This document shows, piece by piece, positions 1 to 64,000 of a DNA stretch of 64,000 nucleotides (position 1 is the stretch's first letter; every line of letters starts with the position of its first letter). The notes beneath the pieces are model-generated. The model searched no databases, was not told the origin of the DNA, and saw nothing but the letters and a program-made list of their open reading frames with translations. Source of the stretch: an uncultured Pseudomonadales bacterium. GTDB lineage: Bacteria > Pseudomonadota > Gammaproteobacteria > Pseudomonadales > Azotimanducaceae. The stretch spans positions 930,001 through 994,000 of the forward strand of contig OY282455.1 of NCBI GenBank assembly GCA_958296195.1, read 5' to 3'. The position numbers and the translations under genes were made by a program.

Positions 1-348
1 GGTTCGGTGGGCGCGCCGGAGGGAGGGCGGGCCAGGAAACCGCCCAACCCTCCATCGGTCAGGAGCGCTGGCCGGCTGCGTTCCTTGCTCATGCATTGAT
101 TGTATTCGATTCCAGGGCGCTGGAAAGAGAGACTGCCGAGTTCGGAATCCTGCTGGCGTAAGCGGTCGGGCTCCGCGCCGCCACCGCTCCAACCTCCTCC
201 CCCGCATCAGTCTCCGTTCGCGGGTTCAATCGGAAACCGGCATAACTGCACAAAAACAAATCTTCGTCAAACGCTTGGGCGATGGTCCCGCCGACTTTTT
301 CCGCCCCTCCACTTGGCGTCCAGAACTGGCTTAATGTACAGTGTCCCT
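1..348. other. Intergenic stretch, no supported gene
   Basis: I see no convincing coding sequence, RNA or repeat before the small gene starting near 349. An open frame runs through it on the plus strand, but its translation is proline/arginine-rich and not protein-like until about position 334. Confidence 0.4.
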
Positions 349-687
349 ATGACCGGCCTAGCTTTGCTGCGGCGCCTCAACTATCGGCGCATTGCCCTCA
401 CTGACGGCGAGAAGCGCGAAGACGTGGGCGTGATGCTGCCCAGCGGCGAGGTGCGGATCGTCCGCTGGCTGGGCTTCATCGAGCGCCGTGAAGCCCGATG
501 CGCACCCGGCGCCAAGCCGGTTCGGCTGGCCGACATCGCCGCCGTGGGGCGGGGAGACGGCGCAAGCCCTGCATGGCGGAGCCTCAAGCCGGACGAGTTC
601 GTTCACGGGTGCCTGACGGCCGACGGGGCCTGGGCGGTTTACGATGCGGAGGTGGCGATTGTGGGTCCCCGGAGCGAAAGCCAATGA
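349..687 (+). CDS. Small hypothetical protein, about 112 aa
   Basis: The reading frame from ATG 349 encodes a plausible compact protein with the composition of a soluble domain (starts MTGLALLRRLNYRRIALTDG). An alternative ATG lies in frame at 334. No strong ribosome-binding site precedes either start. No family is recognised and no catalytic motif stands out. It stands alone on the plus strand at the edge of the accessory region; the next few hundred bases hold nothing recognisable. The antisense and other-frame ORFs here look less protein-like. It could be a remnant of a longer gene. Confidence 0.4.
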   Translation: MTGLALLRRLNYRRIALTDGEKREDVGVMLPSGEVRIVRWLGFIERREARCAPGAKPVRLADIAAVGRGDGASPAWRSLKPDEFVHGCLTADGAWAVYDAEVAIVGPRSESQ

Positions 688-1113
688 GCTTCGACCGGAC
701 CTCAAGGAACGCCGGGGTGAAGCTGTCGGGGTGCGGACTGCTGGGCGACGACTGCCATCCCTAAGCCCCGCTGTATGTCAATGTTCGTCCGCTTTGACGC
801 TGTCGTGGGTCATCCTTCGGGCAGCCACTTGGTGGATAGGCGGTTGAACCCGTCTTGGGGGCAACAGCGGTTTCCTCGTTCACTGGCGGAGTAAGCTATT
901 CATCGCGCTTGTTGCCATCGGTCGACTGCACGGCACAACTGCCGTCCGGCAGCTTCATCGGTCTCATGTGGTGGTCGAAAGTCCGTTCGACCAGAAAAGT
1001 GCCGGTGCGCGTACTGGACGGAGTGTTCGATGCTATTGCTTGAACGCCTGTTGCGACTATGATGCTGGCCTGGCGTCAACATTGCGCCATGCGAAAAAGA
1101 AAGGGAATGCCCG
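688..1113. other. Intergenic stretch, nothing recognised
   Basis: About 425 bases between the small plus-strand gene and the minus-strand membrane protein. Short frames exist on both strands, but none has a ribosome-binding site or recognisable domain. Confidence 0.35.
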
Positions 1114-2037
1114 CTAATCTGCAAATTCCCAATCGCTTGGCGGGCTGATCCATAGTGAATTTGACTTTAGCAATTGGAATTTACCTCTTGTATAACATAC
1201 TCTGTGAACCTCTAATTCGCCCTCCCCTGAATCCCTCCAAGCATGTATGCGATAAATGCGCAAGGTGCATAAGAGAGGACGTCCATGATCTGGGGGGATA
1301 ATTCCAAAATCATTGAGCAGTGCTCGTTCTGCCGATTGCTCATCACCGGCCTCTCTCCAGGACCCTTCAAGCCAAAAGTAAAATGCGTTACTATCTTTCC
1401 GTATGCGCAGACCCAAGTTGGGATATCCTGCTCGGATCTTAATGACATCGATAAGGCTCCTGCGTTGCAAAAGAATCTTTTGCCTCTTTTCAGGAATCGC
1501 ATGCTCTGGAACATCATGGCCCTCAATAATGTCAACATAACACCTAAAAGGGTGCGCCAATATCCTTAGATATCGATAGAAGTTAATCAACTCCCTAAAA
1601 AAGCTATAAATTGCATTCTTATGATGGCTGATGTATAATCCGCCATTTGGCTCATCTGCTATGGAGCGTGTGATTCTGTTCTTACTCCAAATTAGAATAG
1701 CAAGCGCCACTCCCAATAAAGGCGTGAGGTGTTCACTGCATCCGCGAACTGTAATAAACAAATAGTATGCGGCATAAGAGCTACAACACCAAATCGTGAA
1801 AAGCAGCAATGCATACCACCTGCCATCCCAATATCTCAACAGCCCCACACAATCCATAGCTATTTGCACACTCCTCCTTTTTAGCACCGCATATATTCTT
1901 ATGTATCTGGAGCGGACACATCTTAGCAGCCACTCGATATAGAGGTACGGTTTCCTTAATTCAATTTTCATGCGTATGGCGATTGCTCCCGCAATCCTTT
2001 GCGCCCGTTTCAAAGCAGGCATTTTGCTCTGGTACAT
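1114..2037 (-). CDS. Hypothetical membrane protein, 307 aa
   Basis: The protein has a basic N-terminal segment, two closely spaced hydrophobic stretches at roughly residues 75-95 and 103-117 (the first aromatic-rich, WYALLLFTIWCC), and a soluble C-terminal part of about 180 residues. This suggests a membrane-anchored protein with a cytoplasmic C-terminal domain. I do not recognise the family. The gene is clearly more AT-rich than its surroundings, which suggests recent acquisition. A copy of the recurrent GTGCCATCAT motif lies about 255 bases upstream (2294-2303) in the sense orientation. Membrane-anchored proteins of this sort are common in defence islands, but nothing in the sequence assigns a role. 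Confidence 0.65.
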   Translation of the reverse strand: MYQSKMPALKRAQRIAGAIAIRMKIELRKPYLYIEWLLRCVRSRYIRIYAVLKRRSVQIAMDCVGLLRYWDGRWYALLLFTIWCCSSYAAYYLFITVRGCSEHLTPLLGVALAILIWSKNRITRSIADEPNGGLYISHHKNAIYSFFRELINFYRYLRILAHPFRCYVDIIEGHDVPEHAIPEKRQKILLQRRSLIDVIKIRAGYPNLGLRIRKDSNAFYFWLEGSWREAGDEQSAERALLNDFGIIPPDHGRPLLCTLRIYRIHAWRDSGEGELEVHRVCYTRGKFQLLKSNSLWISPPSDWEFAD

Positions 2038-2293
2038 AGGTTGTCCCCTTATTCAGCCAAACCGCGTTTCTTTTCCGAAACACCTGAATTTAATTCCCAG
2101 CGTCACACTTGGCTGTGTGATTGCCGTTCAGAATCTCACCTTCATGGGCGGGCCAGACGGAGCATCAGCAAGCGGCCGAACATTCCGCCGCTGCAGCCAT
2201 AGCCGCCGAACAGCCAAGGGCCGGACGGGCAAGGCAAGCACTTTGACGGGGAGTTTCATGGGGACGCATCCTGTTGCTTGAAGCGGTGCGCCC

Positions 2294-2303
2294 ATGATGG
2301 CAC
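2294..2303 (-). promoter_or_regulatory. Copy of recurrent GTGCCATCAT motif
   Basis: Read on the minus strand this is GTGCCATCAT, about 255 bases upstream of the membrane-protein gene starting at 2037. Further copies occur at 9802, 10538, 20621 (first base differs) and 26487. Function is inferred from recurrence only. Confidence 0.25.
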
Positions 2304-2466
2304 AGGCTCAAAGCGCCAGCTGCGCCAACTGACCAGGTCTCGGAGACCCAGTCAAGTCTGGCGGACGCGCTCTCTGGCAGCGCCACGCCGCAAATGTTGA
2401 CGGTTTGTGCTTGGCTCCACGTTGGCAGCGCGGCGGCGGCGAGCGCTTGCGGGGGTCGTGTTCTCC

Positions 2467-2762
2467 ATGGAAGTTTCGGGCGGGTTTCCCGATTTCGCGT
2501 CCGGCCTGCCGCGCATGGACGGCGTGTGTTTCGGTGCCACCGTCAACACCTTTGGCGAGGAGCGCCCGCAGTGGCGTAGTACGGCGGTGCGGATGCGCTA
2601 CGCCAAGTGGACCGCCCTGTGCTGGGACTGGCCGCGTAGCTGGGTGATGAGGTGGCTACGGGCGATGGCGGCAGCGGGCACTGGCTGCGCCGGATTGAGT
2701 GGCGGCAGGAAGCCGATGTCGCACCAGAGTTTAGGGAGGACAATCCGTTTGCGCAGTTTTGA
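2467..2762 (+). pseudogene. Frameshifted relic of a small protein gene
   Basis: From ATG 2467 one frame reads as a sensible protein (MEVSGGFPDFASGLPRMDG...TALCWDWP) up to about 2636. After about 2640 the neighbouring frame becomes sensible (DEVATGDGGSGHWLRRIEW) and ends at a stop at 2760-2762 after NPFAQF. A single shift between about 2625 and 2645 would join the two into a protein of about 98 residues. I therefore read this as a broken gene, or as a sequencing error in an intact small gene. The family is not recognised. Confidence 0.35.
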
Positions 2763-2810
2763 GTGTCCGCCATGGGCCAGCGGCTGCGCTTGGCTTGCTC
2801 ATGCCTATGG

Positions 2811-3857
2811 CTACGACAGCACAGCCTTGATTACCTCCGCTGTGGCGGCCTCAATATGGATACAGCCGCCGACGCTTATCTCTGACCCAGAAGCCCAAAT
2901 AACATTCTGTGGCGGGTCAAAAGCGTAAAGTCCCCCGGCCTTTCTCAAAGTGAGCCTAGTATCGAACATCAGTGAGCGCCCGCCCTCAAGCATGGGCACA
3001 CCCGCTCCGTGAAATGGCAAAGGGAGGTTGGCGACAATGTAATCTCGCCCCAAAAGACCGAGCATGTGAATGGTGCAAAAGGGAACACCCCAACAGTACC
3101 CGGTGAGGTAGTATCGGCAAGGTGCGCGCCGCATGGCTTGCTTCCAGACTTCAGGAATCAAACTGATGCTGATCGGCTCTTTTACAAGATTGCGAATCGT
3201 GCGCGGGATACTTTTCCCCTTAGTCCAAAATACCTCCCCAAGAATCGAACGAATCACGCCGCCTGCGCCTTCGGCCGTATAACCAATCTCATGAAACATC
3301 CACAAATAGAGTGAATGTAGAACGCTGACAAACACCTGCGGCAGAGCCGCAGACTCGAAGTACAGTCCCAACTGCGCATCGCGCCCCCGCAATGCTTCCC
3401 GGGCCAAAGGATGTAACTCATCAACGCTGCGGCTGTTTCTGCCGGTTGGCCTTGGCCTCAGCGCATCGCCCTCAACGCCCGGCCAAACGGGCGAAACGAT
3501 TCCATCGTGCGCAGTGTGCAGCCTAATCTTTCGGTTTAATTGGCTCCGCCGCGAGTATTCGAGAAAACGCTTGCCCCCCTTTGGGTCCATCACCATGTCC
3601 AATATCTTTGCGTCCTGCACGAAGTCAGCTTCCACCCAGGCACCGAATCCATTGTCCACGTCTTTTCTTTGTGGCACCCAGGGACCGCCACCGGCAAGGC
3701 TTTGCGGCTTGACATGCCCTTGGCACAAGACTGCATTTTCGTGGATGCCGGTGATGGGACATCTGAACGGCAACGGGCGTTCGCGCAAATTGCCCCGCCG
3801 CAACAACTTCCAGGCCGCATGCAGGTGCGGCACGGCCTCCGCCATCGAATAGGCCAC
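2811..3857 (-). CDS. Hypothetical protein with HNH/treble-clef-like N-terminal motif
   Basis: 348 aa from a GTG at 3857, or 344 aa from ATG 3845. Near residues 32-58 it shows CPITG followed by CQGHVKPQSLAGG, which resembles the first zinc knuckle and the G/E-H-x-x-P-x-S-L core of HNH_5-type treble-clef domains. The rest is unknown, with a GD-like region around DELHPLAREALRGR and hydrophobic patches that are not convincing membrane spans. It is the third gene of a co-directed minus-strand set (type ISP restriction enzyme, SRAP protein, this gene) and lies only 21 bases after the SRAP stop. The context supports a DNA-related role, perhaps accessory to restriction. The HNH reading is an inference from one motif. 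Confidence 0.55.
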   Translation of the reverse strand: MAYSMAEAVPHLHAAWKLLRRGNLRERPLPFRCPITGIHENAVLCQGHVKPQSLAGGGPWVPQRKDVDNGFGAWVEADFVQDAKILDMVMDPKGGKRFLEYSRRSQLNRKIRLHTAHDGIVSPVWPGVEGDALRPRPTGRNSRSVDELHPLAREALRGRDAQLGLYFESAALPQVFVSVLHSLYLWMFHEIGYTAEGAGGVIRSILGEVFWTKGKSIPRTIRNLVKEPISISLIPEVWKQAMRRAPCRYYLTGYCWGVPFCTIHMLGLLGRDYIVANLPLPFHGAGVPMLEGGRSLMFDTRLTLRKAGGLYAFDPPQNVIWASGSEISVGGCIHIEAATAEVIKAVLS

Positions 3858-3878
3858 GCAGGTACCTCTAATTTGCAG

Positions 3879-4559
3879 TCACGGCGCATCCCGCGCTGGC
3901 GCGACAACTTCCGGCCCGTCGTTGCGGACGTTGTTCACCACGCTGCCCACCTCCGTCGCCTTGTACGGACCCGGATGCGGCGTTCGGGCCAGCGCCAGCA
4001 GGTCGTCCGCAGGCGCGTCGGGGGCAAGCCAAGCGCCGAAGTCGCTCGGGCGGATGATCGCCGGCTGTCGGGCGTGGATGTCCTCCAAGTCAGGATGCGC
4101 CTCCGCGGTGATGATCGTGAAGGTCTCAACGACCTCACGCTGCCGCTCCCAACGCTCCCACAAGCCGGCGAACGACAGCGGCGCTTCATCCGCCGCTTCG
4201 ATCAGGAACGGCCGCCGCTCCTTTCCCGCCCGCATCCACTCAAACCATCCGTGGGCCGGAATCAGGCAGCGCTGCCGCTTGAAGGCGTGGCGAAATGCGG
4301 GCTTTTCATGGACCGTCTCCGCACGGGCGTTGATGAGGCGGGCACCCATCCGCATGTCCGTTGCCCATGGCGGCAACAAGCCCCATCGCATCAGCTTGAC
4401 GGCCCGATCCCCGCTTTCATGGCGGATGCACACGGAGAAGTCCTGCGTCGGAGCGCCGTTCCAGCGCACGGGCGGGTTGACCGTCGGGGCCGGGGCTAGC
4501 AGGCGGTACAGTTCCACCAGCTCCCGCCAGCTAAGCCGTTGCGTGAAGCGTCCGCACAC
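3879..4559 (-). CDS. SRAP-domain protein (YedK/HMCES family)
   Basis: 226 aa. SRAP proteins covalently trap abasic sites in single-stranded DNA through the N-terminal cysteine. The key features are present: Cys2 directly after the initiator Met (MCGRF), the INARAET motif holding the conserved Asn, the glutamate in HGWFEW, and a histidine in the IHARQPAII segment that aligns with the family's H-x-R-M-P motif (here Gln replaces Met). The length is normal. The requirement for Cys2 fixes the start. The gene lies between the large restriction-modification gene, 104 bases upstream, and an HNH-like gene 21 bases downstream, so it is probably co-transcribed with them. It may protect or repair DNA damaged by the restriction system. 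Confidence 0.9.
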   Translation of the reverse strand: MCGRFTQRLSWRELVELYRLLAPAPTVNPPVRWNGAPTQDFSVCIRHESGDRAVKLMRWGLLPPWATDMRMGARLINARAETVHEKPAFRHAFKRQRCLIPAHGWFEWMRAGKERRPFLIEAADEAPLSFAGLWERWERQREVVETFTIITAEAHPDLEDIHARQPAIIRPSDFGAWLAPDAPADDLLALARTPHPGPYKATEVGSVVNNVRNDGPEVVAPARDAP

Positions 4560-4662
4560 CGCAATCAGCGCAGAAGCAGGCGTGCGCAGTCATGCAAACG
4601 TCCATCCATATTCATTGCGCCTTCTGTGAGCACGTTGCGGAACAGCCTATAGGAACCTCGGA

Positions 4663-7600
4663 TCATCCAGCATCCGCATATTGTCCGCGCCCCAACCCTC
4701 TGACATGCGGCTCGTCCGCCAATAGGCGGCCCCAATGCGTCAACTCATCCGCATCCCACTCCAGCGCCTTAGCCACGGCCCTGTCCCACTGTTCGCGGAC
4801 GCCGCCCCCACCGTCCCTGTATTGCGGCACTTCCACGCCATTGGTGGCGTCAAAGCAGTCCGCCAACGCTTTGCACATGTCCCTGTACGCCTTGACGTCT
4901 GGCACTTTAATGGCGCTTGTAGCTTTAATGCTGTACGCAGGGAAAACCAGCTTTTTGCCGAATGTGCGCATGATTTGCAATCTGCCTGCGCTCGAATTCA
5001 GGAACACGGCCAGAGCCGCGGACTCTTGTGTGCTGAGGCCGGTCACAGGAATCCAACCGTTGCCAACATAGGGGGTTCCGCCCGCCACTGCTGTCAACCT
5101 GCCAGTGTCCGTGCCCTGCCCCGCTGTCACCAGCAGGTGCCCAGCCTTCGCCAAGAGATTTGCCTTCGCTGTGCCGTCGGCGTCGTCCTTCGCCGTCCAG
5201 CACTGGTCGGGTACGCCCTGTATGCGCATTTGACCCGCATCCCCTCCCGACTTGGACTTCACTATAGGGAAGGTTTCATCGTCTCCATCCGCAGCCTCGC
5301 GGAAATCAGATCGCAGTAGTTGCCCAGTGGCATGAGGAGCGCATCCCAATGCACCTAGCTGCGTCATGTCCTGCAGGTTCGCCAGCCTATGGGACGCCTC
5401 CGCCAGTTCCGGCGAACGCCAGCCCGCGGCGGACCAATCCCCTAGAACGATTCTGTCAGCGGGCCAGTGCGATACCTCGCCCCATCCGCCGCCCATCAGC
5501 CCACCGCTTTCGCATCGGCGCAGCGCGTCGTGAAGCTCCTCCGCCTCGTCCGTGTCGCGGGGCATCTTATCCAGCGCGATGATGCGCGTCGCCGACCGCC
5601 GCCCTTCGCTTCGACGCAGGACTAGGATGCTTTCATTGATGGAGGTGCCTTGGCTGAGATTGATGTTTTTCGGGATGTGCAGTGTCAGCATGGTGTGAAC
5701 GTGAAACCTCTTCGCTAGCGCCAGCCGCTCACCAACGCCAGCGGGACTAACCAAGGCGATGGTCGGCAGCACCATGCAGACTACGGCATCATCATCCGCC
5801 GAGCACTTGTCGGCAAGGGCCGCAAACATCGGCCTAATAGAGTTCTTGTCCAAGCCGCCACTCCACAGGGCATCCGCTTCGGTCAGGCGGTTGGACAATG
5901 CGTCGGCCCTAACCCTCAGCATCTTCTGTGCGTCATCAGCAAATTTCTCGCCCATTTTGGTGCGGTTGGTGAACGGCGGGTTCATGATGACGATCCGCGC
6001 ATCGGCGACAGCCTCGACGGCATCCTCCAGCGTGGCGTCATCCGCCTCCCATGCGACGGCTGTTTGGGGCGCATCTGCGTCGCCGACCAAGTTGCGTCCG
6101 TGCGGCACGATGGCGCTTTGCCCCAGCAACTCCAGTGTGCCCGCATGGCTGGTCATCCCGTCATCCTGTTCCGCAACGGGGCCATAAGGCATCAGGTGCA
6201 GGCCCATGCGCCTGTAGCGGATGTTCCGGTTGCCTTGCGTTAGTTGGGCCGCCGCCAACTGCAGGGAGACCGGGTTGACGTCCAGCCCTTTCAGTCCGTC
6301 CTCCACCGCGATCTTCTGCAAGTGCGCCAGTTCGTCTTGATTCGCGCCCTCGCCTCCCGCCCTGCGCTTCATTTCGGACAGCAAGGCGGCTAGCAGGGTG
6401 CCGCTTCCGCAGGCCAGGTCCACGGCCTTGCGCCGCCACTCTCCCTCGTCGCGCCACTTGACCGGGCCGCAGGCGTCAAGCGCCAGTTTGGCGGCCAGCG
6501 CCGCCGCCGGCGGGCGGGTGAAATAGGCGCCATCCGAGTCCTGGTCCCCCATGACTTTGTTGAACAGTGCGCCGGCGTGATCGGACCCCATGTCCGCGTA
6601 GGTCTCGGCGATGCGTCCGGCTTCGGCTGCGATGTGGTGCAGGGCGCGCTCCAGTCCCACCTTTTTGCCCGTGTCCTTGATGACGTGGATCGCATCGACA
6701 GCGGGCGCCAGCACCGCCATGAAGTCGTGGCGCGTGATCTTCTCCCAGCAGCGCAGGGAACGGTCGATGGGGTCCGTGTCGTCCTTGATGGCGTCCAAGG
6801 CGTCCACGCCCGCCAGCCATTTGCCGGCGGCTATGCGCTGGTGCAGCATGGCGGCGTTGAGCAGCAGCAGGGCGGCGATGGTGCAGCCGTCCGCCGCCTT
6901 GCGTTTGGGTTGCTTGCTTTTGCGCTTGACGGCTTTGCGGTGCGGGCCTAGCAAATGGTCATTGAGCGTGTGCCGCAAGTCATCCTCACGCAGGTGCCTA
7001 GCCGCCTCCGCGACGATGCCCGCCATGATGTTGGCGTCCCGCTCCATTCGCCCGCCGGACAGCCCCGACCGCTTCAGCAGGTTGACCTTGATGGCCTCTC
7101 CGTGATCACCCATGCCGGACAGACTCAACAAGTTTTGCCCTGCACGCTCGATGACGCCACCGAGCGGCTTTTTATTGCGCTTCCGTAGCGTGATGCGCTG
7201 GCCTTTGCCCTCGTTGACCATGGATCTGGCGGCTTTTTTAGTGGCCTCAAGGTCCACCGTGCCTAGCGTTTCGCCTGCCTTGGGTTTCTTTCGGGCCACC
7301 TGCCCCTCCCTGATTTCCACGTCCCCGTCAGGCAGGCGCTTTCCCGTGATGACCTTCGCCAGACCGGCCTCGCCGCCGAACAGCCCGTCCTCATCATCTT
7401 TCGTTTTGGATAGGATGGGCACCTCGTTCAGTTTCTTGAGTTTGTCCTTGGCGCCTAGCGCACCGCGCACAACTTGGTCCACTACATGCGCCGCCTCACC
7501 TTTCGCCCCTTCGTGCGCGTAGTAGCGCATGCGCCTGCTGATCTCGTCCGCCAAGCCGATGAACGTCCAAGTCGTGGACGGCGGCTTGGGCAGGTGGAAC

Positions 7601-9753
7601 TCCAGCACGTTGGCCAGGTTGTCCTCTATACGGCGGTCATGGGCGCGCAGGGCCAGCAGAATATCGCCGAGTTCGCGCCATCCGTGCTCCGGGCTGGAGT
7701 TGCTCAGCCAACCCTCCGGGTCCACGTCAGGCGGAATGATGATGGGGCAGATGATGTAGCCGATGTCTTTGCCCTTCGCCGTGCGCATGGCGCGGCCCAC
7801 CGCCTGCACCACGTCAATGGGGCTCTTTCTGGACTCCAGGAACCCCACGGCGCTTAACGACGGCGAGTCCGTGCCTTCGCCGAATATGCCGACGTTGATG
7901 ATGCCCTGCGGCTTGTCCAGCGTCCCCTCCGCCAGTTTCCTTTTTGCGTTCTCGCGCTTGCCTACGTTGTGCGAGGCGTCCAGATGCTCCAGAGAGTACT
8001 GGGCGCAGACGCCGCCGTGCTGCCGCCACATCCAATCCTTCGCCCATGTCCGCACCGGGGCCGACTTCAACGCCATGGCCATGTCCTTGGATTTGGCCAC
8101 GGTGTTCATGAAGGCGATGCAGGACCTCAAGTTGGCTTTTTTGCGGTCAGGCCAGCGGGCGCCGCCGCCCATCGCCAGCGCGAACGCGAGTCCGCGCAGG
8201 CAGTCTGCCGACGTGAGCGGCCCCTTTCGCCCGCGCTTGCTGGCGAGGCTTCTAGCCATCGAGTTGGCGGTTTTGTACGCCGCCTTGTCGTTCACTCCCA
8301 AGGCGATGATTTTGTAGTCCACCAGCCATTTGTTCCGCACGGCGTCGGCGTAGCTTCTGCGGTACAGCTCCACGCCGAACACTGCCTCGTCATCCATCGA
8401 GCGCACCACCCAATCAGCCGCGGCATCCTTTTGCTCGCCGTTCACCTTGTAAATCCTCGGTGTCGCCGTTTGGTAGATTCGGCATTGGGCGGGGAAGGCG
8501 TCGTTGTCATGGCACAGCGTGAACTCGCTCAGTTTTTCGGCATCCTCGGTCAGCTTGCGCTGCACGGCTGCGGAACGGGATTTCCTGAGCCGCAGGCCGG
8601 CAGTCCTGTGGGCCTCGTCGGCGATGAGGACATGCAGTGTCTCGCCGGCGGCTGCAAGCGCATCCGCCATGCGCCGCCCGCTCTGGTAGGTGCCGAAGAT
8701 GACATTGACGTCTTCGCCTCCGCGCCCATTGGCGATCCACTCGGCGATTTCGTTGGGGTCGGTGGTGACGATGCCCTTGATCCAGTCCGCACTGGCGTTG
8801 CTGCCGTCCTGTGTCGGGTCCGCCGTCAAGTCCATCGGTCGCTCCGGCTTGGCGTCGTAGCCCGCCGTCTGGTCGGAGCACACGGACATGACGCGCATGG
8901 GAACCTTGGCGTTCTGCAGGTACTCGCGCCTGATCTGCGCCACCAGCGCAATGGACGGGCACATGACCAGGGAAAGCCCGCCGGCCGGCGTCAGCCGCTC
9001 CACGATCCGCAGCGATACGCGGGTCTTGCCGGTGCCGCAAGGCAGAATGATGCGCCCGCGCGCCTGCCCTTTCGGGAGGCCGCCGCTTTCGGACTCCAAG
9101 TGCCGCTGCAGCGTCTCCACGCTGGACCGCACGGCCTCGTCCTGCATGCATTGCTTGGTCTGCACGGCTTCCTCGTCCGCATCTGGTGCGCAATGGGGGC
9201 ACTCCTCATCAGACGCCGACCAAGCGGCTTGCTGCTGCAGCACCTCGTTGTGCAGGTTGACCACTGTAATCGAGGCTTCATCCTTCCCCATCCGAGCCAA
9301 GGCATCCGCCATGTGCCCGAAGTCGCTGCCGCCGTTGGTGACCAGCCAGCGCTCCGGCCAAACTTTCCTGTCCCTGGACGCACTGATGAATTTTTCGAGT
9401 TCGCCTTTACGGATGTTCGCGCCACGGCCCTCTTCGTCCAAGCGCCGCGCCTTGCACTGGATGGCGATGAGGTCGCCCGACCTGCGCTCGGCAACGACGT
9501 CAATCCCCGGATCGGATGGCTTTTTCCCCTCGAAATGATCGCCCCAACCCTGCCAGTCTTTCCACATCCAGCACCGGTTAACGTCCCAGTCCGCCAAGTG
9601 TGGCCCCACTTTGGCGGACAACTCCTCCAGCCACTTGCCATCCGTTGCCTGCGGGTTGTTCTCCTGAAGTTTCCGCAGCGCTTCAGATACGGCGCTTTGG
9701 CCACTTGCCTCGGCTTGGCTGTGACCCACGGCGGGGGGCGTCTCATGTGCCAT
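4663..9753 (-). CDS. Single-polypeptide type ISP restriction-modification enzyme
   Basis: 1696 aa, slightly longer than LlaGI/LlaBIII-type enzymes (about 1570 aa). Domains in order: (1) Mrr-like PD-(D/E)xK nuclease around residues 70-150, with D85 in GIDVVAE and an IQCKAR segment (Q99, K101); (2) SF2 helicase/translocase about 220-740, with Walker A CGTGKT (239-244), DEAH (379-382), TATPR, and motif VI in AVGRAMRT; (3) a linker and helical region; (4) a gamma-type N6-adenine methyltransferase, with motif I DLACGSGT near 1110 and NPPF near 1255; (5) a C-terminal target-recognition region of about 300 aa. Such enzymes methylate one strand and cut DNA after head-to-head translocation collision. 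A ribosome-binding site (GGGAG) precedes the ATG. The same strand continues into the SRAP and HNH-like genes. No frameshift is visible. Confidence 0.9.
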   Translation of the reverse strand: MAHETPPAVGHSQAEASGQSAVSEALRKLQENNPQATDGKWLEELSAKVGPHLADWDVNRCWMWKDWQGWGDHFEGKKPSDPGIDVVAERRSGDLIAIQCKARRLDEEGRGANIRKGELEKFISASRDRKVWPERWLVTNGGSDFGHMADALARMGKDEASITVVNLHNEVLQQQAAWSASDEECPHCAPDADEEAVQTKQCMQDEAVRSSVETLQRHLESESGGLPKGQARGRIILPCGTGKTRVSLRIVERLTPAGGLSLVMCPSIALVAQIRREYLQNAKVPMRVMSVCSDQTAGYDAKPERPMDLTADPTQDGSNASADWIKGIVTTDPNEIAEWIANGRGGEDVNVIFGTYQSGRRMADALAAAGETLHVLIADEAHRTAGLRLRKSRSAAVQRKLTEDAEKLSEFTLCHDNDAFPAQCRIYQTATPRIYKVNGEQKDAAADWVVRSMDDEAVFGVELYRRSYADAVRNKWLVDYKIIALGVNDKAAYKTANSMARSLASKRGRKGPLTSADCLRGLAFALAMGGGARWPDRKKANLRSCIAFMNTVAKSKDMAMALKSAPVRTWAKDWMWRQHGGVCAQYSLEHLDASHNVGKRENAKRKLAEGTLDKPQGIINVGIFGEGTDSPSLSAVGFLESRKSPIDVVQAVGRAMRTAKGKDIGYIICPIIIPPDVDPEGWLSNSSPEHGWRELGDILLALRAHDRRIEDNLANVLEFHLPKPPSTTWTFIGLADEISRRMRYYAHEGAKGEAAHVVDQVVRGALGAKDKLKKLNEVPILSKTKDDEDGLFGGEAGLAKVITGKRLPDGDVEIREGQVARKKPKAGETLGTVDLEATKKAARSMVNEGKGQRITLRKRNKKPLGGVIERAGQNLLSLSGMGDHGEAIKVNLLKRSGLSGGRMERDANIMAGIVAEAARHLREDDLRHTLNDHLLGPHRKAVKRKSKQPKRKAADGCTIAALLLLNAAMLHQRIAAGKWLAGVDALDAIKDDTDPIDRSLRCWEKITRHDFMAVLAPAVDAIHVIKDTGKKVGLERALHHIAAEAGRIAETYADMGSDHAGALFNKVMGDQDSDGAYFTRPPAAALAAKLALDACGPVKWRDEGEWRRKAVDLACGSGTLLAALLSEMKRRAGGEGANQDELAHLQKIAVEDGLKGLDVNPVSLQLAAAQLTQGNRNIRYRRMGLHLMPYGPVAEQDDGMTSHAGTLELLGQSAIVPHGRNLVGDADAPQTAVAWEADDATLEDAVEAVADARIVIMNPPFTNRTKMGEKFADDAQKMLRVRADALSNRLTEADALWSGGLDKNSIRPMFAALADKCSADDDAVVCMVLPTIALVSPAGVGERLALAKRFHVHTMLTLHIPKNINLSQGTSINESILVLRRSEGRRSATRIIALDKMPRDTDEAEELHDALRRCESGGLMGGGWGEVSHWPADRIVLGDWSAAGWRSPELAEASHRLANLQDMTQLGALGCAPHATGQLLRSDFREAADGDDETFPIVKSKSGGDAGQMRIQGVPDQCWTAKDDADGTAKANLLAKAGHLLVTAGQGTDTGRLTAVAGGTPYVGNGWIPVTGLSTQESAALAVFLNSSAGRLQIMRTFGKKLVFPAYSIKATSAIKVPDVKAYRDMCKALADCFDATNGVEVPQYRDGGGGVREQWDRAVAKALEWDADELTHWGRLLADEPHVRGLGRGQYADAG

Positions 9754-9801
9754 TACTTTCTCCCAACGATGAAACGGTTCTGCATCTCAATTGTCCAATG
9801 A

Positions 9802-9811
9802 ATGATGGCAC
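9802..9811 (-). promoter_or_regulatory. GTGCCATCAT motif upstream of the type ISP gene
   Basis: On the minus strand this reads GTGCCATCAT and lies 48 bases before the start codon at 9753, within a small inverted repeat (GGCAC...GTGCC). It matches motif copies upstream of other accessory genes in the window. It may be a promoter element or operator; this is inference. Confidence 0.3.
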
Positions 9812-10537
9812 AAAAACAGTGCCGCAAACACGAGAAGCGGGCGGCAACGTCGGGCGGTCGGAGGATGCGCCGCGATTTTGGTTGGGCTGGCCCCAGACAC
9901 GAAGCCTAGCCGAGCCAGCGGCCGCGCTATTGCACTAGGTCTCCGAGATTCTGCTCGAGAGGCCCGCTAAAGCAATCCAAGCCCATTCTTGCCGCAGGGC
10001 CGATGGGCGTGGCGCAGGACTGTCTGGCGGAGCTTGCTCAAAGGACGTAGGCAACTCAATATGTTGAAGCGGCGGGGCGCATCAAACTCGCCTTGCACAT
10101 CCTCTTGGCGTTCCCAAGGCGATGTGCGCCAATGCGGGCGGCGCCAAAAAACGGCGCCACGGATCGAGCGCTGATGTGTGCGCACAAGTGCCAAGAGCGG
10201 CGCTGCTGTCATGCTGGGGGGTTCCCGTTCGGCTTCGTTCGGGCGCTTCAGGTGAGCCTTAAGGTCACGGGCCTGAGCGAGGCGCAATGTCCTGAAGCAT
10301 CTCAATGCGCCCATATGAATGACCGGTTCCGCGAAGGGTGAGAACTCCGAAACCCTCCGCTCACGCGGGCGTTTGACCATCCGCCAAGCGGCGTTCGCTC
10401 CAACTATCGGGGCAATGTCGACGGCCATTCAAGCGCTCAACGCCAACGGCGCCCCATGCCGGGCCGGCCGGTGTTGGCGGCGGGGTCGGGGCGTCAGGAA
10501 AAAATTTCGGGTTCTCCCGGAATTCCCCCGAAAACCG

Positions 10538-10547
10538 TGCCATCATG
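10538..10547 (+). promoter_or_regulatory. GTGCCATCAT motif upstream of the ClpP-VirD4 cassette
   Basis: Plus-strand copy of the recurrent motif, 286 bases upstream of the start at 10834, preceded by an AT-rich tract near 10500. Function is inferred only from recurrence. Confidence 0.3.
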
Positions 10548-10833
10548 ATTTCAAGCCCACCAGCCGAAGCCCTTAGCGGGGAGCGGCCTGTCGGGCGGGC
10601 GGCGCACCGAACTGCGCCGTGAAGGAGCAAGCGGCGCCGGGACTGCAGCCACAGACCCGGCGCCTCGGCAGCACGCAAGGGACGGTGGCCCCAGCGCATC
10701 AGCAACGCGCATTGTCAACGGCTTCGGCCGGCAATGCAAGGCCCCCGCCGCGGCCGTTCAGGCCGCAATCCCTCCCGTGCGCGCCGATCGCGGAGCCGCT
10801 TGCGCGAAGGCTTTTCTGCAAGGGAGGAACCTC

Positions 10834-13569
10834 ATGGTTCAAGTTGAGTACGGCCCGGACCGGGCTGTTCTGTCGGTGTGCGGCGACGTCACCGACGAGT
10901 TGGTCATTGACCTGGCGGCGCAGATGCGCCGCCTGGTGGACGAGTGCTTCTACGACCGCATCGAGTTGGAGATCACGTCGAACGGCGGAATGGAGACGGC
11001 GCTGCGGTACTTCGTGGACGCGCTGGGGGGATTTCGGCGCGAGGGCGTTTCGGTGACGACGCGGGCGCTCACCAAGGCGGGGAGCGCGGCGGCGGTGATG
11101 CTCTCGATGGGGAGTTGGCGGGAGGCGGCGTCCAGGGCCGCCCTGACCTACCATTCGATGCACGTCGGCGGCTTGGACGGCGTCACGTCGAGGTCGGCGG
11201 CGGCCCTGCACGGCGTTCTGGCTTCGGCGGACCGCTGGATGCTGGATTGCCTGGCGGACCGGGGAATCGAGGCCGGCGGGGCCTCCCCGCCGCCCTGCGA
11301 GGAGGCCGCCGCGTCCCTGACGCCCGGCGACTGGGACGTCGTCCGCCGGCTTGCCGGCGAGGGCCTTGGCGGGGTGAACGGGGAGGCCGGGACGCCGGCG
11401 ATCGGCGCTGCGGCGCTGGAGCGGTTTCGCGGGACCGTTGCGGAGTGCGCCCGGGACGCCGCCGGCCTGCGCCGGCTCTACGAGTACCTGTTCACGCTGG
11501 ACCTCCCCATCTCCGCGGCGCTGGCAAGGGAGATGCGGCTGCTGGACGCGGTGGTTCCGCCCCGAGGGGCCGCCGCCAACGACGGGAGGGAGGGCGCCGG
11601 CGGCCTCCGCATACCGGAGTGGCGGGCGGCGTTCCGCCCCGACGGCCGGGTGTCCCGCGGCCTGCTGTGCCGGCACGTCCTGATCCTGGGCGAGACCGGT
11701 TCGGGCAAGACGGCTTCGGGGGTGCTGCCGGCGGTGGCCGCCCTGTTCGACCGGCGCCATCCGGTCAGCTGCGCCCTGGTGGTGGACCCCAAGCGCGAGA
11801 TCGGCGAAGCGCTGACCGCGCTGGAGGGCGCCGGCGGGGCGGATGTTCGGGCCTTCGATCCCAAGCCCGGACCGGGCGGGCCGACGCTCAACCTGATGGC
11901 GGGGCCGCAGTGGTCGCTGGACGGGGACATGGCGGCGGGGCGCTACCGGAGCGCCGCGCGCCGGATGCTGGTCCGCACCGGCACCCTGGCCTCCACGAGT
12001 CCGGGGGCGGTGCTGTCGGGCGGCGACGGCGGGCACCGGGAGTTCTACTGGCCCGCCGAAGGGGCGCAGCTCGGCGTTGCGGCCCTGGCGCTGGCGCTGC
12101 TGCTCGTCCGCAGGCGCCGCGAGGTCTTCGCCGGGCTGGACGGGGTAGGCCCGCGCCTGTCGGAGTCTCCCCGGACGCTCGCGGCGCTTCGCCGGTTCGG
12201 CGAGGAGGCCGGCTTCCTGTCCCCCGAGCCTGAGTTGGAGCGGATCGCGCGCCGGACGATCGAGCGGGCCCGGGCCGAAGGCCGCGCCGCGGCTGAGGGG
12301 GATCGGGATGAGACCGCGCCGTCCAGCGGCGCGCGCAAGGCCCTTGTGTGGTTCGCCCGCCGGGTGCGCCGCGCCGGCCTTTACAAAAGGTCCGCCGGCT
12401 TCCGCTCCGACTTCAGGCGGATTGTCGGGCGGGCGTCGGCCAAGTCGAGCCCGGAAAGCCTGCGGGCCGCCGCCGAGGAGTTGCCCGGCGCGTCCCTGCG
12501 CTGCCTGGACGACGCGGAGCTGCGCCCGTCGCCGAGCGCCATGGCCCTCGGCGGGCGGGTGCTGGAGTGGCTGTTCAAGATGGAGTCCCCCCGCCCGGCG
12601 CCGGCGGCCGGCGGGGCCCGGGCCAAGCGGCCTGACGGCGCCGACGCTCCCGCCGTTGCGCGCAGCCGCGTCGCCTTGGGCGCGGCCTGGGCCGCCGCGG
12701 CCCTTCGCCCCTTCGCCGGCAGCCCCGAGGCCGTCAGCGTGCTGGACGACATCGAGGGGTACTGGCTTTCCCTGGCCGGGGCCGGCGGCTCCGGCCAGTA
12801 CGCCGGCGCGTTCGGCTTCGGGCGGCTCTGCTTCACGGAGTTCAGCGACCCGGCCCCCGCCTGGACGCTCCGCTTCGGGGTGGAGCCGGGCGGGGCGCCG
12901 GACGGCGCGGTCGACTTCACCGAGGCGGTGGACGACGAGGAGCGCCTGCGGGTGGTCCTCGTCCAGCCGGCGCTGGGCGCGTCGGGGGACGGGCTGGTCG
13001 CCAAGTCCCTCAAGGCGTGCTTCTTCGAGGCGGTGCTGGGCAGCGCCAAGCGGCGCAGCGGCGGCGCGGACATGCCGCTGGTCGGCTACGTCGCCGACGA
13101 GTGCCACCGCTTCGTCACGTCCGACACGACGCACGGCGAGCAGTCCTACTTGGACTCGTGCCGGTCGTTCGGGGCGTTCTGCGTGCTGGCCTGCCAGTCC
13201 GCGTCGAGCCTGGAGCACGCGCTGGCGGAGGGCGGCGGCTCCGCCGAGGCCAACCGGTCCGCGCTGTCGGTGCTGCTCAACAACACCTGCACCAAGCTGC
13301 TGTTCCGCAGCACGGACGACGCCACCCGCGAACGGCTGGGGCGCCTGTGCCCGGCGCCGGCCTCGGGACCCAAGGTGGTCGACGTCCGCCCGCCCTCCAC
13401 GCTGCGGCCCGGCGAGTGCTACGCCGTGACCGCCGACGGGCGGTTCGAGCGCCGCCAACTGGAGGCGTTCGACCTCGGCCGCGCCGTCGCCCGGATCAAG
13501 GCGGCGAACCGGCCGGCGCCCGGCCCGGACGGGGCCGCTGCGGACGCCGGGCTGGAGGACGCGACGTGA
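10834..13569 (+). CDS. ClpP-like serine protease domain fused to VirD4/TraG-like ATPase
   Basis: 911 aa from ATG 10834, which is preceded by a good ribosome-binding site (AGGGAGG). Residues 1-240 look like a ClpP/SDH-type fold: LEITSNGG at 45-52, then KAGSAAAVMLSMG with the candidate nucleophile S84, TYHSMH with candidate H107, and a closing LLDAVVP near 236. The third catalytic residue is not obvious. Residues 260-890 resemble a type IV coupling-protein ATPase: Walker A GETGSGKT (286-293), ALVVDPK (314-320), a Walker B-like VADECH (753-758) and a sensor-like ACQSAS (786-791), with a long Arg/Ala-rich insertion about 430-620. No relaxase or secretion genes are nearby. The stop overlaps the next start (GTGA), so the cassette is translationally coupled. 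The role is unknown; defence or DNA transfer are both possible. Confidence 0.75.
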   Translation: MVQVEYGPDRAVLSVCGDVTDELVIDLAAQMRRLVDECFYDRIELEITSNGGMETALRYFVDALGGFRREGVSVTTRALTKAGSAAAVMLSMGSWREAASRAALTYHSMHVGGLDGVTSRSAAALHGVLASADRWMLDCLADRGIEAGGASPPPCEEAAASLTPGDWDVVRRLAGEGLGGVNGEAGTPAIGAAALERFRGTVAECARDAAGLRRLYEYLFTLDLPISAALAREMRLLDAVVPPRGAAANDGREGAGGLRIPEWRAAFRPDGRVSRGLLCRHVLILGETGSGKTASGVLPAVAALFDRRHPVSCALVVDPKREIGEALTALEGAGGADVRAFDPKPGPGGPTLNLMAGPQWSLDGDMAAGRYRSAARRMLVRTGTLASTSPGAVLSGGDGGHREFYWPAEGAQLGVAALALALLLVRRRREVFAGLDGVGPRLSESPRTLAALRRFGEEAGFLSPEPELERIARRTIERARAEGRAAAEGDRDETAPSSGARKALVWFARRVRRAGLYKRSAGFRSDFRRIVGRASAKSSPESLRAAAEELPGASLRCLDDAELRPSPSAMALGGRVLEWLFKMESPRPAPAAGGARAKRPDGADAPAVARSRVALGAAWAAAALRPFAGSPEAVSVLDDIEGYWLSLAGAGGSGQYAGAFGFGRLCFTEFSDPAPAWTLRFGVEPGGAPDGAVDFTEAVDDEERLRVVLVQPALGASGDGLVAKSLKACFFEAVLGSAKRRSGGADMPLVGYVADECHRFVTSDTTHGEQSYLDSCRSFGAFCVLACQSASSLEHALAEGGGSAEANRSALSVLLNNTCTKLLFRSTDDATRERLGRLCPAPASGPKVVDVRPPSTLRPGECYAVTADGRFERRQLEAFDLGRAVARIKAANRPAPGPDGAAADAGLEDAT

Positions 13570-14486
13570 GGCCCCGGGGAGGGGACGCCGCCGAGCAATG
13601 GCGGCGCTGGCTGGCCGAGGCGCAGCCGCCGCTGTCCGGCGCCCGGATGCTGGCGCGGGCCAGGCTGCGGCTCAACGCCTTCTGCTTCGGCGACGAGGCC
13701 GACGACGCGAAGGCCCCGGACTGGCCGCTGAACCCGGCGCAGGAGGCGGCGGTCGCCTCGGCGGCCGGGGCGCGGAGCGGGCCGGATCGGCTGCGCATCG
13801 TCGCCGACCTTATGGAGGCTTCGCCCATGTTCGACTGGTTCTCGTCCGTCAAGTCCTGCGTTGAGGCCGGAGTGGACCCCACCGATAGGTACTATCGGGC
13901 GTTCCACAGAATGGACCTGGACGACGGCGTTTTCTGCATGCCGAACGTCGGCGTCGTGGGGCCGGACGGCGCAAACTCGCCCGCCTTGCCCGGCTTCCGG
14001 CCCCATGTTCCGGGATGGAGCGGGCGCTGGCCCAAGGCGCTCGCCCTGGACGCCCGCGGCTGGGCGGCGGTGCTGTGGGCGCATCCCCGCGGCCGATGGT
14101 GCTGGTGGCCGGTTGAAGTGCTGGACCTTGACGAGGCGTCCATGCGCCTTGAGGACGCCTGGGTGAGGGACGGCATGGGCGGGCCGGACTGCATCGACGT
14201 CGGCGGGGGCTGCGTGGGCTTGGCCAACTTCACGCAGCTGCGCGGCTTCGACGGCGCCGACATCAACGATGCGGCCGGGCGCATCCTCGGCCTCTCCCCG
14301 GAGCGGACGCAGTGGCTCGGCGGGGCGGCGGGGGAGGCCGGGCCGTACTGGAGCGACAACCTGACGGGGCGGCACCTGGCCCAGATCTGCCGGGACGCGG
14401 CCGAGGGGGCGCATCCCAAGGGGCTTTGGGCCACGCTGTCGGAGGGGGTCGGGCGGCTGATGTTCGATCCCGTCCCGTACCCCTAG
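13566..14486 (+). CDS. Hypothetical protein, second gene of ClpP-VirD4 cassette
   Basis: 306 aa from a GTG at 13566 that overlaps the stop of the upstream ATPase gene (GTGA), indicating translational coupling. An open frame extends further upstream, but inside the ATPase gene its translation is arginine-rich shadow sequence. The protein appears soluble and rich in Gly, Trp and Asp, with segments such as WCWWPVEVLDLDEA and GLANFTQLRGFDGADIND. I recognise no domain and no catalytic signature. Its tight coupling suggests a partner or substrate of the ClpP-VirD4 fusion. Confidence 0.65.
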   Translation: MRPRGGDAAEQWRRWLAEAQPPLSGARMLARARLRLNAFCFGDEADDAKAPDWPLNPAQEAAVASAAGARSGPDRLRIVADLMEASPMFDWFSSVKSCVEAGVDPTDRYYRAFHRMDLDDGVFCMPNVGVVGPDGANSPALPGFRPHVPGWSGRWPKALALDARGWAAVLWAHPRGRWCWWPVEVLDLDEASMRLEDAWVRDGMGGPDCIDVGGGCVGLANFTQLRGFDGADINDAAGRILGLSPERTQWLGGAAGEAGPYWSDNLTGRHLAQICRDAAEGAHPKGLWATLSEGVGRLMFDPVPYP

Positions 14487-14566
14487 CGGCTGGGGGCGGA
14501 CGATGATGAACAACCGCGCTTCCGGCGCTTGGCGGTCGGCTGAACCGATGCGCACGGAGGCCCGGC

Positions 14567-15937
14567 ATGGCCGCGAAGCCTGACGGCGGGCGGGCGCTGT
14601 CCGCAGCCACCCTGCGCTGCTACGAATCGGCGCTGCGGAAACTGGACGGCCTCCTGCAGGGGGCGCCGGCGACGGACGCCTCCGTGGCGGACCGCCTTCA
14701 CGCCATGCGCCGGCGCGGGGCGTCGCGCAGTTCGGCCGCCGCCGTCGTCTCCGCCCTTTCATGGCGCGCCCGGCGGCAAGGCGCCCCGTCGCCCTGCGCA
14801 AGCCTGTGCAGGGCCGCGCTGGCGGCCTTTCCCAAGCCGGGCGGGAGCGGCGCCAAGGATCCCTCCGCCGTCACCCAGCGGGCCTACGAGCTCGCCCTGC
14901 GGCCGCTGGCGGCGCATCTGCAGGGCGCCGAGCCGAACGATGAACTGCTGGCCGGGCACGTCCGCAGCTTCGCCGAGCGGGGGCTGTCCCGCAGCGCGGC
15001 TCGGGCGGTCGTCACCGCTGCGGCGTGGGACGCAAGGCGCAGGGGCCGTCCCTCCCCCAAAGGGCCGCTGACCGCCGCCGCGCTGGCCGAACTGCCCTTG
15101 CGTTCAGGTCGCCGTCCGGAGAGGCCGGAGGACCTCTCAAAAGTCTCGCGCGCCATGTACGAGTGGGCTTTGCGCGGGCTGGACGCCGACCTTGAGGGCG
15201 CACCGCTCACCGATCGGACTTTGGCCGCCCACCTGCGGGGGCTTCTGGAGGCGCGGGATCCGCTGGCCCGGGCCGTGGCGGCGGTCTCCGCCGCGTCCTG
15301 GCGCATGGCGCTCCAGGGGCGGCCGTCGCCGCGTGGCCCGGAGACGGCGAAGGTCATGAAGTCCTTTCGTCTGGCGAACGTTGAAGGCCGCCTGCGGATC
15401 CGGCGGGGGCGCGGCGCCGCCGGGATTGCGCCGGCCACCCGCGCCAAGTACGAAATGGCGCTGCGGCGCATGGAGGCGGAGGGCGTCCCCATGACCGATG
15501 CGGGCTTGGCCCGGTTCATCAACCGTCAGCGGGAGCGGGGCAGGTCCGCGGGATCCGGGCGCCACGCCGCCTCGGCCGCCGCATGGGACGCCGAACGGCG
15601 CGGCCAAGCCAGTCCGGTCGGGTCGCTGACGAAGGCGGCGTTGCGGGAGTTCAAGCAATTCGACGCATCCCGCCCTCGGCGGAAGGTGGCAATTGCCGCG
15701 TCCACCCAGGCAGGCTACGAGGCCGCGCTGCGGCGCATGCGGGCGGAGATGGGCGCCGACCCCGACACGGACGAGCTGCTGGCGGCGCATGTGGGGGACG
15801 TCCTTCAAAGGGGCGTCTCCGTGCTGGCGGCGGCGTTCCGCGTCAGCGCAGCGGTCTGGTGGGCGAAGCGCAACGGGCTGGAGTCGCCCAACGGACCGCT
15901 CACCAAAGCCGCCCTGCGGACGGGGGCGAAGGGCTGA
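14567..15937 (+). CDS. Protein of five tandem recombinase core-binding-like domains
   Basis: 456 aa, 80 bases after the previous gene, with GGAGG a few bases before the ATG. Almost the whole protein is five degenerate repeats of about 85-95 residues, beginning near residues 11, 100, 190, 287 and 376. Each follows the pattern T-x-x-x-Y-E-x-A-L-R-x-(L/M) ... T-D-x-x-L-A-x-H ... R-G-x-S ... V-S-A-x-x-W-x-A-x-R-x-G-x-x-S-P ... L-T-x-A-A-L. This matches the SAM-like N-terminal core-binding domain of phage-type tyrosine recombinases. No R-H-R-Y catalytic domain follows. I infer a multivalent DNA-binding protein. A single-repeat paralogue lies downstream of the tRNA-Ser gene. Confidence 0.7.
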   Translation: MAAKPDGGRALSAATLRCYESALRKLDGLLQGAPATDASVADRLHAMRRRGASRSSAAAVVSALSWRARRQGAPSPCASLCRAALAAFPKPGGSGAKDPSAVTQRAYELALRPLAAHLQGAEPNDELLAGHVRSFAERGLSRSAARAVVTAAAWDARRRGRPSPKGPLTAAALAELPLRSGRRPERPEDLSKVSRAMYEWALRGLDADLEGAPLTDRTLAAHLRGLLEARDPLARAVAAVSAASWRMALQGRPSPRGPETAKVMKSFRLANVEGRLRIRRGRGAAGIAPATRAKYEMALRRMEAEGVPMTDAGLARFINRQRERGRSAGSGRHAASAAAWDAERRGQASPVGSLTKAALREFKQFDASRPRRKVAIAASTQAGYEAALRRMRAEMGADPDTDELLAAHVGDVLQRGVSVLAAAFRVSAAVWWAKRNGLESPNGPLTKAALRTGAKG

Positions 15938-15988
15938 TTGACTTCGGGTCCGCTCCTTCCTATCGGGATCGGGGCGCCCTGATTGGCG
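15926..15988 (+). repeat. Direct repeat, copy 1 (3' end and flank of repeat-protein gene)
   Basis: The sequence around the stop codon and just after (AAGGGCTGATTGACTTCG, then a CGCTCCTTCC...ATCGGGATCGGGGC segment) recurs at about 16834-16898 beyond the tRNA, so gene end and flank were duplicated together. Confidence 0.7.
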
Positions 15989-16191
15989 CACCCTTGGGAG
16001 CGCCCGTTGTTGGTTGCCGTGGCGGGGAGCCCACCAAACAAGTGGTGATGCAAGCCGCTCCACCGTGCAGGCGCGGGCTGCGGCGGGCTGCAGTGCGGGG
16101 AGGCTGTGCGGCACTGTGCGCGAGCTTCGGGATTCCCTTTGACGGCCCCTTGCCTGTCCGCCGGGACGCCCTTGGATGATGACTAGGGGGT

Positions 16192-16356
16192 GCTTTGGCG
16201 GGCCATGCGTCCCTGGATGCGCGCGTCGGCTCGTTCTGGATGCGCCATTCATGGAAGTGGGAAAAAGACGGCGAATCTGCGCCAGTTTATTTTTCTGACA
16301 AGCTGCTGGTTTTATTCAGGAAAAACGGAAAATGACGAAAAATTTCGAACGGCTAG
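16192..16356 (-). mobile_element. Remnant right end (copy A) of the zinc-ribbon transposon
   Basis: This matches the 5' flank of the intact transposase gene (26430-26592) over about 160 bases, including the shared segments GGCGGGCCATGCG, TTTTATTCAGGAAAAACGG and the terminal CGAACGGCTAG. The two copies diverge immediately after CTAG, which marks the element end at 16356. The transposase itself is absent to the left, so this is a decayed copy. Confidence 0.7.
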
Positions 16357-16408
16357 CGCATTTGCAGTTATGCTGACGCTCCCGCTCAATCAGACGGGCA
16401 GCACCCCC

Positions 16409-16496
16409 GGAGAGGTGGCCGAGCGGCTGAAGGCGCTCCCCTGCTAAGGGAGTATGGGCTAATCCCCCATCGAGGGTTCGAATCCCTCCCTCTCCG
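16409..16496 (+). tRNA. tRNA-Ser (anticodon GCU)
   Basis: 88 nt folding as a class II tRNA: acceptor stem GGAGAGG/CCTCTCC, D-arm GCCGAGCGGC-TGAAGGC, anticodon stem CTCCC/GGGAG with loop CTGCTAA (anticodon GCT, reading AGC/AGU), a long variable arm, T-arm GAGGG-TTCGAAT-CCCTC, and discriminator G. CCA is not encoded. It lies between two transposon-end sequences, 53 bases after one and 6 bases before the other, so this is an integration hotspot. Confidence 0.95.
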
Positions 16497-16502
16497 CGGC
16501 CA

Positions 16503-16520
16503 TAGCCGTTCGTATTTTTT
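16503..16520 (+). repeat. Inverted transposon-end-like sequence next to tRNA-Ser
   Basis: TAGCCGTTCGTATTTTTT is the near-perfect inverted counterpart of the right-end terminus AAAAATT(N)CGAACGGCTA seen at 16356, 23305 and 26592. It begins 6 bases after the tRNA 3' end, so an element end lies almost at the tRNA terminus. Confidence 0.55.
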
Positions 16521-16530
16521 GAAGGCGGTC

Positions 16531-16848
16531 ATGAAGGCCATTCATCTGGCGAGCGCCGAAGTCCGTCTGCGTATCCGACGGCGGCATGACCGCTCAGGAG
16601 TCGCGCCGGCCACCCGCGCCAACTACGAATCCGCGCTGCGGCGCATGCGGGCGGATCTGGGCGTCGAGCCGTCAACGGACGCACTGCTGGCAAAGCATGT
16701 CCGCCGCACCCTTCGCAGAGGCTTCTCCGCCCATTACGCGATGTTCAAAATAAGGGTCGCCGTCTGGTGGACGAAGCGCAACGGGCTGGAGTCGCCCAAC
16801 GGGCCGCTCACCAAGTCCGCCCTGCGGACGGGGCAAAGGGCTGATTGA
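16531..16848 (+). CDS. Single-repeat paralogue of the core-binding-repeat protein
   Basis: 105 aa from ATG 16531, or 109 aa from TTG 16519. Almost the whole sequence matches parts of repeats 4-5 of the 456-residue protein: the RLRIRR...VAPATRANYESALRRM start and the NGLESPNGPLTKSALRTG end. The DNA also matches after the stop. It therefore looks like a duplicated copy of the gene's 3' part that lost its internal repeats. It may still be expressed as a one-domain DNA-binding protein, or it may be a relic. It starts directly at the transposon-end-like sequence after the tRNA. Confidence 0.5.
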   Translation: MKAIHLASAEVRLRIRRRHDRSGVAPATRANYESALRRMRADLGVEPSTDALLAKHVRRTLRRGFSAHYAMFKIRVAVWWTKRNGLESPNGPLTKSALRTGQRAD

Positions 16849-16898
16849 CTTCGTGGGCCGCTCCTTCCCATCGGGATCGGGGCACACTTTTGGGAACG
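16834..16898 (+). repeat. Direct repeat, copy 2
   Basis: Second copy of the sequence at 15926-15988, spanning the stop of the single-repeat paralogue and about 45 bases beyond, with several substitutions. Confidence 0.65.
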
Positions 16899-16984
16899 AT
16901 CTGTGGTGATTTCAGCCCGAAGGGGGTTAAGGCCATGCTCTGCGGACGCTGCAGCCAAGGCATTGCTGCGCATGGATGATGCCT

Positions 16985-17253
16985 AGCGCTGGGAAGGCGC
17001 GGCCGGTTCTTCTGGCTGCACGGTTTCGATGGTGCCTGTGTCAATGAGGTGGCGGGCGCATCTTCGGCATTCCACTGACCTTGGCGCAATGGCTTGCGGG
17101 AGCAGTGGGACCGACCTGCCTCCACTGAAATGACAACTTAATCGGGGCGCACTTGACCGACGTCTGCTGATAGGTAGCCAAGGGGGCATCCTCGGAAGGC
17201 TGGGTCACGCTGTCGGATGGATCAGTGAACTTCACTTTAATCCGGGTTCTCAT
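16985..17253 (-). pseudogene. Possible frameshifted small zinc-ribbon protein relic
   Basis: Two overlapping minus-strand frames each look protein-like in a different half: an N-terminal part starting MRTRIKVKFTDPSDSV from 17253, and a C-terminal part with VECRRCARHLIDTGTIETV ending near 16985. The CxxC in the second half, and a single Cys in VKCAP in the first, suggest a Com-like zinc ribbon broken by a frameshift near 17050-17080. This is weak evidence. I see nothing else between 16900 and 17340. Confidence 0.2.
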
Positions 17254-17346
17254 CCCTAGAGAATGGGCACCATCACCGATGAGTCGAAGTTTTCTTGCAA
17301 GATGGGAAAATCCTTTTGAAAATTTAATGTGGGATATATAAACTCA

Positions 17347-17856
17347 TCATCCTCTCAAAATCTTCTCAATTGCCTTTTCATGATCGGAATGGCTGCGCAG
17401 CTTATGGCTTAACTCCTCAATAGTTTCCTCAATATACTTAACGCAACGCCAGTACATCCAATAAGTGATCAGCCAAGTCACTGGAATAGGCATGATCGTT
17501 AAAGAGAAAAAAACAGCTAAACCGGAGGACCATCCCGCCGTATTACCGCCCTGGAAGTAAACTAGTAGCACAACAAGAATCGCACAGACAAATGCAACTT
17601 TTTTTCCCCCTCTGTACTTGGCCTTGCACCCTTTCTCAAAGATTGAAATTCGCTCAGATATCTTAGTGGTGGCCTCGGCGTACCCTTCGTCTTCTGCCCT
17701 ATCCTTCAACGAGGTTTCATTCGCCTTGAGATGCTTATCCTTGGATTTTTGCACAGAATCTTTTAGGCGTTCCACGAACTTATCTGTCGCTGCGCTCCAA
17801 GAAACAAACAAAACGTTCACAGCGAAAGATATTTCTAGAAATGTTGAGTGGTCCAT
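17347..17856 (-). CDS. Membrane protein with two C-terminal TM helices, 169 aa
   Basis: The start at 17856 (MDHSTFLEISF) is chosen because AAGGGGAG lies just upstream; a TTG start at 17874 is possible. The N-terminal part contains a hydrophobic segment (about 5-20) and a charged, probably coiled-coil region (about 25-75, many Lys/Glu). Two transmembrane helices follow, near 88-105 (VAFVCAILVVLLVYF) and 115-140, and the C-terminus is charged (IEETIEELSHKL). The gene is AT-richer than the island around it. It is followed upstream on the same strand by an unknown 249-residue gene, 177 bases away. Family unknown; it could be a membrane effector or sensor. Confidence 0.6.
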   Translation of the reverse strand: MDHSTFLEISFAVNVLFVSWSAATDKFVERLKDSVQKSKDKHLKANETSLKDRAEDEGYAEATTKISERISIFEKGCKAKYRGGKKVAFVCAILVVLLVYFQGGNTAGWSSGLAVFFSLTIMPIPVTWLITYWMYWRCVKYIEETIEELSHKLRSHSDHEKAIEKILRG

Positions 17857-18033
17857 CGGTCTCCCCTTAAGCAAACTTTGCGCACGAGTTCTTTAACCAT
17901 TAGCCAAACTCGCGGACAATGGGCACAAAATTAAAAGGCGGCAATGCTTGCTTAATGCCGAAAATATGGAAGTAATGCGGAAGCCTCAAGAAAACTGCCT
18001 ACAGCAATGCAAATGATCCTAAAGGCCGCGCCC

Positions 18034-18783
18034 TTACACGACAGGGGCCTGCAACAAGTTTATCCCCTTCTCGAATAACACCTCATCAAAAAGCCGACAC
18101 AATTTCTTGGTGAACGAACGATCTCCTATTCCCACGTCCGCTTTGACGGACAGCAATGTGGTGGAGTCTTGCTCCATGCGCCAAGCGAATTTATCTACTA
18201 TCATCATGTGGCGCAGCATCCTGTGTTGCTCAAGCATGTTCAGAGAAGCCTGACTGGCCTTACGGACTCTTATCCCGCCCTTGGGTTCTAATGCCAATGC
18301 CGCACTGACTAGAGGATGGTTTTCCGCTTCCTGCCCTTCATCCACGTCGATGTCATTTTGCACGACAACACTCAACTGGGCGTTGGGCTTCTGTAAAAAA
18401 CAGCGAGCTGCCTCAATTACCCGGGGGTTTCCGTACACTTCCAAGTGGAAATCATCCAATTTTCTGGTGAGGCTGCCGGAGAAAATACGGATTTGGGATG
18501 TGGCTATTTCAAAAAACTTAGCTATCAAATAAACCGCATGCCAAGGACGGTCGTTGCTAAACACGAGTAATTCCCTGGACTTGCTCATCAGCATTTCATC
18601 TACGTTTTCGAAGTAAGTGCGAGAATCATCAGTCCAAGTCGTTTTGTCGAACGGGTCGATTGCCCCTGTTGCTAGCGGCCCGTTTTCATAAAACCCAAGC
18701 TCGTCATTCATGACAAATCCCATCGTCAGATTAGTAAATTTGTGTGTGGATTCCGATGATCCAAAGTAGCAAATTGGCGACAT
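18034..18783 (-). CDS. Hypothetical protein, 249 aa
   Basis: A soluble protein with no recognised domain. Visible segments are a tract ELLVFSNDRPWHAVYLIAKF near residue 70, then EVYGNPRVIEAARCFL, and QLSVVVQNDIDVDEGQ in the middle. The alternation of beta-type and helical segments suggests an alpha/beta fold. The start at 18783 lacks a clear ribosome-binding site, so an internal start (for example at MGFVMNDELG) is possible. It is co-directed with the membrane protein at 17347-17856, and both are AT-richer than the neighbouring island, so they probably arrived as a pair. A defence role is possible but not shown. Confidence 0.6.
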   Translation of the reverse strand: MSPICYFGSSESTHKFTNLTMGFVMNDELGFYENGPLATGAIDPFDKTTWTDDSRTYFENVDEMLMSKSRELLVFSNDRPWHAVYLIAKFFEIATSQIRIFSGSLTRKLDDFHLEVYGNPRVIEAARCFLQKPNAQLSVVVQNDIDVDEGQEAENHPLVSAALALEPKGGIRVRKASQASLNMLEQHRMLRHMMIVDKFAWRMEQDSTTLLSVKADVGIGDRSFTKKLCRLFDEVLFEKGINLLQAPVV

Positions 18784-18862
18784 GGAGACAGGAGTAAATG
18801 TCCAGCAGCCTGGGAACTCATGCCAGTAGGCCGAGAACTAAAGCATGATGAATAAATGTCCA

Positions 18863-18952
18863 TCAGATGTACAATGGCTCACCGTCACGCTTTTCCACAA
18901 GGCGACTCACCCTCCTTTCGTACTCAGCAACAGGCATGTCCTGCAACAGCAT
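18863..18952 (-). CDS. Short ORF with strong ribosome-binding site, 29 aa
   Basis: ATG at 18952 is preceded, after 8 bases, by a perfect AAGGAGG (18961-18967). It encodes MLLQDMPVAEYERRVSRLV and about ten more residues, a charged helical peptide, and stops 80 bases before the 249-residue gene. It may be a leader peptide, a small protein, or the last piece of a broken gene; an in-frame stop lies upstream. Confidence 0.35.
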   Translation of the reverse strand: MLLQDMPVAEYERRVSRLVEKRDGEPLYI

Positions 18953-19005
18953 TTCAAATTCCTCCTTGAATTACTACATGGCCCTAAAGGAACTAGCTAG
19001 GATTC

Positions 19006-19116
19006 CTAGATATCTGAACCTTGGGAGGCCATACAGTGCATTTTGCTAGGGCAATTCGAACTACGGACTTTGAGAAGGAGATTGCCTTCCCTGCGCCACA
19101 TTTGGACTTTCTTCAT
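19006..19116 (-). CDS. Short ORF with ribosome-binding site, 36 aa
   Basis: ATG at 19116 is preceded by AGGAG (19123-19127) at 6 bases. The product begins MKKVQMWRREGNLLLKVRSS, resembling the start of an AbrB-like or other small regulator, then loses protein character. Together with the 29-residue ORF downstream it may be one decayed small gene. Low confidence. Confidence 0.25.
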   Translation of the reverse strand: MKKVQMWRREGNLLLKVRSSNCPSKMHCMASQGSDI

Positions 19117-19667
19117 AACGTGCTCCTAATAATAGTGAGAGTGCTGGTCTTTTCTGGAACACCTAGGGTGTTTTGAACGCCACCAGTTGCTCAGCGGCAC
19201 TGCAATCAGTTGGGGGTGAGGTTGCGAAGGGGCATGGGCGAAAAAAGACGCCCTGACTTGTGCAACTGGCAAGCAATTGCATAGTGTGGGTTGGATCAAA
19301 GTATTGTGGCGGACACATCCCGCCCCGGCAGCCGCCGATGCAGGCAATATGCTGCGTAGCCAATCAAGATAGGTGCTTGCGGTGTTGGCTCGACTGCCCC
19401 GGAAACCGATGGACTGGCATTGGGCCGCAGCAAACCACCCGGCACCGCGCAACATGCGGTACAGAACCCATGCCTTAGCCATCATTTCTCGAACCACCCG
19501 CGCAGTGCCAGCCATAATCCAGCGTTGCCAACCGCAACAACCCGACGCTGCTGCCGGCGGCGCATGATTGGCGCTGCCACTGGCGAGCGGCTTCTCCCTC
19601 TATGGATGCCCACATCCGCCCCTAATGCGCGGCCCCAAGAAGTTGAAAATAAACCAAATTTTTCACC

Positions 19668-19955
19668 GAGAGACTTGCGCTACCCCGTTTTTGCCCTTCA
19701 GTGTCGCATTCTGGCGCACGGATGTCGCATTTTGGCAAATGGGTGTCGCAATCGCCCGTTCGCGCATAGGGTTCCGCAACGCATTTTAAGGCGGTTTGGC
19801 GCGTTTTGCACCCTGTTCGGGGTGCGAGAGACTTGCGCTGCCCCGTTTTTGCCCTTCAGTGTCGCATTCTGGAAAATGGGTGTCGCACTCACCCGTTCGC
19901 GCATGAAGTTACGCAACGTATTTTAGGACAGTTTGGCGCATTTTGCAAACTGATG
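19668..19955. repeat. Two-copy tandem repeat, period about 158 bp
   Basis: The segment beginning GAGAGACTTGCGC at 19668 recurs at 19826. The second copy lacks about 22 bases. Inside each unit are short sub-repeats with GTCGCATT/GTCGCA and a block ending GGCGCGTTTTGCA or GGCGCATTTTGCA. No coding frame is conserved. It lies in a 1.4 kb stretch (19120-20620) with no convincing gene apart from a transposase remnant. Confidence 0.7.
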
Positions 19956-20153
19956 TGCGGGTGCAGAGTCGGTCGGAGAGGCCGTTTTTGTGTCAGGCAG
20001 GCGAGCGGGACTGCGGGGTGTGGCACCCCCAGGCGGCTGGGTTAGTGAAACGGCTAGGCGGCCTGCGGGGGAGAGCGAATCAGGGGGCGCATCCGCTATG
20101 GCGCGTTGGCGCGGATATTGAAAAAGCATACAAATGGACCTCTGGGCGCACTG

Positions 20154-20207
20154 GCAAGCCCTGCGAATTCCGCCTGTCCTTCCTCAACGCCTGCGGCAGG
20201 GCGCCGC
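20154..20207. repeat. Direct repeat flanking the 20.6-22.2 kb unit, copy 1
   Basis: GCAAGCCCTGCGAATTCCGC and the following 35 bases (ending CTGCGGCAGGGCGCCGC) recur at 22260-22323 in the same orientation, with a 9-base insertion in the second copy. The pair brackets a two-gene unit. Confidence 0.75.
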
Positions 20208-20220
20208 TGTCGCCGCCCGG

Positions 20221-20379
20221 TCACGCCGCCATGCGCATCCCCTTCCGCCTGCCCCGCTTCGGCCTCGGCACCCGCTGTGCCGGCCACAGAATGTCCTCGT
20301 AGGCCAGCAGGCGCTTGGTCAGCGTCTTGCCGTCCTTCTCGCTGACGTGGATCCAGTCGTTGATGGCCCTAAGATTCCA
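20221..20379 (-). pseudogene. C-terminal fragment of the zinc-ribbon transposase
   Basis: The last about 46 residues (NDWIHVSEKDGK ... LLAYEDILWPAQRVPRPK, RKGMRMAA) match the C-terminus of the transposase at 24519-26393 almost residue for residue. The upstream part of the frame is unrelated, so only the 3' end of the gene remains. Confidence 0.8.
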
Positions 20380-20620
20380 TGTGACTCGCATTGGGGCGGG
20401 ATGCATCGGGCCTCCAGCGAACGATCCCCGTTGAATCGGGCGCGGGGCGCCAGCACCCAATTCAAGCTCAACCACAGGCCCGAAGGTGAAGGCTAGGGGC
20501 GTTTCCCGCCGTGGAGGCGAGCGCTGTCCCGGGGTGCCGCTCCGCAGCTTGCGCCGGCGGCGCGCCGTCCGATCCGGATGGGTTGAAGGCGGACCCGGCG
20601 GCGTGTCGCCCGCGGGAAAC

Positions 20621-20630
20621 ATGCCATCAT
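20621..20630 (+). promoter_or_regulatory. ATGCCATCAT motif at the start of the 20.6 kb operon
   Basis: This differs by one base from the GTGCCATCAT consensus and ends one base before the ATG at 20632. It is in sense orientation. Confidence 0.25.
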
Positions 20631-20631
20631 T

Positions 20632-20790
20632 ATGAAGGTCATGTGGAAATTGCTTTCAGCGCTTCATGAAGCTGCGGGAGACGCAATGGCTCAGAGCATC
20701 GGGAATGCGCTGATGACGGATTGGACGGCGCAGCTTCACGTCAACCAGCCCCAAGCGGAATGGTTGCGCCATGAGGAGGGGGCCAAGTGA
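20632..20790 (+). CDS. Small protein, 52 aa, coupled to the 470-aa gene
   Basis: ATG 20632 opens a frame for a helical 52-residue protein (MKVMWKLLSALHEAAGDAMA ... AEWLRHEEGAK). Its stop TGA (20788-20790) overlaps the GTG start of the next gene, a standard coupling arrangement, which is the main reason to believe it. The motif ATGCCATCAT lies immediately upstream. Function unknown. Confidence 0.5.
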   Translation: MKVMWKLLSALHEAAGDAMAQSIGNALMTDWTAQLHVNQPQAEWLRHEEGAK

Positions 20791-22199
20791 GGCGACGGGA
20801 CGCCGCACCAAGCGCCGAGCGGCGGGACGTGGCGGAGCGCATGCGCATCCTGCCCGCGTCGACGCGGTATCGGCCCATGCTGCTGGATGTTCGGTTCCTG
20901 GGCGTCGGCGGCGCTCGCCGCCGCATCGCGCTGGGCCGGTTCACAATGGTGGACGGGCCGGGCGCGGACGAGTTGCTGGATTGGGTTCGCTTCTGCGCGG
21001 GCGGCGCGGAGTCCCCGCCCGCCGCCGCAGGCGTGGCGTCGGTTCAGGCTGGCTGGCGGCACCTTGACGGCGCATCCGTCAGGGAGTGGACGCCCCGGCT
21101 GGCTGGTTGGCGCTGGCTGGACCGTCGGCGGCGGGATGGCCTGCCGCAATGGACGCCGCCCGTGTCCCTCAACGCCCTGCACGGGCATCGGGCGCGGGAT
21201 GCCCGCCAAATGCTTTCCCGCGTCATGGGAGGTTCGCCCGTCCCGCAGGGGCTGAAGGATGGCTGCGCCACCTTGGCCGCAGCGGGGCTTCCGGACCGGA
21301 ACGACGGCAAGGGGGCGCCGGAGCGTCTGATGGTTCTGCCGCAGTGCGGCCGGGGGCTGGATGCCGGCGGGTGCGCCCGCTGGCTGTCGGAATTGGCCAA
21401 GGCGGCGCAAGGTGCGCAGATCATCGCATCGGCGGGGTCCTTGGACGCATTGCTGACGGCGCCCGTCGAGTGCCGAATGTGGGTGGACCGCGGTGCGGAC
21501 GGCCTTCTGCGCGCTCACTTCGGCATGCCAGACGCGGCTTGGGAAGCCCTTGCTTCGGACGCCTCGCCTGCGGCGCTGTTCCAGTCCCCTGTTGGACTGG
21601 GATTTGCGCAGGCGTCCGGGCGGGTCGGCGGGGAGTCGGCGGTGCTGCTCGGCGCACCGCCCGATGGGGCGCAGGCGGACGAGGTTCGGCGCACCGCGCG
21701 CGCGTTCGCCTCCGCGCAGTCGTCCGGCTCGCGGCTGTTGCTCGACTCAGCGGATGCTGTGCTGGCGGCGGACGTTGGCAGCTTGTCCCTGGGCCGTCTG
21801 CGGTGCATGGCGCCGGCTGCGGCGCCGAACGCGGCGGAGTCGGCTTGGGGCTGGCTGCGGGAGGCGCTGCGCAGCCCCGATGCGCGGCGGCGGTTCGACG
21901 GCGTCGCGCCGGGCGGGGCGGATGCCCTGTTCCGCGAGACGGACCGGCTGGAGTTCGTCTTTCGGTGGGATTCGGACCTCGGTGCGCAGAGGCCGGCCGC
22001 TGCGGCGTTCATGCTGCAGAGAGTGGCGGACGCCTGCGCTGAATGGAGCCGGCGCAACGGGCGCATCGGCGAGTTGCACGATTTGTCGGGCGGCGGGGAT
22101 GAGGGACTGTCCCGCCTGTCGGCCATGGCGCTGTCGGCGGGGCTGGAGTTGGGACTGCCCGGGGCGGGGGAGTGGGCGGAGGCTTCCGCTCCCGCATGA
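20787..22199 (+). CDS. Hypothetical protein, 470 aa
   Basis: The GTG start at 20787 overlaps the stop of a 52-residue ORF. The protein is Ala/Gly/Arg-rich like other genes of this island. Recognisable segments are few: an early RYRPMLLDVRFLGVGGARRR, a middle LMVLPQCGRGLDAGGCARWL, and a late ETDRLEFVFRWDSDLG. No transmembrane helices or nucleotide-binding motifs are visible. The two-gene unit is bracketed by direct repeats (20154-20207 and 22260-22323), suggesting that it moved or was duplicated as a unit. Its base composition matches the 10.8-16 kb cassette. Confidence 0.6.
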   Translation: MRRRDAAPSAERRDVAERMRILPASTRYRPMLLDVRFLGVGGARRRIALGRFTMVDGPGADELLDWVRFCAGGAESPPAAAGVASVQAGWRHLDGASVREWTPRLAGWRWLDRRRRDGLPQWTPPVSLNALHGHRARDARQMLSRVMGGSPVPQGLKDGCATLAAAGLPDRNDGKGAPERLMVLPQCGRGLDAGGCARWLSELAKAAQGAQIIASAGSLDALLTAPVECRMWVDRGADGLLRAHFGMPDAAWEALASDASPAALFQSPVGLGFAQASGRVGGESAVLLGAPPDGAQADEVRRTARAFASAQSSGSRLLLDSADAVLAADVGSLSLGRLRCMAPAAAPNAAESAWGWLREALRSPDARRRFDGVAPGGADALFRETDRLEFVFRWDSDLGAQRPAAAAFMLQRVADACAEWSRRNGRIGELHDLSGGGDEGLSRLSAMALSAGLELGLPGAGEWAEASAPA

Positions 22200-22259
22200 A
22201 GCCGTGGGGCCAAGGCGCTGATGGCCTTGGCGCAGGGCGGGGGTTGTGGGCGGCGCCTA

Positions 22260-22323
22260 GCAAGCCCTGCGAATTCCGCCTGTCCTTCGCCGTCTCGCTC
22301 AACGCCTGCGGCAGGGCGCCGCC
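22260..22323. repeat. Direct repeat flanking the 20.6-22.2 kb unit, copy 2
   Basis: Second copy of the 20154-20207 sequence, with an extra 9 bases (near GCCGTCTCG) in the middle. Confidence 0.75.
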
Positions 22324-22424
22324 ATGCGCCGCCTTGTCGATTTGCGGGCGGATGCTCCCGGATTTCACCCGACATGGCCTCCACCCGGGCCTGCGTCTCC
22401 GCGCAGCGGCGCGGCGTCGTGCGT

Positions 22425-22628
22425 TCAGTCGCTTGGAGCCATTTCGTCAATGTCCCCGGATCGGACCGGCCGGTCGTCGGGCCACTCCATTTCCTCGGCG
22501 TTGAAGACCAGCACATCCTTGACCTTCCGCCCGCCGCGGAGCAGGACGTCGACCCGCTGATGGCCCATTCCGTTCTCCGGAAATCGGCGGAGCGTCTCCG
22601 ACCAGTTCTCATCGAGATGAACGCGCAT
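22425..22628 (-). CDS. Small hypothetical protein, 67 aa
   Basis: ATG 22628 is preceded by a near-ideal ribosome-binding site (GCAGGAGGTAATGAC). The frame is open further upstream but loses protein character. The product (MRVHLDENWSETLRRFPENG ... VLVFNAEEMEWPDDRP) looks like a compact beta-rich domain. Proteins of this size and style occur near toxin-antitoxin genes, but I cannot assign a family. A near-copy of the GTGCCATCAT motif (22773-22782, one mismatch) lies about 145 bases upstream in sense orientation. Confidence 0.6.
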   Translation of the reverse strand: MRVHLDENWSETLRRFPENGMGHQRVDVLLRGGRKVKDVLVFNAEEMEWPDDRPVRSGDIDEMAPSD

Positions 22629-23023
22629 GTCATTACCTCCTGCATTCAATTCACAAACGCCATTTCCCCCGAGAAGGGGAGTGGACGGCTGGCGCAATGC
22701 CCGGCAGTTCCGCTCCCCCAACCACGGGCAAGGAGAGACGCCATGGCTCATTGCCCGGCTAACCCACTCATCAAGATGGCACAATCGAGGCTCTGAAAGC
22801 CAGCGGCGTTCGCATCCCCGATGCGGCACGGGATGATCTGACGCGCCACTCGTCGGCTGGCCCTCCTTCAGGCGGGGCTTCAGAATTCCCTGTGCGCCCT
22901 TCCGCGTCCTTGTGGCGTGGACGGCGCACAAGGCTGGCGGCAACCTGGCTAGGCGCCGGCCTTGACCCATAATCCGTTTCGAGCGTGATGTCGGGCGGGT
23001 CCGCCGCCTTGTCCATTGCCCGC

Positions 23024-23125
23024 TTATGCTCCACATTGCTGGCGGCGGTGGTTGACCTGCAGTTCCCGCCCGACTCCGGCAAGGTCGACTTCGGCGGGCA
23101 ACGGAACGCGGGGCTTGTCGGTCAT
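23024..23125 (-). pseudogene. N-terminal fragment of the zinc-ribbon transposase
   Basis: The 33-residue frame starting MTDKPRVPLPAEVDLAGVG and continuing LQVNH aligns with the beginning of the intact transposase (MIQRPRVPLPAQVELAGVN, then IQVNH). It then goes out of frame at the first zinc-binding segment. Weak traces may continue down to about 22771. A matching transposon end (copy C) lies about 180 bases upstream. Confidence 0.7.
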
Positions 23126-23283
23126 GGGCGTCTCCTGGCTGGGCCGCCGTGCCGCCCTTGTGTTGCGCGATGGCGGGGCGAAAAGGGCGGGCGTTGGGGG
23201 TACGCTTTCATGAAGACCAAGGCGGAAAGTGCCAACTTAGCATCGAAAATTATTTTTTATTTTCAATGGTTCAAGCCAGATAT

Positions 23284-23305
23284 ACCAAAAATTCGGAACG
23301 GCTAG
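23284..23305 (-). repeat. Transposon right-end terminus, copy C
   Basis: The 22 bases ending TTCGGAACGGCTAG match the termini at 16356 and 26592. Sequence further in is strongly diverged, in keeping with the decayed transposase fragment at 23024-23125. Confidence 0.55.
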
Positions 23306-23317
23306 ACGATTCATTAG

Positions 23318-24364
23318 TCAAGAACGAGATTTAATGCGAAAGACCTTGACGTTGTGTTTCTTAATGAAGTCTAAATCGCCTCGACGTTGGTTTGGGGATT
23401 CCAAACACAGCTCCCTTTCCCGGCTCAAGTCAATATTGCCTTCCAAACTTGGAATGACAGTTTCTGCAACGGCGGCGGGCCAGGACTGCTTTATCATCAC
23501 CTTCACCTTGTCTTCTTTCTTAAGCCGGCCCACCTCCAACATCCGATCCAAATAGCGTTCGCACCAAAAATGCCTATCGTGCAATATGGGCAGCAGCGAA
23601 TGGATTAGTTCAACGAAGAAATCGGCGTTCAGTACTGTTGTTGAATCCAAGTCCTCCCGCATCAAGTAGTCCGCGTAGCGCCAGTCTTTTTCCTTAACTT
23701 CCCATTGACCATCTTTGGTGGCATAAGATTCCGCCACCCTGTCAAGAAGTGCTAGGCATTCGTTGAATTTTGGCGGACAACCATCGTACCCTTCTCGGTG
23801 TGAGTGCTGAAAAAAATCGGTGAAATACCCTTCCGATTCAGTACGCTCATACACTGGCCCTCCGTGCTCCATATGCATCTCCTTTAATACATAGAAAGGC
23901 TTATTGCGCACCCGCAACAGAAGCCCCTCGTCATCGGAGTGGAGTTCAGTGGTGTGCCTGCACACAACCTCATAGTAGACAGCCTCGAATGCCACCTTAA
24001 GATGTTCGCGCTTTGTGATGTCGTTCAACGCCTCCAGGCATTCGTCGTAGACAGGTTTCAGCCGGTGGCTTTTGCCCTCACTTTCCCTCGCCAGCCGCTC
24101 GTCCTTAATGAGACCCTTTAGCAGTTGGAAAAAGCACTCCAGCGCTTTGCCTGCGTGGGCTATGGACTTCGCGTTATGCAATACGCTCGCCCGACGCCAA
24201 TAGTTTTTGTCCGCACTGTCACTCGTGTTTTTTAACGCATGGCGAGCATTTTTGTGTTCGGCATGTGAAATGCCCAAAAGTCGGACTTCCTCCATGACCT
24301 GAAAGGTGACCCTATCCACTATTTCAGGGAGCAGATGATTATCGTTCACAAGGGGACTATGCAT
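23318..24364 (-). CDS. Hypothetical protein, about 348 aa
   Basis: A largely helical, charged soluble protein. The start at 24364 (MHSPLVNDNHLLPEIVDRV) is preferred; a start five codons earlier is possible. Segments include HAEHKNARHALKNTSDSADK, a Cys/His-containing middle (YYEVVCRHTTELHSDDEG) and a basic C-terminus (IKKHNVKVFRIKSRS). No known domain is recognised. The gene is AT-richer than the flanking transposase and sits between transposon-end copy C and the transposase gene, so it may be cargo. It has no apparent operon partners. Confidence 0.6.
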   Translation of the reverse strand: MHSPLVNDNHLLPEIVDRVTFQVMEEVRLLGISHAEHKNARHALKNTSDSADKNYWRRASVLHNAKSIAHAGKALECFFQLLKGLIKDERLARESEGKSHRLKPVYDECLEALNDITKREHLKVAFEAVYYEVVCRHTTELHSDDEGLLLRVRNKPFYVLKEMHMEHGGPVYERTESEGYFTDFFQHSHREGYDGCPPKFNECLALLDRVAESYATKDGQWEVKEKDWRYADYLMREDLDSTTVLNADFFVELIHSLLPILHDRHFWCERYLDRMLEVGRLKKEDKVKVMIKQSWPAAVAETVIPSLEGNIDLSRERELCLESPNQRRGDLDFIKKHNVKVFRIKSRS

Positions 24365-24518
24365 GGGAATGGCCCTCAACTTGCAGTGTTATGGCGAGTG
24401 AATTTATGCCGTATTTCAGCATGGCATCGAACAGTGTAGCATGAACGGCTGCATGCACTTGAAAACATCCGTGCCGAGCGTTGAAATTTTTGGAAGTGCG
24501 CCGATGGGCGGAAAAACG

Positions 24519-26393
24519 TCACGCCGCCATCCGCATCCCCTTCCGCCTGCTTCGCTTCGGCCTCGGCACCCGCTGTCCCGGCCAGAGGATGTCCTCGTAG
24601 GCCAGCGGGCGCTTGGCCAGGCCGAGCCGCATGGCCGGGGTTTTGCCGTCCTTCTCGCTGATGTGGGCCCAGTTGTTGACGGCGCGGAATATGGTCAGGT
24701 AGGTCTGCACCATGGCCGGATTGTACGGGCTGTAGCCGTGCCAGACGGCGTTGTGGCCGCTTGAGGTTCCGACCGGGCGTTCGAAGGCGTTGAACAGGCG
24801 GCGGGTCATCTGGAAGACGTTGTCTATTCTCGCCAGTCCCGCCCGGAGGTGCAGGTCGGCCTTGCGGCCTTCGGTCACGGACTGGTGCGGGGTGATCCAG
24901 CACACCGCCTTGTGCGGCTCGTTCAGCGTCGGCGCGGGGTGCTCCACCCACAGATCCCTCCACTTGCCGAAGGGCCTGGCGGTCGGCAGCCGGGCCTGCA
25001 TCATGCGCCGGTGGACCTCGTCCAGGTCCTTTCGGGCCTCCGGCGGCAGCGTCTTGGCGAAGGCCCTTCGCCGCCGGTTGCCCTCCTCCTTGATGGCCCG
25101 GCGCTCGTCGACGGTCTTGTACTTGTCGTAGCGCACGAAGAAGGCGTGGGCGTTGCCCTGCCTGACCTCGTCCTTGAAGGCGGCGAGGAAGGCGGCCCGG
25201 TTCATGGAGTCGATGTCCATGCTCGCCTGCACCCTGCGAACGCCCGCCCCCTTCAGGATGCGCTGCAGGAGCATCCAGTGCGCATAGGACGTGTAGGGCA
25301 TGTGGACCTGCAGGCCGTTGCGCATGAAGGGCGTCAGGAAGGTCTCGTTGTGGTGCTGGAGTTCGATGTTCTCCACGTCGGCGCGGGTCTCCGCCTGCGC
25401 GTACAGCGCTTCGATTTGGCGGGCCAGTGCCTGCTTGTGGATGACGCTGCGGGACATGGCCCGTCCGGCCTTGAGCTCGTCGCCCGCCAGCCAGTGGCGG
25501 GCGTGCTTCCTGAACGGCTCCGGCGCATCCATGTCGCCGATGCGGGCGGCTTCGGCGTTCACGGCGAAGGGGTCGGCCTCGGCGTCGAAGTTGCTGTGCA
25601 TGCCGAGGATGAAGCGGGATTCGGCGTCGACGGTGCATTGGGCGCTCAGCTCCACGTTGCGCCTGTCGAGGCGGCTGATCCAATTGAGCGTGTAGACTTG
25701 GCAGTCCGACTCCAGCGCCATGTCCCTGGGCAGGCGCAGGCGCCCGTCCATGAGGGCGCGGTCCACCGCCCCGTTGCGCTCGCGGCATCGGGCGAGCAGG
25801 AAGTTGACGATGGGGTAGTAGGAGGCTGTCGACTTCAGCCCAGCTCCCCTGGATGCCCGCCGCCCCGGCGCCTTGTTGGCGACGCGGCTGAGCATGTCGG
25901 CGGCCAGCGCTCGGTGGCGCTGGTGGAGGCGCACCGGGCTGGACGCCAGCGTTCTGCGCCCGCAGGACTTGCACTGCCAGCACTGCGCGCCGTCCACCTT
26001 GCCCCGCCTCCAGTACAGCTTCGGATGGGCGGCGAAGGGGCGGGCGTGGCTGGCGCATTCGGCGTTGCTGCAGCCCATGGACTCCTCCGGGCGCGGAATC
26101 CCGTCGACGCCGAGCAGGCGCACGACCTCATCGGCGACGCCGGCGTTGGACTTCATGGGCGGGTTCAGTCCGCACGACTTGCACTTAATGGAGGGAATCT
26201 GGCCCTTGGCGGTGGAGTGGACCTTGTAGTTCATGTCCCGGTCCTTGGACGGGCCGGTCTTGCCCTGCTCGGTTCGGGCGGGGACGCCGAAGTTGGCGCA
26301 GTCGGGCGTTTTGCAGTGGTTGACCTGGATGCTCAGATTGACGCCCGCCAATTCCACTTGGGCGGGCAGGGGGACGCGGGGGCGCTGTATCAT
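24519..26393 (-). CDS. Zinc-ribbon transposase-like protein
   Basis: 624 aa from ATG 26393, the start that aligns with the decayed copy at 23125; an ATG at 26483 would add 30 residues. The N-terminal third has four Cys pairs (CKTPDC, CKSC, CSNAEC, CWQCKSC) consistent with two zinc ribbons. A helical DNA-binding-like segment follows, then a region with possible acidic catalytic residues (SDCQVYTLNW, SMDIDSMNRA). The C-terminus is basic (RKGMRMAA). Zinc ribbon plus presumed RNase H fold is typical of several IS transposase families, but I cannot name the family. Fragments of the same gene at 20221 and 23024, and conserved flanks at three sites, support a mobile element. The catalytic triad is not proven. 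Confidence 0.7.
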   Translation of the reverse strand: MIQRPRVPLPAQVELAGVNLSIQVNHCKTPDCANFGVPARTEQGKTGPSKDRDMNYKVHSTAKGQIPSIKCKSCGLNPPMKSNAGVADEVVRLLGVDGIPRPEESMGCSNAECASHARPFAAHPKLYWRRGKVDGAQCWQCKSCGRRTLASSPVRLHQRHRALAADMLSRVANKAPGRRASRGAGLKSTASYYPIVNFLLARCRERNGAVDRALMDGRLRLPRDMALESDCQVYTLNWISRLDRRNVELSAQCTVDAESRFILGMHSNFDAEADPFAVNAEAARIGDMDAPEPFRKHARHWLAGDELKAGRAMSRSVIHKQALARQIEALYAQAETRADVENIELQHHNETFLTPFMRNGLQVHMPYTSYAHWMLLQRILKGAGVRRVQASMDIDSMNRAAFLAAFKDEVRQGNAHAFFVRYDKYKTVDERRAIKEEGNRRRRAFAKTLPPEARKDLDEVHRRMMQARLPTARPFGKWRDLWVEHPAPTLNEPHKAVCWITPHQSVTEGRKADLHLRAGLARIDNVFQMTRRLFNAFERPVGTSSGHNAVWHGYSPYNPAMVQTYLTIFRAVNNWAHISEKDGKTPAMRLGLAKRPLAYEDILWPGQRVPRPKRSRRKGMRMAA

Positions 26394-26429
26394 GGCTGGG
26401 TGTCCTTGGCTGTTGGTCGGGGATGCGCC

Positions 26430-26592
26430 CTGGCGGGCCATGCGCCGCTGAATGAGGGCGGCGGCTGGCTCTGGAAGCGCCATTTCATGATGGCACGAAA
26501 AAGATGGCGAATTTGTGCCAGTTTAATGTTCAGGCAAGCTGTTGATTTTATTCAGGAAAAACGGAAAATGCCGAAAAATTGCGAACGGCTAG
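26430..26592 (-). mobile_element. Right end (copy B) of the zinc-ribbon transposon
   Basis: Upstream flank of the intact transposase gene, about 160 bases similar to 16192-16356, ending CGAACGGCTAG at 26592. From the next base the sequence reads in frame as an MFS transporter (LSEEERQYIL), so the element end coincides with the interruption of that gene. Confidence 0.75.
26487..26496 (-). promoter_or_regulatory. GTGCCATCAT motif in the transposase upstream region
   Basis: Minus-strand copy of the recurrent motif, within the transposon right end and about 95 bases before the preferred start. TGGCAC here pairs with a GTGCCA 18 bases away, forming a possible hairpin. Confidence 0.3.
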
Positions 26593-27291
26593 CTCAGCGA
26601 GGAGGAGCGCCAATACATCCTCAAGGGCCAAAGGGCGTCCACCGAGGGCGGGGTCATCGCCGATCAGGTCGCGCCGAGCTGGCTGGAAATGCTCCGCTAT
26701 CGCCAGAGCTGGTCCGTCATAATGTCGCGGTTTTTCCTCGACCCCGTGTGGTGGCTGTTCGTATCCTGGCTGCCGATCTACTTGGCTGACGAGTTCGGGT
26801 TCGACGTCAAGCAAATCGGGCTGTTCGCCTGGGTACCCTACGTCGGCGCGGCATCGGGCAGCATTTTTGGCGGATGGCTCGCCGGCTTGCTGTTGAAGAG
26901 GCGTTGGAGCGTGGACAAAACGCGGAAATTCATCATTACGCTGGGCGGCACCATCATGCTTCCGACCTTGCTTGCAACCGCCTACGCGGCGACGCCCCTG
27001 ACGGCCGTGCTGCTCATCGCCCTGATTCTATTTGGCTTCCAGATGGCCATCGGCAACATTCAGACCTTGGCGAGCGATTACTTCGCCGGCGGCAGCGTCG
27101 GTTCGCTGACCGGGATTGGCGGCACGGCGGCGGTCGTCGGCGTTCTGATTACGACTTGGATGGTTCCCGCAATCACACAGACTTCCTACGTTCCGTTTTT
27201 TGTGCTCGGTGCCCTGCTGGTGCCCTTGGCCGTCTTTTCGGTTTGGGTGTTCGGCGGGCGAATCGAGCCAGTGCGGGCCAAGGAAGGCTAA
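26593..27291 (+). pseudogene. 5'-truncated MFS transporter gene
   Basis: The 233 residues left are the C-terminal half of a major facilitator permease. The frame starts at the central-loop segment LSEEERQYILKGQ and continues through about six hydrophobic helices with typical motifs (FGWLPIYL-like VSWLPIYLADEFGFD, GSIFGGWLAGLLLKR). The N-terminal six helices are missing, and the break coincides exactly with the transposon end at 26592. The loop style resembles hexuronate/sugar-acid transporters of the ACS family. It precedes an SDR dehydrogenase gene by 22 bases, so the two were probably an operon for catabolism of a sugar acid or similar compound. Confidence 0.8.
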
Positions 27292-27313
27292 TCAACAAAT
27301 AAGAGGTAGCAAT

Positions 27314-28066
27314 ATGGATCTGAAGAACAAGGTCGCCATCGTAGCCGGTGGCTCGAGGGACATTGGTGCCGCCGTGTCGCTGCGCCTGGCCGGCGCCGGC
27401 GCAAAGGTCGTCGTCAACTATTGCGCCAGCAGAGAACAGGGCGAAGCCGTTCTTGGCCGCATAGAGGATGCCGGTGGTGAGGCGATTCTCGTCGCCGGCG
27501 ACATGACGGATGCCGCCCAAGTGGACAATCTGGTGCGTGAGACGCAAGCGGCTTTTGGCGAGAGGATCGATTTCCTGGCCAACGTGGTGGGCGGGCTGGT
27601 TGCCAGGAAAACCCTTGGCGAAATGGATCAGGACTTTTTCGAATCTGTCTTGCGGCTGAACGCCACCAGCGCCTTTCTCCTCGCCAAGGCGGTGGTGCCG
27701 CACATGGTTCGGGGCGGCTCCATCGTACACTTCGCCTCTCAAGCGGGCCGGGACGGCGGCGGGCCGGGGGCCGCGGCCTACGCGACATCCAAGGGGGCGG
27801 TCATGACCTTCACTCGGGCCTTGGCCAAGGAACTCGGGCCGGCCGGCATCCGGGTGAACTGCGTGTGTCCCGGCATGATCGCCACGACCTTCCACGACGT
27901 TTTCACGAAAGACGAGGTGCGCACCAAGGTGGCTGCGGCAACGCCCTTGCGCCGAGAGGGGCAGGCGGAGGAAGTTGCCGATTTGGTGGCCTACCTGGCG
28001 TCGGACGGTTCCAGCTTCGTGACTGGGGCGAGCATCGATGTCAACGGGGGAACGATTTTCTCCTAG
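27314..28066 (+). CDS. SDR-family oxidoreductase
   Basis: 250 aa, a normal classical SDR length. The start at 27314 follows AAGAGGT. The N-terminal NAD(P)-binding loop is GGSRDIG instead of the usual GxxxGIG, so Asp replaces the middle Gly. NVVGG stands in for NNAG, the active-site Ser is in the FASQAG region, and the catalytic pair is YATSK. The C-terminal GASIDVNGG is typical. It probably oxidises or reduces a hydroxy/keto compound with NAD(P). It lies directly after a truncated MFS transporter and near a truncated IclR regulator, which suggests a decayed catabolic locus. Confidence 0.9.
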   Translation: MDLKNKVAIVAGGSRDIGAAVSLRLAGAGAKVVVNYCASREQGEAVLGRIEDAGGEAILVAGDMTDAAQVDNLVRETQAAFGERIDFLANVVGGLVARKTLGEMDQDFFESVLRLNATSAFLLAKAVVPHMVRGGSIVHFASQAGRDGGGPGAAAYATSKGAVMTFTRALAKELGPAGIRVNCVCPGMIATTFHDVFTKDEVRTKVAAATPLRREGQAEEVADLVAYLASDGSSFVTGASIDVNGGTIFS

Positions 28067-28190
28067 CCTGCCGCAGAAATCTTCAGGCATAGACGAGTAG
28101 CGCATCCCCACTGAAAGAAAACCAGACCTAGTCCCATATGCGCTGACCCAGATCACGACCAAACTTGCGTCGCCGAGAAGCGCCGCCTGA

Positions 28191-28472
28191 TCAGACTACG
28201 AACAAATGCTTGATGAGCGGCTGCCGATGGGTCAGGGCGAACAGCTTCAGCGTCATGCCGTAGGTTTCGGATTCGCGGTCGAAATAGATGTAGCCCCGGT
28301 CGTTCAGCACCACGAGCATGCGGAAGCTCTCGCCCTTGGAGCGCCCCAGCTTGTCGGCGATTTGCCCCAAGGACAGGTGTCCGGGTTCGCAGGTCATCAG
28401 CTCCAAAATGTCGAGACCTTTGGCCAAGGCTGAGGCAGTATAGGTTTTGCGTCTTGTTGCCGGGGCCGCCAT
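28191..28472 (-). pseudogene. Truncated IclR-family regulator
   Basis: 93 residues comprising the N-terminal winged helix-turn-helix of an IclR regulator (KGLDILELM, LSLGQIADKLGRSKGESFRM, then RGYIYFDRESETYGM). The frame stops just after LTHRQPLIKHL, where the about 170-residue effector-binding domain should begin. No continuation is visible in other frames downstream. The regulator is therefore probably non-functional as a ligand sensor, although a DNA-binding fragment could still be made. Confidence 0.8.
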
Positions 28473-28510
28473 TGCTAAGCTCTAACGGGATCCAGGAATC
28501 GGCTTAGCCC

Positions 28511-29596
28511 ATGACCGCCGCCAAGTACATTAACCGGGAGCTGCTGGCCACCTTCGTGGTGACCTTGCTGGTGTTGTTCGCGGTGGCGGTCGGCGGGCGC
28601 TTCATCGGTTATCTCCAGGATGCGGCGGTCGGCAAGTACGCCGCCGACGGCTTGCTCACCATCTTGGGGCTGCGGCTGCCGGGCTTTCTGCAGTTGATCG
28701 GTCCCTTCGCCTTTTACATCGCCCTGCTGCTGACCTTGGGGCGAATGCACGCCGAACAGGAAATGGCGGCGTTGCAAAGCTGCGGCGTCGGCATTGGGCG
28801 GCTGCTGGGCTGGACCTCGGCACCGATGGTTTTGCTGGCCGGCGCGGTCGCCTACCTGTCCTTGGGCTTGACGCCGGCGAACAACGCAGCCCTGGATCGC
28901 TTTTTAATGGAGCAGAGGGTCAAGGCCGGGTTTGACCGGCTGCAGCCGGGCCTGTTCCAAGTCTCCAACGGCGGGCGGCGGGTCACCTATGCGGAGAGCC
29001 TCAGCGAAGACCGCCGCACCCTGAACGACCTGTTCATCTCCGAATACGGCGACAGGGGCGGCGCGGCCACCATCTGGGCCAAGCACGGCGAACAGTATGT
29101 GGATGAGGACACCGGCAGCCGCTTTTTGGTGCTTGAGGAAGGGACGCGGCTGTTGCAGGGCGGCGGTGCAGCAAAGGAAGGAGCAGGCGGCGGCCAGCCG
29201 CGGCAACTGGTCCGCTTCGCCTCCTTGGGCCAGAAGATCGACACGGGCGTAGCTGTGCGGCGGACTAAGGAGGACGCCCAGCCAACCGCCAGTCTATGGC
29301 GCCGCGACGATGCGGTGGCTGCGGCGGAACTGCATTGGCGCATCGCCCTGCCCATTTTCTGCGCCCTAAGCTACCTGATTGCTTTCGGCGTCGCCCCGGT
29401 CAAGCCCCGACAGGGCCGTTTCGGCCGCATCGTGCCTGGGGTGCTCATCATGCTCGGCTACTACCTCGCCTTGCTGGCCAATCAAAACGCCTTGGTGGAT
29501 GGCCACTTGTCTCCGGCGGTGGGCCTTTGGCCGGCCCACGCCCTGTTTGCTGGAATCGCCGCCGCTTTGCTGTGGGCGGTGCAGCCGAGCCAATGA
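28511..29596 (+). CDS. lptF: LPS export ABC transporter permease LptF
   Basis: 361 aa, a normal length. Inner-membrane permease of the LptB2FG complex that extracts lipopolysaccharide for transport to the outer membrane. It has an N-terminal pair of helices (YINRELLATFVVTLLVLFAV and the following TM), a large periplasmic beta-jellyroll region of about residues 130-270, and C-terminal helices (FCALSYLIAFGVAP; LIMLGYYLALLANQ). The family signature near the start and the overlap with lptG (ATGA, sharing bases 29593-29596) identify it. The gene probably begins the two-gene operon; no other lpt genes are nearby. Confidence 0.92.
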   Translation: MTAAKYINRELLATFVVTLLVLFAVAVGGRFIGYLQDAAVGKYAADGLLTILGLRLPGFLQLIGPFAFYIALLLTLGRMHAEQEMAALQSCGVGIGRLLGWTSAPMVLLAGAVAYLSLGLTPANNAALDRFLMEQRVKAGFDRLQPGLFQVSNGGRRVTYAESLSEDRRTLNDLFISEYGDRGGAATIWAKHGEQYVDEDTGSRFLVLEEGTRLLQGGGAAKEGAGGGQPRQLVRFASLGQKIDTGVAVRRTKEDAQPTASLWRRDDAVAAAELHWRIALPIFCALSYLIAFGVAPVKPRQGRFGRIVPGVLIMLGYYLALLANQNALVDGHLSPAVGLWPAHALFAGIAAALLWAVQPSQ

Positions 29597-30684
29597 ACCC
29601 CCTTTCCCGAATCGATCGCTATCTGTGCCGCTCCACCCTAACGGCGGCGGCGGCGGTGCTGTTGGCGTTGCTGGGCCTGATCGCCAGCTTTGCCTTGGTG
29701 GAGGAGCTTGCCGAAGAGCAGAGCGCCTACGGGCTGGCAGCGGCGGCTTGGTACGTCTTTCTGACCCTGCCGCGCCGCGCCTACGAAATTCTGCCCTACG
29801 TTCTGTTTCTCGGCGCACTCATCAGCCTCGGTCGCTTGGCAGCTCAATCGGAACTGGTGGCGCTGCGGGCCGCCGGCGTCTCGGTGCGGCGGCTGGCCGG
29901 CGCCTTGGCTTGGCCAGTGGGCTTGGCGTCGCTGGCGGGAATGGGCGTCGGCGAGTGGGGGGCGCCGGCCACGGAGGCATTGGCGGAGACGCACAAGGCC
30001 CGCATCCTGCGCGACAGCCGGCATGTGGAGCTCAAGGGTGGCTACTGGTATCGGGAAGGCCCCCTGTACATGCACGTCCAAGCCTTGGACGGCGGCGGCG
30101 ACCTATTGGGGGTGCGCCAATACTGGCTGAATGAGGACAGCGGCCTGCAACTCATCCGGCAGGCGCAGCGGGCCGAATACCAAGGCGCCAACCCTAACGG
30201 CGGTCGGCGCTGGCTGCTGCGCAACGGCGCTCAAACCCAATTGATTGATGCGCAGGTTAAGGTTGATGCCTTCGGGCAATTGGCTTGGACCAGCCGGCTT
30301 GACCCGGCGCTGCTCAGCGAACGGGCCTTGGTGGATGTCGGCAAGCTGTCGCTTCTGGATCTGCGCCGGCAGATTCGCTATTTGGAGCGCGAGGGCCTGG
30401 ACGCCGACGGCCAGCGCCTAGCCTTCTGGAGCAAGTGCCTGCAGCCGGCCGCCATTCTGGGCTTGGCGATGCTGGCCTTGGCCTTTGTGCTCGGCCCGCT
30501 GCGCGAAGTGGGGGTTGGGGTGCGGGTCAGCGTCGGCGTCATCGTTGGCCTCTGCTTCAAGTACCTGCAGGATCTGTTCGCGCCCATGAGCGCCGTTTAC
30601 GAGCTGCCGGCGCCCTTGGCGGTCGGCCTGCCCATCGCCCTGTGCTGGGCCGTCGCCCTTTGGGGCATCCGCCGCGCCGCTTGA
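29593..30684 (+). CDS. lptG: LPS export ABC transporter permease LptG
   Basis: 363 aa, paralogous to LptF. Partner permease in the LptB2FG complex. It begins MNPLSRIDRYLCRSTLTAAA, with an N-terminal TM pair, a periplasmic domain, and C-terminal helices including a LGPLREVGVGVRVSVGVIVG segment and a YLQDLFAPMSAVYELPA loop typical of LptG. The ATG overlaps the lptF stop. The gene is followed by a likely convergent hairpin terminator at 30761-30782. Confidence 0.92.
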   Translation: MNPLSRIDRYLCRSTLTAAAAVLLALLGLIASFALVEELAEEQSAYGLAAAAWYVFLTLPRRAYEILPYVLFLGALISLGRLAAQSELVALRAAGVSVRRLAGALAWPVGLASLAGMGVGEWGAPATEALAETHKARILRDSRHVELKGGYWYREGPLYMHVQALDGGGDLLGVRQYWLNEDSGLQLIRQAQRAEYQGANPNGGRRWLLRNGAQTQLIDAQVKVDAFGQLAWTSRLDPALLSERALVDVGKLSLLDLRRQIRYLEREGLDADGQRLAFWSKCLQPAAILGLAMLALAFVLGPLREVGVGVRVSVGVIVGLCFKYLQDLFAPMSAVYELPAPLAVGLPIALCWAVALWGIRRAA

Positions 30685-30760
30685 AGGCCGAACTGTTTCC
30701 TTTTTCAACAAGTTGCCCAGTCATTGTTCGGGAAGGTTGTGGGCGCTGAGTGCGCCGCCC

Positions 30761-30782
30761 CCGCACCGCCACACCGGTGCGG
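30761..30782. terminator. Hairpin between convergent genes
   Basis: CCGCACCG-CCACAC-CGGTGCGG forms a perfect 8-bp stem between the end of lptG and the end of the oppositely oriented EthD-like gene. No T-run follows on either strand, so termination is only suggested by position. Confidence 0.35.
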
Positions 30783-30809
30783 CCTTGCTCCGCACATTAG
30801 CTGGGCGAT

Positions 30810-31175
30810 CTATCCTGAGACGTCGGACTCACGCTCCTCGCCCACCAAAAAGAAGCGCATTTTGGGCCGGTCGAACAGACGCTCCTCATCCGCAATGATT
30901 TCCCGCGTCACCTCCGGCTCGGCCAACCGAGCGCTGGCTGCTTCGTAGGTGGCTTGGTCCGGATACCAGATCTCCATGATGACGTCGTATTCGGCCTCCG
31001 ACAGTTCGCCGGTCACGCGGTCAGGCGAGGGGTCAAGGAAGCGGCGCCGGTAGCGACTGGCGAAACCGGTCAGGTACTTTTCGCCGATCAACCGATGGCG
31101 GGTTTCATAGTATTCGCGGAACTCCGCCACCGTCATGCCGGGGCGACGCTTAAGCAGACCGATGACCTTGATCAT
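30810..31175 (-). CDS. EthD-domain (ferredoxin-like fold) protein
   Basis: 121 aa. The pattern MIKVIGLLKRRPGMTVAEF...YYETRHRLIGEKY, then YDVIMEIWY and a C-terminal DEERLFDRPKMRFFLV matches the EthD / stress-responsive dimeric alpha-beta barrel family. These small proteins are often associated with degradative monooxygenases or act as cyclases or decarboxylases; the substrate here is unknown. It lies downstream of fumarase on the same strand, 163 bases away, with no clear functional link. Confidence 0.85.
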   Translation of the reverse strand: MIKVIGLLKRRPGMTVAEFREYYETRHRLIGEKYLTGFASRYRRRFLDPSPDRVTGELSEAEYDVIMEIWYPDQATYEAASARLAEPEVTREIIADEERLFDRPKMRFFLVGEERESDVSG

Positions 31176-31338
31176 GATGTTCCTTCAACTCCGGCGCCGC
31201 GGCGAGGCGAAGGCCCGTGCCCGTTCGAACAGGCTGGCGGCGAGCTCAATGGCGGTCTTCACGATATGGGCACATATATCTATGGAGATGGGTCGCCATG
31301 CTGTGCATCGGCCCAAGCATTGTCAACAACCTGAGCGG

Positions 31339-32880
31339 CTATGAAGTAACGGGGACATTGCTGATGGGGATGGCGTTGCGGCCATCCGGCAGCGACCGGG
31401 CCCAGCGCTTGGGGCCTTCGTTGTGGACCGACTGGCCGGTGGCGTCCACCGCCACTGTCACCGGCATGTCCCGCACCTCGAATTCGTAGATGGCCTCCAT
31501 GCCGAGTTCCGGGAAGGCCAGCAGAGTCGATTTGGTGATGGCCTTGGACACCAGGTAGGCGGCGCCGCCCACCGCGATCAGGTAGGTGGCGCCGTGATCG
31601 CGGATGGCGGCGACGGCCTCCGGGCCGCGCTCGGCCTTGCCGATCGTGCCCAGCAGGCCAGTGCGCTCCAGCAAGGGGCGCGTGAACCTGTCCATGCGGG
31701 TGGCGGTGGTGGGGCCGGCCGGGCCAACCGCCTCGTCGCGCACCGCATCCACCGGGCCGACGTAGTAGATGAAGCGGTCCTTCAGATCCACCGGCAGGGG
31801 TTCGCCGGCTTCGAGCAGGTCGAGCAGCTTCTTGTGCGCGGCGTCCCGCCCGGTGAGCATACGGCCGGACAGCAGCAACGTGTCTCCGGCGCGCCACCTG
31901 GCCATTTCCGCACGAGTCAGGGCCTGCAGGTCCACCCGCCTGACGTCGTCGCCCAGCTCAAAGGCGATGTCCGGCCAGTCCCGCAAATCCGGCGGCTCAA
32001 AGCGGGCCGGGCCGCTGCCGTCCAAGGCGAAGCGCAGATGGCGGGTGGCGACGCAGTTGGGAATGACCGCCACCGGCTTGTTGGCGGCGTGGGTGGGGTA
32101 GCTCCTGACCTTGACGTCCAACACCGTGGTGAGGCCGCCGAGACCCTGGGCGCCTATGCCTAGGGCATTGACCCGCTCGAACAGCTCCAAGCGCAATGCC
32201 TCATCCCGGTTGGCGGGCCGCCGGCCTTGCAGTTCATGCATGTCGATGGGCGCCATCATGGCCTCCTTGGCCAGCAGCATGGCCTTCTCAGGAGTGCCGC
32301 CGACGCCAACGCCGAGAATCCCCGGCGGGCACCAGCCGGCCCCCATGCCGGGCACCACGGAGAGGATCCAATCCGCCACCGAGTCGCTGGGGTTGAGCAT
32401 GGCGAACCTAGCCTTGGCCTCGCTGCCGCCGCCCTTGGCCGCCACCTCAACGCCCAGCTTGTCACCCCGCACCATGCGGGTGTGGATGACCGCCGGGGTG
32501 TTGTCCTTGGTGTTGCTGCGGGCGCCGTCCGGGTCCGCCAGCACCGAGCCGCGCAAGGGGTTGTCCGCATCCAGGTAGCCTTGGCGGACCCCGGCGTTAA
32601 TCATCTCATCCACGCTGAGTTCCGCATCCCAGGACAGCTCCATGCCGACTTCCAGGAACACGTTGACGATGCCGGTGTCTTGGCAGATGGGCCGCTTGCC
32701 CAAGGCGCAAAGGCGCGAGTTGACCAAGATCTGCTGGAGCGCCGCCCGCGCCGCCGGGGACTGCTCCTTTTCGTACGCCGCCGCCATGGCGCGGATGAAG
32801 TCCGGCGGATGGTAGTAGGAAATGTACTGCAATGCGTCCGCGACGCTGGCGATGAGATCGTCCTGCTTGATGACCGCCAT
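31339..32880 (-). CDS. Class I (iron-sulfur) fumarate hydratase
   Basis: 513 aa. Interconverts fumarate and malate in the TCA cycle, using an oxygen-sensitive [4Fe-4S] cluster. The three cluster cysteines are visible at C66 (ICQDTG), C184 (GWCPPG) and C276 (PNCVA). The N-terminal alpha and C-terminal beta regions are fused, as in FumA/FumB. Other hallmarks are TKDNTPA, AKGGGSEAK, and the C-terminal PTTATRMD and KGGAA-like VGGAAYLVSKAI. The gene is monocistronic, or followed by the EthD-like gene. It marks the backbone boundary just before the CRISPR operon. Confidence 0.95.
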   Translation of the reverse strand: MAVIKQDDLIASVADALQYISYYHPPDFIRAMAAAYEKEQSPAARAALQQILVNSRLCALGKRPICQDTGIVNVFLEVGMELSWDAELSVDEMINAGVRQGYLDADNPLRGSVLADPDGARSNTKDNTPAVIHTRMVRGDKLGVEVAAKGGGSEAKARFAMLNPSDSVADWILSVVPGMGAGWCPPGILGVGVGGTPEKAMLLAKEAMMAPIDMHELQGRRPANRDEALRLELFERVNALGIGAQGLGGLTTVLDVKVRSYPTHAANKPVAVIPNCVATRHLRFALDGSGPARFEPPDLRDWPDIAFELGDDVRRVDLQALTRAEMARWRAGDTLLLSGRMLTGRDAAHKKLLDLLEAGEPLPVDLKDRFIYYVGPVDAVRDEAVGPAGPTTATRMDRFTRPLLERTGLLGTIGKAERGPEAVAAIRDHGATYLIAVGGAAYLVSKAITKSTLLAFPELGMEAIYEFEVRDMPVTVAVDATGQSVHNEGPKRWARSLPDGRNAIPISNVPVTS

Positions 32881-33073
32881 GGCTGCTGCCTCGCTGAATG
32901 TCGGAGCTTGGCATCATAACCTAGGGCGATTGGTGCCGGTGACGGCTATTCGGGCGCTTGAACGCCCCCAAGCCGGCGGCGGTCCCAAGCTAGCCACCAA
33001 AAACTACCTCTGTGGTATGGTGCCCAAGTCGTCTGACCGGGCGGCAAACCAAGGGGCGACGGGGGGCCCAAGC

Positions 33074-33265
33074 ATGGTTCAAGCGGAGGAATTTGAGCTC
33101 CATCGCAACTGCGAATCCCTCCGTTCGCAAAAGGCGCGACTGGGGTTTCTGGAAAAGCGACAGCTGTTCCGCTGCCACCACATCCAGCTATGCGACATCA
33201 GCCCAAACTGCCAAAACCTCTCCCCAGAGAAGTGGCGCCGCTTTTTGCACCAATCCAGGCCATGA
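33074..33265 (+). CDS. Small Cys/His-rich protein leading the CRISPR operon, 63 aa
   Basis: ATG 33074 opens a frame for 63 residues (MVQAEEFELHRNCESLRSQK ... FRCHHIQLCDISPNCQ), with an alternative in-frame ATG at 33017. Its TGA overlaps the cas3 ATG as ATGA (33262-33265), which supports both this small gene and the chosen cas3 start. The C-x-H-H-x4-C-x6-C spacing could bind a metal, but no family is recognised. It is not one of the standard type I-G genes. It might be a regulator, an accessory subunit or a translational leader. Confidence 0.45.
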   Translation: MVQAEEFELHRNCESLRSQKARLGFLEKRQLFRCHHIQLCDISPNCQNLSPEKWRRFLHQSRP

Positions 33266-36200
33266 GACTTCTAGACGAAAGCCAAGGGACAGCGGTTGGA
33301 TGTGCCCGCGGATTCGCGGAATTCTTTACTGCCCTGTGGGGCAACGAGCCCTTTGCATGGCAGAAGGACCTTGCTAGTCGAGTGCTTCAGCAAGAAGGCC
33401 TTGATGATGGGGAAGTGAAGGCGCCTTGGCCTGAAGCCATCGCCCTGCCGACGGCTGCTGGGAAGACCGCCTGCATGGACATCGCGGTGTTCGCTTTGGC
33501 GGCCCAGTCCGCCCGGCTGAACGCCGGCGAGGCCATGACTGCCCCTAGGCGCATATTTTTCGTGGTTGATCGGCGTGTCATCGTGGATGAAGCGCACAAC
33601 CGCGCCCAATGCTTGCGAGATAAGCTGCGTGAAGCACGGGGTGGCATTGTCAAGGAAGTTGCGGACAATCTTCGACTGATCGGCCATGGTGAGAACTGGC
33701 ATCCCTATGACGTGCCGTTATCGGTGCATGTGCTCCGCGGCGGCATGTACCGGTCCGAATCTTGGGTGCGCAATCCCTTGCAGCCCACCGTCGTAGCTTC
33801 CACCGTCGATCAACTAGGTTCCCGGCTGCTGTTTCGCGCCTATGGCCGCGGTCACCGCACATGGCCCATCTATGCCGGATTGGCGGCCAACGACAGCCTC
33901 ATCCTGCTCGATGAGGCGCACTGTGCACAGCCATTTCTTCAAACCCTTCAAGCGGTGCGCCGTTTCCGGAAATGGGCGCACGAACCGCTTGGTAGCTGCT
34001 TCCATCCCGTAGTGATGTCGGCCACGCCGCCGCTCGGCTTGGATGACGTGTTCAAAGACGTTTCCAAGGAAGGGCTTAATCCCGCTCATCCGCTAGGGAA
34101 GCGTCAGCTGGCTAAAAAGCCAGCGAAGTTGGTTTGTATCGGCGAGCCGATCATCAAGGCAAAAACCAAGGTTCAGACCAAGGATTTGGCGGGGCAGATA
34201 AACGAGAAGTTGGCCAAGGAAATGATCCAAGAGCTGGCCCGGTCTGCACGAGATCTGCTGGGGAATGACCGGCGGGCCATTGTCTTGTTTGTCAACCGGG
34301 TGGCGACAGCAAGGAGGGTTTTGGAGCAGCTAAGGGAAGGCGAAGAGGACATCCACACCGTTTTGCTCACTGGCCGAATGCGCGATGTGGACAAAGATGC
34401 CGCAGTCGATCGATTGAAGGGATTGGATCTGCACTCATCGAAGTCATCGGATCGCCATTTGGAAAAACCTGTTATCGTCGTTGCAACTCAGACCTTGGAA
34501 GTGGGGGCAGATTTGGATTTCGATGGCCTCGTCACGGAATGCGCCAGTCTTGATGCGCTCCGGCAGCGCTTTGGTCGCCTGAACCGCCTGGGGCGCTGCA
34601 TAGATGCCAGAGCCACTATTCTTGTTCGCGCCGACCAAGCCAAACCCAAGAAAGGCGACGTCGATGCGGTTTACGGCGAAGCGCTAGCCAAGACTTGGAA
34701 ATGGCTGAACGAGCGGAAAAATAGGAATGATGAAATTGACTTCGGAATCGCAGGCCTCGATAAGCACTTGCCGCAAGGAGATATGCTTTCAAAACTGAAT
34801 GCGCCGGCCCCCGACGCACCAGTCATGCTCCCCGCCCATGTCGATTGCTGGGCGCAAACTGAGCCGATACCGCAACCCTCGCCCGACATCGCACTGTTCC
34901 TGCATGGCCCGCAAGAAGGAGCGCCAGACGTGCGGGTATGTTGGCGCGCTGCTCTCGATTTGACGGGCGAAGACGGCCAAGATCAGGCCATCGAATCTCT
35001 GCGTCTATGCCCACCAAGCAGTGGTGAAACCCTCCCGGTGCCTGTTGGTCTGTTCAGGCGATGGCTGGCGGGGAAGGAGGAAGAGGACGACAGTCCTGAC
35101 CTGGAAGGGGTGGGCACAGCCGATCAGGCGGTGCAGGATTGCCGCAATGCTGCATATAGCGTTATCCGTTGGCGGGGCGCGGAAACGGATAGACAGGATG
35201 TTGTTTGGGACCCAAAGCAAATCCGGCCTGGCGAGCTGATGGTGATCCCGACACGACATCCCGGACGATTTGATCGGCTCGGCGACCTCCCTCCCGAAGC
35301 GTCTGAGTGCCGGGATGCTCTGGACGTAGGTGATCTAGCGCATCGCATCGCTCGGGCAAAACCGATCCTTCGCCTGCACCCAGCGCTTGTGGTTGCTTGG
35401 CCAGACGAGATTGCGGTGAAGAGCAAAGCGCACGATCTCTTGGGCGATGTGGGGCATCGGTTCGAGAGCGACCCCGATGAAATAGCCCATGAGGTGCGAG
35501 ATCTGCTGCTCGATCTTTCATCGGTCCAAGAATTGGATTCAAGCCGCTGGAATTGGTTGCCGCAGGCGGCTGCGGAACTCAAAAGCGAATTTTCCATCGC
35601 TCGGCTGCGCCGCGAATGCCGACTCGTGGGTACGGGTCTTATCTTGGTCGGACGCCGCCGCTTGCCCGAACTGGCCGGCAAAGCAGACAACTTCAGCGAC
35701 GAAGACGATGCAAGCGCATCTGGCATTTCACACCGCAAGGGGCGACCAGTGCTCCTTTTGGAGCACCTTCCTGGCGTCGAGGACTTCGCCCGCCGCCACG
35801 CCATTGGTTGCGGTCTCCCGGAAGATCAGGTGGAGGCCATTGCCCGTGCGGGACTGCTCCACGATATTGGCAAGGCAGATCCACGCTTTCAATCGCTGCT
35901 TCGCAACGGCGCATCACCGGGTGATCAACTATTCGCCAAATCTGCTCAAATGCCGAAAACTCGGGCAGCGTCTCGTCGTGCGTATGAGGCATCCGGGTAT
36001 CCGAAGGAGGGCCGTCACGAACTGCTGTCCGTGCGGTTGGCGGAGAGTTGCCCTTCGCTATTGCCAAGCGACCCTATCTTGCGCGATCTGGTGCTCCATT
36101 TGGTCGGCAGCCACCACGGCTACTGTCGGCCCTTCGCACCCGTGGTGACGGACGACGAAAACGAAAGCGTCAAGCTCGACTTGCGCGGCTGCCAAATGCA

Positions 36201-36366
36201 ATGGTCCGGGCCGACCGGCATGGAGCGCTTGGACTCAGGCGCCGCAGATCGCTACTGGCGCCTGGTTCGCCACTACGGATGGTGGGGACTGGCTTGGCTT
36301 GAAGCGCTTTTGCGACTGGCGGACTGGCGACGAAGCGAGTGGGAGGAGGCGCATGATGCCGGGTAG
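33262..36366 (+). CDS. cas3: Type I-G CRISPR helicase-nuclease Cas3 (C-terminal HD)
   Basis: 1034 aa. SF2 helicase followed by a C-terminal HD nuclease, the domain order typical of type I-G (formerly I-U) Cas3; other subtypes carry HD first. Motifs: LPTAAGKT near residues 62-69, LLDEAHC near 215, VVMSATPP, VNRVATARRVL, a motif V/VI block TQTLEVGADLDFDGLV and RQRFGRLNRLG. The HD part begins around 830 (LLLEHLPGVEDFA), has LLHDIGKADPRF near 863 and SHHGYCRPFAP near 948. It should be recruited by the target-bound Cascade and degrade DNA. All visible catalytic motifs are intact. The ATG overlaps a small upstream ORF, and the 3' end overlaps csb3 by 14 bases. Confidence 0.93.
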   Translation: MRLLDESQGTAVGCARGFAEFFTALWGNEPFAWQKDLASRVLQQEGLDDGEVKAPWPEAIALPTAAGKTACMDIAVFALAAQSARLNAGEAMTAPRRIFFVVDRRVIVDEAHNRAQCLRDKLREARGGIVKEVADNLRLIGHGENWHPYDVPLSVHVLRGGMYRSESWVRNPLQPTVVASTVDQLGSRLLFRAYGRGHRTWPIYAGLAANDSLILLDEAHCAQPFLQTLQAVRRFRKWAHEPLGSCFHPVVMSATPPLGLDDVFKDVSKEGLNPAHPLGKRQLAKKPAKLVCIGEPIIKAKTKVQTKDLAGQINEKLAKEMIQELARSARDLLGNDRRAIVLFVNRVATARRVLEQLREGEEDIHTVLLTGRMRDVDKDAAVDRLKGLDLHSSKSSDRHLEKPVIVVATQTLEVGADLDFDGLVTECASLDALRQRFGRLNRLGRCIDARATILVRADQAKPKKGDVDAVYGEALAKTWKWLNERKNRNDEIDFGIAGLDKHLPQGDMLSKLNAPAPDAPVMLPAHVDCWAQTEPIPQPSPDIALFLHGPQEGAPDVRVCWRAALDLTGEDGQDQAIESLRLCPPSSGETLPVPVGLFRRWLAGKEEEDDSPDLEGVGTADQAVQDCRNAAYSVIRWRGAETDRQDVVWDPKQIRPGELMVIPTRHPGRFDRLGDLPPEASECRDALDVGDLAHRIARAKPILRLHPALVVAWPDEIAVKSKAHDLLGDVGHRFESDPDEIAHEVRDLLLDLSSVQELDSSRWNWLPQAAAELKSEFSIARLRRECRLVGTGLILVGRRRLPELAGKADNFSDEDDASASGISHRKGRPVLLLEHLPGVEDFARRHAIGCGLPEDQVEAIARAGLLHDIGKADPRFQSLLRNGASPGDQLFAKSAQMPKTRAASRRAYEASGYPKEGRHELLSVRLAESCPSLLPSDPILRDLVLHLVGSHHGYCRPFAPVVTDDENESVKLDLRGCQMQWSGPTGMERLDSGAADRYWRLVRHYGWWGLAWLEALLRLADWRRSEWEEAHDAG

Positions 36367-37279
36367 AGATGGCGAAGCCTTGTTGTTGAGCGGGCTTGAT
36401 GGGAGCAATCCGCTGGGGTTCCTAGCGGCCATAGGTACTTTATGCGCCAGTGTTCAAGCCGATTCATCGAATAATTGGCGACTAAGCTGGCAAGTTCACG
36501 AAGGTATGTGGGTGCCCGTACTGGCGGGCAATGAGCCTTGGTCGGAGGAATGTCTGGCTAAACGACTCGCCAAGTCACTTTGCCGAGATTTAACTCCAGA
36601 GTTCGACTTCGCAGAGAATCTGAACGTCGAGCCCTGCCGATTCCGTGTTTTGGCCAACGAAGCCCAATGTCAGGCTACGCCCCAAGATCGACGGTTTGCG
36701 GACTTCATGGCTGCCTATGGATGCGATAGCTTAAAGACCAAAGACAAAAAGAGCATCCAAGATACCGCGCTGAGAACCATGAGTGGTCAAGGCCATCAGC
36801 ACTTCCTCGGAACCATGCAAAAGCTGACCAAAGAAACGGAAGAGAAACACCTACGCCAAGCCTTGTTCGAGTCATGGGAGTACTCTGACGAAAAGCTCGG
36901 GATGCGTTGGGATCCCCACGAAGACCGGAGATACGCCTTGCGTTGGGAAAAACCCTCCGGCTCTCCTACTAGGACCATGCGCGGCGCCAATCGTCTAGCT
37001 ATTGAGGCGCTGCCATTGCTTCCGTCGGTTCCCATCCAAAGCAGTCTTCGCACCACTGGGTTTCACATGGATGGCAAAAGGGCTCTGTATTTTACTTGGC
37101 CCATTTGGGAAGATGATTTGCGGGAGGATATTGTCCGGTCACTGCTTGCCTTGTCTGAGTTGCAAAAGCCAACCCCGAACCGCAGTCATCTGCGTGATAT
37201 GGGGATCGTCGAGGTTTATGGAAGTCAGCGCATCTCTGTCGATCGGTATCGAAATTTCCTCCACGCTTCGCCTGCTTGA
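36353..37279 (+). CDS. csb3: Type I-G Cascade subunit Csb3 (Cas8-like)
   Basis: 308 aa from ATG 36353, chosen because GGGAGGAGG precedes it by a few bases. The N-terminal LLLSGLDGSNPLGFLAAIGT is the hallmark segment of the Csx17/Csb3 group, proposed large-subunit (Cas8) equivalents of type I-G. The small size fits Csb3 and not the longer Csx17. The rest is poorly conserved, with RTMSGQGHQHFLGTM in the middle and a C-terminal GIVEVYGSQRISVDRYRNF. It overlaps cas3 by 14 bases and is followed by csb1 after 23 bases, so it is in the same operon. The assignment rests mainly on the N-terminal motif and context. Confidence 0.8.
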   Translation: MMPGRDGEALLLSGLDGSNPLGFLAAIGTLCASVQADSSNNWRLSWQVHEGMWVPVLAGNEPWSEECLAKRLAKSLCRDLTPEFDFAENLNVEPCRFRVLANEAQCQATPQDRRFADFMAAYGCDSLKTKDKKSIQDTALRTMSGQGHQHFLGTMQKLTKETEEKHLRQALFESWEYSDEKLGMRWDPHEDRRYALRWEKPSGSPTRTMRGANRLAIEALPLLPSVPIQSSLRTTGFHMDGKRALYFTWPIWEDDLREDIVRSLLALSELQKPTPNRSHLRDMGIVEVYGSQRISVDRYRNFLHASPA

Positions 37280-37302
37280 ATTACTTGAACACAGGAGACA
37301 AA

Positions 37303-38651
<1,349 letters not shown>

Positions 38652-38652
<1 letters not shown>

Positions 38653-40958
38653 TGTTCGCCTTGGGGCTTCGCTATCTGAACGGCTGGTCAATGGCGGCAG
38701 CCGATGGAGCGAGGAAGGAGCAGGCCGAGTGGCCGCCCCATCCCGACCGGGTGTTCATGGCTTTGGCTGCCGCATGGTTCGAGACCGATGAGGACGAGCA
38801 CGAGGGTGAGGCGCTTCGTTGGTTGGAAACCTTGCCGCCGCCGGCCATATTCGCTTCCGATTCTTGCAATCGAACTGTCGCAACTAGCTATGTTCCCGTA
38901 AATGACAATGCGAGCCCTCTATCAAAAAAACAGAAGCCGCCAAAAAAACAGAAGCCGCTGCAAGAGGGGTATCTGCCAATTGGCCGTGGCCGCCAGCCGC
39001 GCAGCTTTCCGGTTGCAATACCCCGTAGCCCAAATATGTACTTGATTTGGCCGGAATGTGAACTAGGGGGTCATCGCGTTCCGTTGGAGCGTCTAGCGGC
39101 AAAGGTTACCCATGTGGGCCACTCGGCCTCTTTCGTGCAAGCCTGGGTAGATGAAGGTGACGATCTCAAGGCGAATTGGGAACCTACCCAAGGTGTCGCC
39201 GCCCTCCGTCTGCGTGTTCCCTCCCTAGGCCGTCTTGAGCGATTAGCGCAACCTTTTCGCACGGCATGGGCCGAATACACAGCAATGACGCCGCCACCGC
39301 GTATGCCTTGGCGCCAGTTTCCAGACGCCGTGTTGCTTGCCAATGAGACTGAAACCAAACAACATGTAGATTTCACAGCGGCCAAAAACGGCGATTTGGT
39401 GGCTGCTGCAAACTTGGTCTATGCCTTGACGAATGATATGGGCATTTCGGCGGTACGCAGGTTGGTGGACGGCAGTGACGCTGAGGCTGGGGTCCCCGCG
39501 CTGGTCAGTGTGCATGCCCACGAGGGCGGAAGCGTCAATGCCATACCGGCCGCCTTGGCGGAATTGCTAAGCGAGCGACTGGGCATTGAATACAACGACA
39601 CAGTCGTTCAAACGAATTTGGTATGCCACACCGGTGCTGACGGCTATGGACGTCTTGCTCGCCAAGCCCGCTTTGAAGGCGCAGTTGAAAGGGGACGCAC
39701 ATACCTGATGGTGGACGACTTCATCGGTCAAGGCGGCACCTTGGCGAACCTACGCGGTTGGATCGAAACACAGGGCGGAAGGGTTGGCGGAGCAGTCGCA
39801 TTGACTGGCAAGCCCTATTCCGCGATATTGACCCCCTCCAAGGAGCAACTCCATGAACTCAGGCAAAAGCACGGGAAAGACTTCGAAAAGTGGTGGCGAG
39901 AGCATTTCGGTCACGCCTTCGACTGCCTTACTCAATCGGAAGCTCGGTACCTCACCCGTTCCCCGGATGTTGACACCATCCGAGATCGACTTGCTGAGGC
40001 GGAGCGCACGGGAGATAGCAGAAGGTGTCCGCAAGGAGCTAGCGAACAAAGAGCTAGCGAACAAAGGAAGCGCATCAAGAAACTGAGAGATTGGAAGCCG
40101 GCGACACCTAGGCGGCCAGTCCCCAACCGATGGCAGGGTTACGTTCGAGTGGATGCGGAAGTCTCGCAAAACACCACTTCCAATCTGGCTTTGAGCTCCC
40201 TATTTGATTCCCGCATGGTCGTCCTCGGCATTCAAGGCAAGCGCGTGTCTTTGCCGGCCACGCTCAAGCTCACCGCGGCCCTGCGCGGTCTGTTGATGCG
40301 CGAATGTCCGCAGCAACCGCCGCCGGAGTGGTTCAGCGGCCACCGTCAGGACGGGCAGCCGACTTTGCAACCCCATCTGGCGCTGGCGCCGCTGCCCTTT
40401 GTCGGTGCCGAGCATGCGGATGGGCGGATCATGGGCTTGGCTTTGGTGTTGCCCAAAAGGTTGGACAAGGCGGAGATCGGAAGCTGCCTCGACCCCATCC
40501 TCCACGACCTAGAGACTGGACGTCCAAGTTCGCACCGATTGTTCAGCGGGGAAGGGATCGAGTGCCAAGTCGAGCTTGATGCCCACGAACGTCCCCCAAG
40601 AAATCTTGCCCCCGATACTTGGACGAGGGCGTCCCGCATTTGGGCCAGCGTGACGCCGGTGGTTATGAACCGGCACTTTGACGGGAAGGACAGATGGCAG
40701 CGGGCCGCGGAGAGCGTGGAGGATGCCTGCCAGCATATCGGCCTCCCCCGTCCGAACGAGGTCCTGCTGCATCCGGTCTCCTTGGTCGAAGGCGCACCCC
40801 ATGCCAGGGACTTTCCGCAACTGACTCGAAAACGCGATGGCGGCCGGCAGAGTCATAGCCATGCGGTGCTCATCTTTGACGAGCCAGTGCGCGGCCCGAT
40901 GCTGTTGGGTGCCGGGCGTTTCCGCGGCTATGGATTGTGCCGGCCGACCGGGCATTGA
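38652..40958 (+). CDS. csb2: Type I-G Csb2 (Cas5-Cas6) with an inserted phosphoribosyltransferase-like domain
   Basis: 768 aa, clearly longer than usual Csb2 (about 450-550). Residues 1-203 are the Cas5-like part (FALGLRYLNGW, WPPHPDRVFMALAAAW). Residues 486-768 continue Csb2 with PVPNRWQGYVRV, LTAALRGLLMREC, PHLALAPLPFVGAEHADGR, VTPVVMNRH, PHARDFP and the Cas6-like Gly-rich end LLGAGRFRGYGLCRP. Between them, about residues 204-485 form a complete PRTase-like domain: an entry resembling the N-terminus of free-standing enzymes (MPWRQFPDAVLLANETE at 218), VSVHAHEGG near 285, VVQTN and HTGADG near 320-330, and the PRPP-loop signature YLMVDDFIGQGGT (351-363). The frame is intact. Short tandem repeats at 38924-38958 and 40037-40066 flank parts of it. 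The csb1 stop and this start overlap. Confidence 0.88.
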
Positions 40959-40966
40959 GGCTGCGT

Positions 40967-42187
40967 ATGCGGAAAGCTCAGCAAACCGGCATCTTGGCGG
41001 CGTCTCTAGTGTTGGCCGGATGCGTGGACACGTCCAGCCGAGACCCTGCGGCGCTGGCGCGGCAAATGCTCATCGTCGATACCCACATCGATGTTCCCTA
41101 TCGGCTGCACAAGGAGTGGCAGGACGTCTCCCGAGCCACGCCCAGTGGGGACTTCGACCATCCACGCGCCGCGGCCGGCGGCTTGGACGCGGCCTTCATG
41201 TCCATCTACATCCCGGCGCGGGTGGACGCCGGTGGCGGGGCCGAGGCGCTGGCGGATGAGTTGATCGACTTGGTCGAGGGCATCGTGCGGGAGGCGCCGG
41301 ACAAGTTTGCCTTGGCCACTTGCGCCGATGACCTCGAGCGCATCAAGGCGTCCGGGCGCATCGCCCTGCCGCTGGGCATGGAGAATGGTGCGCCGGTGGC
41401 CGGCGGCTTCGACAAGCTGCGGCGCTTCCACGAGCGGGGGGTGCGCTACATCACGCTCACCCACTCCAAGGCGAACGCCATTGCCGACTCCTCCTACGAC
41501 CGCTTCAAGCGCTGGCAGGGCCTCTCCCCCTACGGCAAGGACTTGGTGGCGGAAATGAACCGGCTGGGAGTGATGGTCGATGTCTCCCACCTGTCCGACC
41601 AAGCCTTTTGGCAGGTGCTGGAGCTCAGCCAAACCCCGGTGATCGCCTCCCATTCCTCCCTGCGCCACTTCACGCCGGGCTTTGAACGCAACCTCAGCGA
41701 TGCGATGGCCGCTGCCCTCGGCGAGCGCGGCGGCGTGGTGCAGATCAGCTTCGGCAGCGTCTTTCTCACCTCCGCAGCGGTGGCCTACCGCACCGAGCAA
41801 AACAAGGCCCTGCTGGCCTTCGCGTTCCGCAACCACTTGGGCGAGGACGACCCGCAGCTCAAAACCTTTGCGGACCGCTACCGCAGCGACCATCCCTACC
41901 CCTACGCCACCTTGGACGACGTGCTGGACCACTTCGACCGAGCGGTGGCCTTGGCCGGCGTGGACGCGGTGGGCATCGGCTCCGACTTCGACGGCGTGGG
42001 CGACAGCCTGCCGGAGGGCCTAAAGGACGTGGCCGACTACCCCAACCTAATCCGCGGCCTGCTGGGGCGCGGCTACAGCCAGGAGGACATCGGCAAATTG
42101 CTCTCCGGCAACCTGCTCCGCGTCTGGCGGCAAGTGGAGGCTTTCGCAGCCAAGGCCGGCAACCCGCCCCGGTGCAGCACGAGCTGA
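40967..42187 (+). CDS. Membrane dipeptidase (peptidase M19) lipoprotein
   Basis: 406 aa from ATG 40967; GAGG lies just upstream, and this start gives a proper lipoprotein signal (LAASLVLAGC, lipobox LAGC). Zinc-dependent dipeptidase of the renal dipeptidase family: metal ligands in VDTHIDVP, the glutamate in GMENGAP, SHSS and the GSDFDGVGD motif are all visible. It probably cleaves dipeptides in the periplasm. It begins 8 bases after the csb2 stop, but its function suggests that it is backbone and not part of the CRISPR operon. Signal-bearing M19 enzymes are common in marine gammaproteobacteria. Confidence 0.9.
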   Translation: MRKAQQTGILAASLVLAGCVDTSSRDPAALARQMLIVDTHIDVPYRLHKEWQDVSRATPSGDFDHPRAAAGGLDAAFMSIYIPARVDAGGGAEALADELIDLVEGIVREAPDKFALATCADDLERIKASGRIALPLGMENGAPVAGGFDKLRRFHERGVRYITLTHSKANAIADSSYDRFKRWQGLSPYGKDLVAEMNRLGVMVDVSHLSDQAFWQVLELSQTPVIASHSSLRHFTPGFERNLSDAMAAALGERGGVVQISFGSVFLTSAAVAYRTEQNKALLAFAFRNHLGEDDPQLKTFADRYRSDHPYPYATLDDVLDHFDRAVALAGVDAVGIGSDFDGVGDSLPEGLKDVADYPNLIRGLLGRGYSQEDIGKLLSGNLLRVWRQVEAFAAKAGNPPRCSTS

Positions 42188-42211
42188 TGAACGCGGCAAA
42201 TGAAAATTGAA

Positions 42212-43408
42212 TCAAACCGCCACTAAGACGCCTTCTTCCAACAGCGCGGTGATTTCATTCTTGCCGTAGCCTAGCTCCTCCATCACCTCCCTGGTGTGGG
42301 CGCCGATTTCCGGAGCGCGCGACGGGGGGCGCTTGGCTTCCCCCTCCACGAAGATGGGCGAATTGATGGTGTGGCGGTAGTCCTTGCCTGGGTCTCCCGT
42401 GGGAACGATCATGTCGTTGGCCTTAAGCTGTTCGTCGTTGACCACATCCCCCATGGGCGCCACAACGCCGCAGGTGACCTGGTGGGTGTCCAGCCGGGCC
42501 ATCAAGTCCTTTTCGGTCAGCTTGGCCGTCTCCGCGCCGATCAGGGCGATCAACTCGACTCGGTTGCGCATCATGATGTCCCTGCTGGAGAAGCGCTCAT
42601 CCTCCAACCACTCCGGGTGGCCTAGGGCTGCCGCCAACTGCGGCCATTCCCGCTCCGTATTGATGATGGCCAGCACCACGAAGCGTCCGTCGCTGGTGGG
42701 ATAGGCGCTGGTCATGGGGCTGCGCCACCCCTTGGCCTGCTGGTGTGCGCCCAAGTCCAAGCCAGCGATGACGCCCTGCAAGGCCATGCCGTTGGCCCAG
42801 ACGCCGTTGGCCGCCAAGGAGGTGGACACCTGGCAGCCCTGACCAGTGCGCTCCCGCCGGAACAGGCCGGTCATGACGGCGCCGAACATGCTCATGGCGG
42901 TGGCTTGGTCACCCATGCCGGGCGCCGCCCGCAGGGGCGTCTGCCCCGGGTCGCGGATGAAGTCCATCAGGCCGGAGCGGGCCCACCAAGCGGTCACGTC
43001 GAAGCCCTTGCGCTCCACTTCCGGTCCTTGCGTCCCATAGCCGGTCAACAGGGCGAAGACGAGGCGGGGATTGAGTTGCCGCAATTCCTCGTAGGTCATG
43101 CGGAAACGCTGCAGTTGCCCAGCCAGAAAATTGGTGAGAATGACGTCGGCGCCCTGCACCAGCCGATGCAGCACCGCCTGGCCTCGGGGCCGAGTGAGGT
43201 CCAAGCCGATGCTGCGCTTGTTGCGGGAGGTTAGCTGCCAGTGGTACGGCACCGGGTATTTGCCCACCAGCTTGCGGTAGCCGTCGCCGTCCGGCGGCTC
43301 CACCTTGATGACGTCGGCGCCGAAGTCCGCCAGCACCGTGGCCGCGCCTGGGCCGGCAAGGTAGGTGGCGGCGTCAATGACGCGCAAGCCATCAAGCAGG
43401 TAGGGCAT
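42212..43408 (-). CDS. CaiB/BaiF-type CoA transferase (class III)
   Basis: 398 aa. Transfers CoA between carboxylic acids. Family features: LLDGLRVIDAATYLAGPGA near the start, the SIGLDLTRPRG segment, ILTNFLAGQLQRF, and GYGTQGPEVERKGFDVTAWW, containing the candidate catalytic Asp. The C-terminal GEAKRPPSRAPEIGAHTREV is also typical. The substrate is not evident. Its start overlaps by one base the stop of the lipoprotein gene upstream on the same strand, so they may form a two-gene unit. Confidence 0.9.
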   Translation of the reverse strand: MPYLLDGLRVIDAATYLAGPGAATVLADFGADVIKVEPPDGDGYRKLVGKYPVPYHWQLTSRNKRSIGLDLTRPRGQAVLHRLVQGADVILTNFLAGQLQRFRMTYEELRQLNPRLVFALLTGYGTQGPEVERKGFDVTAWWARSGLMDFIRDPGQTPLRAAPGMGDQATAMSMFGAVMTGLFRRERTGQGCQVSTSLAANGVWANGMALQGVIAGLDLGAHQQAKGWRSPMTSAYPTSDGRFVVLAIINTEREWPQLAAALGHPEWLEDERFSSRDIMMRNRVELIALIGAETAKLTEKDLMARLDTHQVTCGVVAPMGDVVNDEQLKANDMIVPTGDPGKDYRHTINSPIFVEGEAKRPPSRAPEIGAHTREVMEELGYGKNEITALLEEGVLVAV

Positions 43409-43842
43409 CAGGGCCGGTCGAGCCGGATGATCGTGCCGTCCGCCACCCAGCCGTCCTGGGGGTCCACGTCGTATTTTTCGGCGTAGGCGCGCACCACTTG
43501 GGTGCGGGTCTCCACCTCATCCACCAGCGCCGCCTGCAGCCGGTACAGGCCGCCGCCGAGGCGCACCCGCACGTTGGGGTTCTGTTCAATAAACTCCGTC
43601 CAAGCGGTGCCTTCGGAACCCGTGGCCACATAGAGGTTCGGACCTATGCCGACGCTCCAGATGTTGATGGAGTATGGATCTTGGGGGCGGGTCTCCAGCT
43701 GGATGGTGTCCGGCACTTCGGCCCAAGCGTCGGGTGGGTCCAGCACCTCGCCGGCAAGTTCGCCGCCGGGAATGGTGACAAAGGGTTCACTGCATCCGGC
43801 TGCGACCAGCAAGCAGGCAACGCCAAGGTGAAATCGGCCCAT
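43408..43842 (-). CDS. Putative lipoprotein with split-barrel-like domain, 144 aa
   Basis: From ATG 43842 the protein has a lipoprotein signal (CLLVAAGCSE). The mature part contains INIWSVGIGPNLYVATGSEG and NPNVRVRLGGGLYRLQAALV, a pattern like nitroreductase/pyridoxamine oxidase-type split barrels of the DUF2255/DUF385 group, which bind flavin or F420. The match is by eye and modest. The frame is open further upstream, but without protein-like sequence. Located directly upstream of the CoA transferase gene. Confidence 0.6.
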   Translation of the reverse strand: MGRFHLGVACLLVAAGCSEPFVTIPGGELAGEVLDPPDAWAEVPDTIQLETRPQDPYSINIWSVGIGPNLYVATGSEGTAWTEFIEQNPNVRVRLGGGLYRLQAALVDEVETRTQVVRAYAEKYDVDPQDGWVADGTIIRLDRP

Positions 43843-44118
43843 AACAAAGCCTCGCCAGAATTTTCGCCATCCTACGACAAGGCAAGGCAATTGCATAATG
43901 GCGCAGATTTTTGCCCCCTCCACCCCTATCCGGTGCTTCACTGACAGCGAGGCAAGCGGGAATTGCTCCATGAGCGGATCGTTCAGGCCATTGCGGCGGA
44001 CAAAGGGGTCCATGCCCAAGGCGCTGTGCAGCACAGCAGCTTCGGAGCGAAGAAATGGTGCAACACGCCAACCCATTTGTTGCTAACATGCAAGGGAGGC
44101 ATGTTGACGGAGGACACC

Positions 44119-44727
44119 GTGCTCACTCTGCATTTCGCGCCCAATAGCCGCGCCGGCCGCATCGTCTGGCTCCTTGAAGAACTTGGCCTAGAGTACAATC
44201 TAAACCGCATGGACTTCAGCCCCAAGGACTTGAAGTCCGACGAGCATCGGGCCCGCCACCCCTTGGGCCGGGTGCCGGTGCTTGATGACGGCGACGTGCG
44301 CCTGTGGGAGTCCGGCGCCATCGTTGAGTACATCATTGCCCGCCACACCGACGGCGCCTTGAGGCCGTCGCCGGAATCGCCCCTTTTTCCCGCCTACTTG
44401 CAGTGGTTTCATTACTGCGAAGGGATGGTCATGCCGCCCATCAACACCATCGTCGTGCAAACCCTCCTGTTGCCTCCAGAACGCCGCAACGCCGAAGTGC
44501 TGGGCCAGGCGCAGCGGCTGCTGAGCCGGGCGCTAGCCCCGGTCAACGACCATCTTGAGGGCAAGGAATACCTGCTCGGGGGCTTCTCCGGGGCGGACGT
44601 GATGCTTGGCCACGCCTGCTTCATGAGCAACCGCTTAGGCTGCGTCGCCGATGACAAGGGCCATTTGAGGAAGTACATTGACCACATCGTCGCCCGACCG
44701 GCATTCCAGAAGGCAATGAACGTCTGA
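44119..44727 (+). CDS. Glutathione S-transferase family protein
   Basis: 202 aa from GTG 44119, which has GGAGG at good spacing; an ATG six codons earlier (44101) is the alternative. The N-terminal thioredoxin-like domain contains LHFAPNSRAGRIVWLLEELG, HPLGRVPVLDDG (cis-Pro) and LWESGAIVEYI (Glu-Ser binding glutathione). The C-terminal helical domain has FSGADVMLGH. Probably a detoxification enzyme or isomerase; substrate unknown. It is a single gene. Confidence 0.9.
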   Translation: MLTLHFAPNSRAGRIVWLLEELGLEYNLNRMDFSPKDLKSDEHRARHPLGRVPVLDDGDVRLWESGAIVEYIIARHTDGALRPSPESPLFPAYLQWFHYCEGMVMPPINTIVVQTLLLPPERRNAEVLGQAQRLLSRALAPVNDHLEGKEYLLGGFSGADVMLGHACFMSNRLGCVADDKGHLRKYIDHIVARPAFQKAMNV

Positions 44728-44794
44728 AGGGGCGTTGCGCCAAAAAACCGGCGCCGGCTGGGCAGCTTCCCGCAACGAGGCCACAGTGTCGCAA

Positions 44795-46087
44795 ATGCAT
44801 GGGCGAGTCAGCAAGAGGGACCTGATCCGCTACGGCTTGGCCGGGGGGCTGGCCATGCCTTGGTTCGCCGCGCCCCGCGCCCTGGCGCAAGGCCAAGGTA
44901 GCAGCCTTCCGTCCGGCGTCACCGACGCTGCATTTCAGTTAGGCATGTCCGCGGCCTTCTCCGGTCCGTCGCGGGGGCTTGGCATAGAGCTCTATCGGGG
45001 CGCTTCGGCCTACTTCACCGCAGTCAACAACGGCGGGGGCGTCGGCGGGCGACGCATCTCCCTGACCATCTATGACGACGGCTACCAGCCGGACCCGGCG
45101 GTCAAAAACACCCTGAAGCTGATGCTGGAGGACCGGGTGTTCCTGTTGTTCGGCTATGTGGGCACGCCGACAGTGACCCGGGTGCTGCCGGTGCTCAAGA
45201 AGTTTCAGGACCAGAACACCTACCTGTTCTTCCCCTTCACCGGCGCCCAGCCCCAGCGGCAGCCTCCCTACGGGGACTTCGCCTTCAACCTGCGCGCCTC
45301 CTACGCTCAGGAGACCAAGGGCTTGGTCGATAACTTCCTGCGCGTCGGCCGCCGGCGCATTGCCGTGTTCTATCAAGCGGACGCCTATGGCCGCAGCGGT
45401 TGGGCCGGCGTCCGGAAAGCCTTGGACCAACATGGTGAACGCATCATCGGCGAAGCCACCTACCGCAGAGGGCAGAAATTCACTGGCACCTTGCGCGCCC
45501 AAGTGGAAATGCTCAAGACCTCAAAGCCGGACGCCGTCATCTGCGTGGGCGCCTACGCCGCCTGCGCCGCCTTCGTCCGGGACGCCGTGAACTTGGGGCT
45601 GCAGGTTCCCATCGCCAACCTCTCCTTCGTCGGCAGCGAAAACCTGCTTAAGCTGCTCACCGAGGAGCGCGAAGACAGCCGGCAATATACGGATCTGCTG
45701 GTCAATTCCCAAGTGGTGCCCAGCTATGAGGACGTTTCCATTCCTGCCGTCAAAGAGTACCGCGAACTCATGCAGCGCTACGATCCCGAACCGCCGGCAG
45801 GCTTGGTACGGGAGTCCTACACACCCTTTCCTTACAGTTTCGTCAGTCTCGAGGGCTTCCTCAACGCCAAGCTGCTGGTGGAAATACTGCACCGGCTTGG
45901 GGATCAACCCTCTCGGCAGCGCCTGGAGAGTGCGATCTTCAGCGTTCGGGACTTCGATCTCGGCATCGGCGAACAGGTTTCCTTCAGCCCGGAGCGCCGC
46001 CAAGGTCTGCAACGGGTTTACTACACGGTGGTGAATGAGGGTCGCTTCGTAACCTTGGACGATTGGGAAGCGAAGTTTCCCGCATAG
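44795..46087 (+). CDS. ABC-type branched-chain amino acid/amide substrate-binding protein
   Basis: 430 aa from ATG 44795. The N-terminus has basic residues and a hydrophobic core ending in ALAQ (SKRDLIRYGLAGGLAMPWF), so it is exported to the periplasm, possibly by Tat, though no twin Arg is seen. The receptor fold follows (peripla_BP_6): GMSAAFSGPSRGLGIELYRG, INDDGYQP-like IYDDGYQPDPAVKN, LFGYVGTPT, and the late PFPYSFVSLEGFLNAKLLVE. No ABC permease or ATPase genes are adjacent. Instead the next gene, 10 bases on, is a Cache-HAMP membrane protein, so this may be a sensory receptor rather than a transporter part. Confidence 0.85.
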   Translation: MHGRVSKRDLIRYGLAGGLAMPWFAAPRALAQGQGSSLPSGVTDAAFQLGMSAAFSGPSRGLGIELYRGASAYFTAVNNGGGVGGRRISLTIYDDGYQPDPAVKNTLKLMLEDRVFLLFGYVGTPTVTRVLPVLKKFQDQNTYLFFPFTGAQPQRQPPYGDFAFNLRASYAQETKGLVDNFLRVGRRRIAVFYQADAYGRSGWAGVRKALDQHGERIIGEATYRRGQKFTGTLRAQVEMLKTSKPDAVICVGAYAACAAFVRDAVNLGLQVPIANLSFVGSENLLKLLTEEREDSRQYTDLLVNSQVVPSYEDVSIPAVKEYRELMQRYDPEPPAGLVRESYTPFPYSFVSLEGFLNAKLLVEILHRLGDQPSRQRLESAIFSVRDFDLGIGEQVSFSPERRQGLQRVYYTVVNEGRFVTLDDWEAKFPA

Positions 46088-46097
46088 GAGGTTTCAC

Positions 46098-46850
46098 ATG
46101 GCCATTCCAAAGGTGCAAAAGCTGTTTCAAAAGACCCTGTTCGGGGTCTTTTCGCTGTTTGGCCTCATCGGCCTATCCACTTCCGTGCTCTGCGTTTACA
46201 CGGTTGACACCCATCTGTCAGCCGAGTACGAGAGCAACAGCAAGGACATCGCCAAGACCATCGCGGACTCCAGTGTGGACATTCTCTTAAACCGGGATCT
46301 CGCCACCTTGCAGTCCTTGATCGATCAGTTCGTCGAGATCCAGGGCATCAACTACATCTACATCACGGATGAAACCGGCGTCTTTCTGGCCCACACCTTC
46401 GTGCCCGGCATTCCCGAAGTGATCCGCGAAGGCGACCCCTCGAACACGGCCACGGTGCAGCGCAGCCTGCCGGGCATGGGGGATTTCGTGGAGGTTGGCA
46501 GCCCGATCCTGGCCGGTGTTGGCGGGGCGGTCCACGTGGGCATGGACACCGGCTTGGTGGCGTTGAAGATACAGCGGGCCATCGGCCAGCAAATCTACTT
46601 GATCTCCATCGTCTTCGTTGTCGGCGTCTTCGCAGCCGTCTGGTTCGTCAACTTGGCGGCGCGGCCCTTGGGGGAATTGCTGGCCTACGCGGTGGCGCTG
46701 GCCCGGGACGGAGAAAAAGCGCCGCCCAGCGAAAGCCTGCTGCGGCGCAACGACGAAGCCGGCCAGCTCGCCCGCCTGCTGCTGCACTGCGCCGGCTTCA
46801 CGGACGCCGACAATGAGCGCGGCTTGGCGGCGCCTGGCGAGGCGCAGTGA
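46098..46850 (+). CDS. Membrane protein with periplasmic Cache-like domain and HAMP-like segment
   Basis: 250 aa, preceded by AGGAGGT. TM1 lies near residues 14-35 (GVFSLFGLIGLSTSVLCVYT), and a periplasmic region of about 130 residues resembles a single Cache domain (YIYITDETGVFLAHTF). TM2 lies near 168-188, followed by a HAMP-like region (ARPLGELLAYAVALARDGEK). The protein ends soon after and has no kinase, cyclase or methyl-accepting output domain. It is 10 bases after a substrate-binding protein, and its stop overlaps the next gene's GTG. It may relay binding-protein state to an unlinked partner, or be a truncated sensor. Confidence 0.75.
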   Translation: MAIPKVQKLFQKTLFGVFSLFGLIGLSTSVLCVYTVDTHLSAEYESNSKDIAKTIADSSVDILLNRDLATLQSLIDQFVEIQGINYIYITDETGVFLAHTFVPGIPEVIREGDPSNTATVQRSLPGMGDFVEVGSPILAGVGGAVHVGMDTGLVALKIQRAIGQQIYLISIVFVVGVFAAVWFVNLAARPLGELLAYAVALARDGEKAPPSESLLRRNDEAGQLARLLLHCAGFTDADNERGLAAPGEAQ

Positions 46851-48223
46851 GCGACTCCGCGCCAATCGCCGGCGCAGCGGCGCAGCACAAGGGACCGCCA
46901 CGCACCGTAGTGGCGCTGCTTTGCACGGTGCTGCAGCTTTGCTTCGGCACCGTGTATGCATGGAGCTTCTTTCAGATCATGCTGGTCAAGCAGTTGGGCT
47001 GGACTTACTCCAACACGGCTTGGGCCTTCAGCATCACCATCTTCTCTCTGGGCATTGCCGCCGCTTGGGCCGGGTCGGCGCTGCCCCGTTTAGGCCCACG
47101 CAAACTGGCCTTGATGGGCAGCCTGATGTTCTCCGGCGGCTATGTGCTTGGCGCCTTGGCCCTGCATTTGAACAACCTAGTGCTGTTCTATCTCGGCTAT
47201 GGGGTCATCGGCGGCGCCGGCATCGGCTTAGGCTACGTCACCCCAGTGGCCACCGTGGCCAAGTGGTTCCCAGACCGCAAGGGGCTGGCCACCGGCATCG
47301 TCGTCATGGGCTTCGGAGTGGGCGCACTGCTGCTGAGCAAGTTGCTGGCGCCCCTGTTGGTGCTGCAAACGGATGGGCATTTGCCCTTGGTGTTCCTGGG
47401 CCTTGGCATCGTCTTCGCCTGCATATCCGTTCCCGCCAGTTTGGGTCTGCGCGACCCGCCGCCGCCCGGGCACCTCAGCGAAGGCTGGGCGTCTGAGGGA
47501 CCGGAGGAGAGCAGGGTGCCGGACAACTTGAGCGTTTACCTCCAAACCCGGGAGTTCACCATCATGTGGGTGGTGTTTTTCTTCAACATCGCCGCCGGCA
47601 TCGCCGTCATCAGCTTTCAGTCGCCGCTGCTGCAGGATGTGTGGGGCTTGAACGACCCGACCATAGAGCCGGAAACCCTAGCCGCCTACGGGGCTACGCT
47701 GATTGCCGTCAGCTCCCTGTGCAACGGCTTCGGGCGCTTGTTCTGGGGGCTGCTGTCGGACCGCATCGGCCGGGTGCGGGTGTTCAGAATCCTGCTCGCC
47801 AGCCAAATGGTCGTGTTCGGCATCCTGATGACGGAGCGCAACCCCTATGTCTTCTCCGCCTTAGTCTGCTACGTCATGCTCTGCTTCGGCGGCGGCTTCG
47901 CCACCATGCCGTCATTCGTGCTGGATGTTTTCGGCGCCAAAAAAATGTCCGCGATTTACGGCGCCATCCTCACCGCCTGGGCGGCGGCGGGCATCTTCGG
48001 CCCCGTCTATGTGGGCTACCTCAAGGACCAGTATCCAGACCGAGCCGTCATCTACTGCTTCTTGGTCGGCGTGTTCATACTCGGCCTCGGCTACGTCTTC
48101 TCCTACTTGCTGAATGACGACCGCATACAGCTGCGCAGACCGACCATCACCGGCACCCTGCGGCAATTCGGCATCCGGCATCCGGCGCAGTTGCCGGCCG
48201 CGACCCGCGCAATTAGGAGCTAG
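46847..48223 (+). CDS. OFA-family MFS transporter (oxalate/formate antiporter-like)
   Basis: 458 aa with about 12 TM helices, GTG start overlapping the upstream stop. The N-terminal LLCTVLQLCFGTVYAWSFFQ and GGAGIGLGYVTPVATVAKWF segments are characteristic of the oxalate/formate antiporter group, which exchanges small carboxylates. Its operon position after a binding protein and a Cache-HAMP protein suggests regulated uptake of a small organic acid. The actual substrate cannot be told from sequence. Confidence 0.88.
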   Translation: MSDSAPIAGAAAQHKGPPRTVVALLCTVLQLCFGTVYAWSFFQIMLVKQLGWTYSNTAWAFSITIFSLGIAAAWAGSALPRLGPRKLALMGSLMFSGGYVLGALALHLNNLVLFYLGYGVIGGAGIGLGYVTPVATVAKWFPDRKGLATGIVVMGFGVGALLLSKLLAPLLVLQTDGHLPLVFLGLGIVFACISVPASLGLRDPPPPGHLSEGWASEGPEESRVPDNLSVYLQTREFTIMWVVFFFNIAAGIAVISFQSPLLQDVWGLNDPTIEPETLAAYGATLIAVSSLCNGFGRLFWGLLSDRIGRVRVFRILLASQMVVFGILMTERNPYVFSALVCYVMLCFGGGFATMPSFVLDVFGAKKMSAIYGAILTAWAAAGIFGPVYVGYLKDQYPDRAVIYCFLVGVFILGLGYVFSYLLNDDRIQLRRPTITGTLRQFGIRHPAQLPAATRAIRS

Positions 48224-49449
48224 GAACCGGCGGCGGTTTGGCCCAAGCCGAACGCGCTGTGCAGGGTGCGCACGGCCAACTCCAGGTAGCGTTCGTCCAC
48301 CACCACGGAGATCTTGATTTCCGAAGTCGAGATCATCTGGATGTTGATGTTCTCCGTCGCCAAGCAGTTGAATAGGCGGGCGGCCACCCCGGCGTGGGAG
48401 CGCATGCCGACGCCGACCACCGACACCTTGGCGATTTTGTTGTCTCCGGACAGCGCTCGGGCGCCTAGTTTTGTGCGCACCGGCTTGAGCAGTTCCAAGG
48501 CGGCTTCGTAGTCCTTGCGCCCGACGGTGAAGGTGAAGTCCGTCAAACCGTCCGCCGCAGTGTTCTGCACGATCATGTCCACTTCGATTTCGGCGCCGGC
48601 CACCGGGCCGACGATCTTGGCCGCCACGCCGGGCACGTCCGACACGCCGGACAGGGTGATCTTGGCTTCGTTCCGGGCGTAGGTGACGCCGGAGACTATG
48701 GGTTCCTCCATGGATTCGTTCTCCATCGTGATTAGGGTGCCTTCCCCGGCCTCAAAGGTGGAGAGCACGCGCAGGGGCACCTTGTACTTGCCGGCGAACT
48801 CCACAGAGCGCGGGTGCAGCACCTTGGAGCCTAGGCTGGCCAACTCCAGCATCTCCTCAAAGGTGACCTGCGCCATGCGTCGAGCGTTGCGGACGATGCG
48901 CGGGTCCGCCGTATAGACGCCGTCGACGTCTGTGCATATCTGGCACTCGTCGGCGGCCACGGCGGCGGCCACGGCCACGGCCGTGGTGTCGGAGCCGCCG
49001 CGCCCGAGGGTGGTGATTCGGCCCGCTGCGGAAATGCCCTGAAACCCCGCCACCACCGGGGTCACTCCGTCCGCCAGGCACTCCATCAAGGAGGCTGTCT
49101 CGATCTTCTCGATGCGGGCCCGCTGATGCTGCGCATTCGTCAGCATGGGAATCTGATGGGCTAGATAGGAGCGGGCGCGATGCCCAAGCGTCGTCAACGC
49201 CATGGCCAGCAAAGCCGAGGAGACCTGCTCCCCGGCGGCCAGCAGGACGTCCATTTCCCGGGCCTCCGGACGGGCGGCCATCTGCAGGCCCAGGGCTTCA
49301 AGGCGATTGGTTTCCCCGCCGATTGCGGAAACCACGACGATGACCCGCTGGCCGGTCGCCAAGCTGTCGGCGATACGCCGAGCCACCCTTTGGATCCGCT
49401 CCGCGTCGCCGACGCTGGTGCCGCCGTACTTCTGAACGATCAACGCCAT
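48220..49449 (-). CDS. lysC: Aspartokinase
   Basis: 409 aa, monofunctional. Phosphorylates aspartate at the entry to Lys/Thr/Met biosynthesis. The N-terminal kinase signature ALIVQKYGGTSVGD and the TTLGRGGSDTTAVA motif are present, followed by two ACT domains (ITLSGVSDVPGVAAKI; VSVVGVGMRSHAGVAARLF) that bind lysine/threonine for feedback control. It lies 30 bases downstream of alaS on the same strand, the usual gammaproteobacterial order. Confidence 0.96.
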   Translation of the reverse strand: MALIVQKYGGTSVGDAERIQRVARRIADSLATGQRVIVVVSAIGGETNRLEALGLQMAARPEAREMDVLLAAGEQVSSALLAMALTTLGHRARSYLAHQIPMLTNAQHQRARIEKIETASLMECLADGVTPVVAGFQGISAAGRITTLGRGGSDTTAVAVAAAVAADECQICTDVDGVYTADPRIVRNARRMAQVTFEEMLELASLGSKVLHPRSVEFAGKYKVPLRVLSTFEAGEGTLITMENESMEEPIVSGVTYARNEAKITLSGVSDVPGVAAKIVGPVAGAEIEVDMIVQNTAADGLTDFTFTVGRKDYEAALELLKPVRTKLGARALSGDNKIAKVSVVGVGMRSHAGVAARLFNCLATENINIQMISTSEIKISVVVDERYLELAVRTLHSAFGLGQTAAGS

Positions 49450-49479
49450 GCCAAGGCTCTCATCAGCAGGAACCCCGCG

Positions 49480-52119
49480 CTAGCCGGCGCATTCGGCTGC
49501 GCCTTGCCGATGAACCACCCGCTCCCCCACCCAAGCGGCTACGCCCTCCAAGGCTTGCGGCAGCTTATCGACCCGCTCGCCGCCCCCGGCCCTAGCCAGT
49601 TCCGGGCGACCGCCGCCCTTGGCGCCGACTAGGGCGCCCACGGCGTTGATGAGGGCTGGGGCCGGCAGTTCGCCGCAGAGCGCCTTGGCCACCGCCGCCA
49701 CCAAGTTGACCTTGCCTTCATGAATCTGCGCCAGCACGACCACGCAGGGGTCCAGCTTGGAGCGCAGCGCATCCAGGGTGCGCATCATCGCCTGTCGATC
49801 CCCGGCCACCTCGGCGGCCAGGACCGTGACGCCGCCGACCTCCACCGCCGCCTGCGCCAAGTCTCCGCCCTGCTCACGGGCCATGCGGTCGCCGGCGTCC
49901 CGCAGCGCCTTCTTCAGCCGCTGGTTCTCCTCCAGCAAGCCTTGCATACGGTCCGGCAGGTCGGCTTGCGCGGCGTTCAGTTCCCCGGCCAGTTGCCTCA
50001 GCAACCGCTCCATCTCTCCCACCCTGGCCAAGGCGCCGAAACCGGCCACCGCCTCCACCCGGCGCACGCCGGCGGCGATGCTGGACTCGCCCGTCACCTT
50101 GAACAAGCCGATGTCCCCGGTCCGCGCCACATGAGTGCCGCCGCACAGCTCCACGGAGTAGCCGTCGCCCATGTTCAGCACTCGCACCTCATCGCCGTAC
50201 TTCTCGCCGAACAGGGCGACGGCGCCTTGTTCAATGGCCTTCGGGTAGCTCATGCGGCGGGTGACGACCTCGTTGTTGGCCTGTATCTGTTCGTTGACCA
50301 GCGCTTCGATTTCCGCAACCTCGGCCTCGGTGACCGGCTGTGGATGGGAGAAGTCGAAGCGCAGGCGGTCCGGCGCCACCAAGGAGCCCTTCTGCTGCAC
50401 ATGGGCACCGAGCACCTTGCGCAGTGCGGCGTGCAGCAGATGGGTGGCGGAGTGGTTGGCGCGAATGTGGCGGCGGCGCACTTCGTCCACCTCCGCGGCC
50501 ACCCGGTCGCCCACCCGCAGCTCACCACCGGCGGCTTGGCCGATGTGCAGATGTTGATCTCCCGCCATCAAGGTGTCCGAGACGGCAAAGCGCGCCTCTT
50601 GCTTACGCAGGGTGCCGGTGTCCCCAACCTGTCCACCAGCTTCGGCGTAAAACGGGGTGCGGTCCAGCACCACCACCCCGGCGGCGCCGTCGGCCAAGGC
50701 TTCAATGGGTTCGCCGTCCGCATCGTAAAGGGCCAGCACTTCGCCTTGGTCGGCGCAGGTGCCGTAGCCGAGGAACTCCACCGCGCTGGTGGTCTTGACC
50801 TTCTGGCCCAGGCTGGCGTCGAAGCGGGCGGAGGCGCGGCCTCTAGCCCGCTGCTCGTCCATCGCCGCCTCAAAGCCGGCCATATCCACCCCAAGGCCCC
50901 GCTCCCGGGCGATGTCGGCGGTCAGGTCCGCGGGAAAGCCGTAGGTGTCGTAGAGCTTGAACAGCAACGCACCCGGAATGCAGCTGTAGCCGCCGGCCTG
51001 CAGCGCCTTCTCCAGCACCGTCATGCCCCGGCTGAGGGTGGCGGAAAAAACCTCCTCCTCGCGCAGCAGCACCTCTTTGACGTGCGGCAACCGATCCCGA
51101 AGCAATGGGTAGGCGGCGCCCATTTCGGCGGCCAAGTCATCCGCCAAAGCATGGAAGAACGGCTCCTCGATCCCTAGCTTGTAACCGTGGCGCAGGGCGC
51201 GGCGAATGATGCGGCGCAGGACGTAGGCGCGGTCCTCATTGCCGGGCGCCATGCCGTCGGCGATGAGGAAGGCGCTGGAGCGCAGATGGTCCGCTATCAC
51301 CCGCAGGGAGGGGTTGGTCAGCACCGCTTCGTCCCCCGCAACGCCGGCGAAGGCCCCGGCGCGGCGCATCAGGCCGCGGAACAGATCGATCTCGAAGGCG
51401 CTGCGCCGACCCTGCAGCACCGCCGCCATGCGCTCCAAGCCCATGCCGGTGTCAACGCCCGGCTGCGGCAGCGGGCGCAGTTCGCCATCGGCGGCGCGGT
51501 CGAACTGTGGGAAGACCAAGTTCCAGATCTCAACGTAGCGGTCCCCGTCCTCGTCCGCCGACCCTGGCGGGCCACCCTGCACCTCCGCGCCGTGGTCGTA
51601 GAAGATTTCTGTGCAGGGACCGCAAGGGCCAGTGTCCCCCATTGCCCAGAAATTGTCCGCATGGTTCACCACCCGTTCGGCCGGCACGCCGATCTTGCTC
51701 GTCCACAAGCGGCGGCTCTCATCGTCGGTGGGATGCACGGTGACCCACAGCCGCTCCTTGGGCAGAGCCAGGGCGCCGGTGACGAACTCCCAAGCCCAGG
51801 CGATGGTCTCCTCCTTGAAGTAGTCACCAAAGCTGAAGTTGCCGAGCATCTCAAACAAGGTGAGGTGTCGGGCGGTGTAGCCGACGTTCTCCAAGTCGTT
51901 GTGCTTGCCCCCGGCGCGCACGCAGCGCTGCGCGGAAACGGCCCGCTTGTACCCCAAGTCCTCCCGGCCCAGCAGTGCGTCTTTGAACTGATTCATGCCG
52001 GCGTTGGTGAACAGCAGGGTGGGATCCCCGCGAGGCACGAGAGTGCTCGAAGGCACCACGCGGTGCCCTCGATCAGCAAAATAGGAAAGGTACGCGTCGC
52101 GCACCTCTGCGGTGTTCAT
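49480..52119 (-). CDS. alaS: Alanyl-tRNA synthetase
   Basis: 879 aa, a normal length. Charges tRNA-Ala. The class II catalytic core is at the N-terminus (VRDAYLSYFADRGHRVVPSS; LFTNAGMNQFKD). The editing domain carries the zinc motif H-x3-H in NHSATHLLHAA and the later CGGTHVARTG. The C-terminal oligomerisation domain (C-Ala) includes GAKGGGRPELARAGG. Gene order recA-recX-(coiled-coil gene)-alaS-lysC is typical, with one extra small gene inserted. Confidence 0.97.
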   Translation of the reverse strand: MNTAEVRDAYLSYFADRGHRVVPSSTLVPRGDPTLLFTNAGMNQFKDALLGREDLGYKRAVSAQRCVRAGGKHNDLENVGYTARHLTLFEMLGNFSFGDYFKEETIAWAWEFVTGALALPKERLWVTVHPTDDESRRLWTSKIGVPAERVVNHADNFWAMGDTGPCGPCTEIFYDHGAEVQGGPPGSADEDGDRYVEIWNLVFPQFDRAADGELRPLPQPGVDTGMGLERMAAVLQGRRSAFEIDLFRGLMRRAGAFAGVAGDEAVLTNPSLRVIADHLRSSAFLIADGMAPGNEDRAYVLRRIIRRALRHGYKLGIEEPFFHALADDLAAEMGAAYPLLRDRLPHVKEVLLREEEVFSATLSRGMTVLEKALQAGGYSCIPGALLFKLYDTYGFPADLTADIARERGLGVDMAGFEAAMDEQRARGRASARFDASLGQKVKTTSAVEFLGYGTCADQGEVLALYDADGEPIEALADGAAGVVVLDRTPFYAEAGGQVGDTGTLRKQEARFAVSDTLMAGDQHLHIGQAAGGELRVGDRVAAEVDEVRRRHIRANHSATHLLHAALRKVLGAHVQQKGSLVAPDRLRFDFSHPQPVTEAEVAEIEALVNEQIQANNEVVTRRMSYPKAIEQGAVALFGEKYGDEVRVLNMGDGYSVELCGGTHVARTGDIGLFKVTGESSIAAGVRRVEAVAGFGALARVGEMERLLRQLAGELNAAQADLPDRMQGLLEENQRLKKALRDAGDRMAREQGGDLAQAAVEVGGVTVLAAEVAGDRQAMMRTLDALRSKLDPCVVVLAQIHEGKVNLVAAVAKALCGELPAPALINAVGALVGAKGGGRPELARAGGGERVDKLPQALEGVAAWVGERVVHRQGAAECAG

Positions 52120-52234
52120 GCCAGTTCAATCCTAAAGCGGATGAAAAGTATATATGGCGCCGCCTATGGCGAATGCAAAGGCTCAATTGCAGCAACGGCT
52201 GCGGCGGGCTGCACGGGCGGCGCCAGCGGGTGGG

Positions 52235-52684
52235 TCACCCAAAGATCCTAAGACCGACCATGGCCGCCAACAGCCCGGTTCCCATCAGCCAAAAGTGCCG
52301 GTAGAGGCCACCCCTAAGATCGGCGACAACGCCCTTCAGGTCGGCGACAGCGCCCTTCAGCTCAGCAACGTCGCCTTTCACTGCGGCGATGTCCGCTTTC
52401 ACTGCAGCAACGTCGCCTTTCACTTCGGCGATGTCCGCCTTCACTGCGGCAACGTCACCTTTCACTGCGGCAACGTCGCCTTTCACTTCGGCGATGTCCG
52501 CCTTCACTGCGGCAACGTCACCTTTCACTGCGGCAACGTCGCCTTTCACTTCGGCGATGTCCGCCTTGGTCGCCAAAATTTCGATGGGTGGAACCGCTTG
52601 CGCCGCAGCGCTGGCCACATCCTCCTCCGTGCCAACGCTTTTGAACGCCTCGTAGATTTCCTTGACCATGATGGTGCTTTTCAT
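52235..52684 (-). CDS. Coiled-coil repeat protein with C-terminal membrane anchor
   Basis: 149 aa from ATG 52684 (MKSTIMVKEIYEAFKSVG). The middle is a series of 7-residue units of the type KADIAEV / KGDVAAV (about 15 units), followed by a hydrophobic C-terminal helix (LMGTGLLAAMVGLRIF). This architecture resembles DUF1640-type coiled-coil membrane proteins, here with an unusually regular heptad. The DNA is a 63-bp tandem repeat, so copy number probably varies between strains. It sits between recX and alaS but has no evident link to recombination. Confidence 0.75.
   Translation of the reverse strand: MKSTIMVKEIYEAFKSVGTEEDVASAAAQAVPPIEILATKADIAEVKGDVAAVKGDVAAVKADIAEVKGDVAAVKGDVAAVKADIAEVKGDVAAVKADIAAVKGDVAELKGAVADLKGVVADLRGGLYRHFWLMGTGLLAAMVGLRIFG
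52390..52565. repeat. 63-bp tandem repeat inside the coiled-coil gene
   Basis: The block GTCGCCTTTCACTTCGGCGA and following bases recur with a period of 63 bases (three 7-residue coiled-coil units), about 2.8 copies, almost without substitutions, indicating recent expansion. Confidence 0.85.
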
Positions 52685-52769
52685 TGCTGCCCCCAAGTGA
52701 AAATTCAAGCCATCTTGGGAGCTGAATTCAAGAGCCTCAATGGGCGATGACTGGAAATTGTGTCAGCTT

Positions 52770-53324
52770 TCAGCCCTCTGCGCCAGCGGACATTCGCCGG
52801 CCGTCCAGCGTCTTGGTTGATCGATTGGTCAAAACGCGATGGATGATGTCCGCCGAAAATCCACGGCGCGTTAGAAACCGAGCTTCGGCAGCGTTAAACC
52901 CGCCGCTCCTTGCAGGGGCATCGGCCACCTCAGATCCCTCTGGAAACTTCTTGACCAAGGCGCATTGCGCGACCTCGGCCCAGTATTCGTCAGGCTGGTT
53001 CAGTTGGCCTTCGGCCAAGTCCTCCCGCACTCGGCGGCTGTGCAGTTCCTGGCGAATGTAAGCGGGGCCGTAGCCGCGGCGGGTGCGACGACGCACCAAG
53101 GAGGCGGCGAACCTCGCATCGCTTTGCAGCCCCTCGTCGCACAGCGCCTGCAGCGCTTCGGCCACCACCCCGGAAGGGAACCCCTTGGCGAGGAGTTTGC
53201 CTTCAAGCTCCGCCAAGCCGTGCTCGCGCCGGGCCAGCAGGCGCAACGCGACGCTTCTAGCCTTGGCGCTTTCCTGCCGCTTGCCGACCTCCCTGAGGTC
53301 GGCGGAAGCCTTGCCCAACGTCAT
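52770..53324 (-). CDS. recX: Regulatory protein RecX
   Basis: 184 aa from ATG 53324. Modulates RecA filament activity. It shows the RecX helical-repeat pattern: ALRLLARREHGLAELEGKLL, DARFAASLVRRRTRRGYGPA and YIRQEL, and the C-terminal EARFLTRRGFSADIIHRVL. The gene follows recA by 86 bases on the same strand, as is usual. An open frame extends 30 codons upstream but overlaps the recA 3' end region without protein character. Confidence 0.92.
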   Translation of the reverse strand: MTLGKASADLREVGKRQESAKARSVALRLLARREHGLAELEGKLLAKGFPSGVVAEALQALCDEGLQSDARFAASLVRRRTRRGYGPAYIRQELHSRRVREDLAEGQLNQPDEYWAEVAQCALVKKFPEGSEVADAPARSGGFNAAEARFLTRRGFSADIIHRVLTNRSTKTLDGRRMSAGAEG

Positions 53325-53410
53325 GCGTCCAACTCTTCTGAACCGTGCGCAAACCAACTCGCTTGTTTGCTCGCGCAGAGTAATGGATTTGGCGATTCCT
53401 GTGCGCTGTC

Positions 53411-54487
53411 TCAAACGTCGGCTTGGGCGGTCCCGCCTTCCGCCCCGACCCCGTCAGCCGCTTTCTGCGGCAGCAGCTTGGCGCGGACGGCGGTTTCGAT
53501 CTCCCCGCGCATATCGGGGTTTTGGTCCAGAAATTCCGTGGCGTTCTTGCGGCCTTGGCCGATGCGGTCGCCCTTGTAGGAGTACCAGGTGCCGGAGCGT
53601 TCGATGAGGCCCTGCTTGGCGCCCAGCTCCAAAAGCTCCCCGCTGCGGTTGATGCCCTTGGCGTAGAGGATCTGGAATTCCGTTTGCCGGAAGGGCGGCG
53701 CCACCTTGTTCTTCACCACCTTCACCCGGGTTTCGTTGCCCACCACTTCGTCCCCTTCCTTCACCGCGCCGATGCGCCGAATGTCCAAGCGCACCGATGA
53801 ATAGAACTTCAGCGCGTTGCCGCCGGTGGTGGTTTCCGGGGAGCCGAACATCACGCCGATCTTCATGCGGATCTGATTGATGAAGATGACCAGGGTGTTG
53901 GAGTGCTTGATGGAGCCGGTCATCTTGCGCAGCGCCTGGCTCATTAGGCGGGCTTGTAGGCCCACATGGGAATCCCCCATCTCGCCCTCTATCTCCGCCT
54001 TCGGGGTGAGGGCGGCCACCGAGTCTATGACCACCACATCCACGGCGCCGGAGCGCACGATCATGTCCGCAATCTCCAAGGCTTGCTCGCCGGTGTCCGG
54101 CTGCGAAATCAAGAGGTCCTCCGTGTTGACCCCAAGCCGCTCCGCATAGATGGGGTCCAAGGCGTGCTCCGCGTCCAGAAAGGCGCAGACCCCGCCGGCC
54201 TTCTGCGCCTCCGCAATCACCTGCAAGGTCAGGGTGGTTTTGCCGGAGGACTCCGGCCCGTAAATCTCCACCACTCGGCCTCGGGGCAGCCCGCCGACGC
54301 CGAGGGCGATGTCCAGCCCCAAGGAGCCGGTGGACACCGAGGGGATGGCGACTTGCTCCCGGTCGCCAAGGCGCATCATGGAGCCCTTGCCGAACTGCCG
54401 TTCTATCTGGGTGAGCGCGGCGCTGAGCGCCCGCTTGCGGTTGGCGTCCCGGCTTGCGGCCGGCCCTAGGGATTGTACTTGCGGCAT
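53411..54487 (-). CDS. recA: Recombinase RecA
   Basis: 358 aa from ATG 54487, normal length. ATP-dependent strand-exchange protein and SOS co-protease. Walker A GPESSGKT, Walker [10 protein letters not shown], loop L1/L2 and the [14 protein letters not shown] segment are all present. The acidic C-terminus is shorter and less acidic than in E. coli (ends [10 protein letters not shown]). I looked for a canonical LexA box (CTGT-N8-ACAG) upstream and did not see one. The recX gene follows. Confidence 0.98.
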
Positions 54488-54769
54488 AGCAGCGTCCAAA
54501 CGATGGAATATGGATGTGACCGTATATGCCATCAACGCCAAAGGCAACAGTTCCACAGGCAATCGGCGCAAAATGGTGATCGCCTACAAACCGCCGCGCA
54601 GAAGACCGCGGATCCGGTCGGTGCAGGATCGACTGGCGCCGACAGCGCCTATCGTTGGCCCGGACATTCGGTGACGCCGTTGGCGCACGGGAGCGAACCC
54701 GGATCGCGCTCAAGGCGCCGATTAATAAGAGCTTGGTGCGCACAAGCCCTTGGGTGAAAATCGCCATTC

Positions 54770-57400
54770 ATGAACGTTGCCCAACACACCCCCGTAATGC
54801 AGCAGTACCTGCGCATCAAGGCGCAGCACGCCGAGCATCTGCTGTTCTACCGCATGGGGGACTTCTACGAGCTTTTCTTTGACGACGCCAAGCGGGCCTC
54901 GGACTTGCTCGACATCGCCCTGACCAAGCGCGGCCAATCGGGTGGGGTGCCCATTCCCATGTGCGGGGTGCCGGTGCATTCCGTGGATGGCTACTTGGCC
55001 AAGCTGGTGCAGTTGGGCGTCTCCGTGGCCATCTGCGAGCAGGTCGGCGACCCGGCCGCCAGCAAGGGGCCGGTGGAGCGGCGGGTGCAGCGCGTCGTCA
55101 CGCCGGGCACTCTCACCGAGGAGGCCCTGCTGGACAACAGCAGCGACAGCATCCTGCTGGGCGTCGCCCCGACCGGAACTTCCAACCGTGTCGAAGGGCC
55201 GACGAACCACTCTGGCCTCGCGCCCGAAAGCCATCTCTCCACTGGCCCGAAGCGCCGCCCCGCCAAGCGAGGCAGCGACAGCTACGGCTTGGCTGTCCTA
55301 AACCTAGGGCGGGGCGAATTAGCCACCCTAACAGTCGCAAACGCCGACGACCTGAAGGCCGAAATCGCCCGCTTGGAGCCCACGGAAATCCTTACTCCAG
55401 TGGAACTGCCGGAACTAGCCGACCGCTCCCAGCATGTCGATGACCCCCTGCGCTTCGACCGCGACCTCGGCTACCGATTTTTGTGCGAGCATCTAGGCGT
55501 GCAGGACCTGCGCGGCTTCGGTTTGGAGCAGGACGATCCCGCCATCGGCGCGGCGGCGGCGGTGCTGAAGTATGCGCAGACCACTCACTGCCAGTCCCTC
55601 GCCTACATCGACCGCATCGCTAAAATCAGCCGCGGCGCCTTCCTGCAGTTGGACCCGCACAGCCGCCGCAACCTGGAAATCGACCGGCGCACCGACGGCG
55701 GCGAGGCCGACACTTTGTTCGCCCTGATGAACAGCACCCGCACGGCCATGGGCGGACGGCTGCTGCGCCGCTGGCTGAACGCCCCCAGCGCCGTGCGGGA
55801 GCAAATAATGCACCGCCAACGGACCGTGACCGCCCTGCTGCAAAGCGCCGATCGGGACAGCATCCGGGAAAGTCTGGAGCAGGTTGGCGACATGGAGCGC
55901 ATCGTCTCGCGCATCGCCCTGCAGTCGGCGACGCCTCGGGATCTGGCCCGCCTGCGCCTCGCCATCGCCGAACTGCCGACCATCAAGTCGCTGGTCGAGC
56001 CCTTGGCCGCGCCCCATCTCGTTGCCTTGATGAACGAGGTGCCGGAATTCGCCGCCGTCCAAGAACTGCTGGATCGAGCCATCGTCGAATCTCCGCCGGC
56101 CACCATCCGCGACGGCGGCGTCATCGCTGGCGGCTACAACGCCGAACTCGACGAACTGCGCAACCTCACGGAAGGCGCCGCCGACTGGCTGCGCGACCTG
56201 GAGGCGTCCGAGCGGCTGCGCACCGGCATCAGCACCCTCAAGGTGGGCTACAACCGGGTGCATGGCTACTACATTGAGATCTCCAAGGCGGCCAGCAACG
56301 CGGCGCCGGTGGAGTACGTCCGCCGTCAAACCCTGAAGAACGCCGAACGCTACATCACTCCGGCGCTGAAGTCCTTTGAGGACCGGGCCTTGACCAGCCA
56401 AGCCCGCGCCCTGCAGCTGGAGAAGTCCCTCTACGAACAGCTCGTGGCCGGCCTGGGCGAGGAAGCCAGCGCCCTGCGCCGGGCGGCGGAAGCCTTGGCG
56501 GAACTGGACTGCTTGGCCTGCTTCGCGGAGCGGGCCGCACAGCTAGGCTTCACCGCGCCGACCTTCACCGACCAGCCGGGGCTGTCCATCACCGGCGGCT
56601 GGCATCCGGTGGTGCGCGAGGCCATGACCGCCCCCTTCGTCCCCAACGACGTCGAACTGAACGATCAGCGGCGCATGCTCATCATCACCGGCCCCAACAT
56701 GGGCGGCAAATCGACCTACATGCGGCAAATCGCCCTGATCGCGCTGCTCGCCTGCACCGGCAGCTACGTGCCCGCCGAAACCGCCGCCATCGGCCCGGTG
56801 GACCGCATCTTCACGCGCATCGGCGCTGCCGACGACCTGGCCGGAGGCCGCTCCACCTTCATGGTGGAAATGACCGAGACCGCCAACATCCTGCACAACG
56901 CCACCGACAAGAGCCTAGTGCTGCTAGACGAAATCGGGCGGGGCACCAGCACCTATGACGGCCTAGCCCTAGCCTCCGCCACCGCCCAGCACTTAGCCGA
57001 AACACACCGCGCCTTCACCCTGTTCGCCACCCACTACTTCGAGCTCACCGCCTTGGCCAACACCCTGCCGGCCACCGCCAACGTCCACCTCACCGCCGCC
57101 GAGTACAAGGAGGAGGTGGTGTTCCTGCACGAAGTCAAGCCCGGTCCCGCCAGCCGCAGCTACGGCATTCAAGTGGCGCGGCTGGCCGGAGTTCCAGCCA
57201 CGGTCATCGCCAAAGCGCGGGCGCGGCTCGATGAACTGGAGGCCGCCGCCGTCAACGCCTCTCAAGGAGATTTGTTCGTGCAACCGCCGCCGACGGAGGG
57301 CGTTGACCCCATCCGCAAACGGCTGGAGGAACTGGACCCAGACAGCCTGACGCCTAGGCAAGCCCTGGACTTGGTGTTTGAGTTGAAATCGACCAAGTGA
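54770..57400 (+). CDS. mutS: DNA mismatch repair protein MutS
   Basis: 876 aa. Recognises mismatches; domain I near the N-terminus carries the mismatch-contacting segment [14 protein letters not shown]. The C-terminal ATPase has Walker [10 protein letters not shown] and [19 protein letters not shown] segment of about 35 residues, rich in Ser/Pro/Arg (around residues 140-172), interrupts the connection between domains I and II and is not usual. The gene is divergent from recA, with 283 bases between them. No other repair gene (mutL, cinA) is visible here. Confidence 0.97.
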
Positions 57401-57521
57401 ACCGGCTGCTGCCGGCAAGATCCTAAGGCGGCAGGGTTGCAGTTTGATTCACCAAAAGGCCGGCGGCGTAGGCCGACGGGCTGACTTGAGACACTGCCGT
57501 CCTGTGCAACGGTTGGGAAAA

Positions 57522-57539
57522 GGTATCTGATCGGATACC
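57522..57539. promoter_or_regulatory. Palindromic operator upstream of the XRE gene
   Basis: GGTATCTGATCGGATACC is an 18-base near-perfect palindrome (one mismatched pair) ending 9 bases before the XRE start codon at 57549, the expected place for an autoregulatory operator. Confidence 0.55.
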
Positions 57540-57548
57540 ATACCCGCC

Positions 57549-57881
57549 ATGGATAACTTACCTCTGACGGCTCGAACGCTGCGCGACGCACGGCGGCGCA
57601 GCGGCCTGTCCCTGCGGGCGGCGGCCAAACGGGCGCACACCTCGCACTCATCGCTGTCGGCCTACGAACACGGCAGCAAGGTCCCTTCTCTGGACACCTT
57701 CTCCCGCATTTTGGAAGCCTTGGGCTTCGCCGTCAGGATTGAGCTGGAGCCCCGCATACGCGAACGCGACGGCATGGACCGAGGCCAGGAGCTGGTGGAA
57801 GTGTTGCAACTTGCAGAGCAGTTCCCGGCAAGACAAGAACCGCCGATGCAGTTCCTCGCCATTTTGGGACGCAAGGGTTGA
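57549..57881 (+). CDS. XRE-family HTH regulator, probable antitoxin
   Basis: 110 aa. The N-terminal helix-turn-helix reads ARTLRDARRRSGLSLRAAAK followed by SHSSLSAYEHGSKVPSLDT, a standard XRE domain. The C-terminal about 45 residues are variable. It is followed after 28 bases by a nucleotidyltransferase-like gene, an arrangement typical of an antitoxin-toxin operon, and a palindrome just upstream suggests autorepression. Confidence 0.85.
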   Translation: MDNLPLTARTLRDARRRSGLSLRAAAKRAHTSHSSLSAYEHGSKVPSLDTFSRILEALGFAVRIELEPRIRERDGMDRGQELVEVLQLAEQFPARQEPPMQFLAILGRKG

Positions 57882-57909
57882 TCTTGGCGGCAAGCATTGA
57901 GGAGCCCAT

Positions 57910-58494
57910 TTGAACTTGGTCGAAAAAATCTTCGCCCTGCATGACAGTTTGCAAACGGCGGGCCTGCCCCACGCTTTCGGCGGTGCGCTGGCGTTGGCTT
58001 GGTGCGTACGTCAGGCTCGTGGCACCATCGACATTGACGTAAACGTTTTCGTTGAAGCTGACCCGACTGGAGCGCAAGCCTTGGTGGCTGCATTGCCTAG
58101 CGGCGTTCAAGTCGGCACCAAGGACATGCGGGCGCTAAACAAGGAGGGCCAAGCTAGGTTGTCGTGGCAAGGCACGTCCATCGACGTATTCCTCAGCACC
58201 ACGGACATCCATGCCGGGGCCGCTAAGTGTACTAGCTGGGAGACGTTCGCCGGCCGCCGCCTGCCGTTCCTCTCGTGCTTTTACGTCGCGGTGTTCAAAG
58301 CCTTCTTCAACCGCACGAAGGATTGGGCCGACCTTGAAGCCATGCGTGACGCAGGCACCCTCGACATAGACGCCGTTAAGGCGGTCCTAGTTCATTATCT
58401 AGGCGAACCAGATGAGCGCACTGACCGGCTGATGTTGCTGAATGAGGCGCAGCCATCAAGGAGCTGCTTGATAAAACCTACTACATCGGCCTGA
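57910..58494 (+). CDS. Nucleotidyltransferase-like protein (AbiEii/DUF6036-like), probable toxin
   Basis: 194 aa. The N-terminal segment FGGALALAWCVRQARGTIDI followed by DVNVFVE matches the G-G/S ... R-x-T-x-D-I-D core of nucleotidyltransferases of the AbiEii group, with metal-binding Asp residues in the TIDIDV motif. GT-type toxins of this group transfer nucleotides to tRNA or proteins. It pairs with the XRE gene upstream. Its last about 12 residues overlap a fragment of another toxin gene on the opposite strand (from 58448), so the natural C-terminus may have been replaced at a recombination junction. Confidence 0.75.
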   Translation: MNLVEKIFALHDSLQTAGLPHAFGGALALAWCVRQARGTIDIDVNVFVEADPTGAQALVAALPSGVQVGTKDMRALNKEGQARLSWQGTSIDVFLSTTDIHAGAAKCTSWETFAGRRLPFLSCFYVAVFKAFFNRTKDWADLEAMRDAGTLDIDAVKAVLVHYLGEPDERTDRLMLLNEAQPSRSCLIKPTTSA

Positions 58495-58590
58495 ATGTCG
58501 TCGTCGGGCGCACCCTTGATGAGCGTTGCCACCCGGTGAGGGCCAAGGCTGTCGCGATTAAGGAAATCCTCCGTCAAGATGCGCAGCGCC
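58448..58590 (-). pseudogene. C-terminal fragment of an AbiEii-type toxin gene
   Basis: The translated fragment (ALRILTEDFLNRDSLGPHRV, then DDDIQADVVGFIKQLLDGCA) matches the last about 50 residues of the intact toxin at 61260-62099 with few differences. The rest of the gene is missing. It belongs to the decayed duplicate of the AbiE module. Confidence 0.85.
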
Positions 58591-58606
58591 TTCCTTTTCC
58601 GTTTTT

Positions 58607-58632
58607 CATTTGGATTCTCCAATTCGTTTTGT
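58607..58632. repeat. Direct repeat bounding the LRAT cassette, copy 1
   Basis: CATTTGGATTCTCCAATTCG TTTTGT recurs at 59446-59471 with one change. The pair delimits an 840-base segment carrying the LRAT-like and 73-residue genes. Confidence 0.8.
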
Positions 58633-58657
58633 CGTGGACGCTAGGCTTGCGCAAGAG

Positions 58658-59209
58658 TCAATCGACTACGCTTCCCCGCTTCTCGAATGCCCAAGGCCGC
58701 CAATAGTCATAGCCTAGGCTTTCTTTTGCGATTTTCGCTAACGCCAAGAGAGTGAAAACGCCAATTCCCGAAAAAAGATACTTATCGGGTCGAAAATCGC
58801 CCGTCAGACATCCGGAAGTGAACATGTGGCAGTTGTTGTTTCGCACGTTGTACCCATGTTGATGATAGATCATGCCAGCCCTATGCAGCGCTCGCTCGGC
58901 CGCCTTCGGGCTGCCGACGGGAGACTTGCCTTTGCAGGAGACATACACGGTTTTGCCCTTATCCATTCCGGTCGTAAAATGCTCCGGGCTTCCTTTCTTA
59001 AACTCTCCACTTCTCGAAAGCCAAACTATGGAGCCTTCCCCAACGTAGATGCCGGAATGCTCGGCAACCTTCAGAAGATCACAAAACACAACGCTACCCA
59101 CATGGGGCTCGTCAACCGGATGGCTCTCCCGTATTTTCAGAAGCACTCTTATGAGCTTGCGAGCGACAAACGGGAACGCCAATAATACTATTCGCCAAAC
59201 ATTTAGCAC
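58658..59209 (-). CDS. LRAT/NlpC-P60-like (permuted papain fold) protein
   Basis: 183 aa. An N-terminal hydrophobic segment (VWRIVLLAFPFVARKLIRVL) may be a membrane anchor. The catalytic pattern of the LRAT/H-rev107 branch follows: His in AEHSGIYVGEGSIVWLSR and Cys in NNNCHMFTSGCLTG, with the stretch between of usual length. Such enzymes are acyltransferases or lipid hydrolases; bacterial members are uncharacterised. It shares a cassette with a 73-residue gene, bounded by direct repeats, inserted in the decayed AbiE copy. The C-terminus has another hydrophobic helix. Confidence 0.75.
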   Translation of the reverse strand: MLNVWRIVLLAFPFVARKLIRVLLKIRESHPVDEPHVGSVVFCDLLKVAEHSGIYVGEGSIVWLSRSGEFKKGSPEHFTTGMDKGKTVYVSCKGKSPVGSPKAAERALHRAGMIYHQHGYNVRNNNCHMFTSGCLTGDFRPDKYLFSGIGVFTLLALAKIAKESLGYDYWRPWAFEKRGSVVD

Positions 59210-59226
59210 ATCACCCTCCCTTTATA

Positions 59227-59448
59227 TCAGCGCAAAGGCGGTTTCGTTCCAGCCGCATCATGGGCCTTCAATTCCGCCAAGGAGGGAAATTGCGTAGTTG
59301 CAGGCATGTTAAGCGCATATTCCATTCCACGCCTGAAATGTTCTACCAAAAGCAATTGCATTTCACCTTCGGAAGCGTCGGGGTACTCCTTCCGAAAGCG
59401 TTGTTCAACACTCCGAAAATGTCTTTGGATTTCGTTTCCTTCGCTCAT
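59227..59448 (-). CDS. Small hypothetical protein, 73 aa
   Basis: A helical, charged protein (MSEGNEIQRHFRSVEQRFRK ... MQLLLVEHFRRGMEYAL) with no recognised domain. It starts within the direct repeat at 59446-59471 and lies 17 bases upstream of the LRAT-like gene on the same strand, so the two are probably co-expressed. Confidence 0.6.
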   Translation of the reverse strand: MSEGNEIQRHFRSVEQRFRKEYPDASEGEMQLLLVEHFRRGMEYALNMPATTQFPSLAELKAHDAAGTKPPLR

Positions 59449-59471
59449 TTGGATTCTCTAATTCGTTTTGT
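59446..59471. repeat. Direct repeat bounding the LRAT cassette, copy 2
   Basis: CATTTGGATTCTCTAATTCG TTTTGT; see copy at 58607-58632. The start codon of the 73-residue gene is the first three bases. Confidence 0.8.
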
Positions 59472-60054
59472 GGTAGGGCTGGCTCGTCAGCAGCATGACG
59501 CCCCGTTTGACATGCTGTGCCCACCGGCTCCATTGCCGGTGCGTGAAGCGTTCGGTTGAATGCATGAGCAGCCACCTGGCGATGCGAGAGCTCTTTGGCG
59601 CGAACGCCGAAGCCGGCCGACCGCGCCGTTTGTATTTATTAGGTTTGCCGTCCATCAGGATTTTGAGCCCCTGGGCATAGATCCGTGCGTTGCCCGAAAG
59701 GTCCAGCTATCCAACGTCTCGCTCCGCGCAGAGCCGGCGGCCGATCTCACCTATAAACGGCGTCACTACCAACGGGACAATTACGGAACCGAGGGGAAGG
59801 GCAGCCACACCATCATCGTGGCGGTTTCTTTCCATTTCCGCGACGCAGCGGCGAACCTGTTCGAGAGCCGTGGCAACCAATCCCGGCGACCCATCACTTT
59901 TCCACTCCACCACGAAGAGGAAGGGGCCCGCCTGCAGCAGGGCATCCACCGAGCTGCCCGGCTGCAAAGGGAGTTTTTGGCAGCCCGTGTCAGTCAGTTT
60001 GGCAAGACGCTCGATGGTCTCGCAGATCGGTTCTTGTTCGGTGGGTGCTTTCAT
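59458..60054 (-). pseudogene. Decayed copy of the AbiEi-type antitoxin gene
   Basis: It matches the intact antitoxin (62092-63180) from MKAPTEQE through CAERDVG, where the Trp codon has become a TAG stop (near 59707). The same frame then resumes (LDLSGNARIYAQGLKI) through RFTHRQ, after which unrelated sequence begins at the LRAT-cassette junction. Nonsense mutation plus truncation make it non-functional. Confidence 0.9.
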
Positions 60055-60075
60055 CGATTGATGTGTGTAACAGGG

Positions 60076-60093
60076 TTTGACCAATCGGTCAAG
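60076..60093. promoter_or_regulatory. Decayed AbiE-type operator (duplicate copy)
   Basis: TTTGACC-AATC-GGTCAAG, the counterpart of the perfect palindrome at 63201-63218, with one arm base changed. Confidence 0.5.
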
Positions 60094-60147
60094 CTGAGTT
60101 TTTTAGTCAATTCCCTTCGCCCATGAGGCTAACGCCCTTTCTCGATT

Positions 60148-60357
60148 TCATTGATGACCACCACCGTCGTGTGCGGTGCCAACGCCTCGCGGATCAACCC
60201 TAGATTCTGGGAAAGCCGCACAAAAAGGCTTGGTCGTGCAGGCTGTATGTCGGAAAATCGCCCAATTGCCGCCGGACCGGTGCTGATTGGTGTTGGAGTT
60301 GTCGATCATCAAGACGACATTGGCGGCGAAGGTGTCCATTTGAGCCAAAAATCGGTG
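60148..60357 (-). pseudogene. C-terminal fragment of an unknown gene, duplicate copy
   Basis: The frame HHRFLAQMDTFAANVVLMID followed by NSNTNQH matches 63254-63463 but is shifted after TTKPF by one extra A in an A-run near 60217. The style resembles the C-terminus of zeta-toxin-like kinases, a weak guess. It is part of the segmental duplication. Confidence 0.4.
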
Positions 60358-61113
60358 ATGCGCTTGCCCCGCATGGAAACCGCTTGCTTGGACGACATCG
60401 GCGGGCGCGAAGATCAGCAGGATCGTGTGCAGGTTATCGAAGGCGGCGGCGGTGCTCAACTGCTGGTCCTCGCCGACGGCATGGGCGGCCATGAGGGTGG
60501 CGCTTTGGCGGCGCAAGCGGTCATTGATGCGGCGTCTGATGAGTTCCAAACGCTTGGTGGCGCCCTAGCTAGCGACCCCGCCGGCCTGTTGGCCCGCGTG
60601 GTGGCCGGTGCCCATGAGCGCATCAACGCCTTGGGCGCCGAACGGGGCTTGAACCCGCACAGCACCTGTGTGCTGCTCTACATCGACCCCGTTGCCACCG
60701 CTTGGGCGCACGTTGGGGACAGCCGCTTGCACCGCTTCGCCGATGGCCACCTTGCCGAGCGCACGATTGACCATTCCATCGTCGAGTTGATGCGCCTGCA
60801 AGGTCGAATCACTGAGGAGGAGATGAAAACCCATCCCGACAAGAACCGGCTGTACGAGGCCCTTGGCGGCGAGCAGCCGCCGCAAGCTGAGATCAGCGGC
60901 AAGGAGAGTGCGGTTGGGGACGGCTTCCTGCTGGCCAGTGACGGCGTCTGGGAGAACGTGGCGGACGCCGACTTGGAAGCCGTGCTCCAAGCGGAGGACC
61001 TTGCCGAAGCGCTGCGGCACCTGATCGAACATGCCAAGGCACATGGCGGGCCGAAGTGCGACAACCTGTCCGCCGCCGCGGCCCGCCGTCGTGGGGGTGC
61101 AGGACTTCTTTGA
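60358..61113 (+). CDS. PP2C-family serine/threonine phosphatase
   Basis: 251 aa from ATG 60358; the frame is open further upstream, but that part lies in a duplicated segment read on the other strand. PP2C motifs: GREDQQDRV (in place of the usual NEDA-type motif), LVLADGMGGHEGGALAA, HVGDSRLHRF, LLASDGVWENV and a final CDNLSA. These hold the metal-binding aspartates. It probably dephosphorylates proteins in partnership with a serine/threonine kinase; only a small fragment of such a kinase remains just downstream. No membrane segment is visible. Confidence 0.85.
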   Translation: MRLPRMETACLDDIGGREDQQDRVQVIEGGGGAQLLVLADGMGGHEGGALAAQAVIDAASDEFQTLGGALASDPAGLLARVVAGAHERINALGAERGLNPHSTCVLLYIDPVATAWAHVGDSRLHRFADGHLAERTIDHSIVELMRLQGRITEEEMKTHPDKNRLYEALGGEQPPQAEISGKESAVGDGFLLASDGVWENVADADLEAVLQAEDLAEALRHLIEHAKAHGGPKCDNLSAAAARRRGGAGLL

Positions 61114-61165
61114 GGCTAACAACACAGCCTACATTATGATGGAATACGGGGAAGGCACCTCCCGT
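61088..61165 (+). pseudogene. Remnant of a serine/threonine protein kinase gene
   Basis: In another frame overlapping the end of the phosphatase gene, VVGVQDFFEANNTAYIMMEY plus GEGTS is a clear piece of a eukaryotic-type kinase N-lobe and hinge. Nothing of the kinase remains on either side, so most of the gene was deleted. Confidence 0.6.
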
Positions 61166-61259
61166 CAGCCTATGGCCTTAACTTTCGTTCCATTCGCCGC
61201 GCTGGCTGCGGCGAAGCAGGAGTAGCAAGGGCCGGCGTATTGGTTCTCGTAGCGCACAA

Positions 61260-62099
61260 TTAGGCGCAGCCATCAAGGAGCTGCTTGATAAAACCTACTA
61301 CATCGGCTTGAATGTCGTCGTCGGGCGCATCCTTGATGAACGCTGCCACCCGGCGCGGGCCAAGGCTGTCGCGGTCAAGGAAGTCCTCCGTCAAGATGCG
61401 CAACGCCTTCCTTGCTTGGAAATCCTCTAGCAGTGGCTTCAGTCGGGAAGTTACATCGGCAGGGCTGCTTCCGTAGTGTTTCACGACGTAGTACAGGTCG
61501 TATGCGTCCTTGTTCTCACCACGGTCTCGAAACGCAAGAGCCTTCAGAACGACGTAAGCACCTGGCCCACAAACCCATATCGACCTAGTTGCCTGTTCCC
61601 CGGCAATGGTTCTGCCTGAAATACTGACTGCCTCACGATCTTGGAAAGCAAGATGCAGGCCCGGCGTAATGATTGCTGCAAAGTCCGATTCGATGTTGCG
61701 CAGCCTGCCGCCCTCATCGTCCGGCAGGCTTGGCTGGATAAGAAAATCCACGGGTACCTTGTGTCGCCCGCTAGTTCGCCAACGTTGGCGGGTTGGATTG
61801 TTTTGGTCATTGAAATCCGGCACGAACTGGGCGCGGCGCAGCCGCTCGGTGAGGGTTTGGTAGCGATCGCCATCCAGCATTGCCAAGCCAAGGCCGATGT
61901 CAAGATCTCTGGTCCCCGCATGGGAGGCTTCCGCCGACGAAGGGTCCCGCTCAATCAGCAGCGTTGGGACCAGACCGCCGACCACGACCAAATAGTCCAT
62001 CAGGTCGCCGAGTTTGGTGGCGACGTAAAGGCAGGTTTCCCGCACGAGGTCGGTGTAGCCGCCTGCATAGCCCTCGGCTGTGGTCGGTTTGCTAGTCAT
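61260..62099 (-). CDS. AbiEii-type nucleotidyltransferase toxin
   Basis: 279 aa from ATG 62099, overlapping the upstream antitoxin stop by 8 bases. It shows the nucleotidyltransferase pattern VVVGGLVPTLL followed after about 20 residues by TRDLDIGLGL, with the metal-binding Asp pair, and a helical C-terminal half. This fits type IV toxin-antitoxin toxins of the AbiEii family, although the chain is a little shorter than classical AbiEii. The pair is transcribed on the minus strand. A fragment of a paralogue survives at 58448-58590. Confidence 0.8.
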   Translation of the reverse strand: MTSKPTTAEGYAGGYTDLVRETCLYVATKLGDLMDYLVVVGGLVPTLLIERDPSSAEASHAGTRDLDIGLGLAMLDGDRYQTLTERLRRAQFVPDFNDQNNPTRQRWRTSGRHKVPVDFLIQPSLPDDEGGRLRNIESDFAAIITPGLHLAFQDREAVSISGRTIAGEQATRSIWVCGPGAYVVLKALAFRDRGENKDAYDLYYVVKHYGSSPADVTSRLKPLLEDFQARKALRILTEDFLDRDSLGPRRVAAFIKDAPDDDIQADVVGFIKQLLDGCA

Positions 62100-63180
62100 C
62101 GGTGTGCCATCGCAGATATTCGCTCCTGAGTTCCTGGGCAACGTCTTTGGCCCTTTCAGGATGCGCGTGAAGATCAAGATAGATCTGGACCGGATGAACG
62201 CAACGAATGCCGTTGTGGGTCGCGGCACCGTGAAACACGCCCGCGTCGTTTGGGGCGATGAACCAGACATTGGCGCCGCGGTCGTCCTCATGGAATGACA
62301 TTTCCGCGAGCAGGTCGGGGGAAATGGGCTGCTGGTGGTAGAGGCTGACGATTCGAAAGCCAGCGAAGTGGTTCAAGCTCCAAGCCGCTGCAAGGCCGGT
62401 GGCCGCGCAGGGGATGGAGGCTCTTTCCAGGTCCCTGCTCAACTGCCACAGCAGCGCTTCTCCGGAACGCGCCGGGATGTGCCCACGCAAGAAGCCGTGC
62501 TTTCTGAATTTGTAGTCATTGAGCCAAGCGTCAAGCAGCAGATTCGGGTCTGGGGCGCGAATGCGCAGTTCGTTGTCCCGGACGATCAGCCCGTCCTCCT
62601 CGAGTTTGCCGACTAGGCGGCTGGCGTGGCCTTCATCCATGCCGATGGCTTGGGCCACTTGGCGCTGCGTGAAGCATTCGGCTGGATGCATGAGCAGCCA
62701 CCTGGCGATGCGGGAGCTCTTCGGCGCAAACGCCGAAGCCGGCCGCCCAAGCCGTTTGTATTTGTTGGGCTTGCCGTCTATCAGGATTTTGAGCCCTTGC
62801 GCATAGATCCGTGCGTTGCCCGAAAGGTCCAGCCATCCAACGTCTCGCTCTGCGCAGAGCCGGCGGCCGGCCTCACCCATAAACGGCGTCACCACCAAAG
62901 GAACAATTATGGAACCGAAGGGAAGGGCAGCCACATCATCAGCATGGCGACTTCTTTCAATTTCCGCGACGAAGCGGCGAACCTGATCAAGAGCCGTGGT
63001 GACCAATCTCGGCGACCCATAACTTTTCCACTCCACCACGAAGAGGAAGGGGCCGGCCTGCAACAGGGCATCCACTGAGCTGCCCCGCCGCAAAGGGAGT
63101 TTTTGGCAGCCCGTGTCAGTCAGTTGGGCAAGACGCTCGATGGTCTCGCAGATCGCTTCTTGTTCGGTAGGTGCTTTCAT
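62092..63180 (-). CDS. AbiEi-type antitoxin/regulator with winged helix
   Basis: 362 aa. Residues 1-130 look like a restriction-endonuclease-like fold (DALLQAGPFLFVVEWKSYGS). A winged helix follows near 165-210 (FTQRQVAQAIGMDEGHASRL, then GKLEEDGLIV), and a C-terminal domain of about 150 residues is similar to other AbiEi-group proteins. The antitoxin precedes the toxin and overlaps it by 8 bases. A perfect palindrome (63201-63218) lies 21 bases upstream, the expected autoregulatory site. Whether the nuclease-like domain is active is unknown. Confidence 0.75.
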   Translation of the reverse strand: MKAPTEQEAICETIERLAQLTDTGCQKLPLRRGSSVDALLQAGPFLFVVEWKSYGSPRLVTTALDQVRRFVAEIERSRHADDVAALPFGSIIVPLVVTPFMGEAGRRLCAERDVGWLDLSGNARIYAQGLKILIDGKPNKYKRLGRPASAFAPKSSRIARWLLMHPAECFTQRQVAQAIGMDEGHASRLVGKLEEDGLIVRDNELRIRAPDPNLLLDAWLNDYKFRKHGFLRGHIPARSGEALLWQLSRDLERASIPCAATGLAAAWSLNHFAGFRIVSLYHQQPISPDLLAEMSFHEDDRGANVWFIAPNDAGVFHGAATHNGIRCVHPVQIYLDLHAHPERAKDVAQELRSEYLRWHTDD

Positions 63181-63200
63181 TGGTTGAATAAATAACAGGG

Positions 63201-63218
63201 TTTGACCAATCGGTCAAA
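63201..63218. promoter_or_regulatory. Palindromic operator of the AbiE-type module
   Basis: TTTGACC-AATC-GGTCAAA, perfect 7-base arms, 21 bases before the antitoxin start. AbiEi antitoxins are known to autoregulate through inverted repeats. Confidence 0.6.
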
Positions 63219-63253
63219 CTGAGTTTTTTAGTCAATTCCCTTCGCCCAAGAGA

Positions 63254-63463
63254 CTAACGCCCTTTCTGGATTTCATTGATGACCACCACCGTCTTGTGCG
63301 GCGCCAACGCCTCGCGGATCAACCCCAGATTCCGGGAAAGCCGCACAAAAGGCTTGGTCGTACAGGCTGTACGTTGGAAAATCGTCCAATTGCCGCCGGA
63401 CTGGTGCTGATTGGTGTTGGAGTTGTCAATCATCAAGACAAAATTAGCGGCGAAGGTGTCCAT
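63254..63463 (-). pseudogene. C-terminal fragment of an unknown gene
   Basis: 69 residues (MDTFAANFVLMIDNSNTNQH ... TTKPFVRLSRNLGLIREALA ... INEIQKGR) that look like the end of a longer protein; sequence upstream of the first Met is unrelated. A frameshifted duplicate is at 60148-60357. Possibly a zeta-toxin-like kinase C-terminus, weakly supported. From 63470 to 63790 I see no gene. Confidence 0.4.
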
Positions 63464-63793
63464 AGCAAACGGAAGAACCCGTCACGACGCCCATTGCCAC
63501 GAAATGACGCGATCATGGCGCCCGGTTGCCCCGCCGCGTTAGAATCGATGCGTGGACAGCGCACAATCAGTAACCAGCACGGCATCCGATGGGGCGGGCC
63601 AACGGATCGACCGGCAGGCGAGGGATTCCGGGCCCGGTCTATCGTCACCCGCGCTAGAGTTCCCCGGTTGCACACCCCAGCACCTCGGGCGCTCTGAACT
63701 GGAGACCTACGATGGCCCCAGGAGTTCTGGGATGCCCGCACCGCCCACCAAACGATCAAGCAGCCTTGGGCCCGCTCAACCAACTGGTGAGAT

Positions 63794-64000
63794 ATGCAAG
63801 CCAAGCCACAAATCGACAAGGTACTGTTTGGTGCCTCCGCCACACTGATTGCCGCCGCCTGCATTCCCATCGTCCTCGCGCCGGAGCGGGCATCGCAGGC
63901 CGTCACCGTCATTTATGATTTCATCGCCGGCAACTTTGGCCTGATCTACCAATGGATCACCCTGGCCGCGGCCGTGGTGCTGGGTGTGCTGGCGCTCGGC
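63794..64000 (+). CDS. BCCT-family transporter, N-terminal part (cut by window end)
   Basis: 69 residues from ATG 63794, open to the window end. The start (MQAKPQIDKVLFGASATLIA) and two hydrophobic helices separated by VTVIYDFIAGNFGLIYQWIT match the N-terminus of betaine/choline/carnitine transporters. These carry quaternary ammonium osmolytes, usually with Na+. Only the first two helices are visible, so the substrate cannot be judged. Confidence 0.75.
   Translation, partial: MQAKPQIDKVLFGASATLIAAACIPIVLAPERASQAVTVIYDFIAGNFGLIYQWITLAAAVVLGVLALG

What the first reader, a model, noticed from the sequence alone, without database searches (positions are those of the whole stretch)
38652..40958. 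Phosphoribosyltransferase-like domain inserted in frame inside the CRISPR protein Csb2 (Cas5-Cas6)
Seen: a 768-residue Csb2 in which the usual Cas5-like start (residues 1-203) and Cas6-like end (486-768) are separated by about 280 residues holding a full PRTase signature (VDDFIGQGGT at 354-363, HAHEGG near 288). The insert even includes what looks like its own former start (MPWRQF at 218). Known: standalone proteins with this PRTase type are found on mobile elements. Inference: a mobile-element enzyme was captured by the type I-G Cascade, perhaps adding a nucleotide- or RNA-modifying activity, or acting as a sensor of PRPP or nucleotides. I know of no described Csb2 with this fusion.
Basis: partly seen in the sequence, partly recalled or inferred. 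Interest (0 to 1): 0.87.

Follow-up and report, generated by a model that had tools for sequence, protein, structure and literature searches.

The report
Mobile-element enzyme inside CRISPR protein Csb2
A bacterial CRISPR immune complex has taken up a whole enzyme domain known mainly from phages and plasmids, and at least three species have kept it intact, which suggests that the immune system gained a second weapon or switch.

Summary
Confirmed. ORF 38652-40958 is a 768-residue type I-G Csb2 whose Cas5-like and Cas6-like parts are separated by a complete type I phosphoribosyltransferase (PRTase) domain, residues about 212-452. The insert belongs with PRTases of mobile elements: plasmid KfrC (38% identity), phage head proteins (some with a MuF domain) and giant polyvalent proteins; its nearest relatives in the tree are two solo PRTases (53-59%). 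It is not an assembly error: two more intact fusions exist, one in the same genus, one in another genus of the family. Fusions form one clade in the PRTase tree (99/97) and the Csb2 tree (99/99). The PRTase is as conserved as the Cas parts (63-69%), while the linkers diverge; 64 of 66 cells at positions invariant in 28 unfused relatives are kept; dN/dS is roughly 0.13-0.17. The insert sits in the inter-domain linker. I found no adjacent array or cas4-cas1 (the G949 contig ends 0.8 kb past csb2). KfrC inhibits E. coli growth when over-produced, dependent on its DDT motif (PMC8124265). I favour a catalytic second effector acting on PRPP/nucleotides; that step is inferred, and a sensor role is the main rival. 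My searches found no such fusion in print.

The parts
33190..36366 (+). cas3g, helicase-nuclease of the type I-G operon (1058 aa)
   Evidence: TIGR02621 E 1.7e-214; DEAH 241 and SAT 277 present
36299..37279 (+). Cas3-adjacent / Cas8g-type subunit (ORF 326 aa, true start uncertain)
   Evidence: NF049934 'type I-G Cas3-extension family' E 4.1e-77; PADLOC Cas8g E 1.7e-90
37276..38652 (+). csb1 (Cas7g), backbone subunit (start codon uncertain)
   Evidence: PF09617 E 1.1e-52; TIGR02570 E 3e-19
38652..40958 (+). csb2 with PRTase insert (Cas5-like / PRTase / Cas6-like, 768 aa)
38652..39245 (+). Cas5-like part, residues 1-198
   Evidence: about 49-53% identical to the unfused Csb2 of G058 and Methylomagnum in this part; alignments
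39246..39284 (+). junction linker, residues 199-211, poorly conserved (29-48% among fusions, measured on 199-212)
39285..40007 (+). inserted type I PRTase domain, residues 212-452
   Evidence: KfrC homology, solo PRTases 53-59%, AF2 pLDDT 84.8 and Foldseek PRTase-fold hits
39513..39548 (+). residues 288-299 (HAHEGGSVNAIP): A289, E291, N296 and P299 are invariant in 28 unfused relatives; likely the pyrophosphate-loop region (inference)
39711..39740 (+). PRPP motif VDDFIGQGGT, residues 354-363 (D355, D356, G361, G362, T363 invariant in 28 unfused relatives)
40008..40118 (+). second linker, residues 453-489 (34-52% among fusions)
40119..40955 (+). Cas6-like part, residues 490-768; H737 is the likely counterpart of catalytic H503 of T. 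sulfidiphilus Csb2 (inference; that sequence was not aligned)

Best explanation
SHOWN: a complete mobile-element-type PRTase sits in frame in the linker between the Cas5-like and Cas6-like halves of a type I-G Csb2; the three known fusions form one clade, which points to one insertion event, and the PRTase has since been kept with its active-site residues. INFERRED: the domain hangs from Cascade at the crRNA 3' end, where Csb2 is placed, and works as a catalytic second effector. When Cascade engages a target (or is assembled at high level during infection), the PRTase uses PRPP and so disturbs the PRPP/nucleotide pool and slows the cell or the invader, as the homologous KfrC slows growth when over-produced and as the PRTase toxin ShosT does in an anti-phage system. 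The Cas5/Cas6 halves keep their ordinary work of crRNA processing and Cascade assembly.
For: Three intact fusions of 768, 793 and 790 aa. One clade in two trees (rebuilt without three bad rows). The PRTase is as conserved as the Cas parts while the linkers are not; dN/dS 0.13-0.17 in the PRTase (3 of 3 pairs), 0.10-0.18 in the Cas parts (4 of 6 comparisons, the other two saturated). Of 22 positions invariant in 28 unfused relatives the window keeps 21, G002 22 and G949 21, with both Asp and GGT in 3 of 3. PRTase-fold hits: ComF, OPRT, APRT, PurR, PRPP synthetase, ShosT. A KfrC-type protein of an IncU plasmid is 38% identical over 234 residues, with its DDT at 141-143; PMC8124265 (passages) reports for KfrC of RA3 that excess slows E. 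coli, that residues 1-249 alone could not be cloned stably under tac, and that DDT-to-AAA removes the effect. A review passage (PMC12593503) calls ShosT a phosphoribosyl transferase and pyrophosphatase that disturbs purine metabolism in an anti-phage TA system. PRTase effectors are typical of type III retrons (PMC12548924 passages). The other two fusions have defence genes on the same contig: Septu PtuA/PtuB and type I R-M in G002, GajB-like and PifA-like genes in G949.
Against: No activity has been measured for this domain; KfrC toxicity was reported on over-production only. I know of no route by which target recognition would reach Csb2, which was not visible in the I-G cryo-EM map. Family members in phages and plasmids presumably serve the element, and their role was called enigmatic. 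Two of 66 otherwise invariant cells are lost: Y241F in the window, T427A in G949. No array or cas4-cas1 was found near the window's and G002's operons, so use of crRNA is itself inferred. The window operon's nearest recognised neighbours are a fumarase, LptG, an M19 dipeptidase and a CoA-transferase, not defence genes (the rest of the window was not scanned). Fusions are rare.
Confidence: 0.4

Rival explanations
1. Sensor or switch: the PRTase binds PRPP or nucleotides and allosterically gates crRNA processing or Cascade assembly by the metabolic state of the cell, in the way PurR and PyrR use a PRTase fold for regulation (recalled; PyrR is also cited in PMC5512222).
For: Insert placed between the two working domains; PurR among the Foldseek hits; Iyer et al. 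2017 propose nucleotide production or sensing for the family (passages of PMC5512222).
Against: The DD and GGT residues are kept in 3 of 3, though binding alone could also keep them; the linkers are long and variable, which is poor for allostery.
Confidence: 0.22
2. Inter-element weapon: the operon travels on mobile DNA and the PRTase does for it what KfrC or polyvalent PRTases do for plasmids and phages (establishment, exclusion of rivals); Cascade merely carries it.
For: Operon and M19 block are apart in G002 and together in the window, so the fused operons lie at different sites in two species of one genus; one of the two closest unfused relatives is on a plasmid; relatives of the insert are common on plasmids and viral contigs.
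Against: No direct evidence of an element around the three operons; I did not search for integrases, transfer genes or borders.
Confidence: 0.15
3. Tolerated passenger: a domain inserted in a flexible linker without cost, kept because it folds.
For: Linker insertions can be tolerated; the fusion is rare (at least 3 of 26 TIGR02165-positive genomes of 206 in the family).
Against: dN/dS like the Cas parts and retention of active-site residues through about 35% divergence; pieces of the same PRTase elsewhere have decayed.
Confidence: 0.12
4. Two products: an internal start (M212) gives a PRTase-Cas6 species beside full-length Csb2.
For: M212 is shared by 3 of 3 fusions near the place of the solo gene's start.
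Against: No correctly spaced ribosome-binding site is seen by eye at M212 in the three; MPWRQF is not conserved.
Confidence: 0.06
5. Assembly or sequencing chimera.
For: None found; reads were not available.
Against: Three genomes with the insert at the same place and 61-64% overall identity; G000 is a single 4.31 Mb contig.
Confidence: 0.01

Closest known systems
Type I-G Cascade Csb2 (Cas5-Cas6; T. sulfidiphilus, PMC9638904, passages read)
   Same: Operon content and Cas5-like plus Cas6-like halves; Cas6 part at the C-terminus
   Different: A complete PRTase domain sits in the inter-domain linker; no cas4-cas1 or array found beside the window's operon
KfrC of IncU/IncP plasmids (PMC8124265, passages read)
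   Same: 38% identity over 234 residues to the PRTase domain; DD..GGT motif; same N-terminal boundary
   Different: KfrC has its own C-terminal part and partners; DDT there, DDF here
PRTase domains of phage/plasmid polyvalent proteins and MuF fusions (Iyer et al. 2017, PMC5512222, passages read)
   Same: Relatives found here are solo, joined to a MuF domain (4 of 8 tested head-type proteins over the Pfam cut-off, a fifth just under it) or in a giant protein with an LPD38 domain
   Different: There mostly in invasive elements; here inside a CRISPR complex
ShosT (anti-phage TA toxin, PDB 8zvc; PMC12593503 passage) and type III retron PRTase effectors (PMC12548924 passages)
   Same: PRTase used as an effector in anti-phage systems
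   Different: ShosT is distant in sequence (11% in the Foldseek alignment); neither is described there as attached to a CRISPR complex; retron PRTases were not compared by sequence

Membership tests
Type I-G CRISPR-Cas effector | cas3g, Cas8g-type subunit, csb1 and csb2 in one operon | tested here: met
Type I-G CRISPR-Cas effector | linked CRISPR array and cas4-cas1 (complete locus) | tested here: not met
   None in the 64 kb window or in G002:C96 (35.8 kb); none in G949:C101 (22.2 kb), but that contig ends 0.8 kb after csb2. cas2 was not searched. Arrays exist elsewhere in G000 and G949
Csb2 (TIGR02165) | full-length profile match above cut-off | tested here: met
   293.9 bits against 45, split in two stretches
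Csb2 (TIGR02165) | crRNA cleavage by the Cas6-like His | not testable with these tools
   H737 proposed from alignment only
Mobile-element PRTase group (polyvalent/KfrC) | PRTase fold with catalytic DD and GGT | tested here: met
Mobile-element PRTase group (polyvalent/KfrC) | sequence clade with MuF/KfrC/polyvalent PRTases rather than APRT/OPRT | tested here: inconclusive
   Closest hits are of this group and APRT/OPRT families score far below cut-off, but no tree with APRT/OPRT was built; tree within the group
KfrC | own C-terminal part, plasmid kfrA neighbourhood | tested here: not met
   the insert is followed by the Csb2 linker and Cas6 part; neighbours are cas genes and a dipeptidase
Classical purine/pyrimidine PRTase (APRT, OPRT) | match above the curated cut-off of such a family | tested here: not met
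   NF002634 13.4 bits against 170, NF001729 12.6 against 245; PF00156 11.4 against 26.3
ShosT-like toxin | PRTase toxin with a cognate antitoxin gene | tested here: inconclusive
   no antitoxin recognised among the operon genes scanned, ORF 32822-33265 has no family; fold similarity only
ShosT-like toxin | PRPP-dependent growth inhibition | not testable with these tools
   needs bench work

The most novel reading that the evidence does not exclude
A type I CRISPR complex with a built-in metabolic weapon: RNA-guided DNA recognition switches on a PRTase, taken from phages and plasmids, which drains or alters the PRPP/nucleotide pool and so adds abortive infection to DNA destruction within one particle.
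Probability: 0.27. Interest if true: 0.93.

Novelty: new variant of a known kind. Interest (0 to 1): 0.8.

Why it matters
Type I Cascades are generally thought to act through Cas3 (established knowledge). A catalytic domain of mobile-element kind built into the crRNA-processing subunit, kept under selection in three species, could be a second output. It also offers a handle on the PRTase domain of phage head proteins and plasmids, whose role has been called enigmatic (PMC5512222): a fusion to a complex of known composition and trigger makes substrate and purpose testable.

Tried and rejected
Profile libraries for the insert (Pfam, NCBIfam): below threshold, so homology had to come from tblastn and fold. 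NCBIfam's XopC effector family gives weak matches far under its cut-off of 1000 bits (11.8 bits for the fusion; 24.5 and 20.4 for the two solo PRTases); not pursued. PDB sequence search: the best hits are an rRNA methyltransferase (E 0.026-0.027), then APRT (0.052-0.054); not used. The search for related loci with the two-fusion alignment in viral contigs: no relative, patterns narrow; with the broader A2 alignment 56 loci. The genome-contig scan used two narrow patterns and gave 3 loci, so fusions elsewhere may have been missed. The full-length AF2 model is poor (mean pLDDT 60.9, pTM 0.46), although most of its PRTase block is 80-95; it was not used for domain placement. Foldseek TM-scores for the insert are modest (0.23-0.40 on the query in the 50 rows shown). 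The repeat pattern had a wrong gap and was repeated. My array finder needs exact 18-20-mers, so degenerate arrays could be missed. Internal start at M212: no spaced Shine-Dalgarno seen. Base composition does not mark the insert. ShosT literature searches gave nothing I used; led to one review passage. Co-occurrence of PRTase and Csb2 in the class sample: 3 of 8 PRTase-positive against 18 of 360 others, p 0.007 (own genome left out, both calls taken to have drawn the same 369 genomes); not corrected for kinship, and one of the three (G649) rests on a 37-residue hit that did not recur, so I give it little weight. My first count of invariant positions (59 of 60) used an alignment holding two of the fusions; one search replaces it with 28 unfused rows (64 of 66). 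Csb2 tree: 7 of 15 frames were lost by my frame filter (G909, G957, G960, G806, G967, G947, G817), and G950, G954, G949c were badly chosen frames; without these three the fused clade stays at 99/99 and the five-row clade with G058 and Methylomagnum at 99/97, where a long-branch warning concerns other rows. PRTase tree: 26 of 56 viral loci used; the 'fused' clade counts the G964 remnant, which fills only 33% of columns. Long contiguous Csb2 frames in other genomes (for example G511, 840 aa) were judged by profile match and not read.

Full report
WHAT IS THERE. The ORF at 38652-40958 (+) encodes 768 residues without a stop. It is the last gene of a type I-G operon: cas3g (33190-36366), a Cas3-adjacent/Cas8g-type subunit (36299-37279), csb1 (37276-38652) and csb2. 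NCBIfam TIGR02165 (Csb2) scores 293.9 bits against a cut-off of 45, in two stretches. Upstream lies a fumarate hydratase gene, downstream an M19 dipeptidase. The window is 930001-994000 of a single 4.31 Mb contig.

THE INSERT. Residues 217-469 match plasmid phosphoribosyltransferase/KfrC genes at 38-40% identity, E 9e-37 to 1e-39 in the rows listed. With the insert alone, 169 of 72,556 plasmid records match at E 1e-5 and 2 of 50,697 phage records at E 1e-3. In IMG/VR 56 loci encode relatives. In 55 of them I found a frame: 31 of 447-658 aa, 16 of 2348-3878 aa, 8 of other sizes. Of eight head-type proteins tested, Mcat8 included, four have a Pfam Mu-F domain over its cut-off, Mcat8 lies just under it (29.4 against 29.6 bits) and three show none; one giant protein tested has LPD38, 'large polyvalent protein associated domain'. 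In phage Mcat8 the gene follows terminase and portal. This fits the group described by Iyer et al. 2017 (PMC5512222, passages only): solo, MuF-fused and polyvalent PRTases of invasive elements, role 'somewhat enigmatic'. AlphaFold2 on 30 sequences gives pLDDT 84.8, pTM 0.85. Foldseek's PDB hits with E up to 0.001 (35) have the PRTase fold: H. pylori ComF (2.7e-5), OPRT, APRT, XPRT, PurR, PRPP synthetase, and at rank 6 ShosT with PRPP-Mg (2.8e-4); TM-scores are modest. Pfam PF00156 stays below its cut-off.

WHERE IT SITS. The closest unfused Csb2 proteins are from G058 and from a Methylomagnum plasmid (52% each in alignment A3). They align to residues 1-209 and 483-765 or 1-198 and from 464, with 28 and 19 residues of their own in between. 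The insertion point is the linker between the Cas5-like and Cas6-like halves; in T. sulfidiphilus Csb2 the two halves were expressed apart, split at R260 in the linker (PMC9638904 passages). A viral-contig Csb2 (L133, 571 aa) has an unbroken linker there and no PRTase in its 10 kb.

NOT AN ARTEFACT, PROBABLY ONE ORIGIN. A second intact fusion is in G002 of the same genus (61% identity); the same contig, by length and match, is JAPPIX010000037.1 of 'Gammaproteobacteria bacterium isolate RHO2_bin_33'. A third is in G949, another genus of the family (62%). Fusions are in 2 of 9 genus genomes and in at least 3 of 26 TIGR02165-positive genomes of 206 in the family. In samples of 398 (phylum), 390 (order) and 369 (class) genomes TIGR02165 matched 8, 4 and 22, the own genome counted each time; apart from it no listed match was split by an insert-sized gap in one long frame. 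The fused PRTases, with one remnant, form a clade (99/97) next to the two solo proteins; fused Csb2, with insert columns dropped, form a clade (99/99) inside a five-row clade with G058 and Methylomagnum.

KEPT UNDER SELECTION. Identity between fusions is 63-69% in the PRTase, 62-67% in the Cas5-like and 67-71% in the Cas6-like part, but 29-52% in the two linkers. Nei-Gojobori dN/dS in the PRTase is 0.13-0.17 (synonymous sites near saturation, so rough; two Cas5 comparisons were saturated). Of 22 positions invariant in 28 unfused relatives, the window keeps 21 (Y241F), G002 22 and G949 21 (T427A): 64 of 66. Both Asp and GGT are kept in 3 of 3.

REMNANTS. Decayed pieces of the same PRTase lie at other I-G loci: behind csb2 of Csx17-type operons in G002:C344 and G964:C160; behind csb2 in G007:C73, a contig that begins at csb1 and whose csb2 is 80% identical to that of G002:C344; between array and cas4-cas1 in G952; and upstream of a cas3-like gene in G636. 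The G964 piece runs on to Csb2 residue 533, which points to a fusion. G001 keeps 91 bp like a csb2 3' end. G614 has a csb1 piece of the window's kind (64% over 55 aa) beside another I-G operon's cas3. I read this as repeated replacement of fused operons by other I-G operons (inference).

SURROUNDINGS. No cas4-cas1, and no array of three or more exact repeats other than a 21-nt tandem repeat at 52.3 kb, was found in the window (64 kb) or the contigs of the two other fusions (35.8 and 22.2 kb); the G949 contig ends 0.8 kb after csb2, so it says little. The window's genome has a second I-G operon with Cas4-Cas1 and a large array from 1560851 (119 repeat-pair matches on one strand, 14 on the other, these at 1868433-1871928); crRNA could come from there (inference). 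On the G002 contig, 8-14 kb from the fused csb2, are Septu PtuA/PtuB and type I R-M genes; on the G949 contig, upstream of cas3, GajB-like and PifA-like genes; in Undibacterium a PDC-M23B/HamB-like helicase follows the solo PRTase. In the window the operon abuts an M19/CoA-transferase block; in three of four relatives examined that block stands without it and in the fourth only the M19 gene was found; in G002 block and operon are on different contigs.

HOW IT MAY WORK. For KfrC of RA3, PMC8124265 (passages only) reports growth inhibition on over-production, instability of clones of residues 1-249, and loss of toxicity when DDT 141-143 is changed. The IncU protein I read (pFBAOT6; taken from the start MTEHKA, as in the paper's primer) has DDT at 141 and matches the insert over 234 residues. 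ShosT is described in a review (PMC12593503, one passage) as a phosphoribosyl transferase and pyrophosphatase that disturbs purine metabolism in an anti-phage system; type III retrons typically have a PRTase effector (PMC12548924 passages). From these I infer a catalytic effector in Cascade acting on PRPP or nucleotides (0.4 for the whole chain; over 0.95 for the anatomy). Gating by target recognition is the weakest step. Sensor, inter-element weapon and passenger remain open.

LITERATURE. Of the 9 papers with at least three of the terms Csb2, type I-G, CRISPR, phosphoribosyltransferase, none held both Csb2 and phosphoribosyltransferase; none held type I-U, CRISPR and phosphoribosyltransferase; the 12 listed of 304 for CRISPR-Cas/Cas6/fusion/PRTase had no PRTase. 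The library holds open-licence PMC papers only.

Noticed in passing
L012 7763-9967 (G000:C1:1574762-1576966) and L013, L057, L138, L140: Csb2 proteins of several other I-G operons (frames of about 730-870 aa) carry a second Cas6-like C-terminal copy (profile about 250-490 matched again); the window genome's own second Csb2 is 98% identical to one of them.
   Followed up: partly
L015 365-631, L017 2766-2906, L155 9132-9724, L153 17956-18195, L175 9775-9939: Decayed PRTase (in L155 PRTase plus Csb2) remnants beside other type I-G genes, as if fused operons had been replaced by other I-G operons.
   Followed up: partly
L059 9676-9766 (G001): A 91-bp piece matching the 3' end of the window's csb2 (86% over 22 aa), between two ORFs of my list.
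   Followed up: no
window 52279-52609: 21-nt tandem repeat, eleven registers reported.
   Followed up: no
window 58441-63463: Several stretches repeated 2.8-3.1 kb further on at 89-95% identity, a likely local duplication.
   Followed up: no
L040 9986-14272 (Undibacterium pigrum): Solo PRTase of the same clade followed by a PDC-M23B/HamB-like helicase gene, just downstream of an ORF that looks like gyrB by eye.
   Followed up: partly
L027 8001-9580 (Methylomagnum plasmid): csb2 changes reading frame near its 3' end: the conserved C-terminus continues in another frame.
   Followed up: no
L039 1-584 (K189A clade MAG): Changed PRTase at a contig edge with a tail like that of the G002 fusion; the upstream part is cut off, so fusion cannot be judged.
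   Followed up: no
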